A DNA stretch of 39,475 nucleotides from Quinella sp. 1Q7. GTDB taxonomy: Bacteria > Bacillota > Negativicutes > Selenomonadales > Selenomonadaceae. A model generated the notes under the pieces. That model was given only the letters and a program-made list of their open reading frames with translations. It had not been told where the DNA came from and did not search any database. Shown piece after piece: positions 1 to 39,475 of the stretch (position 1 is its first letter; every line of letters starts with the position of its first letter). Made by a program: the position numbers and the translations under genes. The stretch lies in NCBI GenBank assembly GCA_015206805.1, contig JADEZP010000008.1:1-39475 (forward strand), written 5' to 3'.

Positions 1-940
1 GCTCGTCGTCAAGGCGCAACAACGTCAGTGAAAAGCCCGCCATTTCAATCGAGGTCATGTAGTTGCCGACCATCGTATCGTAGACTTTAACGCTCGCCGC
101 CGCCAAATAATCCTGCACGAAGTTGTTGATTATGTACAGCTCCATGAGCGGCGTCGCGCCCATACCGTTGACCAGAACGACGACCTCGCGCCCGCTGAAG
201 TCGATGTCGGCTAAAATTTTGTCCAGCAAAGTTTTGGCGATATTGTCGGCGGAAGTGAGTTTGTCGCGGTGAGTGCCGGGCTCTCCGTGAATTCCGATAC
301 CGATTTCGATTTCGTCGTCGGCAAGCTCAAAGCCGGGCTTACCTGCGGCGGGCACTGTGCACGGGGAAATTGCCATGCCCATTGTCCGAACGTTGGCGAT
401 AACTTTTTCCGCGACGGCTTTCACGTCGGCAAGCGCGGCACCCTGTTCGGCTTTGGCACCGGCGATTTTGTGGACAAGCACCGTTCCCGCGACGCCGCGT
501 CGTCCCGTGGTGTAAAGGCTGTCTTGAACGGCAACATCATCATTCACGACGACGTGCGCAACTTTGATGTCCTCGTCCGCCGCCATATCCATTGCCATTT
601 CAAAATTCAGGACGTCGCCCGTGTAATTCTTGACAATGCACAAAACGCCCGCATCGGTCGCAACGGCTTTAATGCCCTCGAAAATTTTATCGGGCGTCGG
701 CGACGTGAAGACGGCTCCCGCAACCGCGCAGTCAAGCATACCTTTGCCGACAAAGCCGCCGTGTGACGGTTCATGACCGCTGCCGCCGCCGCTGACCAGC
801 GCAACTTTATCGGACTTTTTCGCCGCACGAACGACCACGTTGCCGCATTCGAGCTTGCGAAGTTTCGTCGGCGCGGATTTGACCAGACCGAGTATCATCT
901 GCTCTTCGACGGCGTCAACGGAATTGATTAGCTTTTTCAT
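1..940 (-). CDS. dhaK: Dihydroxyacetone kinase subunit DhaK (3' end truncated by window edge)
   Basis: Reverse-strand translation begins MKKLINSVDAVEEQMILGLVKSAPTKLRKLECGNVVVRAAKKSDKVALVSGGGSGHEPSHGGFVGKGMLDCAVAGAVFTSPTPDKI (DhaK GGGSGHEP motif); GGAGGG RBS upstream of ATG at 940. Confidence 0.92.
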   Translation of the reverse strand, partial: MKKLINSVDAVEEQMILGLVKSAPTKLRKLECGNVVVRAAKKSDKVALVSGGGSGHEPSHGGFVGKGMLDCAVAGAVFTSPTPDKIFEGIKAVATDAGVLCIVKNYTGDVLNFEMAMDMAADEDIKVAHVVVNDDVAVQDSLYTTGRRGVAGTVLVHKIAGAKAEQGAALADVKAVAEKVIANVRTMGMAISPCTVPAAGKPGFELADDEIEIGIGIHGEPGTHRDKLTSADNIAKTLLDKILADIDFSGREVVVLVNGMGATPLMELYIINNFVQDYLAAASVKVYDTMVGNYMTSIEMAGFSLTLLRLDDE

Positions 941-1018
941 GCGAATCCCTCCAAAAAAAAATCAAGCTTAACGAAAAAAATTTATCACCAAGCTTGAAAC
1001 GTGTCAATCGATATTTAC

Positions 1019-1047
1019 TTGAAAGTTCCCTGCACATGTGTTATACA
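1019..1047 (+). promoter_or_regulatory. Sigma-A-like promoter upstream of radical SAM gene
   Basis: TTGAAA (1019-1024), 17-nt spacer, TATACA (1042-1047). Confidence 0.5.
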
Positions 1048-1193
1048 TTTGCCAAGTCGGGACGTTCAAATACTTGTAAGTAGTCGAAAAGCCGCTTGCG
1101 ACGCGGTAAATCCGACGCCCTGCCGTTCGTATTGTCTCAATGACTGCAGAAAATTTATCACACGCGACAGCAAACGTCAAGGAGTGATTCAAA

Positions 1194-1853
1194 ATGATTG
1201 TTTACGCGACACACGCGGGCGGACGATATCTGCCGCTTGCCGAAAGTCTCAAGCTTGAGCCGAAAGCCCTGCGCGGGCTGTACGTGAACTTGACCAATCG
1301 TTGCAACTGCGATTGCGTGTTTTGTCTGCGCAGGAAAAAAATTATGTCGGCGGCGGCAAGTTTGTGGCTTGAACGTGAGCCGACCGTTGCCGAAGTCAAA
1401 GCCGCGCTTGACGGCGCACCGTGGCACGTCATCCGCGAAGTAGTTTTTTGCGGGTTCGGAGAGCCGACGATTCGTCTTGCCGAGCTGACGGAGCTGTTGG
1501 CTTACGTGAAAAAAATTCGTCCGCAAATTCCGACGCGCCTCAACACCAACGGTTTGGGCGAGCTGTATCACGGGCGGGAAATTGCGGCGGAATTCGCGGG
1601 GATATTGGACACGGCGTCAATCAGTCTCAATGCCGCGACTGCCGAAAAATATTTCAAGCTGACACGCGCCGCTTACGGTTTGAAGTCGTTCGATGCGATG
1701 TTGACCTTTGCCGAACACATGAAAAATTTCGTGCCGCAAGTCGTAATGACGGTGGTTGACCACGTTACACCGCCCGAAGAAATTGCCGCCTGCCGAAGAC
1801 TTTGCGACGAACGCGGTTTGACGTTGCGGGTGCGCCCTTACGAAGACAATTAA
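1194..1853 (+). CDS. Radical SAM protein (TatD-associated type)
   Basis: CxxxCxxC in NRCNCDCVFCLRR; GFGEPT motif; AAGGAGTG upstream of ATG. Confidence 0.85.
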   Translation: MIVYATHAGGRYLPLAESLKLEPKALRGLYVNLTNRCNCDCVFCLRRKKIMSAAASLWLEREPTVAEVKAALDGAPWHVIREVVFCGFGEPTIRLAELTELLAYVKKIRPQIPTRLNTNGLGELYHGREIAAEFAGILDTASISLNAATAEKYFKLTRAAYGLKSFDAMLTFAEHMKNFVPQVVMTVVDHVTPPEEIAACRRLCDERGLTLRVRPYEDN

Positions 1854-1865
1854 CATAAAAAAAAC

Positions 1866-1893
1866 AGCCGTCACAAATCGTGGCGGCTTTTAA
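1866..1893 (+). terminator. Rho-independent terminator after radical SAM gene
   Basis: AGCCGTCAC-aaatc-GTGGCGGCT followed by TTTT. Confidence 0.65.
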
Positions 1894-1908
1894 ATTTTCG
1901 GCGACGGA

Positions 1909-3000
1909 TTAAAGATTCGACTTGAAGAACTCCGTAATTTTGTCGAACGGGATTTTGTTTAGGTTGTCGTACAGGTCGACGTGGTTGGCGTTTGGAATAA
2001 TCAGCAGTTCCTTGTTGGAGCCCGTGAGCTTTTTGAAGGCGTCTTCGCTGAAGTAGCGGCTGTGAGCTTTTTCGCCGTGAATAATCAGCACGGGCGTTTC
2101 AATTTCGGCGGTGTAAGTCAACAGCGGCATATTCATGAAAGAGAGCGCACTTGTCGAGTTCCAGCCGGCATTAGAATTGAGCGAACGTTTATGGAAGCCG
2201 CGCGACGTTTTGTAGTAGGCATAATAATCTTGAACGAACTGCGGCATATTGGACACGTCGTCGGGGACGCCGCCTGCGCGGGCATATTCGCCTGTGCGAT
2301 AGTCGACGGTGCGTTGCTCATTGAGTTTGACGCGCATTGCTTGACGTTCGCGGGCGATAGTCGACGGGTCTTTATCGCGGTCGAAATAACCGTTGGCAGT
2401 GACGCGGCTCATATCGTACATGGTCGTCGTAACGGTCGCTTTGATTCGCGTGTCAATGGCGGCGGCGTTAAGTGCCATTCCGCCCCAGCCGCAAATGCCG
2501 ATAATTCCGATACGGTTGGCGTCGACACTTTGCAAGACTGACAGATAATCGACGGCGGCGCAGAAGTCTTCGGTGTTGATGTCGGGCGAGGCGACGAAAC
2601 GGGGTTGCCCGCCGCTTTCGCCGGTAAACGACGGGTCGAAGGCGATTGCAATAAACCCGCGTGCCGCCATTTCCTGAGCGTAAAGACCGCTTGATTGCTC
2701 CTTGACTGCGCCGAACGGACCTGCGACGGCGATTGCGGGGAGTTTGCCCGTGTAATGATTGGGCTCGTACAAATCGGCGGCAAGCGTGATGCCGTAGCGA
2801 TTCACGAAGGTCACTTTGCGGTGATTGACTTGATAATTGCGCTTGAAAACTTTGTCCCACTTCTTTTCGAGCGGCAGGACTTCGGGCGTCGGACGAACGG
2901 TCGGAGCGTTCATGATGTCGACGGCGGGTTGAGCGGCGTCAACGGGCAGAGCGGAGCCGAGCAGTCCGATACACAGCGCGGCAGTCAGAAAACGTTTCAC
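1909..3000 (-). CDS. Exported alpha/beta hydrolase, dienelactone-hydrolase-like
   Basis: N-terminal signal peptide MKRFLTAALCIGLLGSALPVDA; nucleophile elbow GICGWGG; C-terminal HGEKAHSRYFSEDA / NANHVDLYD. Confidence 0.8.
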   Translation of the reverse strand: MKRFLTAALCIGLLGSALPVDAAQPAVDIMNAPTVRPTPEVLPLEKKWDKVFKRNYQVNHRKVTFVNRYGITLAADLYEPNHYTGKLPAIAVAGPFGAVKEQSSGLYAQEMAARGFIAIAFDPSFTGESGGQPRFVASPDINTEDFCAAVDYLSVLQSVDANRIGIIGICGWGGMALNAAAIDTRIKATVTTTMYDMSRVTANGYFDRDKDPSTIARERQAMRVKLNEQRTVDYRTGEYARAGGVPDDVSNMPQFVQDYYAYYKTSRGFHKRSLNSNAGWNSTSALSFMNMPLLTYTAEIETPVLIIHGEKAHSRYFSEDAFKKLTGSNKELLIIPNANHVDLYDNLNKIPFDKITEFFKSNL

Positions 3001-4757
3001 AATAAAACCTCCTTAAGAGCGTCACGGTAAGTTTTGACGACTTGAGCGACGACGTCGGGCGAATAATTTTGAGCTTCAATGCGCAAGGCGGCGACGTTGA
3101 TTTTGTCGAGATACGGCAACAGGCAACGTTCCTTGCCGAAGAAAATATGCCAACGATTGAATTGGTCGAGTCGCAGCGCGTGAAGTTCGCTCGCCGTGTC
3201 CAAAAGCGCGTAATGATGATTCGCGTCGAGCTGATACATTTCGGCGAAGTCGTGATCGCAAATCATTGATTCGATTGCGCCGTGAACGATAATTTCAATC
3301 GGCAACGGCGAATTTTCGACGAGACTGCGCAGTTGTACGGGCGACAATTCGAGCGACGCCGTAGCTTGTTCGACACCCAATCCGCGCAAAAAATCGGCGG
3401 CGACGTGATTGAAGACGTTGAACGATACGTCGGCGCGGACGGGAATGTTGAGTTCTTTGACGCGCTTGAGTGCACCGAGATTGCCGACAAGAACGCCGTC
3501 AACCTGCGCGGGGATTTTGATACGGTCAAGGTCGATATCGCGCGTGGTGCGCGGGAATGCGAAAAAAATTTTCTTGCCCGCCGCGTGAGCAAAATTAATC
3601 GCCGCTTGAAGTTCGTCGGCAGTCCACGGCTTGAGCGGTTTGAAAACTTCGCCGCCGACATAAACGACGTCGGCACCCGAATCAATGGCGGCACGTGCCC
3701 CGTCAAGCGACGACGTTCGGACGGTCAATTGCGGTTTGACGACGTTAATTGCGCGAATCGGTTTGCTGATAACGGCGGCAACTTCGGGCACTGCTCGGCT
3801 GAAAATTTTGGGTTCGCGTTCGCCGCTCAAGCCGATATCGTGAATTGAAGTTGCGCCGAGAGCAAAAGTCGTGGTGAAGTCGCGGACGCGGTTATCGAAT
3901 AAATTTTTCCAACGCGTTTCGTCGACGACATAACCCGCGCTGTCGGCGAAGTACGAATCAATTTCGCGGCGGTAATTTTCGACGATGCGGCGAATGAATT
4001 CGGGCGGACGCATACGCCCTTCGATTTTAAAACTTGAAATGCCCGCGTGAATGAGTTCGGGAATGTGGCGGAACAAGCACATATCGTTGAGCGCGAGTTT
4101 ATGAGACCAGTCGTCGACGGTTGAGCCCGAATCTTCGTCGACGAGTTTGTAAGCCCAGCGGCAAGGTTTCATGCACCGCCCGCGATTGCCGCTCAAACCG
4201 AAAGTAACGCCTGAATGAATGCATTGCCCCGATTCGGCAATACACATGTCGCCGTGAACGAAATATTCAAGCTCAATGCCGGTACGTTCTTTAAGCAGAG
4301 CGACTTCGGCGAGCGACAATTCCCTGCTGACGACGACGCGCGTGATGCCGAAGGATTTAAGCATTTCGACGGCGGCGGTGTTGTGAGTGTTCATCATCAC
4401 AGAGGCGTGCAACGGAATGTTGATGTTTAGTTTGCGAACGAGACTTAAGACGGCTAAATCCTGAACCAAAATGGCGTCGGGCTGAATATCGTTGAGGGTG
4501 CGCAAAAATTTTTCCAGCGGGTCAAGTTCGTCGGAGCTGATTAGATTGTTTAGCGTGACGTAGATTTTTTTGCCGCGAGCGTGAGCCAAATTGACGGCGT
4601 CATAAAGTTGCGCGTCGGAGAAGTTGAATTGGCTGTTATGGACGCGCATGTTGAAAGATTTTCCGCCGAGATAAACGGCGTCGGCACCTGCGTCAAGTGC
4701 GGCAATCAGAGCGTCGGGAGTTCCTGCGGGTGCCAAAAGTTCAACCGGATTAACCAA
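2997..4757 (-). CDS. Peptidase U32 family protein
   Basis: ELLAPAGTPDALIAALDAGADAVYLGGKSFNMR, EYFVHGDMCIAESGQC, SGNRGRCMKPCRWAY motifs. Confidence 0.93.
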   Translation of the reverse strand: MVNPVELLAPAGTPDALIAALDAGADAVYLGGKSFNMRVHNSQFNFSDAQLYDAVNLAHARGKKIYVTLNNLISSDELDPLEKFLRTLNDIQPDAILVQDLAVLSLVRKLNINIPLHASVMMNTHNTAAVEMLKSFGITRVVVSRELSLAEVALLKERTGIELEYFVHGDMCIAESGQCIHSGVTFGLSGNRGRCMKPCRWAYKLVDEDSGSTVDDWSHKLALNDMCLFRHIPELIHAGISSFKIEGRMRPPEFIRRIVENYRREIDSYFADSAGYVVDETRWKNLFDNRVRDFTTTFALGATSIHDIGLSGEREPKIFSRAVPEVAAVISKPIRAINVVKPQLTVRTSSLDGARAAIDSGADVVYVGGEVFKPLKPWTADELQAAINFAHAAGKKIFFAFPRTTRDIDLDRIKIPAQVDGVLVGNLGALKRVKELNIPVRADVSFNVFNHVAADFLRGLGVEQATASLELSPVQLRSLVENSPLPIEIIVHGAIESMICDHDFAEMYQLDANHHYALLDTASELHALRLDQFNRWHIFFGKERCLLPYLDKINVAALRIEAQNYSPDVVAQVVKTYRDALKEVLL

Positions 4758-6516
4758 AACAATTCCCCCTCAAATCGCGAAAAATATTTTCAAGCTGACG
4801 GATATAATCAGTGGAATTCATTAGAGCTGACGATTTGAGATGCGGGCGCAAATTGGCACGATAAGCGGCAAGAAGTTCCTTGCGGCGTGCCAACTGAATT
4901 GCCTTGCTGACGTAATCCATCGGGTTGTGAGCGGTCAATTCGTTGATGTCGGCGGCGTTAAGGATTGAGGCACCGAGCCTTGAGCCGTGCGATTTGCCGC
5001 GCAATGTGACGACGGGCACGCCCATAAAAAGAGCTTCGCAAGTCGTAGTGCCGCCCGTGTAAGGGAACGTGTCCAACGCGATATCGACGTCGTTGTATTG
5101 TTCGAGATAATCTGGGCTGTACGGACGGAATTCGACGCGTTCAATCGGGAAACTCAATTTGCGCAACCGTTCGCGGACGATAGAGATGCCGTCGTCGAGG
5201 CTGAAAATTTTTCCCTTCAAAATGAGGCGAGAATTGTTTACGGCGTCGAGAATGGCGCGCCACAAATACAGCAAGTCGTCGGTGACCTTGGCGAAATTAT
5301 TAAAGCAACCGAAAGTGATGTGCCCGTTACGCATGAAAGGCGGTTGCGTGTCGACTGGTGGCGGCTGACGAATCAAGCCCGGCGCGAAACATAAGTGACA
5401 CGGATTAAGGCGCAACAATTTTTCGGTGAAGGCACCATTGTTGACGGAGCAAATATCGTCGGACAAAAAATAATCGACGGCGGCAAGACCCGTCGAGGCG
5501 GTGTAGCCGAGCGCGCAAATTTGAATCGGCGCGGGCTTGTGAGCGAGTATCGGCAAGCAGCTGTCCTGCGAATGCCCCGACAAATCGACGAGAATATCAA
5601 CGTTATCGGCGTTAATGATTGTGGCGGCGTCGAGCGGCTCTTTGCCCGTGAGGTTGCGCCACGTGACGGGGAAATTTTTCAATCGTTCGGTGACGAAATC
5701 TTTCCTGCCCGTAGCGTAACAAGTGACGGTGAAGTTGTCGCGGTCGAAGTCGCCAAACAGCGGCGGGAAGAAATTCGCCAGCGCATGTTGCCGGAAATCG
5801 GGCGAAATGTAACCGACGTGAATTTTATCGCGGTGCGGCGTATGAGACAGCGGCGTCACGTTGGCGAAGAAGTCGTTGTATTTTTGAGCGAGTTCCTTGG
5901 CGTGAGCGGGCGGTATGTCGCGATAATTGAGCAGGAACAGATGTTTCGAGTACAATTCGGCAGCCAAATCGATACGGTCAGTGAGCGAGCTTGCGCGATT
6001 TAAAACGTCAGCCGCCCGCGCAGGTTGTCCCGCCAGATACAGTCCGTTGGAACTCCAGCACAATGCCTTGAACAGAATGGCGCGAGTGACGGCGAACATT
6101 TTTTCGAGCAGTTGACGGTCGTGGACGACGTCGGCGTTCGATTGGCTGAAGAAAATTTTGCGGTTGACGGCGTTGAGTTGCGCCTGAATTTTTTTGACGG
6201 CACAGTCAGCGTCGCGGATAAGTTCGTCAAAAATTTTAAGTTCGTCGCGCAGTTGAAGACGTTTCATGGCGACGCCGCCCGTAACCAGTCGCCCGCGCAG
6301 GTGATTGTGTTCGATGTTCAGCGCGTCTTGAGCGAGCGAAGTTGCGACGTCGAGATTGCCAACATAAAGCGCGGCTTCGGCAGCGAGCGACAATCCGTCA
6401 GCGGAATTGTTATCGAGTTCGAGAATTTCATTGGCGACGGTGCGCATGGACATTGGGTCGCCGTCGGAACAGAATTTTTCAGCCAACACAATCTGCTCCA
6501 AAATTTTTTCGTCCAT
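4750..6516 (-). CDS. TPR-containing glycosyltransferase family 41 (O-GlcNAc-transferase-like)
   Basis: HVGYISPDFRQHALANFFPPL and DTFPYTGGTTTCEALFMGVPVVTLRGKSHGSRLGASIL; ATG at 6516 with GGAGG upstream, preferred over the longer 680-aa ORF start. Confidence 0.88.
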   Translation of the reverse strand: MDEKILEQIVLAEKFCSDGDPMSMRTVANEILELDNNSADGLSLAAEAALYVGNLDVATSLAQDALNIEHNHLRGRLVTGGVAMKRLQLRDELKIFDELIRDADCAVKKIQAQLNAVNRKIFFSQSNADVVHDRQLLEKMFAVTRAILFKALCWSSNGLYLAGQPARAADVLNRASSLTDRIDLAAELYSKHLFLLNYRDIPPAHAKELAQKYNDFFANVTPLSHTPHRDKIHVGYISPDFRQHALANFFPPLFGDFDRDNFTVTCYATGRKDFVTERLKNFPVTWRNLTGKEPLDAATIINADNVDILVDLSGHSQDSCLPILAHKPAPIQICALGYTASTGLAAVDYFLSDDICSVNNGAFTEKLLRLNPCHLCFAPGLIRQPPPVDTQPPFMRNGHITFGCFNNFAKVTDDLLYLWRAILDAVNNSRLILKGKIFSLDDGISIVRERLRKLSFPIERVEFRPYSPDYLEQYNDVDIALDTFPYTGGTTTCEALFMGVPVVTLRGKSHGSRLGASILNAADINELTAHNPMDYVSKAIQLARRKELLAAYRANLRPHLKSSALMNSTDYIRQLENIFRDLRGNCFG

Positions 6517-6673
6517 TGCCGCGCCTCCCGCGAAAATTTTTTTTATGATAAACCAAACTGCCCGCAACCGCAAGTAAAACGTGCAGATAACCGCGACGCG
6601 CGTTGCCGAAAAAAATTCTTGCCCGCCGAAAATTTTTAGTTTACAATCGTCAAAAACCAAAGGAGCGATTTTC

Positions 6674-7084
6674 ATGCGACAAAAGGGTTTCGCGACACTC
6701 GAAGTGATTCTGATGGTTATGGTCATCGGAATTTTGGCGTCAATCGCAGTGCCGCGCTTCACCTCCGTAACCACAGCCGCCAACACCGCCAAAATCCAAG
6801 CCGACCTGTCGACAATCGATACCGCAATCGCCGTTTACTACATGGAGCACGGCAGTTATCCGACACAACTCAACCAGCTAAGCGATTATCTTCGCGGTGC
6901 CGACGGCAATCTCAAACCACCTTCGGGAAAATGTTACCTCAACGGCGGAACAACGGCAGTTGACGTTCCTGCCACCGATTACACCATTCAAGCCGCCAGC
7001 GGTAATGACGAGGCACGCGCCATTTGCGGCACGAGCAACACTGCCGAAAAATTCTACGTCCCGAAAAAATCAGCGACGACTTGA
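6674..7084 (+). CDS. Type IV pilin-like / pseudopilin
   Basis: Prepilin signal KG^FATLEVILMVMVIGILASIAVPRF; AGGAG RBS; ATG at 6674. Confidence 0.82.
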   Translation: MRQKGFATLEVILMVMVIGILASIAVPRFTSVTTAANTAKIQADLSTIDTAIAVYYMEHGSYPTQLNQLSDYLRGADGNLKPPSGKCYLNGGTTAVDVPATDYTIQAASGNDEARAICGTSNTAEKFYVPKKSATT

Positions 7085-7111
7085 TAAAAATTTCCGCGCC
7101 GATGATTTTTA

Positions 7112-7140
7112 TTGACGTGGAAAATTTTTTTTGATACAAT
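7112..7140 (+). promoter_or_regulatory. Sigma-A-like promoter upstream of flagellin
   Basis: TTGACG (7112-7117), 17-nt spacer, TACAAT (7135-7140). Confidence 0.6.
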
Positions 7141-7152
7141 CGCGACGAAGCT

Positions 7153-7179
7153 TAATACGGCAGATGTTTTTGCCGATAA
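7153..7179 (+). promoter_or_regulatory. Sigma-28 (sigma-D/FliA)-type flagellar promoter
   Basis: TAAT, 15-nt spacer, GCCGATAA (7172-7179); consensus -10 is GCCGATAA. Confidence 0.75.
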
Positions 7180-7339
7180 GATTATCAAGAGTAACGTGCG
7201 AGTTCTGTTGCGGCAATCGTTACGCGTGCGAGGCTCAAATTCCGGCGACGGTCGGAATTTGCAACGGACTCGTAAGTTCGGCGGCGGAAGGGAAACCGTC
7301 GCTTGAGTAAAACAGTTTACATCAAGGAGGAACAATATC

Positions 7340-8641
7340 ATGGGTATGGTAGTTAAAAACAACATGCAGGCTGTCCGCACGCTCAACACCTTGAACGGCA
7401 ATCAGAGCGCATTGACCAAAAGTTTGGGCAGAGTGTCCAGCGGCATGAAAATCACCAGCGCACAGGACGACGCGGCAGGATTCGCAATCAGCGAACGCAT
7501 GAGAGTCCGTATCCGTTCGCTCGATCAAGCCAATCAAAACACGCAGAACGACTCGGCACTCATGAAGACGGCTGAAGGCGCAGTCGGCAACACGATTGAA
7601 TTGCTCCGCACGTTGAAGGAAAAAGCAATCAACGCCGCCAACGACTCCAACACCGACGAAGACCGCGCAACCATCCAGAAGGAAATCAACCAGTACATCG
7701 ACCAAGTCGACGACAACGCGCTTGTGCAGTTCAACGGCAAATACCTCATCGACGGTTCGAAGAACAACGCCGCAACCAGCACCAAGACCATACTGCTCAA
7801 CCAGAGCTTGTCGACCGACGCAAAAATAGGTTCTGGTTTGACGCAACTTGCCGACCGCGTAGGCAACTCCCTTGAAATTCTCTCCACCGACAAATATCAA
7901 ATTTCATGGGTCAACAACGGCATAATCTCCAGCTCCAGCGGTTCGGTAAGCAGTTACGCACTGTCGGATCTTTTCAAAGCGGCTTCCGTTGGCACTGCAG
8001 AGGGAACTTCCACCGCGGCAATTGGTACCGACAAGTTTAATCAAGCTGTTTACACGCCTGATAAGACCGCAGGTCTCGCCATAGTCGCTACTACTGCAGG
8101 CATATTAGGTCAAGTCTCCGGCTTCACAATCAGCATCTTGGATCATGATGGCAACGTCAAGAAAGCAGCCAATGCGGCTCTTGACCAATTCAAGCAGTAT
8201 CAGATGGCTGAAAACGAAACCCAAGGCGGCAACAAGGCTCTCAACTTCCACATCGGCTCCGAAGCCAACGTTGCAATCAAAGTCGGCTTGAGCGACATGC
8301 GCGCAGAATCCCTCGGCTTGAAAGGCACCGACGGTTCCAGAATCAGCGTCACCACTAAGGACAACGCCAACGCCTCAATCAACGTCATTGAGAACGCGCT
8401 GACCAAAGCACTCGACCAGCAGACGACAATCGGCGCGATTGAGTCCCGCCTCGATTACACCAGCACCAACCTCACCACGTCGAGCGAGAACGTCCAGGCG
8501 GCAGAGTCCACGATTCGCGATGCGGATATGGCGAAGGAAATGACCAACTACACGAAGGCAAACGTCCTTCTGCAGGCGGCTCAAGCCATGCTCGCACAAG
8601 CAAATCAGAACAGCTCCGCAGTCCTCAGCTTGCTCCAGTAA
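7340..8641 (+). CDS. fliC: Flagellin
   Basis: MGMVVKNNMQAVRTLNTLNGNQSALTKSLGRVSSGMKITSAQDDAAGFAISERMR and C-terminal ANVLLQAAQAMLAQANQNSSAVLSLLQ; AAGGAGGAAC RBS. Confidence 0.97.
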   Translation: MGMVVKNNMQAVRTLNTLNGNQSALTKSLGRVSSGMKITSAQDDAAGFAISERMRVRIRSLDQANQNTQNDSALMKTAEGAVGNTIELLRTLKEKAINAANDSNTDEDRATIQKEINQYIDQVDDNALVQFNGKYLIDGSKNNAATSTKTILLNQSLSTDAKIGSGLTQLADRVGNSLEILSTDKYQISWVNNGIISSSSGSVSSYALSDLFKAASVGTAEGTSTAAIGTDKFNQAVYTPDKTAGLAIVATTAGILGQVSGFTISILDHDGNVKKAANAALDQFKQYQMAENETQGGNKALNFHIGSEANVAIKVGLSDMRAESLGLKGTDGSRISVTTKDNANASINVIENALTKALDQQTTIGAIESRLDYTSTNLTTSSENVQAAESTIRDADMAKEMTNYTKANVLLQAAQAMLAQANQNSSAVLSLLQ

Positions 8642-8854
8642 ACTTCAAGCGTCCGATACGGGCGCGCGTCAAATCGATTACAATACCGTCGGCAAATGTC
8701 GGCGGTATTTTTTTTCGGCAAAGTGTCGCTCCGATAAGAACGTCCTCCTGCTCTGGTAAACTTCAAGCGTCCGCTACGGGCGCGCGTCAAATCGATTACA
8801 ATACCGTCGGCAAATGTCGGCGGTATTTTTTTTGCGGCAAAGTGTCGCTCTGGT
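8638..8854 (+). repeat. Tandem duplication (about 118-bp period) of flagellin 3' end plus terminator
   Basis: GTAAACTTCAAGCGTCCG(A/C)TACGGGCGCGCGTCAAATCGATTACAATACCGTCGGCAAATGTCGGCGGTATTTTTTTT at 8638 and again at 8756. Confidence 0.95.
8682..8713 (+). terminator. Flagellin terminator (first copy; second copy near 8800-8832)
   Basis: ATACCGtCGGCaaatGtCGGCGGTAT followed by T8. Confidence 0.75.
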
Positions 8855-8907
8855 AAAAGTTCCCGCGCTCTGATATAATGCGTAAAATTTTTTTGCGAGG
8901 TTCGGTA

Positions 8908-9861
8908 ATGGGAAGAAATGTCACGCCGACAATCGAAGGCGGCTTGCTTGTTGCGATAACGGTAATTTTGGGGCTGATATCGGTTTACGTGCCGCTTATC
9001 GGGATGATTGTCGAATTTTTCTGCGCGGTGCCAATGGCGGTGCTTACGGCGCGACAGGGCGCGGGCAAGGGCTTGAGCGCGTTAATCGTCACGTTCATGT
9101 TGATGACGATTTTAATCGGACCGCTGATGGCGTTGCGGCTCGTGTTGAGTTTCGGGATATGCGGCGTCGTGCTCGGAGCATGTGTGCAGAAAAATTTCGG
9201 CGCGGTGAAAATTTTTCTGACCACACTGATTGTCGCGTCCGCCGCACAAGTCGTATCGCTCGCGCTGTTGCTTGCCGTAATGGACGTGAACTTTATCGAA
9301 ATGCAAATCGAATTCGTGCGCGAATCGTTCGCGGAGTCGTTCAACGCTTACGAGGCAATGGGCGTCGACAAAGCGCAGATTGACGCGGCAAAAGCTCAAG
9401 TCGAGCCCGCACTTCAGACGTTGGCGCATTTGGTGCCCACGCTGATTTTGTTGGCGTCGCTTATGAATTCGGCGGCGGTATGGCTCACGTCGAAGTGGAT
9501 TTTCCCGAAAGTTCAACTCAAGTTGCCGGAGTTTCCGCCGTTCGCGCAGTGGAAGTTCCCCGCGATTTTCATGTACACGGCGGCATTCGGAGCAATCGGA
9601 ATTTATTGGGGGCTAACGCGGAATTGGACGCCGATTTACGAACTTGCGCTGAACGTGACGGTCGTATCAATGCTTGCGGGCTTCGTGCAGGGGCTGTCGC
9701 TTATGTCGTGCGTTTTCGACCGCTACAACGTCTCAAGATTCGTGCGCGGGCTTTTGTATGCGATTGTGCTGTTGAATATGTTGTTCGTTCAGCTCGTGGC
9801 GATAACGGGCTTGATGGATATGTTGTTCGATTATCGCAAGCGACTTTTTGACGGGAGATGA
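8908..9861 (+). CDS. YybS-like DUF2232 integral membrane protein
   Basis: Multi-TM protein immediately upstream of gdpP; start chosen at MGRNVTPTIEGG (ORF track gives 8878). Confidence 0.72.
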   Translation: MGRNVTPTIEGGLLVAITVILGLISVYVPLIGMIVEFFCAVPMAVLTARQGAGKGLSALIVTFMLMTILIGPLMALRLVLSFGICGVVLGACVQKNFGAVKIFLTTLIVASAAQVVSLALLLAVMDVNFIEMQIEFVRESFAESFNAYEAMGVDKAQIDAAKAQVEPALQTLAHLVPTLILLASLMNSAAVWLTSKWIFPKVQLKLPEFPPFAQWKFPAIFMYTAAFGAIGIYWGLTRNWTPIYELALNVTVVSMLAGFVQGLSLMSCVFDRYNVSRFVRGLLYAIVLLNMLFVQLVAITGLMDMLFDYRKRLFDGR

Positions 9862-9865
9862 TGAG

Positions 9866-11953
9866 GTGCCGAGGATTTTGTCCGCGTGGCCGGACGCCAT
9901 AATAAACCTTGCCGTGATGTTCGTGATGGTCGCGATTATTACGCAGTACAACAAAATTTTGGGCGCGACGGCTGCATTGGTGTGGGCATTGCTGATTTGG
10001 TTTGCCTTCGAGCGGCGCAGAGATCGCGAAAAAAAATTCAAGGAGTACAGCGAAAACGTTATCGGCAACTTCAACGACATGATGTATTACGCCATGACGA
10101 AGTTGCCCGAAGGAATTATCGTCGTCGACGAAAACGGTCGCTTGCAGTGGTGCAATTCCATTATGCAGGATTTTTCGGAGTCAATTCCGCAACAGGGCAT
10201 GGACATTGACGAATTTTGGGACGGGCTCATTCCGTCGGAAATTCTGTCGCTTGCGCCGAACGGCAACGAACCTGCGCCAATGGAGGGCGAATACCCCGTA
10301 AAGTCACTGCGACATCGAACTGCGGCGGACGGCACGGTCGAGGAATTTTATCGGCACTTCCTTGTGAAATATCGGCACCTGCAGGCAAATACGGATTATT
10401 CGCGGATGATTGTCCTGTTCGCGCGGGAAATCACGCCTTACGAGGAGCTGAAGGTCGAATACCAAAACAGCCGCACGGCGATAATTTACGCGCAGATTGA
10501 CAACTACGACGAAGTCATGCAGGGTCTCAACGAGGCGGAAAAGACTTCGCTGATGCTGTCGGTCAGTGAAATTCTTGAGGCGTGGACAACGTCGCTGTCG
10601 CGCTTTATGCGGCGCGTGTCAAGCGATTTGTATCTGATAATTTTGGAGCGGCGGGCACTTGAACAGGCGGTCGCTGAAAAATTCGTCGTGCTGGATAAAA
10701 TCCGTCAGCTCGTCAACAAAAAGCAACTGCAGGTCACGCTGTCAATGGGCGCGGCGGTCGCCGAAAAACCTTCCGACGAACAATCAATGAGCGAACTTGG
10801 CGACAAAGCTCAAGCGGGACTTGAACTTGCGCTCGGTCGCGGCGGAGATCAAGTCGCCGTCAACATCAACGACAAAACGCAATTCTTCGGCGGACGCGCT
10901 AAGGCTGTCGAAAAAAATACGCGCGTCAGAGCCCGCGTCATGAGCCGTTCGATTCGCGACACAATGGCGGCGGCGGACGAAATTTTTATCATGGGGCACG
11001 CCCGCGAAGATTACGACGCATTCGGCGCGGCAGTCGGCGTCGCACTTATGGCGCGAAGTCTCGATAAGCCCGTGCATATCGTCTTGAGCGGTTGGCTCGA
11101 CAGCGTCGAAAAAATTATCGAACTGCTCGGCAAGGACGAAACCTACAGGAATATGTTCGTCAGCGCGAATGATGTTTCCGTCGCCAATGCCGTCGCCAAC
11201 GCAAAAGAACCGTTGCTGGTCGTCGTCGACACGTTCATTCCCAAAATCGTCGCCGCGCCAAAACTCCTTGAGCAAATCGACAAAATCGTCGTCATCGATC
11301 ACCACCGCCGCAGCGAATACACCATAAAAAATCCCGCGATAAGTTATCTGGAGCCCGGCTCAAGTTCGACGTGCGAAATGGTTACCGAATTGCTGATGTA
11401 CTTCGACGAAAAAATTCGTATCGGCAAGCTTGCGGCGACGGCAATTTATTCGGGCATCGTCGTCGACACGAAGAACTTTGCCATTCAAACGGGCGCGCGA
11501 ACTTTCGAGGCGGCGGCTTATCTGCGCAGGAGCGGTGCCGATCCTGTCGCCGTAAATCACCTGTTCAAATCGGATTACGAAACGACGCTTGCCCTTGCCA
11601 AAACAAAAGCGCGTTCGGAGTACTTCGAGGGCGGGCTGGTCGTTTCAACAATCGACAACGTTATTCCGAATGTGCAGGTCATTGCGGGGCAGGCGGCGGA
11701 TTCACTGCTTACCGTCGAGGGCGTGCGCATGACGATTATCCTGTTCCAAATGAGCGGAGACACCGTCGGCATGAGCGCGCGCTCAACGGGCGATTTGAAC
11801 GTGCAAGTCATCATGGAAAAATACGGCGGCGGCGGACACCAAAACGTTGCGGGCGCACAAGTCAGGAACGTGCCGCTTATCGAGCTGAAAAAATCCGTCG
11901 TCGACGCGGCACGAAAATACATTGCCGAGACCGATAAGCCCGCGCGAGCTTGA
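9866..11953 (+). CDS. gdpP: c-di-AMP phosphodiesterase GdpP (TM + degenerate GGDEF + DHH/DHHA1)
   Basis: HAREDYDAFGAAVGVALMA, VVIDHHRRSEY and GGGGHQNVAGAQV motifs; GTG start at 9866 preceded by GGGAG. Confidence 0.9.
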   Translation: MPRILSAWPDAIINLAVMFVMVAIITQYNKILGATAALVWALLIWFAFERRRDREKKFKEYSENVIGNFNDMMYYAMTKLPEGIIVVDENGRLQWCNSIMQDFSESIPQQGMDIDEFWDGLIPSEILSLAPNGNEPAPMEGEYPVKSLRHRTAADGTVEEFYRHFLVKYRHLQANTDYSRMIVLFAREITPYEELKVEYQNSRTAIIYAQIDNYDEVMQGLNEAEKTSLMLSVSEILEAWTTSLSRFMRRVSSDLYLIILERRALEQAVAEKFVVLDKIRQLVNKKQLQVTLSMGAAVAEKPSDEQSMSELGDKAQAGLELALGRGGDQVAVNINDKTQFFGGRAKAVEKNTRVRARVMSRSIRDTMAAADEIFIMGHAREDYDAFGAAVGVALMARSLDKPVHIVLSGWLDSVEKIIELLGKDETYRNMFVSANDVSVANAVANAKEPLLVVVDTFIPKIVAAPKLLEQIDKIVVIDHHRRSEYTIKNPAISYLEPGSSSTCEMVTELLMYFDEKIRIGKLAATAIYSGIVVDTKNFAIQTGARTFEAAAYLRRSGADPVAVNHLFKSDYETTLALAKTKARSEYFEGGLVVSTIDNVIPNVQVIAGQAADSLLTVEGVRMTIILFQMSGDTVGMSARSTGDLNVQVIMEKYGGGGHQNVAGAQVRNVPLIELKKSVVDAARKYIAETDKPARA

Positions 11954-11980
11954 CAGTTCAGACGTATTGGAGGACTTTTA

Positions 11981-13318
11981 ATGAGCAAACCGATTGTTGC
12001 AATCGTCGGGCGATCGAACGTCGGCAAGTCGACGCTGTTCAATCAGATTGGCAAGCGGCGCATGTCGATTGTCGACGATATGGCGGGCGTGACGCGTGAC
12101 CGAATTTATATGGACGCGACGTGGCTTGACCGCGACTTTACGCTGATTGACACGGGCGGCATCGAAATTAAATCCGCCGACAAAATTTTGACGGAGATTC
12201 GCACACAGGCTAAAATCGCCGTCGACGAGGCGGACGCGATAATTTTTGTCGTGGACGGGCGCGCGGGACTCACTGCCGACGACGCGGACGTTGCCAAATT
12301 CCTGCGCGGCGCGGACAAGCCGATTATCCTTGCCGTGAACAAAATCGACAGCGTTCAGCTTGAGGCGGACGCTTACGAATTTTACAACCTTGGGCTCGGC
12401 GAACCGATTGGCATTTCCGCAAGCAACGCGCTCAATCTCGGCGACCTGCTCGACGCGGTGATTAAAACTTTCCCGCAAAATTCGGCGGAGACTCGCGACG
12501 AAGACGAAATCCGTATCGCGGTTATCGGGCGTCCGAACGTCGGCAAATCGTCGCTGGTAAACGCAATGCTCGGAAAAGAACGCGTTATCGTCAGCGATAT
12601 CCCCGGCACCACTCGCGACGCAATCGACACTAAATTTCTTTCGGGCGACACGACCTTCACGCTGATTGATACGGCGGGTATGCGCCGCAAGTCAAAGATT
12701 GATGAGCCCGTCGAACGTTACAGCGTCATTCGTTCACTGCGTGCGATTGACCGCGCCGACGTCGTGTTGATGTTGATTGAGGCTCCCGCCGGCGTCACTG
12801 ACCAGGACAAAAAAATCGCGGGCTACGCGCACGATTCGGGCAAAGGTTGCGTTCTCGTCGTCAACAAATGGGACATCTTCCCGAATAAGCACGACCGCTC
12901 GACCAATCGCTTCACCGACGACCTGCGCAAAAAACTCGGCTTCCTGCAATATGCGCCCGTCGTTTATGTCAGTGCCTTGACGGGGCAGCGCGTCGACCGC
13001 GTCACGGAGCTCGTTAAATTCGTCGCGGAGCAACAATCAATGCGCATTCAAACCAGCGTCCTGAACGAACTGATTCGCGACGCCGTTGCCGTCAATCCGC
13101 CGCCGTCGAAAAAGGGCAAGTCCGCGAAAATTTTCTTCGCCACGCAAGCCGACATCCGCCCGCCGAAATTTATCCTGTTCGCAAATGAGCCGGAGCTGTT
13201 GCACTTTTCGTACCTGCGCTTCATCGAAAACCGACTGCGCGAAAGTTTCGGCTTCGAGGGCACGCCGCTGAAATTCATCGTCCGCAAACACAATCAATCT
13301 GCGACAACGGACACTTGA
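11981..13318 (+). CDS. der: Ribosome biogenesis GTPase Der (EngA)
   Basis: Two G domains: GRSNVGKSTLFN and GRPNVGKSSLVNAMLG; DTGGIE, DTAGMRRKSKI; C-terminal KH-like domain. Confidence 0.97.
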   Translation: MSKPIVAIVGRSNVGKSTLFNQIGKRRMSIVDDMAGVTRDRIYMDATWLDRDFTLIDTGGIEIKSADKILTEIRTQAKIAVDEADAIIFVVDGRAGLTADDADVAKFLRGADKPIILAVNKIDSVQLEADAYEFYNLGLGEPIGISASNALNLGDLLDAVIKTFPQNSAETRDEDEIRIAVIGRPNVGKSSLVNAMLGKERVIVSDIPGTTRDAIDTKFLSGDTTFTLIDTAGMRRKSKIDEPVERYSVIRSLRAIDRADVVLMLIEAPAGVTDQDKKIAGYAHDSGKGCVLVVNKWDIFPNKHDRSTNRFTDDLRKKLGFLQYAPVVYVSALTGQRVDRVTELVKFVAEQQSMRIQTSVLNELIRDAVAVNPPPSKKGKSAKIFFATQADIRPPKFILFANEPELLHFSYLRFIENRLRESFGFEGTPLKFIVRKHNQSATTDT

Positions 13319-13343
13319 ATTCTGATTCGGCGCAACAAAATTA

Positions 13344-13462
13344 GGGGCGCGCATGGATGCGCGCCCACGTTCGCCGCCGTTAGAAAACGTGACGTTTTCG
13401 TAGGCGGCGCGGCTTTCTTTGCTACTTTCTTTCGCCGCCGAAAGAAAGTAGACCACATACAC
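13344..13462. repeat. Interspersed multi-hairpin intergenic element, copy A
   Basis: Three consecutive hairpins: GGGCGCGCAT-GG-ATGCGCGCCC; CGCCGCCgttaGAAAACGTgACGTTTTCgtaGGCGGCG; CTACTTTCTTTCG-ccgc-CGAAAGAAAGTAG, then ACCACATACAC. Confidence 0.85.
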
Positions 13463-13532
13463 AAAAATTAATGCAACGCCACGGACGGCAAGTCGCCCGA
13501 CAAAAATTTTCGGCAACAGCATTTGTCAAGAC

Positions 13533-13561
13533 TTGTATCAAAAAATTTTTCGTGCTATTAT
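13533..13561 (+). promoter_or_regulatory. Candidate promoter of the ncRNA upstream of yaaR
   Basis: TTGTAT (13533-13538), 17-nt spacer, TATTAT (13556-13561). Confidence 0.5.
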
Positions 13562-13567
13562 GCGCGC

Positions 13568-13757
13568 GAAGAAGGAAACTTCTGGGGTGTACGAGGACTT
13601 AATTAATGTCTAACCTACATTAATTTTAGGGAACCTGAATTGATTTCGGAAGATGGATAATTGCCCGCGTGACAAGTAACAGACACCGAGCTTAGGGAAC
13701 CCACCTGCGAGTAAGCAGGTCTAGACATTTGGAGGAACCGGCATTTTGGAAACCTTT
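13568..13757 (+). ncRNA. Structured non-coding RNA, possibly 6S RNA (ssrS) family
   Basis: About 190 nt non-coding with own promoter; AGAAG-GAAA-CTTCT hairpin, AATTAATGT-ctaacct-ACATTAATT hairpin, duplicated TTAGGGAACC motif (13626 and 13692), ACCTGC-gagtaa-GCAGGT hairpin. The 5' segment CTGGGGTGTACG resembles 6S RNA 5' ends from memory; not verified. Confidence 0.45.
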
Positions 13758-13763
13758 TTCAGG

Positions 13764-13794
13764 AGGGATTGCTGATTGCAAATCGGCAGTCCCT
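13764..13794 (+). terminator. Strong hairpin downstream of ncRNA (terminator/attenuator-like)
   Basis: AGGGATTGCTGATT-gca-AATCGGCAGTCCCT, fully paired with two G-U; only a weak T-tract follows. Confidence 0.5.
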
Positions 13795-13845
13795 TCTTGC
13801 GTTACGGCGCGAATTTGTATAAACTGCACGCGAGGTGAATTGACA

Positions 13846-14301
13846 ATGGCAGTAAAAATCGGAAGTACGGGCACGCCTGCGACGCCGTTTGAACTTTTAC
13901 GCGGCACAAGCGAACACCCGCGCGATAAAGAATTGACGTTTGAATCGGAGCTTGCCGAGCAGCAGTCGGAGGGCATTTCTCACGACGAGATGGAAGCGAT
14001 GCTCAAAAAAATCGACGAGCAGGCGGCGCGGCTAAGCAAGACGCCAACTTACGACGAGCTCAAGGAGTATCGCACGCTGATAAAAAATTTCGTCGGCGCG
14101 GCAGTCAGCAACATGTACGAAGTCCACACGTCGGCGGGTTGGGATCGCATGGGTCGACAGCGCGTTTACACAACCGTCCGCAAGATTGACCGCAAACTTG
14201 AGGATATGGCGGAGTCGATTCGGCTTGGGCAATCGGATCAGCTCGACATTATCGCGGCGCACGACGCAATTCGCGGCATGCTCGTCGATTTGTATATGTG
14301 A
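13846..14301 (+). CDS. YaaR-like DUF327 family protein
   Basis: EGISHDEMEAMLKKIDEQAARLSKTPTYDELKEYRTLIKNFVGAAVSNMYEVHT; synteny yaaR-holB-yaaT as in Bacillus; ATG at 13846. Confidence 0.85.
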   Translation: MAVKIGSTGTPATPFELLRGTSEHPRDKELTFESELAEQQSEGISHDEMEAMLKKIDEQAARLSKTPTYDELKEYRTLIKNFVGAAVSNMYEVHTSAGWDRMGRQRVYTTVRKIDRKLEDMAESIRLGQSDQLDIIAAHDAIRGMLVDLYM

Positions 14302-15302
14302 TGGAAAATTTCAAGCTTAGTTGGCAAAATTTGTTCGGGCACGCGGAGACGGTCGAACACCTGCGCAAAAATATTGCCGACGGGAAATTTCCGCACGCCG
14401 TAATTTTTTCGGGCGCGGAGGGTATCGGCAAGCGGCTTGCGGCTGAAATCTGCGCGGCGGCACTTTTATGCGACAATCCAATCGACGGCGCACCCTGCGG
14501 CACGTGCGAAAGTTGCAAGCTTGTCGCGGCGCACACTCACCCCGATTTTTACGTCGTGGAGCCCGAAGTCACCAAGTCCGCGCCGAATATCAAAATCGGA
14601 CAAATTCGCGCCATGCAGACGGAGGCGGCACTGCGCCCGATAAATTCAGCGCGGCGCGTCGTAATTTTGGACGGCGCGGAGCTCATGAACACTGCGGCGG
14701 CGAATTGCCTGCTCAAAACGATTGAGGAGCCGCCGAGCCAAACGATATTCATCCTGCTGACGGCAAACCGCTCAAGCCTGCTGATGACGATTCGTTCGCG
14801 GTGCATGACGATCAACTTCGACAAACTGCCCGCGACGCAAATTCGGGACGCGCTGATTCAACGCGGCGTTGAGACGGCTGAAGCTGAACGATTGTCGGTT
14901 ATCGCGAACGGAAGTTTCGGGCGGGCACTTACGCTCAAAGATTCGGGCGGCGCACAAATTCGCGAGGCGGCACTCGACACGCTGATAAAAATTTCCCGCG
15001 CCACGCTCACGAACGAAGACATCTTCAAGCAGGGCGCAATCGTCGCGGAGTGGTCGCGGGATACGTTCGCGGACTTCGTGACGCACGTACAAAAAATTCT
15101 GCGCGACATAACATTTGCCGACGTAATGACGCCGCACAATCCCGACCTTGCGCCGCGCTTGAGCGAAATAAAAATTCCCGAACGAAAAATTTTCGCGATG
15201 ATTGAAGCGGGCGTCGAGTTCCACAGGCGGCTGAAGTCGAACGCGAATTTGCGACTGCTTGCCGAGGCGTATCTGTTCACCTTGCGCAAAATCGTCAGAT
15301 AA
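14301..15302 (+). CDS. holB: DNA polymerase III delta' subunit
   Basis: HAVIFSGAEGIGKRLAAEICAAALLC, PCGTCESCKLVAAHTHPDF, LLKTIEEPPSQTIFILLT; ATG overlaps the yaaR stop (TGATG). Confidence 0.93.
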   Translation: MENFKLSWQNLFGHAETVEHLRKNIADGKFPHAVIFSGAEGIGKRLAAEICAAALLCDNPIDGAPCGTCESCKLVAAHTHPDFYVVEPEVTKSAPNIKIGQIRAMQTEAALRPINSARRVVILDGAELMNTAAANCLLKTIEEPPSQTIFILLTANRSSLLMTIRSRCMTINFDKLPATQIRDALIQRGVETAEAERLSVIANGSFGRALTLKDSGGAQIREAALDTLIKISRATLTNEDIFKQGAIVAEWSRDTFADFVTHVQKILRDITFADVMTPHNPDLAPRLSEIKIPERKIFAMIEAGVEFHRRLKSNANLRLLAEAYLFTLRKIVR

Positions 15303-15335
15303 TTCAAGCGCGCAACCCAACCCGCCGCGAATTAT

Positions 15336-15510
15336 GGACCGCGCATGGACGCGCGGTCCCGCCCGCAACATAAACAGGATGTTTATATTGCGGGCACAGT
15401 TAGTCGCGGGTAGCTGTAACGTCGGAACATTCGGAACCAACGCCCCGCGCGTAGCGGCGAGTTTCTTTGCTACTTTCTTTGCTCGGTCAAAGAAAGTAGA
15501 CCACATACAC
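15336..15510. repeat. Interspersed multi-hairpin intergenic element, copy C (with internal insertion)
   Basis: GGACCGCGC-atggac-GCGCGGTCC; CCCGCAAcATAAACA-gga-TGTTTATaTTGCGGG; CTACTTTCTTTG-ctcggt-CAAAGAAAGTAGACCACATACAC. Confidence 0.8.
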
Positions 15511-15579
15511 GTTTCGGACGGCTTAACACCCGCGCCACTGCGGCAAGTGTGCGCCGTTACTTTTTTTGAGGAGATATAC

Positions 15580-16671
15580 ATGCAAATTATCGGTGTCAGA
15601 TTGAAAAAAGCCGGCAAAATTTATTTCTTCGAGCCCGGCAACGAAGAGGCACTCAAAGGCGATTGGGTCATCGTCGAAACTGTGCGCGGTCTTGAGTGCG
15701 GTCAAGTGGTCGTCGCGGCGCATGAACTGTCCGCCGACGAAAAATTGCCGACGGAACCCGACGTGCCGCTTGCGAAAGTTTATCGTAAGGCGACGGAAGC
15801 GGACTTGCGCCAACTTGAATTGAATCACGAAGACGAGCGGCGGGCGTTTGAAATCGGCTTGCAAAAGATTCGCGAACACGACCTGCCGATGAAATTAATC
15901 AACGTGGAATTTACGTTCGACGTGAACAAAATAATTTTTTTCTTCACTGCGGACGGGCGCGTCGACTTCCGCGAACTGGTGCGGGATTTGGCGTCGATAT
16001 TCCACACGCGCATTGAGTTGCGGCAAGTGGGCGTGCGCGACGAAGCAAAACTTTTGGGCGGTATGGGCGGCTGCGGACGACCGCTTTGTTGCGCGACGTT
16101 CCTCGGCGATTTTATCCCCGTGTCAATCCGCATGGCGAAGGATCAAAATTTGTCGCTCAACCCGACGAAAATTTCGGGCGTGTGCGGACGGTTGATGTGC
16201 TGTCTCAAGTTCGAGAACGACCTTTACTGCGAAAACTGCCCGCGCCAAACGACAACCTTCCGACCCAAGCAAGGCAGTCGCGTCGTTGTGGCGGACGGCG
16301 AGGGCAAAGTTGTCGCGGTCAGTCATTCGCGCAGGAACGCCACAATTTTGCTTGACGGCAACAAAACCGTCGTCGCGAGCTGGGAAGATATTTTGCCCGT
16401 CAACGACTCCGACTTTGAAGCCGCCGACGAAACGTCCGCGCCCGCCGAAGAGGTCAAGCCCGTTGATGTGCCCGCGCCGAAAACCGAACGTCCGCCGCGC
16501 ACTGAACGCCCCGAACATTCCGAACGCTCCGAACGCCCGCGCAGGGCTGATTCGTTCAATCGCCACTACAGCCGCACGGACAACGTCGAGCGAGACAATC
16601 GCCCCGCACGTCCGACAAGACCGCGTGGAGACAGACCGCGTCGTCCGCCGCGCCGCGACAATAAAAAATAA
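15580..16671 (+). CDS. ricT: RicT/YaaT-like PSP1 domain protein with basic disordered C-terminal tail
   Basis: GGMGGCGRPLCCATFLGDFIPVSIRMAKDQNLSLNPTKISGVCGRLMCCLKFE; ATG at 15580 with GAGGAG RBS; tail rich in R/P/E. Confidence 0.9.
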   Translation: MQIIGVRLKKAGKIYFFEPGNEEALKGDWVIVETVRGLECGQVVVAAHELSADEKLPTEPDVPLAKVYRKATEADLRQLELNHEDERRAFEIGLQKIREHDLPMKLINVEFTFDVNKIIFFFTADGRVDFRELVRDLASIFHTRIELRQVGVRDEAKLLGGMGGCGRPLCCATFLGDFIPVSIRMAKDQNLSLNPTKISGVCGRLMCCLKFENDLYCENCPRQTTTFRPKQGSRVVVADGEGKVVAVSHSRRNATILLDGNKTVVASWEDILPVNDSDFEAADETSAPAEEVKPVDVPAPKTERPPRTERPEHSERSERPRRADSFNRHYSRTDNVERDNRPARPTRPRGDRPRRPPRRDNKK

Positions 16672-16691
16672 TCGAACTTACCGACGTTGAA

Positions 16692-16722
16692 GCCCGCCTC
16701 AAAAGACGGGCGAATTTTTTTT
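16692..16722 (+). terminator. Rho-independent terminator after ricT
   Basis: GCCCGcctc-aaaa-gaCGGGC followed by gaaTTTTTTTT. Confidence 0.7.
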
Positions 16723-16880
16723 GCGGCGGATAATCGCGGCGTCGAAGCATTTCGCCGGCGCGGCAGTCGCACAGTTACGCCTTGCATTTTTCCGACGTTT
16801 CTAATAAACTATTCGAGAATTTATTTTGGCATCGTTGCGAAGGAGGCAAGTGAAGCTGTCGGCTTGACAGTTCGTGAACC

Positions 16881-17858
16881 ATGGCAAGAAGAGGAACTTC
16901 AGACAGCAAAAGCCGTTCGACGGGGCGTCCGTGCGCCGGTTGCGGCAAAATTATTTACAGCGGACTTTATTGCCCCGCGTGCCTTGAAAAATTCCGTGAG
17001 CGCGCCAAAACTCAAAGTCGGCACATGGAGTTGCTGAAGACCAGCTCCTTGAAGAAAGTCGCCGCCGAACGCCGCGAAGTCATAATTCTGATTGCCATAA
17101 GCGACGAACGAAACTTGAGCATCACGAAACTCATTTTGGAACGCGGCTTGCCCGAATACAAAGTTCTTGCGACGAACAACATCTTGAGCACGATTAACAC
17201 GCTCGTCAGCCGCGAAGTCAGCCTCGTCATTTTGGACGCCGATTATAACGGACTCGATATGCTCGGCAGAATTCGCGACGATGAAAAATTCCGCGATATG
17301 CCCGTGATGATTATGTCAAGCTCCACGGAACGCGACCTCGTCACGCGCGTATTTGCGCTCGGCGTGCAAGATTTCGTCACGAAGCCCTGTTCGCCCGATG
17401 ATCTCGTCGCACGCGTCAACAAAATGCTAAACGTCGACGAAACCGCCACAGCCTCCGCCGCCGAAACGCAATCGAAGTCGACGTTCACAATCCTGCTTGT
17501 CGACGACGACATCTTCGACTTGCGGCAGGAACGCGACAAACTTCAGCACCGACTGCCCTGCGAAATTGTCACTGCACAAAGCGCGGTTGAGGGTATGCGA
17601 GTCCTTGAAAATCGCGGCGTGGATTTGGTATTGGTCAGCTTGGATATGCCGTTCGTCAACGGGCTGAAATTCCTTGAGCTCGTCGGCGAAAACAGCAGAC
17701 TCAAAAACATCCCCGTGATAATCATGACTGACAGCCGCGACTTCAAGATACTCACGGAAATTGAGCGGTCGGCGGCGGCAGGTTACATTCGCAAGCCCAA
17801 CATCACCGAAGATGGCTTGGCGTTGATTGAATCAAAACTTCGGCGGCGCAGGAGGTAA
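16881..17858 (+). CDS. Double receiver-domain response regulator with N-terminal zinc-ribbon-like CxxC...CxxC segment
   Basis: CAGCGKIIYSGLYCPACLEKF; REC1 LVILDADYNG...TKPC; REC2 ILLVDDDIFDL...LVSLDMPFVNG...IRKPN. Confidence 0.8.
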   Translation: MARRGTSDSKSRSTGRPCAGCGKIIYSGLYCPACLEKFRERAKTQSRHMELLKTSSLKKVAAERREVIILIAISDERNLSITKLILERGLPEYKVLATNNILSTINTLVSREVSLVILDADYNGLDMLGRIRDDEKFRDMPVMIMSSSTERDLVTRVFALGVQDFVTKPCSPDDLVARVNKMLNVDETATASAAETQSKSTFTILLVDDDIFDLRQERDKLQHRLPCEIVTAQSAVEGMRVLENRGVDLVLVSLDMPFVNGLKFLELVGENSRLKNIPVIIMTDSRDFKILTEIERSAAAGYIRKPNITEDGLALIESKLRRRRR

Positions 17859-17866
17859 CGTGGCGC

Positions 17867-19099
17867 ATGGTCGACAGAAATTTGTTTGCGCACGATTTGG
17901 CAATCGCGGCGATTCTCAAGAACGAAGGACATTACATCAAAGAGTGGCTCGACTACCACCTGCTTGCGGGCGTCGACCACTTTTATCTTTATGACAACGA
18001 CAGCACCGACAACTACGCCGAAATAATCGCGCCGTATGTTGACGCGGGACTTGTCACGAGCAAACATATCGGCGGCAAGTCCGCGCAGTTCGCCGCGTAT
18101 GACGACGCAGTTTTGAATCATCGTTTCGACTGTAGATACATGGCGTTCGTCGATTTGGACGAATTTATTTTGCCGCGCACGACGACCGATACAATATCCG
18201 CCACGCTCGACGACGTGCTGAAAAATTTTCCCGACGCATCGGGACTTGCTGTTAATTGGCAACTTTACGGCTCAAGCGGTCACGAGACGGCGGATTATTC
18301 GCGTGGAGTATTGGAGCGGTTTACGCGGCGTGCGCCCGTCGATTGGATTGTGCCCATTCCGCACCGCGACATCCCCGGCGGCAACGCTCAAGTCAAAACC
18401 GTCGCCAACCCGCGCAGAATTTTTTGCTTCACGAGTGCGCACTTCCCGATATACTTCGCGGGAAATTTTTCCGTCAATGAGCGCGGCGGACGCGTCGATT
18501 CGTATTGCAATGCGCCCGTCACGGCTGAACGGCTCGTCGTCAATCACTACAACGTTAAGAGCCGTGCGGAGTTTCTCGGCAAGCTCGGCAAAGGTCGCGC
18601 CGATAAGTCGACGAATTATTTTTCCGACGAGTGGTTTGGCATTTACGACCGCAACGAAATTTTCGACGACGGTATCTTAAAATATCGTGCGGCGCGTGCC
18701 GAAAAGTTTGCGCTTGAGACTGACGAACATCGCCTGCACCGCATGAAGACCACGTTAATCGCGACGCTTGCCGCTTACGCCGAAAACGACTTCCCCGCCG
18801 ACAAGCTTGAAACGGCGTTGACGTGCTGTGCCGCCGCCGAACGTTTGCAGGAAAAAATTTTCGCGGAGGCGTCGCTTGCCGCCGTGCTCAAGTCGTTGGA
18901 CGGGCTGAATTTTTCCGACGCGCAACTGTTTTTGAGCGAGCTGCCGAATTTGTTGCGCCTGCCGTATTCAGCGGCGGACGACCTGCGCGGCGCGGCGATT
19001 GAAATAATTTCGCGGCTGATTGACTTCATGCGTGCGAACGAGTGTTGGAAGGACTTCGCGAAGCTGGAACATTTGCGCCGTCTGCTGAAAATTTTTTAG
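17867..19099 (+). CDS. Glycosyltransferase family 92 / DUF23-type protein
   Basis: AAILKNEGHYIKEWLDYHLLAGVDHFYLYDNDSTDNY, FVDLDEFI; C-terminal LRRLLKIF. Confidence 0.83.
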   Translation: MVDRNLFAHDLAIAAILKNEGHYIKEWLDYHLLAGVDHFYLYDNDSTDNYAEIIAPYVDAGLVTSKHIGGKSAQFAAYDDAVLNHRFDCRYMAFVDLDEFILPRTTTDTISATLDDVLKNFPDASGLAVNWQLYGSSGHETADYSRGVLERFTRRAPVDWIVPIPHRDIPGGNAQVKTVANPRRIFCFTSAHFPIYFAGNFSVNERGGRVDSYCNAPVTAERLVVNHYNVKSRAEFLGKLGKGRADKSTNYFSDEWFGIYDRNEIFDDGILKYRAARAEKFALETDEHRLHRMKTTLIATLAAYAENDFPADKLETALTCCAAAERLQEKIFAEASLAAVLKSLDGLNFSDAQLFLSELPNLLRLPYSAADDLRGAAIEIISRLIDFMRANECWKDFAKLEHLRRLLKIF

Positions 19100-19111
19100 A
19101 GGTGACTTTTT

Positions 19112-19501
19112 ATGCCCGTCGACAAAAATTTGTTCCTGCACGATTTGGCGGGCGTAAAGCATTGTTACCTTTACAACAACGAGAACGGCAAGCCCGTGCA
19201 AGTCTACAACAATAACCCCGTCACCGCCGACAAAATCGCGCTCAATCATTACTACACCAAGTCGCGCGAGGAATTCATGTTGAAACAAAATCGCGGGCGT
19301 TCCGACGTCGTCAGCAAATACGGCAACGATTGGTTTGACGTTTTCAATCGCAACGACGAATTGACGACGGTATCTTGAAATAGTTTCTTACGTGCCGCGC
19401 AGTGGCGTCATATCTGCAACTGAAAAACGTCTTCCACATGCACAACCTTTGGCGCGATTATTCCGAGCCGGATTATCTGCAACGACTGCTAAAAATTTTT
19501 A
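19112..19501 (+). pseudogene. Internally deleted, frameshifted paralog of the adjacent GT92 gene
   Basis: VDKNLFLHDLA-GVKHCYLYNNEN matches VDRNLFAHDLA...GVDHFYLYDNDS; NPVTADKIALNHYYTKSREEF matches APVTAERLVVNHYNVKSRAEF; DDGILK is out of frame; tail LQRLLKIF matches LRRLLKIF. Confidence 0.8.
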
Positions 19502-19514
19502 GGGAGTGAATCAC

Positions 19515-20288
19515 TTGCTTCTTGTTATCGACATTGGAAACAGCAACATCGTCATGGGCACCTACAGCGGAAAAAATCTCATGAAGCACTGGCGAATCTC
19601 CACCGACAGGCAAAAGACCGGCGACGAATACGGCATGCTGATTAACGACCTGTTCCGCTATCAGGGCGTGAAAATTTCCGACGTGAAGGACATTATAATT
19701 TCGTCCGTGGTGCCGCCGCTGATTGTGCCGCTTACGAAAATGTGCGAACGTTACTTCAAGATTAAGCCGCTGATTGTCGGACCGGGCATCAAGACGGGCA
19801 TCAAGCTCAACTACGAAAACCCGCGTGCAATCGGCGCGGACAGAATTGTTAATGCCGTCGGCGCGTTCGAGCTGTACGGCGGACCGCTGATTGTGATTGA
19901 CATCGGCACGGCGACGACCTTTGACGTTGTGTCGGAGACGGGCGATTTTCTCGGTGGCGTCATTGCACCGGGAATTGTCGCGGGCGCGGAGTCGCTGTTT
20001 ACGTCGACCGCAAAATTGCCGCGCATTGAGCTTGTCCCGCCCAAAAGCGTCATCGGGCACAACACGATAACTTGCATGCAGTCGGGAATAATTTTCGGTT
20101 ACGTCGGGCAGATTGATACGATTGTCGGACGAATTCGCGCGGAAATGGGCGCAGATTGGCACGCCAAAGTTATCGCGACGGGCGGCTTGGCGAAAATGAT
20201 TCACCGCGAATCGAAGACCATTGACAAAATCGACCACTTCCTGACGCTGTCGGGATTGCGCGTCCTGCACGAGCGAAACTCACAATGA
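19515..20288 (+). CDS. coaX: Type III pantothenate kinase
   Basis: LLVIDIGNSNIVMGTY, GPGIKTGIKLNYENPRAIGADRIVNAVGA, VIDIGTATTFD; likely TTG start at 19515 (ORF track 19506). Confidence 0.93.
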   Translation: MLLVIDIGNSNIVMGTYSGKNLMKHWRISTDRQKTGDEYGMLINDLFRYQGVKISDVKDIIISSVVPPLIVPLTKMCERYFKIKPLIVGPGIKTGIKLNYENPRAIGADRIVNAVGAFELYGGPLIVIDIGTATTFDVVSETGDFLGGVIAPGIVAGAESLFTSTAKLPRIELVPPKSVIGHNTITCMQSGIIFGYVGQIDTIVGRIRAEMGADWHAKVIATGGLAKMIHRESKTIDKIDHFLTLSGLRVLHERNSQ

Positions 20289-21268
20289 CGACGGCGGAAA
20301 TTTTTCGGACGCCGATATTCCTTGCGCCAATGGCGGGCGTGACGGACGCGGCGTTCAGAATTTTGGTGCGCGAACTTTGCGGCAACGACCTCGGAAAAAA
20401 TTTGCTGATGTTCTCGGAAATGGTCAGCGCGGCTGGCGTCCGCTACCGCAACGAAAAGACGCTTGCAATGTTGCGGACGGTTGCGGCGGAGCGTCCGACG
20501 GCGATACAAATTTTCGGCTCGGATCCGACAATCTGCGCGGAGGCGGCGGCTTACGTCGAACAGCTCGGCTCGGCAAGCGTAATCGACTTCAACGCAGGCT
20601 GTCCCGCCCCGAAAATCGTCAAGAACGGCGACGGCTCGGCACTGCTTAAAAATCCCGCGCTGCTCGAAAAAATTCTGTCCGCCGTGAAAAAATCCGTGAG
20701 CTTGCTCGTCAGCGTCAAAATTCGGCTCGGCGTCGACGCTGAACATATCAACGCGGTTGAAGTCGCCAAACGTGCGGAGGCGGCGGGCGTCGACTTCATT
20801 GCCGTACACGGGCGCATGCGTGAGCAATTTTATTCGGGCGCGGCGAATTGGGAGGCGATTGCCCGCGTGAAGTCCGCCGTAAAAATTCCCGTCATTGCAA
20901 ACGGCGACGTGCGCACCTTCGACGACCTCGACAGGATTATCGCGACAACTCAAGCCGACGGCGTGATGATTGGTCGTGCCGCGCAGGGCAACCCGTGGAT
21001 AATCAATCGTCTGCTGAAATATTTTCTGACGGGCGAAAAAATTCCGCCGCCGACACTCGACGAACGCGCCGCCGTAATGCGCCGACACCTGCAGAAAATT
21101 ATCGCGTTCAAGGGCGAACGTACCGGCGTGTGCGAAATGCGCGCTCATGCCGCGTGGTACACCAAAGGCTTGACGGGCGGCTCGGAGTTGCGAAATTTAT
21201 TCAACCGCGCCGAAACTGCCGACGACTTTTTGCGGATAATCGCAAAGTTCGAGGCCGCTCATGGATGA
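20285..21268 (+). CDS. dusB: tRNA-dihydrouridine synthase
   Basis: FLAPMAGVTDAAFR, DFNAGCPAPKIVKNGDGSALL, VDFIAVHGRMREQFYSG, GVMIGRAAQGNPWI. Confidence 0.95.
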   Translation: MTTAEIFRTPIFLAPMAGVTDAAFRILVRELCGNDLGKNLLMFSEMVSAAGVRYRNEKTLAMLRTVAAERPTAIQIFGSDPTICAEAAAYVEQLGSASVIDFNAGCPAPKIVKNGDGSALLKNPALLEKILSAVKKSVSLLVSVKIRLGVDAEHINAVEVAKRAEAAGVDFIAVHGRMREQFYSGAANWEAIARVKSAVKIPVIANGDVRTFDDLDRIIATTQADGVMIGRAAQGNPWIINRLLKYFLTGEKIPPPTLDERAAVMRRHLQKIIAFKGERTGVCEMRAHAAWYTKGLTGGSELRNLFNRAETADDFLRIIAKFEAAHG

Positions 21269-21371
21269 GCGGCCCTGACCGCCGCCGTTAGAAAACGTGA
21301 AGTTTTCGTAGGCGGCGCGGCTTTCTTTTGCTACTTTTCTTTCGCCGCCGAAAGAAAAGTAGGTTCATAAA
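21253..21371. repeat. Interspersed multi-hairpin intergenic element, copy B (overlaps dusB stop)
   Basis: GGCCGCTCAT-GG-ATGAGCGGCC; CCGCCGCCgttaGAAAACgtgaaGTTTTCgtaGGCGGCGCGG; CTACTTTTCTTTCG-ccgc-CGAAAGAAAAGTAG. Confidence 0.85.
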
Positions 21372-21408
21372 CGACAAATTAAGTTCAACGTTTCAAACGA
21401 GGACACGC

Positions 21409-22902
21409 ATGGACGACAAAGCACTTGCCGCGCAAATATCCGAACTCAAATCGAAATTGCGCGAGTGGAAACGAATTCGACAAGCAAAGGAGACGCGAAT
21501 TATGGCTGAAGACAACGACAAGAAATTTTCCGTGTGGAGCACCTACACTGACGCGGACAAATCGGCATTGGAGGAATTGGCGGCGGGTTACATCGACTTC
21601 ATCAGCCGCTGCAAAACCGAACGTGAAAGCGTCGCGGAGGCTGTAAAACGTGCGGAGGCAGTCGGCTACAAAAATCTCGACGACGTGATTAAGTCGGGCA
21701 CGCGGCTGACTGCGGGCGACAAAGTTTACAGCGTTTGCATGAAAAAAACCGTCGCGCTGTTCCAAATCGGCACGGAGCCGCTCGAAAACGGCTTGAAAAT
21801 TCTCGGCGCGCACATCGACACCTGCAGACTGGATCTCAAGCAAAATCCGCTTTACGAGGACGGCGGGCTTGCTTACATGGACACGCATTATTACGGTGGC
21901 ATCAAAAAGTATCAGTGGGTGACGTTGCCGCTTGCAATGCACGGCGTCGTTGTCAAGCGTGACGGGCGCGTTATCGACGTCGTTATCGGTGAGGAGGCGG
22001 GCGACCCCGTTTTTTGCGTGACGGACTTGCTGATTCACTTGTCGCAGGAACAGCTCAAGAAAACTGCCGACAAAGTCATTGAGGGCGAAAAACTCGACAT
22101 ACTCGTCGGCAACTACCCGCTCAAGGACGGCGACAAAGAATCCGTCAAAAAAGCCGTGCTCAACCTGCTGAAGGACAAATACGACATCGACGAGGACGAC
22201 TTCCTTTCGGCGGAACTCGCGCTTGTTCCCGCCGGCAAAGCTCGCGACTTGGGCTTCGATAGGAGTATGGTGCTCGGTTACGGGCAGGACGACCGCGTCT
22301 GCGCTTACACGTCGCTCGTCGCAATGTTGGAGGCGGGCAGTCAGACGTTCGGCAAAACCGCCTGTTGTCTGCTCGTCGACAAGGAGGAAATCGGCAGCTA
22401 CGGCGCGACGGGCATGAAGTCCCGCTTTTTCGCGAACACGCTTGCCGAATTGCTCAACGCCTGCGGTCAATACAGTGAACTTGCCGTGCGCCGCGCACTG
22501 CGGAATTCGTTCATGTTGAGTTCCGATGTTTCAAGTGCCTTCGACGCGCTGTATGCTTCCGCCTACGAAAAACGCAACGTCGCTTATCTCGGCAAGGGCA
22601 TGGTTTTCAACAAGTTCACGGGCTCGCGCGGCAAAAGCGGCTCCAGCGACGCCAATGCCGAATACGTCGGCAAACTGCGTGGCATTTTGGATAAGCACAA
22701 CGTCCGCTATCAATTCAGCGAACTCGGCAAAGTCGACCTGGGCGGCGGCGGCACAATCGCTTACATGATGGCTGAATACGGCATGGAAGTTATCGACAGC
22801 GGCGTCGCGGTCTTGAGCATGCACGCTCCGTGGGAGGCGACTTCCAAAATCGACATTTACGAAACTAAAAAAGGCTACTGCGCCTTCTTGACGGAAATTT
22901 AA
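21409..22902 (+). CDS. M18 family aminopeptidase (aspartyl aminopeptidase type)
   Basis: LGAHIDTCRLDLKQNPLYEDGGLAYMDTHYYGGIKKYQW, LLVDKEEIGSYGATGMKSRF; ATG at 21409. Confidence 0.9.
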   Translation: MDDKALAAQISELKSKLREWKRIRQAKETRIMAEDNDKKFSVWSTYTDADKSALEELAAGYIDFISRCKTERESVAEAVKRAEAVGYKNLDDVIKSGTRLTAGDKVYSVCMKKTVALFQIGTEPLENGLKILGAHIDTCRLDLKQNPLYEDGGLAYMDTHYYGGIKKYQWVTLPLAMHGVVVKRDGRVIDVVIGEEAGDPVFCVTDLLIHLSQEQLKKTADKVIEGEKLDILVGNYPLKDGDKESVKKAVLNLLKDKYDIDEDDFLSAELALVPAGKARDLGFDRSMVLGYGQDDRVCAYTSLVAMLEAGSQTFGKTACCLLVDKEEIGSYGATGMKSRFFANTLAELLNACGQYSELAVRRALRNSFMLSSDVSSAFDALYASAYEKRNVAYLGKGMVFNKFTGSRGKSGSSDANAEYVGKLRGILDKHNVRYQFSELGKVDLGGGGTIAYMMAEYGMEVIDSGVAVLSMHAPWEATSKIDIYETKKGYCAFLTEI

Positions 22903-22924
22903 ATTTTTGCGACGATCAATCGCG

Positions 22925-22963
22925 AACTTGCTCCGAACGTTTTCAATCGGGGCAAGTTTTTTT
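22925..22963 (+). terminator. Rho-independent terminator after M18 peptidase
   Basis: AACTTGCTCCGA-acgttttcaa-TCGGGGCAAGTT followed by TTTTTT. Confidence 0.75.
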
Positions 22964-22980
22964 ATTGCGGACGGCACAAA

Positions 22981-23188
22981 AAAATTCGGGAGCCTCGAAC
23001 GTCAAAGTTCCCGCAAAATTTCCGTGACGATATTCAGCGTCGCCAACTCTGCCGCATAAAAATTTTGGAGCCTCGAACGTCGAAGCCCCGTTAAAATTTT
23101 CGTGACGGTATTCAGCGTCGCCAACTCTGCCGCATAAAAATTCGGGAGCCTCGAACGTTGAAGCCCCCGCAAAATTTCCGTGATGTCA
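22981..23188 (-). repeat. Three tandem ~78-bp units, each with a minus-strand terminator-like hairpin
   Basis: Units at 22981-23057, 23058-23135, and from 23136; shared AAAAATT..GGAGCCTCGAACGT.GAAGCCCC...CGTGACGGTATTCAGCGTCGCCAACTCTGCCGCAT. Confidence 0.93.
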
Positions 23189-23683
23189 TTCGGCGTCGGT
23201 GAAGCTGTTCGCCTTGTCGAAGTCGGCACGTGCGCTTGAATTGTCGCCAAGTTCTTTGTGACAATGTCCGCGCAGACGATAGACCTCGGCGTCTTCAAAA
23301 CCAAGCTCGATGGCGCGGTTAAAGTCCGCAATCGCCTGCCTGTAATTTTTCAGCGCAACATACACGCCGCCGCGACAGCTGTACGTGTCGGGATAATCGG
23401 GATTGAGCTTGATGACTCTGTCGAAGTCTTGCAAAGCTCGATAGTAGTTTTCAAAGGCGCAGTAAACCGTCGCGCGTCCGAAATAAGCCGGCTCGCAATC
23501 CGAAGCAATTCGTATTGCCTTGTCGAAGTCGTTAAGTGCCGCCGCAAAATTTTCGCGCCCGCCGTTGTAGTAGTAAGCCCAACCGCGACTGGTGTACAGC
23601 ACGGCGTCATACGGCATGAGCGCAAGAGCTTCGGTCAATTCTTTTATTTCCTGCGCGTAATCGGTTGCGGATTGTTCAGGCAT
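23186..23683 (-). CDS. Tetratricopeptide repeat protein
   Basis: TPR-like ALNDFDKAIRIASDCEPAYFGRATVYCAFENYYRALQDFDRVIKLNPDYPDTYSCRGGVYVALKNYRQAIADFNRAIELG. Confidence 0.85.
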   Translation of the reverse strand: MPEQSATDYAQEIKELTEALALMPYDAVLYTSRGWAYYYNGGRENFAAALNDFDKAIRIASDCEPAYFGRATVYCAFENYYRALQDFDRVIKLNPDYPDTYSCRGGVYVALKNYRQAIADFNRAIELGFEDAEVYRLRGHCHKELGDNSSARADFDKANSFTDAE

Positions 23684-23702
23684 AAATATCACTCCCGCGA
23701 AG

Positions 23703-24764
23703 TCAATCGACTTTAACCTGCATCCACAGATTGTTGTAGTATTCGTCCATTTGGTTGCCGAGATATTTGTAAGTTTCCTGCCCGCTGTAAATCGCAGGGT
23801 CGGGGAAGGCAATCGGCGAGTTCTTGAGTTCCTCGTCCTCGACAAGTTCGCGGACGCCCGTATTCGGCGTGGAGTAGCCCAAGTGATTGAAATTCATGAC
23901 GGCGACATCGGGGCGGCACATGAAGTCGATAAATTTGTGCGCGTTGTCAACGTTTTCGGCAGTCTTCGTGATAACCCAGCCGTCAATCCAAAAGTTCGTG
24001 CCCTCTTTGGGAATGACGAAATCCATGTTCGGATTTTCCATTAAAATTATCGGAGCCTCGCCGCTGAAGACGACGCCCATTGCCGCTTCGGAATTGATGA
24101 GTTTGTCTTTGACTTCGTCGACGACGTAAGCTTGAACGAGCGGCTTTTGTTGCTTGAGCATCTGTTGAGCTTGCGCAAGGACGTCTTTGTCGGTCTCGTT
24201 CATGCTTTTGCCCATGAGCTTGAGCGGAATCATCAAAGCATCGCGGGCGGAGTCCTGCATAAGAATTTGTCCCGCGTATTTGTCGTTCCACAGAATTTGC
24301 CAGCTGTCGACGGGGTCGGTGACTTTGGTCTTGTCGTAGATTATGCCGACGGTTCCCCAGCAGTAGGGCACGGAATATTTGTTGCCGGGGTCGAAACTTT
24401 CAGCCTGCTTGAAAAAATCCGCGCCGATATATTTTTTGGCGTCGGGCAGTTTGTTGAGGTCGAGCGGCTGAAGTAAATCGTTGCTGATCATTTTCTGAAT
24501 CATGTAGTCGGACGGGCAGATAACGTCGTAATGAACGGCACCTTCCGCCACGCGCGGATACATACTCTCGTTGGTGTCGAATTCGTCAAGCACGACGTGA
24601 ATGCCCGTTTCCTTCTCAAAGAGCTTGAGAACTTCGGGGTCAAGGTAGTCGCCCCAGCTGTAGACGTAAACTTTTTGTTCGGACTTGTTGCCGCCGCCAC
24701 AGCCTGCGACGCCGAACGCCAAACAGCTCACCAACAGGAGCGCAAGAATTTTGAACTTGTTCAT
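23703..24764 (-). CDS. potD: Spermidine/putrescine ABC transporter substrate-binding lipoprotein
   Basis: Lipobox FGVAGCGGG; VYVYSWGDYLDPEVLKLFEKETGIHVVLDEFDTNESMYPR. Confidence 0.94.
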   Translation of the reverse strand: MNKFKILALLLVSCLAFGVAGCGGGNKSEQKVYVYSWGDYLDPEVLKLFEKETGIHVVLDEFDTNESMYPRVAEGAVHYDVICPSDYMIQKMISNDLLQPLDLNKLPDAKKYIGADFFKQAESFDPGNKYSVPYCWGTVGIIYDKTKVTDPVDSWQILWNDKYAGQILMQDSARDALMIPLKLMGKSMNETDKDVLAQAQQMLKQQKPLVQAYVVDEVKDKLINSEAAMGVVFSGEAPIILMENPNMDFVIPKEGTNFWIDGWVITKTAENVDNAHKFIDFMCRPDVAVMNFNHLGYSTPNTGVRELVEDEELKNSPIAFPDPAIYSGQETYKYLGNQMDEYYNNLWMQVKVD

Positions 24765-25549
24765 GAGATAACCTCCTCGTATTGTTTCAGTTTGCGACGG
24801 TTAATCGCGAACAGTAAGACGAAAATCAGCACGAACACGAATACCAGCGTCGACAGCGCGTACATTTCGGGGTGCACGCCGATTTTAAGTTCGGCGTAAA
24901 TTTCCGTCGTGAGTGTGTCGACGCCCGCGCCTTTCGTGAAGTGCGTGATGATGAAGTCGTCAGCCGACATGGTGAACGCCAATAAAAATCCCGCGAAGAT
25001 GCTCGGACGCAACTCCGGCAGGACGACGCCCGTAAACGCCTTGAACGGCGACGCGCCTAAATCAAGTGCCGCCTCGTAAAAACTTTTGTCCAGCGACATC
25101 AACTGCGGCATTATGCACAGGATGACATACGGCACGTTGAAGACGATGTGCGCCAACAAAATCGACACGTAGCCGAGCTTGAGCCCGATACCCAAGAATA
25201 ACAGCATGAGCGATATTCCCGTGACAATGTCGGCGTTAAGTATCGGAATGTTCGTTACGCTCATGAAGGTCGCCCGCCACTTGCGAGAAAGTTCCTTCAT
25301 TGCCACGCACGTTATCAGTCCGAGCAACGTCGCAATGCCCGCCGAGAGCAATCCGATTGACAGCGTGTTCGACAGGGCGTCGGCAATTCGTTCGTCGTTG
25401 AAAAGTTTCGTGTACCAATCCAGCGTGAAGCCCGTCCAATGTCCGCGATATCGGCTTGCGTTGAACGACTGCGCAATCAATACGGCAATCGGCGCGTACA
25501 GGAACAGGAAAATCGTCGCAAGGTAAATTTGCTTGACGTAGCGCATCAA
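24761..25549 (-). CDS. potC: Spermidine/putrescine ABC transporter permease
   Basis: Permease EAA-like loop YEAALDLGASPFKAFTGVVLPELRPSI; operon context. Confidence 0.93.
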   Translation of the reverse strand: MMRYVKQIYLATIFLFLYAPIAVLIAQSFNASRYRGHWTGFTLDWYTKLFNDERIADALSNTLSIGLLSAGIATLLGLITCVAMKELSRKWRATFMSVTNIPILNADIVTGISLMLLFLGIGLKLGYVSILLAHIVFNVPYVILCIMPQLMSLDKSFYEAALDLGASPFKAFTGVVLPELRPSIFAGFLLAFTMSADDFIITHFTKGAGVDTLTTEIYAELKIGVHPEMYALSTLVFVFVLIFVLLFAINRRKLKQYEEVIS

Positions 25550-26379
25550 ACGCCCTCCTCTTCGTGCAACGGCTCAACCGTCATTGTCAACAGCATGTTA
25601 ATCACAATGAAAATCATCAGTATCACCGACAGTGCGCAGCCGACGTGCCAATCGTATTGGAATGTGAATTCCTGTTCGATTATGTTGCCGATTAGCAGGA
25701 GTTTGCCGCCGCCGAGCAATGCGCTGATAACGAACGTCGTAAGCGCGGGAATGAAAACCATCGTCACTCCGCTGACTGCGCCGGGAATGCTCAACGGCAA
25801 AATCACGCGCACGAACGTTTGCCAATAGTTCGCGCCGAGATCCCGCGCCGCCTCCAGAATACTGCGGTCAATCTTCGACAGCGTGATAAACAGCGGCAAA
25901 ACCATATACGGCAGGAAATTGTACACCATGCCGAGGACGATTGCGCCGGGCGTGTTAATCATGTGCAGGTCGGGCAAATTCAGCAGGCGCATGAATTGAT
26001 TGATGATGCCGTTGTGTTCGAGAATTGTTTGCCACGCCATTGTTGACAGCAACGAATTCATCCACAGCGGCAAAATGAACAGCAACGATATTATCGTCGT
26101 GTTGTCGCGCTGACGTTCCGTCAAAATCAAACATAGCGGATAGGCGAGCAACAGGCATATTACTGTGCTGACGAGCGCGAGCGCGATTGAAAGTTCCAGC
26201 GCGTCAAGATAGCCGTGCTTGAGTATCAGTCCCAAATTGCCGAGCGAAAAATTTCCGTCGTAGTCCGTCACGCCGTACCACACGATAAAAATCAGCGGCA
26301 CAAAAATAAACAGTCCCGCCCAAATTAAAAACGGCGTAAGCAGGACGTTGCGTGTGAGCTTGTTAAACATCTTGAGCAA
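25546..26379 (-). CDS. potB: Spermidine/putrescine ABC transporter permease
   Basis: LEAARDLGANYWQTFVRVILPLSIPG; operon context. Confidence 0.93.
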   Translation of the reverse strand: MLKMFNKLTRNVLLTPFLIWAGLFIFVPLIFIVWYGVTDYDGNFSLGNLGLILKHGYLDALELSIALALVSTVICLLLAYPLCLILTERQRDNTTIISLLFILPLWMNSLLSTMAWQTILEHNGIINQFMRLLNLPDLHMINTPGAIVLGMVYNFLPYMVLPLFITLSKIDRSILEAARDLGANYWQTFVRVILPLSIPGAVSGVTMVFIPALTTFVISALLGGGKLLLIGNIIEQEFTFQYDWHVGCALSVILMIFIVINMLLTMTVEPLHEEEGV

Positions 26380-27433
26380 CCTCCTCGTCTTCGGATTGCG
26401 GCTTGCTCATGATTTGAATATTTTCGGGCGCGACGTGCAGACTGACCTCCTCGCCGACAGTGCGCCCAGTCGTCGACTGAATCAGCCACTCAAAGCCGTC
26501 CGCCTCGACGTTGATATCATAGGACATACCCCAAAAGACGACGCGCGTCACAACGCCGTTGAAGGCACCTTCGCGCGGCGCGGCAAGCTTGATGTCTTCG
26601 GGACGAATCTGCACGTCAACGGGACATTCCGTCGGAAAGCCGCTGTCGACGCAGGGATATTCTCGTCCGAAAATCCGCACGACCTTATCGCGAACCATCA
26701 CGCCATCGATTATGTTGCTGTCGCCGATAAAGTCCGCGACGAAGGCGTTTTCGGGCTCGTTGTAGACATTTTCGGGCGTGCCGACTTGCTGAATGTAACC
26801 TTGATTCATGACGACGACGCGGTCGCTCATGGAAAGTGCCTCTTCCTGATCGTGCGTCACGAAGATAAACGTTATGCCGGTCTCCTTGTTTATGCGGACG
26901 AGTTCGCGGCGCATGTTACGGCGCAACTTCAAGTCCAACGCGCTCAACGGCTCATCGAGCAACAAAACTTTCGGCTCATTGACGACGGCGCGGGCAATGG
27001 CAATGCGTTGTTGCTGACCGCCGCTTAGTTTCGTGACGTCGTGCTTTTCGTAGCCGTCCAAGTTCACCAAGTGCAGGGCGTACTTGACCTTGTCGCGAAT
27101 GTAGTCGGCTGACTTGCCCGCGATTTTCGGTCCGAAGGAAATATTTTCCTCAACGTTCATGTGCGAGAACAGTGAGTACTTTTGGAAAACGGTGTTGACG
27201 GGTCGGCGATTGGGCGGCAAGTTCGTTATGTCTTTGTCGTCGAAAAGGACGCGTCCCGTGTCGGGCATTTCAAAGCCGCCGATAATCCGAAGCATCGTCG
27301 TCTTGCCGCAGCCCGACGGTCCGAGCAACGTAATGAATTCGCTTTCGTATATCGACAAATTTATTTCGTCGAGCACGAGCAAGCTCCCGAATGATTTCGC
27401 GATGTTCTCCAAACGTATCAGTTCCCGTTTCAT
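26363..27433 (-). CDS. potA: Spermidine/putrescine ABC transporter ATP-binding protein
   Basis: Walker A GPSGCGKTT, LSGGQQQRIAIARA, LLLDEPLSALD; TOBE-like C-terminus. Confidence 0.95.
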   Translation of the reverse strand: MKRELIRLENIAKSFGSLLVLDEINLSIYESEFITLLGPSGCGKTTMLRIIGGFEMPDTGRVLFDDKDITNLPPNRRPVNTVFQKYSLFSHMNVEENISFGPKIAGKSADYIRDKVKYALHLVNLDGYEKHDVTKLSGGQQQRIAIARAVVNEPKVLLLDEPLSALDLKLRRNMRRELVRINKETGITFIFVTHDQEEALSMSDRVVVMNQGYIQQVGTPENVYNEPENAFVADFIGDSNIIDGVMVRDKVVRIFGREYPCVDSGFPTECPVDVQIRPEDIKLAAPREGAFNGVVTRVVFWGMSYDINVEADGFEWLIQSTTGRTVGEEVSLHVAPENIQIMSKPQSEDEEVAQDV

Positions 27434-27473
27434 TTCCCAGCAACCCTTCAGAAAAAATTTCGGCTATTGTACT

Positions 27474-27506
27474 AAAAAACGACGTCTCAATCAAGAAACG
27501 CCGTTT
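27474..27506 (-). terminator. Terminator of the MATE / condensation / GG-peptide operon
   Basis: Minus strand AACGGCGT-ttcttgattgag-ACGTCGTT followed by TTTT. Confidence 0.55.
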
Positions 27507-27530
27507 TAACATTTTCCGCCGCCGTCCGAA

Positions 27531-27725
27531 TCACGGATTGCGGTAATTTTTTTGCGCAGTGTAATTGTTTGTTGCGACAGACGTGTATAAGTCGAAATTC
27601 GGTTGTTGCGTCGAAAGAGCCTGTTCAAAAGCGACAATGGCGACGGAAAGATTTGTGCCGCCGCGCACGCCGTCAAGCTGTTCGTCGCTTAGCAATTCGC
27701 CGTCGAATTTTTTTGTGTCGGTCAT
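27531..27725 (-). CDS. Small peptide with double-glycine-type leader (candidate RiPP/bacteriocin-like precursor)
   Basis: MTDTKKFDGELLSDEQLDGVRGG|TNLSVAIVAFEQALSTQQPNFDLYTSVATNNYTAQKNYRNP; GGGAGG RBS; 22 nt downstream of the condensation gene. Confidence 0.7.
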   Translation of the reverse strand: MTDTKKFDGELLSDEQLDGVRGGTNLSVAIVAFEQALSTQQPNFDLYTSVATNNYTAQKNYRNP

Positions 27726-27747
27726 TGCAATCAGCCTCCCGAAAATT

Positions 27748-29007
27748 TCAGCCGAGGATTTGGGCAGTGTGCGTCGCCGGATTTTGCATGACGCGGACAA
27801 TTTCGTCGAGCGTCGCGGCAAAATTTTTCATTTCGGCTTCGGAATAGCGGCTTGCGTCGTAATCGAGGTAGAGCGAATATCTGCCCGTGTCTTCGATGTT
27901 AATTTCAACGTCGAGCGCGTTTTCCACGGCGGAAATTTCATTCGGCGGCAGGTAAACAATCTCAACGGGCGTGTCGCAGAAAATAAATTCGTTGTTGATA
28001 TTTTTCTGGAAGATGAAGCTGACGCAGTCGTCTTCGAGCCCGTCGTTATAAACAATGTCCAAGCTCTTGCGATACTTCGTGCCGATATGAATCTGACCTT
28101 CGAGCTTGTCGACGAATTCGCCGATAAACATATCTTGAGTAAAATCCCACGCGCAGGGCAGTTGCTCAAGCATCAAGCCCATAAGCCGCCGTTCCTTCAT
28201 GTTGGTGCGACCGTTGTTGACGCGGCTCATGACGACATCTTTGTTGCCGGTGATTTTCGCCAGTGTGAGCATCGTCGCGCCGAGGAAGAAATTATTTTCG
28301 TTGACGTGTGTATTGCGGAAGAATTCGTTGAAAATATTTTTGAACGTATAATCGACGTTGCCTTTAGTCCACGCCGCGACGCCTTGCACATTGACGGGCG
28401 GCAGGTGCCTGCTTTTGTCGAAGTGCGACAACATCTTGCGCCAATACGTGTGACCTTCGGCAAGGACTTCGGGCGGAATGTTCGCCTCCTCCTCAACGTA
28501 AGCCGCATAGCTCGGTGCGGACTGTTGACGTTTGCGCCCGCGATACACCGCGTCAATTTCGCGCCAAAGCAGGTACGACGCCGCCACGCCGTCCATAACC
28601 GCATGATAGAAGTCGCCGAACATATATTTTGCTGTCGGCGTTTGGAACAGGTAAATTCGCCACAACGGCTTGTTGATGATTCGATACGGCTCGCGCAACT
28701 TGTCGACGCGCTTATCAAATTCCTCGTCGCTGATGTGTTCGACTTGCACGGGCTGAATTTCCCCGTCGAAAATTTGGCACAAGTCGCTTGTTTCTGGGTG
28801 GAACAGGAAGCGGCAACGGAATATGTCGTGCGAATTCAGGACAACGTTAATCGCGGCGGCAAGGCGATTCATATCGATTGCGTGCGACATCTTGAACAAA
28901 GCACCGATATTCATCATGGTGGATTTTGCCTTGTTGAAGTGCGTATCGACGAGCCAACGCTGAACTGGGCGCAACGGGTAAAATTTTTTTGTCGAGAAGC
29001 CTTCCAT
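27748..29007 (-). CDS. Stand-alone condensation (C) domain protein
   Basis: FYPLRPVQRWLVD start, YHAVMDGVAASYLLWREI (HxxxDG active-site motif), R(V)NNGR region; GGAGGA RBS. Confidence 0.85.
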   Translation of the reverse strand: MEGFSTKKFYPLRPVQRWLVDTHFNKAKSTMMNIGALFKMSHAIDMNRLAAAINVVLNSHDIFRCRFLFHPETSDLCQIFDGEIQPVQVEHISDEEFDKRVDKLREPYRIINKPLWRIYLFQTPTAKYMFGDFYHAVMDGVAASYLLWREIDAVYRGRKRQQSAPSYAAYVEEEANIPPEVLAEGHTYWRKMLSHFDKSRHLPPVNVQGVAAWTKGNVDYTFKNIFNEFFRNTHVNENNFFLGATMLTLAKITGNKDVVMSRVNNGRTNMKERRLMGLMLEQLPCAWDFTQDMFIGEFVDKLEGQIHIGTKYRKSLDIVYNDGLEDDCVSFIFQKNINNEFIFCDTPVEIVYLPPNEISAVENALDVEINIEDTGRYSLYLDYDASRYSEAEMKNFAATLDEIVRVMQNPATHTAQILG

Positions 29008-29019
29008 AAAAATTCCTCC

Positions 29020-29133
29020 TTACACGACGACAAATTTGTTTTCGTCGCCGCGAATCATATAAAATTTTTTGCGGACGTTATCGGGCAGATTGAACGGCGT
29101 ATCATGAATTATACGTTTGTCGCCGAAAATTTC
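29020..29133 (-). pseudogene. Relic of a second MATE/RsbW-like gene 3' end
   Basis: TPFNLPDNVRKKFYMIRGDENKFVVV* parallels APFNPADKLNPLDNVREKNYMISGDENKFVVVV* at the MATE C-terminus. Confidence 0.75.
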
Positions 29134-30783
29134 TTACACGACGACGACAAATTTATTTTCGTCGCCGCTTATCATGTAATTTTTTTCGCGAACGTTATCA
29201 AGCGGATTGAGCTTGTCGGCGGGATTGAACGGCGCGGCATTTTCGCGGAATATGACGGTCGCAAAGTCGCCTTGCGGAATTATCGTGACCTCCAGCCGGA
29301 AATCTTCTGCGCGGGCGGCGTGGACGTTGAAGACCTCCGCGACGAGCTGCCGCAAAAAAATTTTCTTGTCGTCGGGCAGTTGGAGCGTCGATAAAAATTT
29401 TTCCAGCGCGTCAGTCAGTGCAGGTAAGTTTTCGGGCGCGGGAGTTGTGTCGAACGAAAATTGCCGCGAAAATTTCTGCGCGTCGATAAGCAGTAAGCCC
29501 GACTCGTTGCGCGTCAAAAGTCGCGTCACAATCAGCGCGACGATAAACGACACTCCGACGCCCGCCCACATGAAATGCACGCCGAATTCTCCCGCGAACA
29601 TGCCCGCGCTCGGCAAAATCAGCAACAGCAAAAATTTTATCGCCGCGCCGAAATTCAGCCGCTCAATGTAAATGTAGTAGTTGCTCAACATCAGCGTCAC
29701 GCCCAAAAAAATCGTGAACGGCATAAAAATTCTCACGGCGCGCACGCATTCGGCATAGAATTTGTCAGCCGACTCCACGCCGAAAAGTCCCGGCAACAGC
29801 TCCGCGAATACGAAGCTGAACAAAATCAGCACGATTGTCACGGCGACCGTCGAAGATATTCCGAGGCGCATTGTCTTCGCGACGCTGTGAAGTGCGCCTT
29901 CCGCGTGATATTGACAGACCATCGGTTGCAGGCAGTCGACAATGCCCGTGTATATCGTGACCAAAAGCGTGAACATGTTGACAATTACCGTGACGATTAT
30001 CAAGTGGTGCTCGTCGAAGCGCGACAGAACATACGCCGAAAAAATCAGCGGCAACAGCGCAAGGCACAGCGTGTCGACCGAGTGATACCAGCTGTAAAAA
30101 ATTCCGCGCCACAGTTCGCCGCCGTGCCAATAGCGCATGAAACGCAGCTGACAATTTTTCGAGAACAGATACGGCACGTGATACAGGAAGCTGACCAAGT
30201 TGCCGACCGTCGTTGCAATGCCGATACCGATAACGCCGATATAATGTCCCAGCACGACGTCAAGCACGACGTTGACGACGAACATTGCGATTGACGCTTG
30301 CACGCAGATATTTTCTTCGCCCTCCGCAACGTAAATCGTGTAGAAGTAAATGTTCAGCATACACGGCAGGGCGACGAACATCAGCCCGCGATAGTATTCG
30401 TCGGCGTAAGTCAGCAGGTGCGGAGAAATTTCCCACAGCGATAAAATTTCTTCTCGGCAGGCAATGAGCACGACGGTTATCAGCACGCCCGTCACGACCG
30501 CGACTTCCGCGCCCAAGCTGAAAAGTTCGTTCGCCTTGAGTTGATCGTTGTGACCTTTGGCGTAGGAAAACATCATTGCCAAGCCGTCGGCGACCATGTA
30601 GCTCAAGAAAACTATCAGCGTCATTATCGGCGCGACGAGCGTCATTGCCTCGACCGCCGCCTTGCCGACGAATTGTCCCGCGACGATATTGTCCGTCAAA
30701 GTCAGCACGTAGGAAATTGACATTGACGCAATCGACGCCACGAATACCGAGCGGAAACGTTCGCTTATAACCGTCTTCGTCAT
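29134..30783 (-). CDS. MATE family transporter with C-terminal RsbW/HATPase-like domain
   Basis: SISYVLTLTDNIVAGQFVGKAAVEAMTLVAPI typical of MATE; C-terminal LPDDKKIFLRQLVAEVFNVHAARAEDFRLEVTIIPQGDFATVIFRENAAPFNP like an anti-sigma/HATPase fold; ATG at 30783. Confidence 0.8.
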   Translation of the reverse strand: MTKTVISERFRSVFVASIASMSISYVLTLTDNIVAGQFVGKAAVEAMTLVAPIMTLIVFLSYMVADGLAMMFSYAKGHNDQLKANELFSLGAEVAVVTGVLITVVLIACREEILSLWEISPHLLTYADEYYRGLMFVALPCMLNIYFYTIYVAEGEENICVQASIAMFVVNVVLDVVLGHYIGVIGIGIATTVGNLVSFLYHVPYLFSKNCQLRFMRYWHGGELWRGIFYSWYHSVDTLCLALLPLIFSAYVLSRFDEHHLIIVTVIVNMFTLLVTIYTGIVDCLQPMVCQYHAEGALHSVAKTMRLGISSTVAVTIVLILFSFVFAELLPGLFGVESADKFYAECVRAVRIFMPFTIFLGVTLMLSNYYIYIERLNFGAAIKFLLLLILPSAGMFAGEFGVHFMWAGVGVSFIVALIVTRLLTRNESGLLLIDAQKFSRQFSFDTTPAPENLPALTDALEKFLSTLQLPDDKKIFLRQLVAEVFNVHAARAEDFRLEVTIIPQGDFATVIFRENAAPFNPADKLNPLDNVREKNYMISGDENKFVVVV

Positions 30784-30936
30784 GAAGCCCTCCGAAAATT
30801 TTTTGTGCCGCAGTTCAATCGCGATTATCGCAAAAAAAAATACGTCCTGCAACGTGCGGCGAAAAATTTTTTCCCCGCGCAGGATATTCGGCGTCGCGAG
30901 CGTGATATAATTCGCGCGAAAGGAGCTGAAAATTTT

Positions 30937-31497
30937 ATGCGACTGATTGTCGGAATGACGGGCGCAAGCGGCGTTGTAATTGCCGTGGAACTTTTGCGGC
31001 GGCTCAAAACGCTTGACGCGGTGGAGACGCATTTAATCATCACGCAGGGCGCGGAACTGACAATTCGCGACGAAACGAACTTCGACCTGTTCGAGATACG
31101 CCGCCTTGCCGATTGCGTTTACGACGTGAATCAAATGGACGCGTCGATTGCAAGCGGAAGTTTCCTTGTCGACGGGATGATTGTCGTGCCGTGCACAATG
31201 AAAACACTTGCGGGCATTGCGGCGGGCTACTGCGAAAATCTTTTACTGCGGGCGGCGGACGTCTGCTTGAAGGAAAATCGCAAACTGTTGCTCGTGCCGC
31301 GCGAAATGCCCTTCAGCCGAATTCACCTGCGCAACATGAAAGAACTTGCCGACTGCGGCGCGATAATTATGCCGCCCGTGATGACGTTCTACAACACGCC
31401 CAAGACACTCGACGCGCAGATAAATCACATCGTCAACAAAATTTTGCGGCTGTTCAATCTGCCCGACGACCTGCGCGAATGGAAGTCGCCGTGTTGA
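30937..31497 (+). CDS. ubiX: UbiX/Pad1-type flavin prenyltransferase
   Basis: MRLIVGMTGASGVVIAVELLRRL, VVPCTMKTLAGIAAGYCENLLLRAADVCLKENRKLLLVPREMPFSRIHLRNM. Confidence 0.9.
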   Translation: MRLIVGMTGASGVVIAVELLRRLKTLDAVETHLIITQGAELTIRDETNFDLFEIRRLADCVYDVNQMDASIASGSFLVDGMIVVPCTMKTLAGIAAGYCENLLLRAADVCLKENRKLLLVPREMPFSRIHLRNMKELADCGAIIMPPVMTFYNTPKTLDAQINHIVNKILRLFNLPDDLREWKSPC

Positions 31498-31548
31498 CGG
31501 TGCGCGGTGCGTTGATTGCAACGTTTTAATTCAATTTGGTATGATGAA

Positions 31549-31597
31549 CCTACTTTCTTTCGGCGGCGGACACAGGGCGCGCGTCCATGCGCGCCCC
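31549..31597. repeat. Interspersed multi-hairpin intergenic element, copy D (truncated, inverted)
   Basis: Reverse complement: GGGGCGCGCATGGACGCGCGCCCTGTGTCCGCCGCCGAAAGAAAGTAGG; retains hairpin 1 and the right arm of hairpin 3. Confidence 0.8.
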
Positions 31598-31626
31598 TTA
31601 ACCGTATCGCTTTACCGACACAAACT

Positions 31627-31659
31627 AAGCCGCAAGGTTTGCGCGCCCCTGCGGCTTTT
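31627..31659 (+). terminator. Putative terminator after ubiX
   Basis: AAGCCGCA-aggtttgcgcgcccc-TGCGGCTT followed by TT. Confidence 0.5.
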
Positions 31660-31684
31660 CGATTGCGTGTGGAAAAAAATTTTT

Positions 31685-32230
31685 TTACAGCAACTTTTCG
31701 ATGTCGGCGGCGATTGATTTGGGCGTCGTCGTCGGCTCGAAGCGCGCAACAACATTTCCGTCGCGGTCAATCAAAAATTTCGTGAAGTTCCATTTGATGC
31801 CGTCGCCTTCCAGATATTCGGGGAAGTTCGTTTGCAGGGCGTCAAGCAACGGTTTGGCGACTGGGTGATTCATGTCGAAGCCCGCGAATTTTTTTTGCGC
31901 CGTGAGATACTTGAACAGCGGCTGGGCAGTTTCGCCGCGCACGTCGCCTTTCGCGAAGATGGTAAACGTCACGCCGTAATTGAACTTGCAAAATTGCTGA
32001 ACTTCGTCGTTGGAGCCGGGCTCTTGACCCGCGAACTGATTGCAGGGGAAGCCGAGAATTTCCAAGCCGCGATCTTTGTAGGCGTCGTAAAGTTCCTGCA
32101 GTTCCTTGAATTGCGGGGTGAAGCCGCATTTACTGGCGGTATTGACGATAAGCAACACCTTGCCGCGATAATCGGCAAGCGATTTGTCCGCGCCGCCCTT
32201 AGTTTTAGCCGTGAAGTCGTAAACGCTCAT
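31685..32230 (-). CDS. Glutathione peroxidase family (Cys-type)
   Basis: [58 protein letters not shown]. Confidence 0.95.
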
Positions 32231-32242
32231 TGAAAGTCCTCC

Positions 32243-32476
32243 TCAAGCCGTGGCAAGCAGTTCGTCGATTTTGCGCTTGTCGAAGCCGAGCACGTAGTTG
32301 ACGCCGTCGATTGTCGTAACGGGAACGGTCAAGTCGCCCGAAATTTTCAAGCACTCGTTGCGCGCCGATTCGCTCTCCTCAATGTCGCAGGTCTGATATT
32401 CGACGCCGCGTGCCTGCAAATATTTTTTGACCTTGTCGCACCACGGGCAACCCTCGAACGAATAAACTTTAACCAT
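32243..32476 (-). CDS. Glutaredoxin (A)
   Basis: MVKVYSFEGCPWCDKVKKYL...TVPVTTIDGVNYVLGFDKRKIDELLATA. Confidence 0.9.
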   Translation of the reverse strand: MVKVYSFEGCPWCDKVKKYLQARGVEYQTCDIEESESARNECLKISGDLTVPVTTIDGVNYVLGFDKRKIDELLATA

Positions 32477-32490
32477 AAAAAAATTCCTCC

Positions 32491-32669
32491 TTACAAACAC
32501 AACAGCTCGTCCAACGCCGCTTTGTCGAAGTCGATAACGTAATGTTCGTTGTCAATCGTCGTAACGGGCGGCACGGACGGCGATACGTCCTTACAAACAC
32601 AACAGCTCGTCCAACGCCGCTTTGTCGAAGTCGATAACGTAATGTTCGTTGTCAATCGTCGTAACGGGC
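32491..32669 (-). repeat. 100-bp-period direct repeat: exact copy of glutaredoxin B 3' end
   Basis: 32491-32569 and 32591-32669 are identical (79 bp), separated by a short spacer. Confidence 0.97.
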
Positions 32670-32824
32670 ACCGCCCAATCCATGCCCGTGAGCTTTTTGC
32701 AAGCGGCGCGGGCGGCAGGGTCAACCTCAATGTCAAGCTCCTCGAACTCGACATCTTTGGACTTAAGATATTTTTTGACTTTGGCGCACCACGGACAGCT
32801 TTGGATTGTGTAGACTTTGACCAT
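32591..32824 (-). CDS. Glutaredoxin (B)
   Basis: MVKVYTIQSCPWCAKVKKYL...AVPVTTIDNEHYVIDFDKAALDELLCL. Confidence 0.9.
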   Translation of the reverse strand: MVKVYTIQSCPWCAKVKKYLKSKDVEFEELDIEVDPAARAACKKLTGMDWAVPVTTIDNEHYVIDFDKAALDELLCL

Positions 32825-32850
32825 AAGAAAATTCCTCCCATAAAAAATTT

Positions 32851-33756
32851 TCACGGCGTGAACTTTTGGGGCATGAACATCCGCTTGAACAGGTCGATGA
32901 AATTTTTCGCGGCGGTCGACAGTCGCAAATTCCTGCGCCACGCAACAACGGTATGTGTCGTCATTTCCGGGTCGACAATTCGCTTATAGACAAGGTCGCC
33001 GTCCGTAAGCAGCCGCTTGCTCGACACGGGTATCATTGCCGCGCCCAAGTTCATTTTGACCATAAGCAAATCTTGAACGACGCTGTCCGACACGCAGATA
33101 ATTTTCGGGTCGAAGCCGAGATTTTCGCAGGCGGCAATGAAATTCGACTTCCACCGCAGCGGAATAATCAGCGATTGCCCGCGCAGTTCTTCCAGCCGAA
33201 TTGTTTCGGGATTCGCGCCGCAGACGTTCTTTGCGTTCATGACCATGACGAGCGGCTCATTGGGCAGGACGAGCAGTTCGTAAGCGAGATTGTCGACTTG
33301 CGTCCGCGTGATTGCGATTTCAATCAGGCGGCTGTCGAGCAACTCCAAAATTCGCGCGCCTTCCGATTCCCAAATTTCAAACGTCACGTCGGGATACATC
33401 TTGCGGAATTCGCTGATAAGGTCGGGCAGAATCATTGCGCCGCTGGTCGTGATTGTGCCGATTCGAATTGAACCCTTAGTGCCCGAGCCGATTTCGGATA
33501 TTTCGCGAACTGCACCGTCCACCATGCCCAAAATGCTTTCGACGCGGCTGTAAAGGACTTGACCCGCCTCCGTGAGCCGAATTCGACGCGAGCCGCGCTC
33601 AAAAAGTTTCGCGTTCAAATTTTCCTCAAGATGTTTCATTTGCCGACTAAGTGCCGGTTGCGCGATGCCGAGCCGTTGCGCCGCGTGACTGATGTTGCCC
33701 TCCTCGACAATGGCAAAAAACGCGCGCATGTCTTTAATGCCGATAGTTTGTGTCAT
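32851..33756 (-). CDS. LysR family transcriptional regulator
   Basis: N-terminal HTH MRAFFAIVEEGNISHAAQRLGIAQPALSRQMKHLEENLNAKLFERGSRRIRLTEAG. Confidence 0.95.
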   Translation of the reverse strand: MTQTIGIKDMRAFFAIVEEGNISHAAQRLGIAQPALSRQMKHLEENLNAKLFERGSRRIRLTEAGQVLYSRVESILGMVDGAVREISEIGSGTKGSIRIGTITTSGAMILPDLISEFRKMYPDVTFEIWESEGARILELLDSRLIEIAITRTQVDNLAYELLVLPNEPLVMVMNAKNVCGANPETIRLEELRGQSLIIPLRWKSNFIAACENLGFDPKIICVSDSVVQDLLMVKMNLGAAMIPVSSKRLLTDGDLVYKRIVDPEMTTHTVVAWRRNLRLSTAAKNFIDLFKRMFMPQKFTP

Positions 33757-33921
33757 TTCGTTAAGTTCCTCTCCATAAGTTTTTGTACTGCCGGCAAATC
33801 AAAAGTTGCGACAATTATAACACAAGGCGACACTTTACGATATACTTGCGCGACAAATTTGCACGGCGGGCGCAGGATAAAAAACTTCGCGGTCGAAATT
33901 TGCGGCGGGAGGCGATTTGAC

Positions 33922-34578
33922 ATGCTGAAAAAATTTTTTGCGGCGACGTTCGTACTGCTGATGATGTCGGCGAATTGTTTTGCGATGAATTTTTCGCAAC
34001 CCGTCAATATCGGCGCGGTGTCGACGGCGGGCAACGAAGACGCTGTTACAATCAACGGCGCGACGAAAATTGACGCGACGACCAATGCTCGCGGCAACTA
34101 CGTCACGGGCACTGCGACCTTCGGCGGGCTGTATCTGCACTTCGACGGCGCGGCACTTGCCGAAAAACTTCGCGGCGCGACAGAATCAACCGACTTTGCG
34201 GCGATTTACGATTCGGTCAGTTTCTTCGGCGGCAACGACGTTAAAAATTCCGTGCCGTATTACGTCTTTGAGGGCTCGACGGGGATTTTCCGCATTGACA
34301 ACGACGCGGGGCTTGAGCTGTACTTGCTTACGACGGAGACGGGCGGCGGCGGCTCAATGTCGGTTATCGGCTTGCGCGGCGGCAAATGGGTCAAATACTT
34401 CACGACGAGCGACGCACGCAAAACTTACGGCATCGACTACAATTTTCATCTGACGAACTTGTACACGGCGGGCGACGAAATTATTTTCACGTATCAGCTT
34501 GAGCAGGCGGACACTTACCGCGAACTGCATTATCGTTGGGATTCGGCGGCGCAGTGGTTCAGCGTGGCGGCAATGTGA
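33922..34578 (+). CDS. Secreted protein of unknown function
   Basis: MLKKFFAATFVLLMMSANCFA signal peptide with GGGAGG RBS; no recognised domain; ATG at 33922. Confidence 0.7.
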   Translation: MLKKFFAATFVLLMMSANCFAMNFSQPVNIGAVSTAGNEDAVTINGATKIDATTNARGNYVTGTATFGGLYLHFDGAALAEKLRGATESTDFAAIYDSVSFFGGNDVKNSVPYYVFEGSTGIFRIDNDAGLELYLLTTETGGGGSMSVIGLRGGKWVKYFTTSDARKTYGIDYNFHLTNLYTAGDEIIFTYQLEQADTYRELHYRWDSAAQWFSVAAM

Positions 34579-34789
34579 CGTCGCGTCCGAACGGGTGTTC
34601 TATTCAATGTTGCGACGACCGTAAGCCGCGGTGTTCCCGACGTTACAACGACTTCAGCGCGTGCGAATTCTGCGTTGACAACGAAAAATCGCTGTGATAA
34701 ACTTTGCGGCGTTAAGCAGGAGCCGACGCTTCTCACCCGCCGACCTTGATTGTGTTGGCGCGGTTGCAAAATTTTCTGACGAGAATCGC

Positions 34790-34818
34790 GGCGGCTTAAT
34801 GTCGCCTTTAATTTTTTT
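34790..34818 (+). promoter_or_regulatory. Attenuator-like hairpin in infC-rpmI-rplT leader
   Basis: GGCGGC-ttaat-GTCGCC followed by TTTAATTTTTTT, 26 nt before the infC start. Confidence 0.6.
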
Positions 34819-34844
34819 CGACGCGCCGCAGGAGGTGTATTTCG

Positions 34845-35441
34845 ATTAGTAGAGACAGTTTGAGAATCAACGATGAGATTCGTATTCGCGAGGTGCGTGT
34901 TACCGACGCGAACGGCGAACAGCTCGGCGTCATGCTCACGCGCGACGCGCTCCGACTTGCCGAGGAAAAGCACCTTGATTTGGTCGAGGTCGCGCCAAAA
35001 GCTCGCCCGCCCGTTTGCCGAATCATGGACTTCGGCAAATATCGTTACGAACAGCAGAAGCGCGAAAAAGAGGTCCGCAAGAAGCAGAAGATCATCACGA
35101 TTAAGGAAGTCAAGCTCCGCCCCAACATTGAACAGCACGACTTTGAAGTCAAACTCAAAAACGCGCAACGTTTCATCGAAGAGGGCAACAAAGTCAAAGT
35201 TACCATTATGTTTCGCGGACGTGAACTGTCGCATCCGGAATTGGGCGGCGAGGTTTTGACCAAGCTTGCCGAGGCACTCAAAGATGTCGTGGCTGTCGAG
35301 CGTGCCGCCAAACTTGAGGGCAAGAATATGACTATGATTCTCTCTCCTAAGGCACAAAAGGCGCAAAAGACTAAGAAAACCACATCGACAAAAGGAGGGG
35401 ACACAAGTGCCCAAAATCAAGACGCACCGCGCAGCAGCTAA
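34845..35441 (+). CDS. infC: Translation initiation factor IF-3 (probable AUU start)
   Basis: GGAGG RBS, then ATT AGT AGA GAC AGT TTG AGA ATC AAC GAT = (M)[33 protein letters not shown] track begins at TTG 34860. Confidence 0.93.
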
Positions 35442-35604
35442 ACGTTTCCATGTGACGGGCAGCGGCGAATTCAAACGCAACAAAGCTTACAAGAGCCACA
35501 TCTTGGAAAAGAAGACCCGCAAACGCAAGAGAAATCTCCGCAAGGCGACGCTTGCTTCGGCGGCAGACCGCGCACGCGTGAAGAGAATGCTTCCTTACGC
35601 TTAA
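35407..35604 (+). CDS. rpmI: Ribosomal protein bL35 (GTG start)
   Basis: [46 protein letters not shown]. Confidence 0.96.
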
Positions 35605-35628
35605 TTCAATCGAACGGAGGAGATTATC

Positions 35629-35982
35629 TTGCCCAGAGTAAAAACCGGCGTCACTGCTCACAGACGCCATAAAAAAATTCTCAAGCTCGCCAAAGGTTAT
35701 CGCGGCGCGCGGAGTAAACAGTTCAAAAAAGCCAACGAATCAATCATGAAAGCCGGGCAGTACGCCCACCGTGACCGTCGCGTCAAAAAGCGCGAATTCC
35801 GCAAGCTGTGGATCGCCCGTATCAATGCGGCGGCGCGTATCAACGGCATTTCCTACAGCAAACTTATCTGCGGGCTCACCAAGGCGGGTGTCGCCGTCGA
35901 CCGCAAAATGATGGCTGAACTTGCCGTCAACGACGCGGCGGCCTTCGCAAAGCTCGTCGACGTTGCCAAGGAAAATATCTGA
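35629..35982 (+). CDS. rplT: Ribosomal protein bL20 (TTG start)
   Basis: [70 protein letters not shown]. Confidence 0.97.
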
Positions 35983-36216
35983 CACATCACGCACAAAAAT
36001 CAAGGCGTCCGAAAATTTATCGGGCGTCTTTTGCGTTGCGGAAATTCATCCTGCACGGGGGGATACGGAATCTTGCACGATTGTGACAATATATTTTGCC
36101 GTCAACGACGCGGCGGCTTTCGCAAAGCTCGTCGACGTTGCCAAGGAAAATATCTGACACATCACGCACAAAAATCAAGGCGTCCGAAAATTTATCGGGC
36201 GTCTTTTGCGTTGCGG
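35921..36216 (+). repeat. Direct repeat (175-bp period) of rplT 3' end plus terminator
   Basis: 35921-36041 and 36096-36216 (121 bp) differ at one position (GCC/GCT). Confidence 0.97.
36004..36032 (+). terminator. rplT terminator (identical second copy at 36179-36207)
   Basis: GGCGTCCGA-aaattta-TCGGGCGTC followed by TTTT. Confidence 0.75.
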
Positions 36217-36320
36217 TTGAAAAAATTTTTGCTCGCAATGTTTGCATTATCGGCGCGAAATGTCGGGCTTGAGTTGATGCGTCGTCTGGAACGTCGACAT
36301 TCGCGCAGAGTCAGATAACA

Positions 36321-36358
36321 AAAAATCTCCGCAAGAATTTTTCCTGCGGGGATTTTTT
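36321..36358. terminator. Bidirectional terminator between rplT region and rarA
   Basis: AAAAATCTCCGCA-agaatttttcc-TGCGGGGATTTTTT. Confidence 0.75.
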
Positions 36359-37616
36359 ATTCGCGCCACAAAGTTTCAAGCCGCCGCTTAATCGCCGCCT
36401 CCGCGCCTTGAGTGGTCGGCTCGTAATAGTGCGCGTCGGACTTTGTCGCGGGCAGATATTGTTGGCGGACAAAGTGTCCGTCGAAGTCGTGCGGATATTT
36501 GTAGCCGACGCCGTGCCCGAAAGCCTTCGCGCCCTTGTAGTGGGTGTCGCGCAGATGTTTCGGAACTTCGTCGGCGGAAGACTTCACGTCGGCAAGTGCG
36601 CGGTCAATCGCTAAGTAAGCCGCGTTGGACTTCGGCGCGCCCGCAATGTACGTGACTGCCTGCGCCAAAATTATCCGCGCCTCCGGCAAGCCGACAAATT
36701 GAGCCGCTTGAGCCGCCGCGTTCGCCAAAATCAACGCCTGCGGGTCGGCATTGCCAACGTCCTCCGCCGCACAAATGACGATTCTCCGCGCAATGAATTT
36801 CAAATCTTCGCCGCCGTCAATCATCCGCGCCAAATAAAAAATCGCCGCGTCCGCGTCCGAGCCGCGCATACTCTTTATGAACGCGCTGGCAATGTCGTAA
36901 TGCGTATCGCCGAGTTTGTCGTAGCGACGGATTTTTTCGCCGAGCAGGTCGCGCAGGGTGTCGACGGAAATTTTTTCGGTGAACGCCGCCTGCTCCAACA
37001 AGTTCAAAGCCATACGCGCATCGCCGTCGGCAAAGTCGGCAATGATGTCGAGCGCACGATCTTCCGCAGAAAATCCTTCCGTGTCGACGGCGCGGCGAAG
37101 GATTTTTTTTATGTCGTCGACCGTGAGTTTCGACAAGCGGACGATTTTCACGCGGCTCAAAAGTGCGGCGTTGACCTCAAAGAACGGATTTTCAGTCGTC
37201 GCGCCGATTAGGATTAGCCGCCCGTCCTCCACATACGGCAACAAAAAATCTTGCTGCCCTTTGTTGAAGCGGTGAATTTCGTCGATAAAAAGTATCGTGC
37301 GCCGCCGATAAAATTTCAGTTGGTCTTGAGCCGCCTTGACGATGTTGCGCAGGTCGCCGATTCCCGACAGTGCCGCGTTGATTTTGACGAATTCGCTTGC
37401 CGTCGTGTTTGCGATAATTTTTGCGAGCGTCGTCTTACCGGTGCCGGGCGGTCCGAAAAAAATCAGCGACGGAGTCTGACCTTGAGCGATCATTTTGCCG
37501 AGTGCTCCGCGTAAAATTTCCGTTTGCCCCGCGAAGTCCCGCAAAGTTTTCGGGCGCATTCGTTCGGCAAGCGGTTGATATTTCGTGTCTTCATTGACAC
37601 TGCTGAACAAATCCAT
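36357..37616 (-). CDS. rarA: Replication-associated recombination protein A (AAA ATPase)
   Basis: IFFGPPGTGKTTLAKIIA, ILFIDEIHRFNKGQQDFLLPYVEDG, IGATTENPFFEVNAALLSR. Confidence 0.95.
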   Translation of the reverse strand: MDLFSSVNEDTKYQPLAERMRPKTLRDFAGQTEILRGALGKMIAQGQTPSLIFFGPPGTGKTTLAKIIANTTASEFVKINAALSGIGDLRNIVKAAQDQLKFYRRRTILFIDEIHRFNKGQQDFLLPYVEDGRLILIGATTENPFFEVNAALLSRVKIVRLSKLTVDDIKKILRRAVDTEGFSAEDRALDIIADFADGDARMALNLLEQAAFTEKISVDTLRDLLGEKIRRYDKLGDTHYDIASAFIKSMRGSDADAAIFYLARMIDGGEDLKFIARRIVICAAEDVGNADPQALILANAAAQAAQFVGLPEARIILAQAVTYIAGAPKSNAAYLAIDRALADVKSSADEVPKHLRDTHYKGAKAFGHGVGYKYPHDFDGHFVRQQYLPATKSDAHYYEPTTQGAEAAIKRRLETLWRE

Positions 37617-37625
37617 AAGCAACTC

Positions 37626-39434
37626 CTAAACGTCGGCGAAAATTTTACGAATTTCAGCGCGGAGCGGTGACCAGCGTTTTTGCAAAATGAGATAATAGTT
37701 TTCGTCATTCTTCAAAAAATTTGCCGCCGTCAAACTTTTATTCTGTTCGCATTTAAACGAGTAAACGGTTATTCCATCCTCGACAATCGCCGCAAAGAGT
37801 TTATCCAATATCGCGTCGTAAGCGTCCGTGTAAAGTTTTATCGGCAACAGAAATTTCATGTCGCCGAGGTTGCGGAGAATGTCGTAAACGTCGGAAGATG
37901 TCGGCGACGTTGTCAGTGCCGTAACGTTTTTGTCGGTGATGTTGCCTTGATGATACCTTGCCGCCAAAGCCGTGAATGCAATACAAATCGTCCGCGCAAT
38001 GTGTGCAAAAGTTGTTCGGACGGTTGCGTCGGGCAAATCTTTGTTGTCGAGGTCGAATTTCTTCAAAAACTTTTTCGTAAAGTAGTCGTCGACGTAAAGC
38101 AACTCCTTGCATATGGCGGCGACCTGCGCTTGCTTGCCGTTGAAAATCGGCTCATAATATTCGGGCGAATAAACCGACGAAGGCTTTGAGCGACTTTTGC
38201 ACGGCATTTGAAATATCGCCGCCAGACACAGCTTCCCGACCTCAAGCAACTTGGTATGCAAATACGAATCGTCAAATCGACTTTCAATCTTTTCGCCGCG
38301 TTTGGTCTGATAAAACACGCCGACATCACGCATTGCTTGAGCGAAACTGCGTTGTTCGGGAGCGTTGGCTTTCAAATCGGCGGGCTGAATGGGTTTTTGA
38401 GAATTGGCGGCTTGAGCAATCGACAGGCTGAAGGCGGCTTTTTCGTATTCGGTTGTGCCGGAAGTCTTTATGATTTTGCATGACAGCGAAAAATCATGCG
38501 CGGCGAGAAGGTTTTTGCTTTTGGAAAGCACGTAAGTCGTTTGCCAGCCGTTTACAATTGAAAAATTGCGCAGGTGCACAATCGTCCCGTCAATTCGGAA
38601 ATCGTCGCAGATTATCGTGATGCCGTTATTTTTCAGCCAAAATGATTCGGGCGTATTTTTGATGGTCTCGCGAATTTCCTTGTCGATTTTGCCGCCGCTG
38701 ATGTGATAGCGCAGATTAAGTGCCAATAAATTTGTGCCGTGCGTCGCGTACAGTTCCTTGATTGAAAAGGCGGACGCGTTGACAATGACGGCGTCGTCGC
38801 CGTAGCGCAGGAAATTGCCCTTCCGATCAATGGCAAGCTTGCCGCTCTCGACGGTCGGACGTCGGTCTTCGGATTCTTTGATGTCTTTCGCCACGTCGTC
38901 GACAAACATCAACGACAATTCAATCGCATCAAATATCGTGAATTGCTCGCGAAATTTTTTCTCAATGTCAACCGCGTTGATACTTTTTTTTCGCGGTGCA
39001 GCGGTATAGAATACGAAACGAACTTTGGAGTCTTCGCCGCGCTCGGCATTCAGCGTGAGGAAACGTTTTTGCACGCGCTCATTCACGCGTTCGTAATGTC
39101 CCGCCAACATATCGTTATAAAAGTCCGCCATCTTGCGCACGGCGTTGAGCACTTGCTCGGCGGAAATGGTTTTGTAAAATTTCGACTGCCCGATAACAAG
39201 GTCGCAAGTTTCAGAATTCGGGTCGCTCAACAAAATATCCGCGCCGCCGTCGTTGGAGCCGTCAACAATCATTTCGGCGAAGTCGTCTTCATTCAAAATC
39301 AGCGCGGGATTTTTGTAAAAATGCGCCTTGACGCAAAGCACCGAGAAAACATAATCGTCCGTGCGTTCGCGAAGTGACGGGTATTGCGTCTTAAGCGCGT
39401 GTATCTTGTCCGTGATGTAACTGTAAGTGTCCAT
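37626..39434 (-). CDS. AIPR-family (abortive infection phage resistance-like) protein
   Basis: N-terminal nuclease-like IVDGSNDGGADILLSDPNSETCDLVIGQSKF; FWLKNNGITIICDDFRIDG...SIVNGWQTTYVL. Confidence 0.8.
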   Translation of the reverse strand: MDTYSYITDKIHALKTQYPSLRERTDDYVFSVLCVKAHFYKNPALILNEDDFAEMIVDGSNDGGADILLSDPNSETCDLVIGQSKFYKTISAEQVLNAVRKMADFYNDMLAGHYERVNERVQKRFLTLNAERGEDSKVRFVFYTAAPRKKSINAVDIEKKFREQFTIFDAIELSLMFVDDVAKDIKESEDRRPTVESGKLAIDRKGNFLRYGDDAVIVNASAFSIKELYATHGTNLLALNLRYHISGGKIDKEIRETIKNTPESFWLKNNGITIICDDFRIDGTIVHLRNFSIVNGWQTTYVLSKSKNLLAAHDFSLSCKIIKTSGTTEYEKAAFSLSIAQAANSQKPIQPADLKANAPEQRSFAQAMRDVGVFYQTKRGEKIESRFDDSYLHTKLLEVGKLCLAAIFQMPCKSRSKPSSVYSPEYYEPIFNGKQAQVAAICKELLYVDDYFTKKFLKKFDLDNKDLPDATVRTTFAHIARTICIAFTALAARYHQGNITDKNVTALTTSPTSSDVYDILRNLGDMKFLLPIKLYTDAYDAILDKLFAAIVEDGITVYSFKCEQNKSLTAANFLKNDENYYLILQKRWSPLRAEIRKIFADV

Positions 39435-39475
39435 TTGAATCCCCTTAAAAATCGCCCGTGGAGCCGAAACGTCCG

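Follow-up and report, generated by a model that had tools for sequence, protein, structure and literature searches.

The window, the whole 39,475-nucleotide stretch of Quinella sp. 1Q7 DNA analysed here, carries a minus-strand operon in which a stand-alone NRPS-type condensation (C) protein lies behind a MATE-family exporter and ahead of a short double-glycine (GG)-leader peptide gene. The conserved unit is the C gene with the MATE gene, not the C gene with the peptide gene. We favour, with moderate confidence, a reading of the operon as the reduced descendant of a synthesis-and-export pair, in which the C protein would make a small acyl or amide product and the MATE would export it. The gene for the GG-leader peptide is an optional neighbour that is co-transcribed and evolves fast, and it is not the core of the system.

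The Quinella sp. 1Q7 rumen MAG comprises 2.58 Mb on 169 contigs (95% complete, 5.7% contaminated). Along the minus strand of the window, the MATE gene is followed after a 126-nt gap by the C gene, after a further 22 nt by the peptide gene, and then by a hairpin and potABCD. The features are:

29134..30783, minus strand: MATE-family exporter of 549 aa with an RsbW-like C-terminal domain (PF01554, family scan)
29137..29478, minus strand: C-terminal part of the MATE (residues 436–549) with a degenerate RsbW/SpoIIAB fold (AF2 and Foldseek)
29009..29093, minus strand: decayed copy of part of the MATE 3' end, a 79% direct repeat
27748..29007, minus strand: stand-alone NRPS-type C protein of 419 aa (Pfam, AF2, Foldseek)
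27726..27747, minus strand: 22-nt gap between the C stop codon and the peptide gene, holding the ribosome binding site of the latter
27531..27725, minus strand: GG-leader precursor peptide of 64 aa (leader 23 aa, core 41 aa, Cys absent)
27473..27507, minus strand: hairpin that resembles an intrinsic terminator and closes the operon, with a loop overlapping the promoter-like −35 of potA
23703..27433, minus strand: potABCD polyamine transporter, often found downstream and equipped with a promoter-like site of its own

The preliminary description of this DNA had proposed three closely spaced same-strand genes closed by a terminator-like hairpin before potA, and this layout was confirmed: the open reading frames occupy the proposed order, place and strand, and GGGAGG stands upstream of the peptide ATG inside the short gap that follows the C stop codon. 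The hairpin has a 13-bp stem and a T run (z=-2.1), and is absent from the list of a generic terminator scan. The promoter-like site of potA reads TTGATT-17-TACAAT, with its first hexamer inside the hairpin loop (27466-27507 region); a similar overlap of terminator loop and −35 is visible ahead of potA at another genus locus (L063). The decayed duplicate in the MATE-C gap is an 85-nt copy of 29126-29210, and a similar duplicate of a MATE 3' end occurs at L036 (9182-9295).

The C protein matches Pfam Condensation (PF00668) with E=2.6e-43 (148.8 bits against a curated cut-off of 30.6), and Pfam found neither an A nor a T domain in its 419 residues, in agreement with the earlier reading of a single C domain bearing HAVMDG. 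Its active site is YHAVMDG, in which Tyr replaces the first His of HHxxxDG and the catalytic His and DG are retained; DFYHAxMDG is the common form of the motif among 65 genus homologues, and the catalytic His and DG are present in nearly all of these, as is the Tyr in place of the first His. An AF2 model of the protein (pLDDT 89, pTM 0.87) has the C-domain fold, and the best Foldseek matches to it are all C domains (MokA C, E=2.6e-26; TycC, TM 0.81). Apart from this one, the same genome has a single C domain, fused to a cNMP-binding-like domain in a 601-aa protein (L170, 1363-3168).

At E<=0.001, 55 of the 66 genus genomes hold homologues of the C protein, with C domains within large NRPSs counted among them. 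Stand-alone C genes are frequently multicopy within a genome, some of them in tandem. Since some near-complete genus genomes hold no C gene, its function is dispensable.

The MATE of the window matches PF01554 in two stretches (E=2e-20, 73.5 bits against a cut-off of 24.9). Like other MATE efflux transporters it has MatE domains scoring above the cut-off, together with partial similarity to MurJ (PF03023); it differs from them in adding a C-terminal RsbW-fold domain and in its recurrent pairing with a condensation enzyme. Searching the PDB by sequence with the tail alignment gave no informative match, and a fold comparison was therefore used. The AF2 model of the tail, built with the family alignment, has a pLDDT of 89.7, and its top Foldseek matches are UsfX, RsbW and SpoIIAB, several of them in complexes with STAS antagonists, which upholds the degenerate RsbW-like tail of the preliminary description. 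Pfam did not report HATPase_c_2 for the window's own MATE sequence; the domain scores above the cut-off in the MATE of L205 and weakly in 4 of the 19 members of the window's MATE family. The canonical N-box Asn is absent from the aligned RsbW-like tails, so kinase activity of these tails is doubtful; they may be STAS binders only, or have neither function.

Outside the genus, family and class profile searches recovered the C homologue as a STAS-Condensation (STAS-C) fusion of about 530 aa, full-length in two families, with Pfam STAS matches of 8.5e-13 and 1.3e-13 alongside Condensation; the STAS-C proteins examined also keep the catalytic His and DG. In a sample drawn evenly from across the phylum, matches were confined to the window's own family. 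One genus member (G031, L086) retains the STAS-C fusion, and the C protein of the window has no STAS domain. A decayed STAS in the MATE-C gap of the window was considered and rejected, as that gap holds the MATE 3'-end duplicate. At some other genus loci the profile match extends 10-30 residues into a stop-ridden stretch upstream of the C gene, and these stretches may be STAS remnants.

A MATE gene lies within two genes downstream of STAS-C at 19 of 20 Selenomonadaceae loci (the twentieth is cut by a contig end), and accompanies it at all five loci of the second family. Within the genus, a MATE is near the C gene at about 21 of 60 loci; at about two thirds there is no adjoining MATE, though some of these loci are cut by contig ends. 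The preliminary description had put forward a three-gene peptide system. The C and MATE parts of it do occur together, not just in the genus but also elsewhere in Selenomonadaceae and in another family, but the peptide does not hold its place as a core component, since most C loci are without one. The MATE follows STAS-C immediately or after one NRPS gene; it belongs to the window's MATE family at eight loci and to a second MATE family at the others. Many loci of the second type start with a dCache-HAMP-SpoIIE phosphatase, sometimes with a separate STAS gene, and many include a 1210-aa A-PCP-C NRPS. DUF6056 membrane proteins, often paired, recur near STAS-C/MATE loci (L204, L208, L209, L211, L218, L068), and in Quinella these neighbours are accompanied by a DPM1-like glycosyltransferase and a metallo-β-lactamase-fold protein.

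STAS and RsbW are the two halves of a partner switch, which usually controls sigma factors, and enzyme and exporter were thus probably coupled ancestrally through such a switch, judging from the domains that they carry. With STAS on one protein and the RsbW fold on its partner, we propose that in the relatives unphosphorylated STAS would dock on the RsbW-like MATE tail and so join enzyme and exporter, and that in some of them a SpoIIE-type phosphatase sensor would set the switch. The resemblance to RsbV-RsbW and SpoIIAA-SpoIIAB with RsbU or SpoIIE lies in the joint presence of STAS, RsbW fold and SpoIIE phosphatase in the relatives' operons, where STAS keeps its SSAG serine region. Here, however, STAS is fused to the condensation enzyme and the RsbW fold to the MATE, instead of controlling a sigma factor, the MATE tails are without the N-box Asn, and the window is without STAS. 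No PP2C (SpoIIE/RsbU) phosphatase gene is present in the window, although many relatives' operons have one. In the genus of the window, STAS is lost (one member excepted) and the tail is degenerate, so that switching is probably gone and the pair remains.

More tentatively, we suggest that these loci form a Negativicutes class of sigma-factor-free partner switches, which gate an enzyme-exporter complex through the docking of a STAS-fused condensation enzyme on an RsbW-fused MATE; the enzyme would have come to form amides or esters from acyl-AcpP or acyl-CoA with no need of NRPS carriers, and would have spread among rumen Quinella and been duplicated there. The parts all belong to known families, and it is the combination of STAS, condensation enzyme and MATE for which no description was found. 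Literature searches on STAS with condensation domains and MATE, on partner switching with nonribosomal synthesis and on NRPS in rumen Selenomonadaceae found no paper, in a coverage that excludes most subscription journals, and neither condensation domains nor bacteriocins come up in the main text of the paper on Quinella genomes (PMC9585023). If the proposal is true, a partner switch directly couples an NRPS-type enzyme to an exporter, and a condensation enzyme lives without an NRPS. It supplies two specific domains whose interaction can be put to the test, and it points to an enzyme family of uncultured bacteria that are abundant in the rumen.

The STAS-RsbW pairing, which suggests regulation, would also suit a C protein that is a non-catalytic scaffold or an acyl-AcpP sensor regulating the MATE, and no substrate-supplying enzyme is adjacent. 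The near-universal retention of the catalytic His and DG, in the genus and in the STAS-C proteins alike, speaks against this role, which we consider quite improbable.

The reading of the C protein as an active synthase raises the matter of its acyl donor. A PF00550 search of the own genome gave a single PP-binding protein of 78 aa, AcpP, whose gene adjoins fabG and an enoyl-reductase-type gene. No NRPS carrier (PCP) was found in this MAG, which at 95% completeness may have missed an NRPS. AcpP is likewise the single carrier in G029 (99% complete), G038, G013, G017 and others, and in two genomes that hold STAS-C with MATE, G142 (100%) and G157 (99%). The lack of an NRPS carrier from the own genome and from several near-complete relatives indicates that C works without an NRPS, and points to acyl-AcpP or acyl-CoA as the most likely thioester donor, or to another donor. 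From such a donor the condensation-fold enzyme would make a small acyl or aminoacyl conjugate (amide or ester), and the adjacent MATE would carry the conjugate out of the cell.

The preliminary description had named a consistent pairing of C orthologues with carriers of an NRPS or PKS pathway as evidence against its proposal. Such a pairing holds only in part: some relatives do have the A-PCP-C NRPS, but the own genome and several near-complete ones hold no NRPS carrier. That the C protein is an ordinary NRPS module acting in trans with the carriers of an NRPS pathway is suggested by the several relatives in which this NRPS lies directly between STAS-C and MATE, and by the NRPS C domains that are its closest solved structures. 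The AcpP-only carrier complement of the own genome and of G029, G038, G013, G142 and G157 (94-100% complete) makes it an unlikely account. VibH and SgcC5 are free-standing C enzymes that serve carrier-bound substrates in defined pathways. The own protein shares the single C-domain fold and the HxxxDG active site with them (PDB 1l5a and 4znm), but here there is no PCP in the genome, relatives have STAS fused to the enzyme, and its partner is a MATE that ends in an RsbW-like domain.

Genes of the pot transporter are near the C gene at about 28 of the 60 genus loci, and VibH matches the family profile with E=2.8e-6. By analogy with VibH and norspermidine, the C protein could conjugate a polyamine imported by potABCD, with the MATE exporting the conjugate. 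We give this little credence: no pot linkage was seen at STAS-C loci outside the genus, potA lies behind the terminator with a promoter-like site of its own, and the pot synteny may simply be inherited. Selenomonas has a link between peptidoglycan and diamines, which the MurJ similarity and potABCD brought to mind; no evidence for its involvement was found, and the C gene is absent from some near-complete genus genomes, so this idea was set aside. Elsewhere in the window, an 88-aa open reading frame (19112-19378) follows a 410-aa protein (17867-19099) with a similar start, possibly as a truncated duplicate, and two 77-aa glutaredoxin-like genes adjoin one another at 32243-32824.

As had been proposed, the peptide is a genuine GG-leader precursor, with the leader MTDTKKFDGELLSDEQLDGVRGG and a Cys-free core, both read from the translation. 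This leader is common to other precursors of the own genome: a leader profile, which included the window leader itself, gave 28 matches at E<=0.0011, mostly in precursors of 100-130 aa and on eight contigs besides that of the window. The core has no homologues in the 66 genus genomes, where only the leader was matched. The suggested comparison with Nif11 models was extended to NHLP and Pfam peptide models, none of which matched the window peptide above cut-off; the best match, to the CTB-family bacteriocins, scored 17.8 bits, below the cut-off of 32.

All four C39-peptidase proteins of the own genome lie outside the window. The one on contig C145 is an NHLM ABC1 equivalog adjoining NHLM ABC2 and HlyD equivalogs (all above cut-off), with GG peptides upstream, and that on C18 is likewise an NHLM ABC1 equivalog. 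The window peptide probably would be cut and exported by these NHLM C39 exporters. Compared with known NHLM/NHLP bacteriocin export (TIGR03796/3797/3794), its leader type is common to the ~28 precursors of an NHLM-bearing genome, whereas the peptide itself is short and encoded away from the exporters, in addition to matching neither precursor model.

To place the peptide across the genus, all six frames of 60 C loci were scanned with the leader profile. A GG peptide directly follows the C gene on the same strand, 12-23 nt from the C stop codon, at four loci (the window, L041, L044 and L059); at the three non-window loci it starts 12-18 nt after the C gene. At L042 and L043 it lies about 1.1-1.2 kb behind the C gene, with an MFS gene between. 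The only other leader matches are three at L090, 3-4 kb upstream. L063, sister to L059, carries a GG peptide pseudogene (~9375-9561, minus strand) whose leader is interrupted by an in-frame stop; it shares 64% identity with the intact peptide of L059. With 28 leaders in 2.58 Mb, the number expected in this slot by chance is far below one, and the slot behind C is not chance.

In a phylogenetic tree, the six peptide carriers are spread over five branches, all within one clade of 35 rows, and have close relatives in which the peptide gene is missing. This pattern shows that the slot is real and the peptide gene optional: either the ancestor of the clade had it and it was lost several times, or it was acquired several times. 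Beyond this recurrence, the proposed conservation of the peptide beside C orthologues largely did not hold, and no GG peptide stands beside the closest orthologues of the window C protein (77-83% identity).

Adjacency to a GG-leader peptide does not make that peptide the substrate of the enzyme, and the distribution corrects a natural mistake. The preliminary description had suggested that the C protein may acylate or condense the adjoining peptide, which would give a modified ribosomal product. The four loci with a peptide 12-23 nt after C, the two with one behind an MFS gene and the decayed copy are consistent with this, as is a conserved leader before a fast-changing core: between L042 and L043, in small samples, dN is 0.40 for the core (dS 0.94), 0.09 for the leader and 0.036 for the C gene. 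Against it, most of the 60 loci, the closest orthologues included, have no peptide, cores are unrelated between branches, and the genome has many peptides with the same leader type at places where there is no C gene; inspection of neighbour genes, rather than leader-profile scanning, showed none beside STAS-C outside the genus. Modification of the peptide is thus possible but weakly supported, and we hold it to be very unlikely.

About 27 more GG-leader precursors lie on contigs C165, C109, C147, C66, C44, C135, C163 and C145 (L158-L165), mostly in tandem arrays with diverse cores, with NHLM exporters at L165 and L166. At L165 (10153-10940), tandem repeated open reading frames of 74-79 aa (MSNSASVGIEFTAKNG...) lie upstream of the NHLM exporter and GG peptides.
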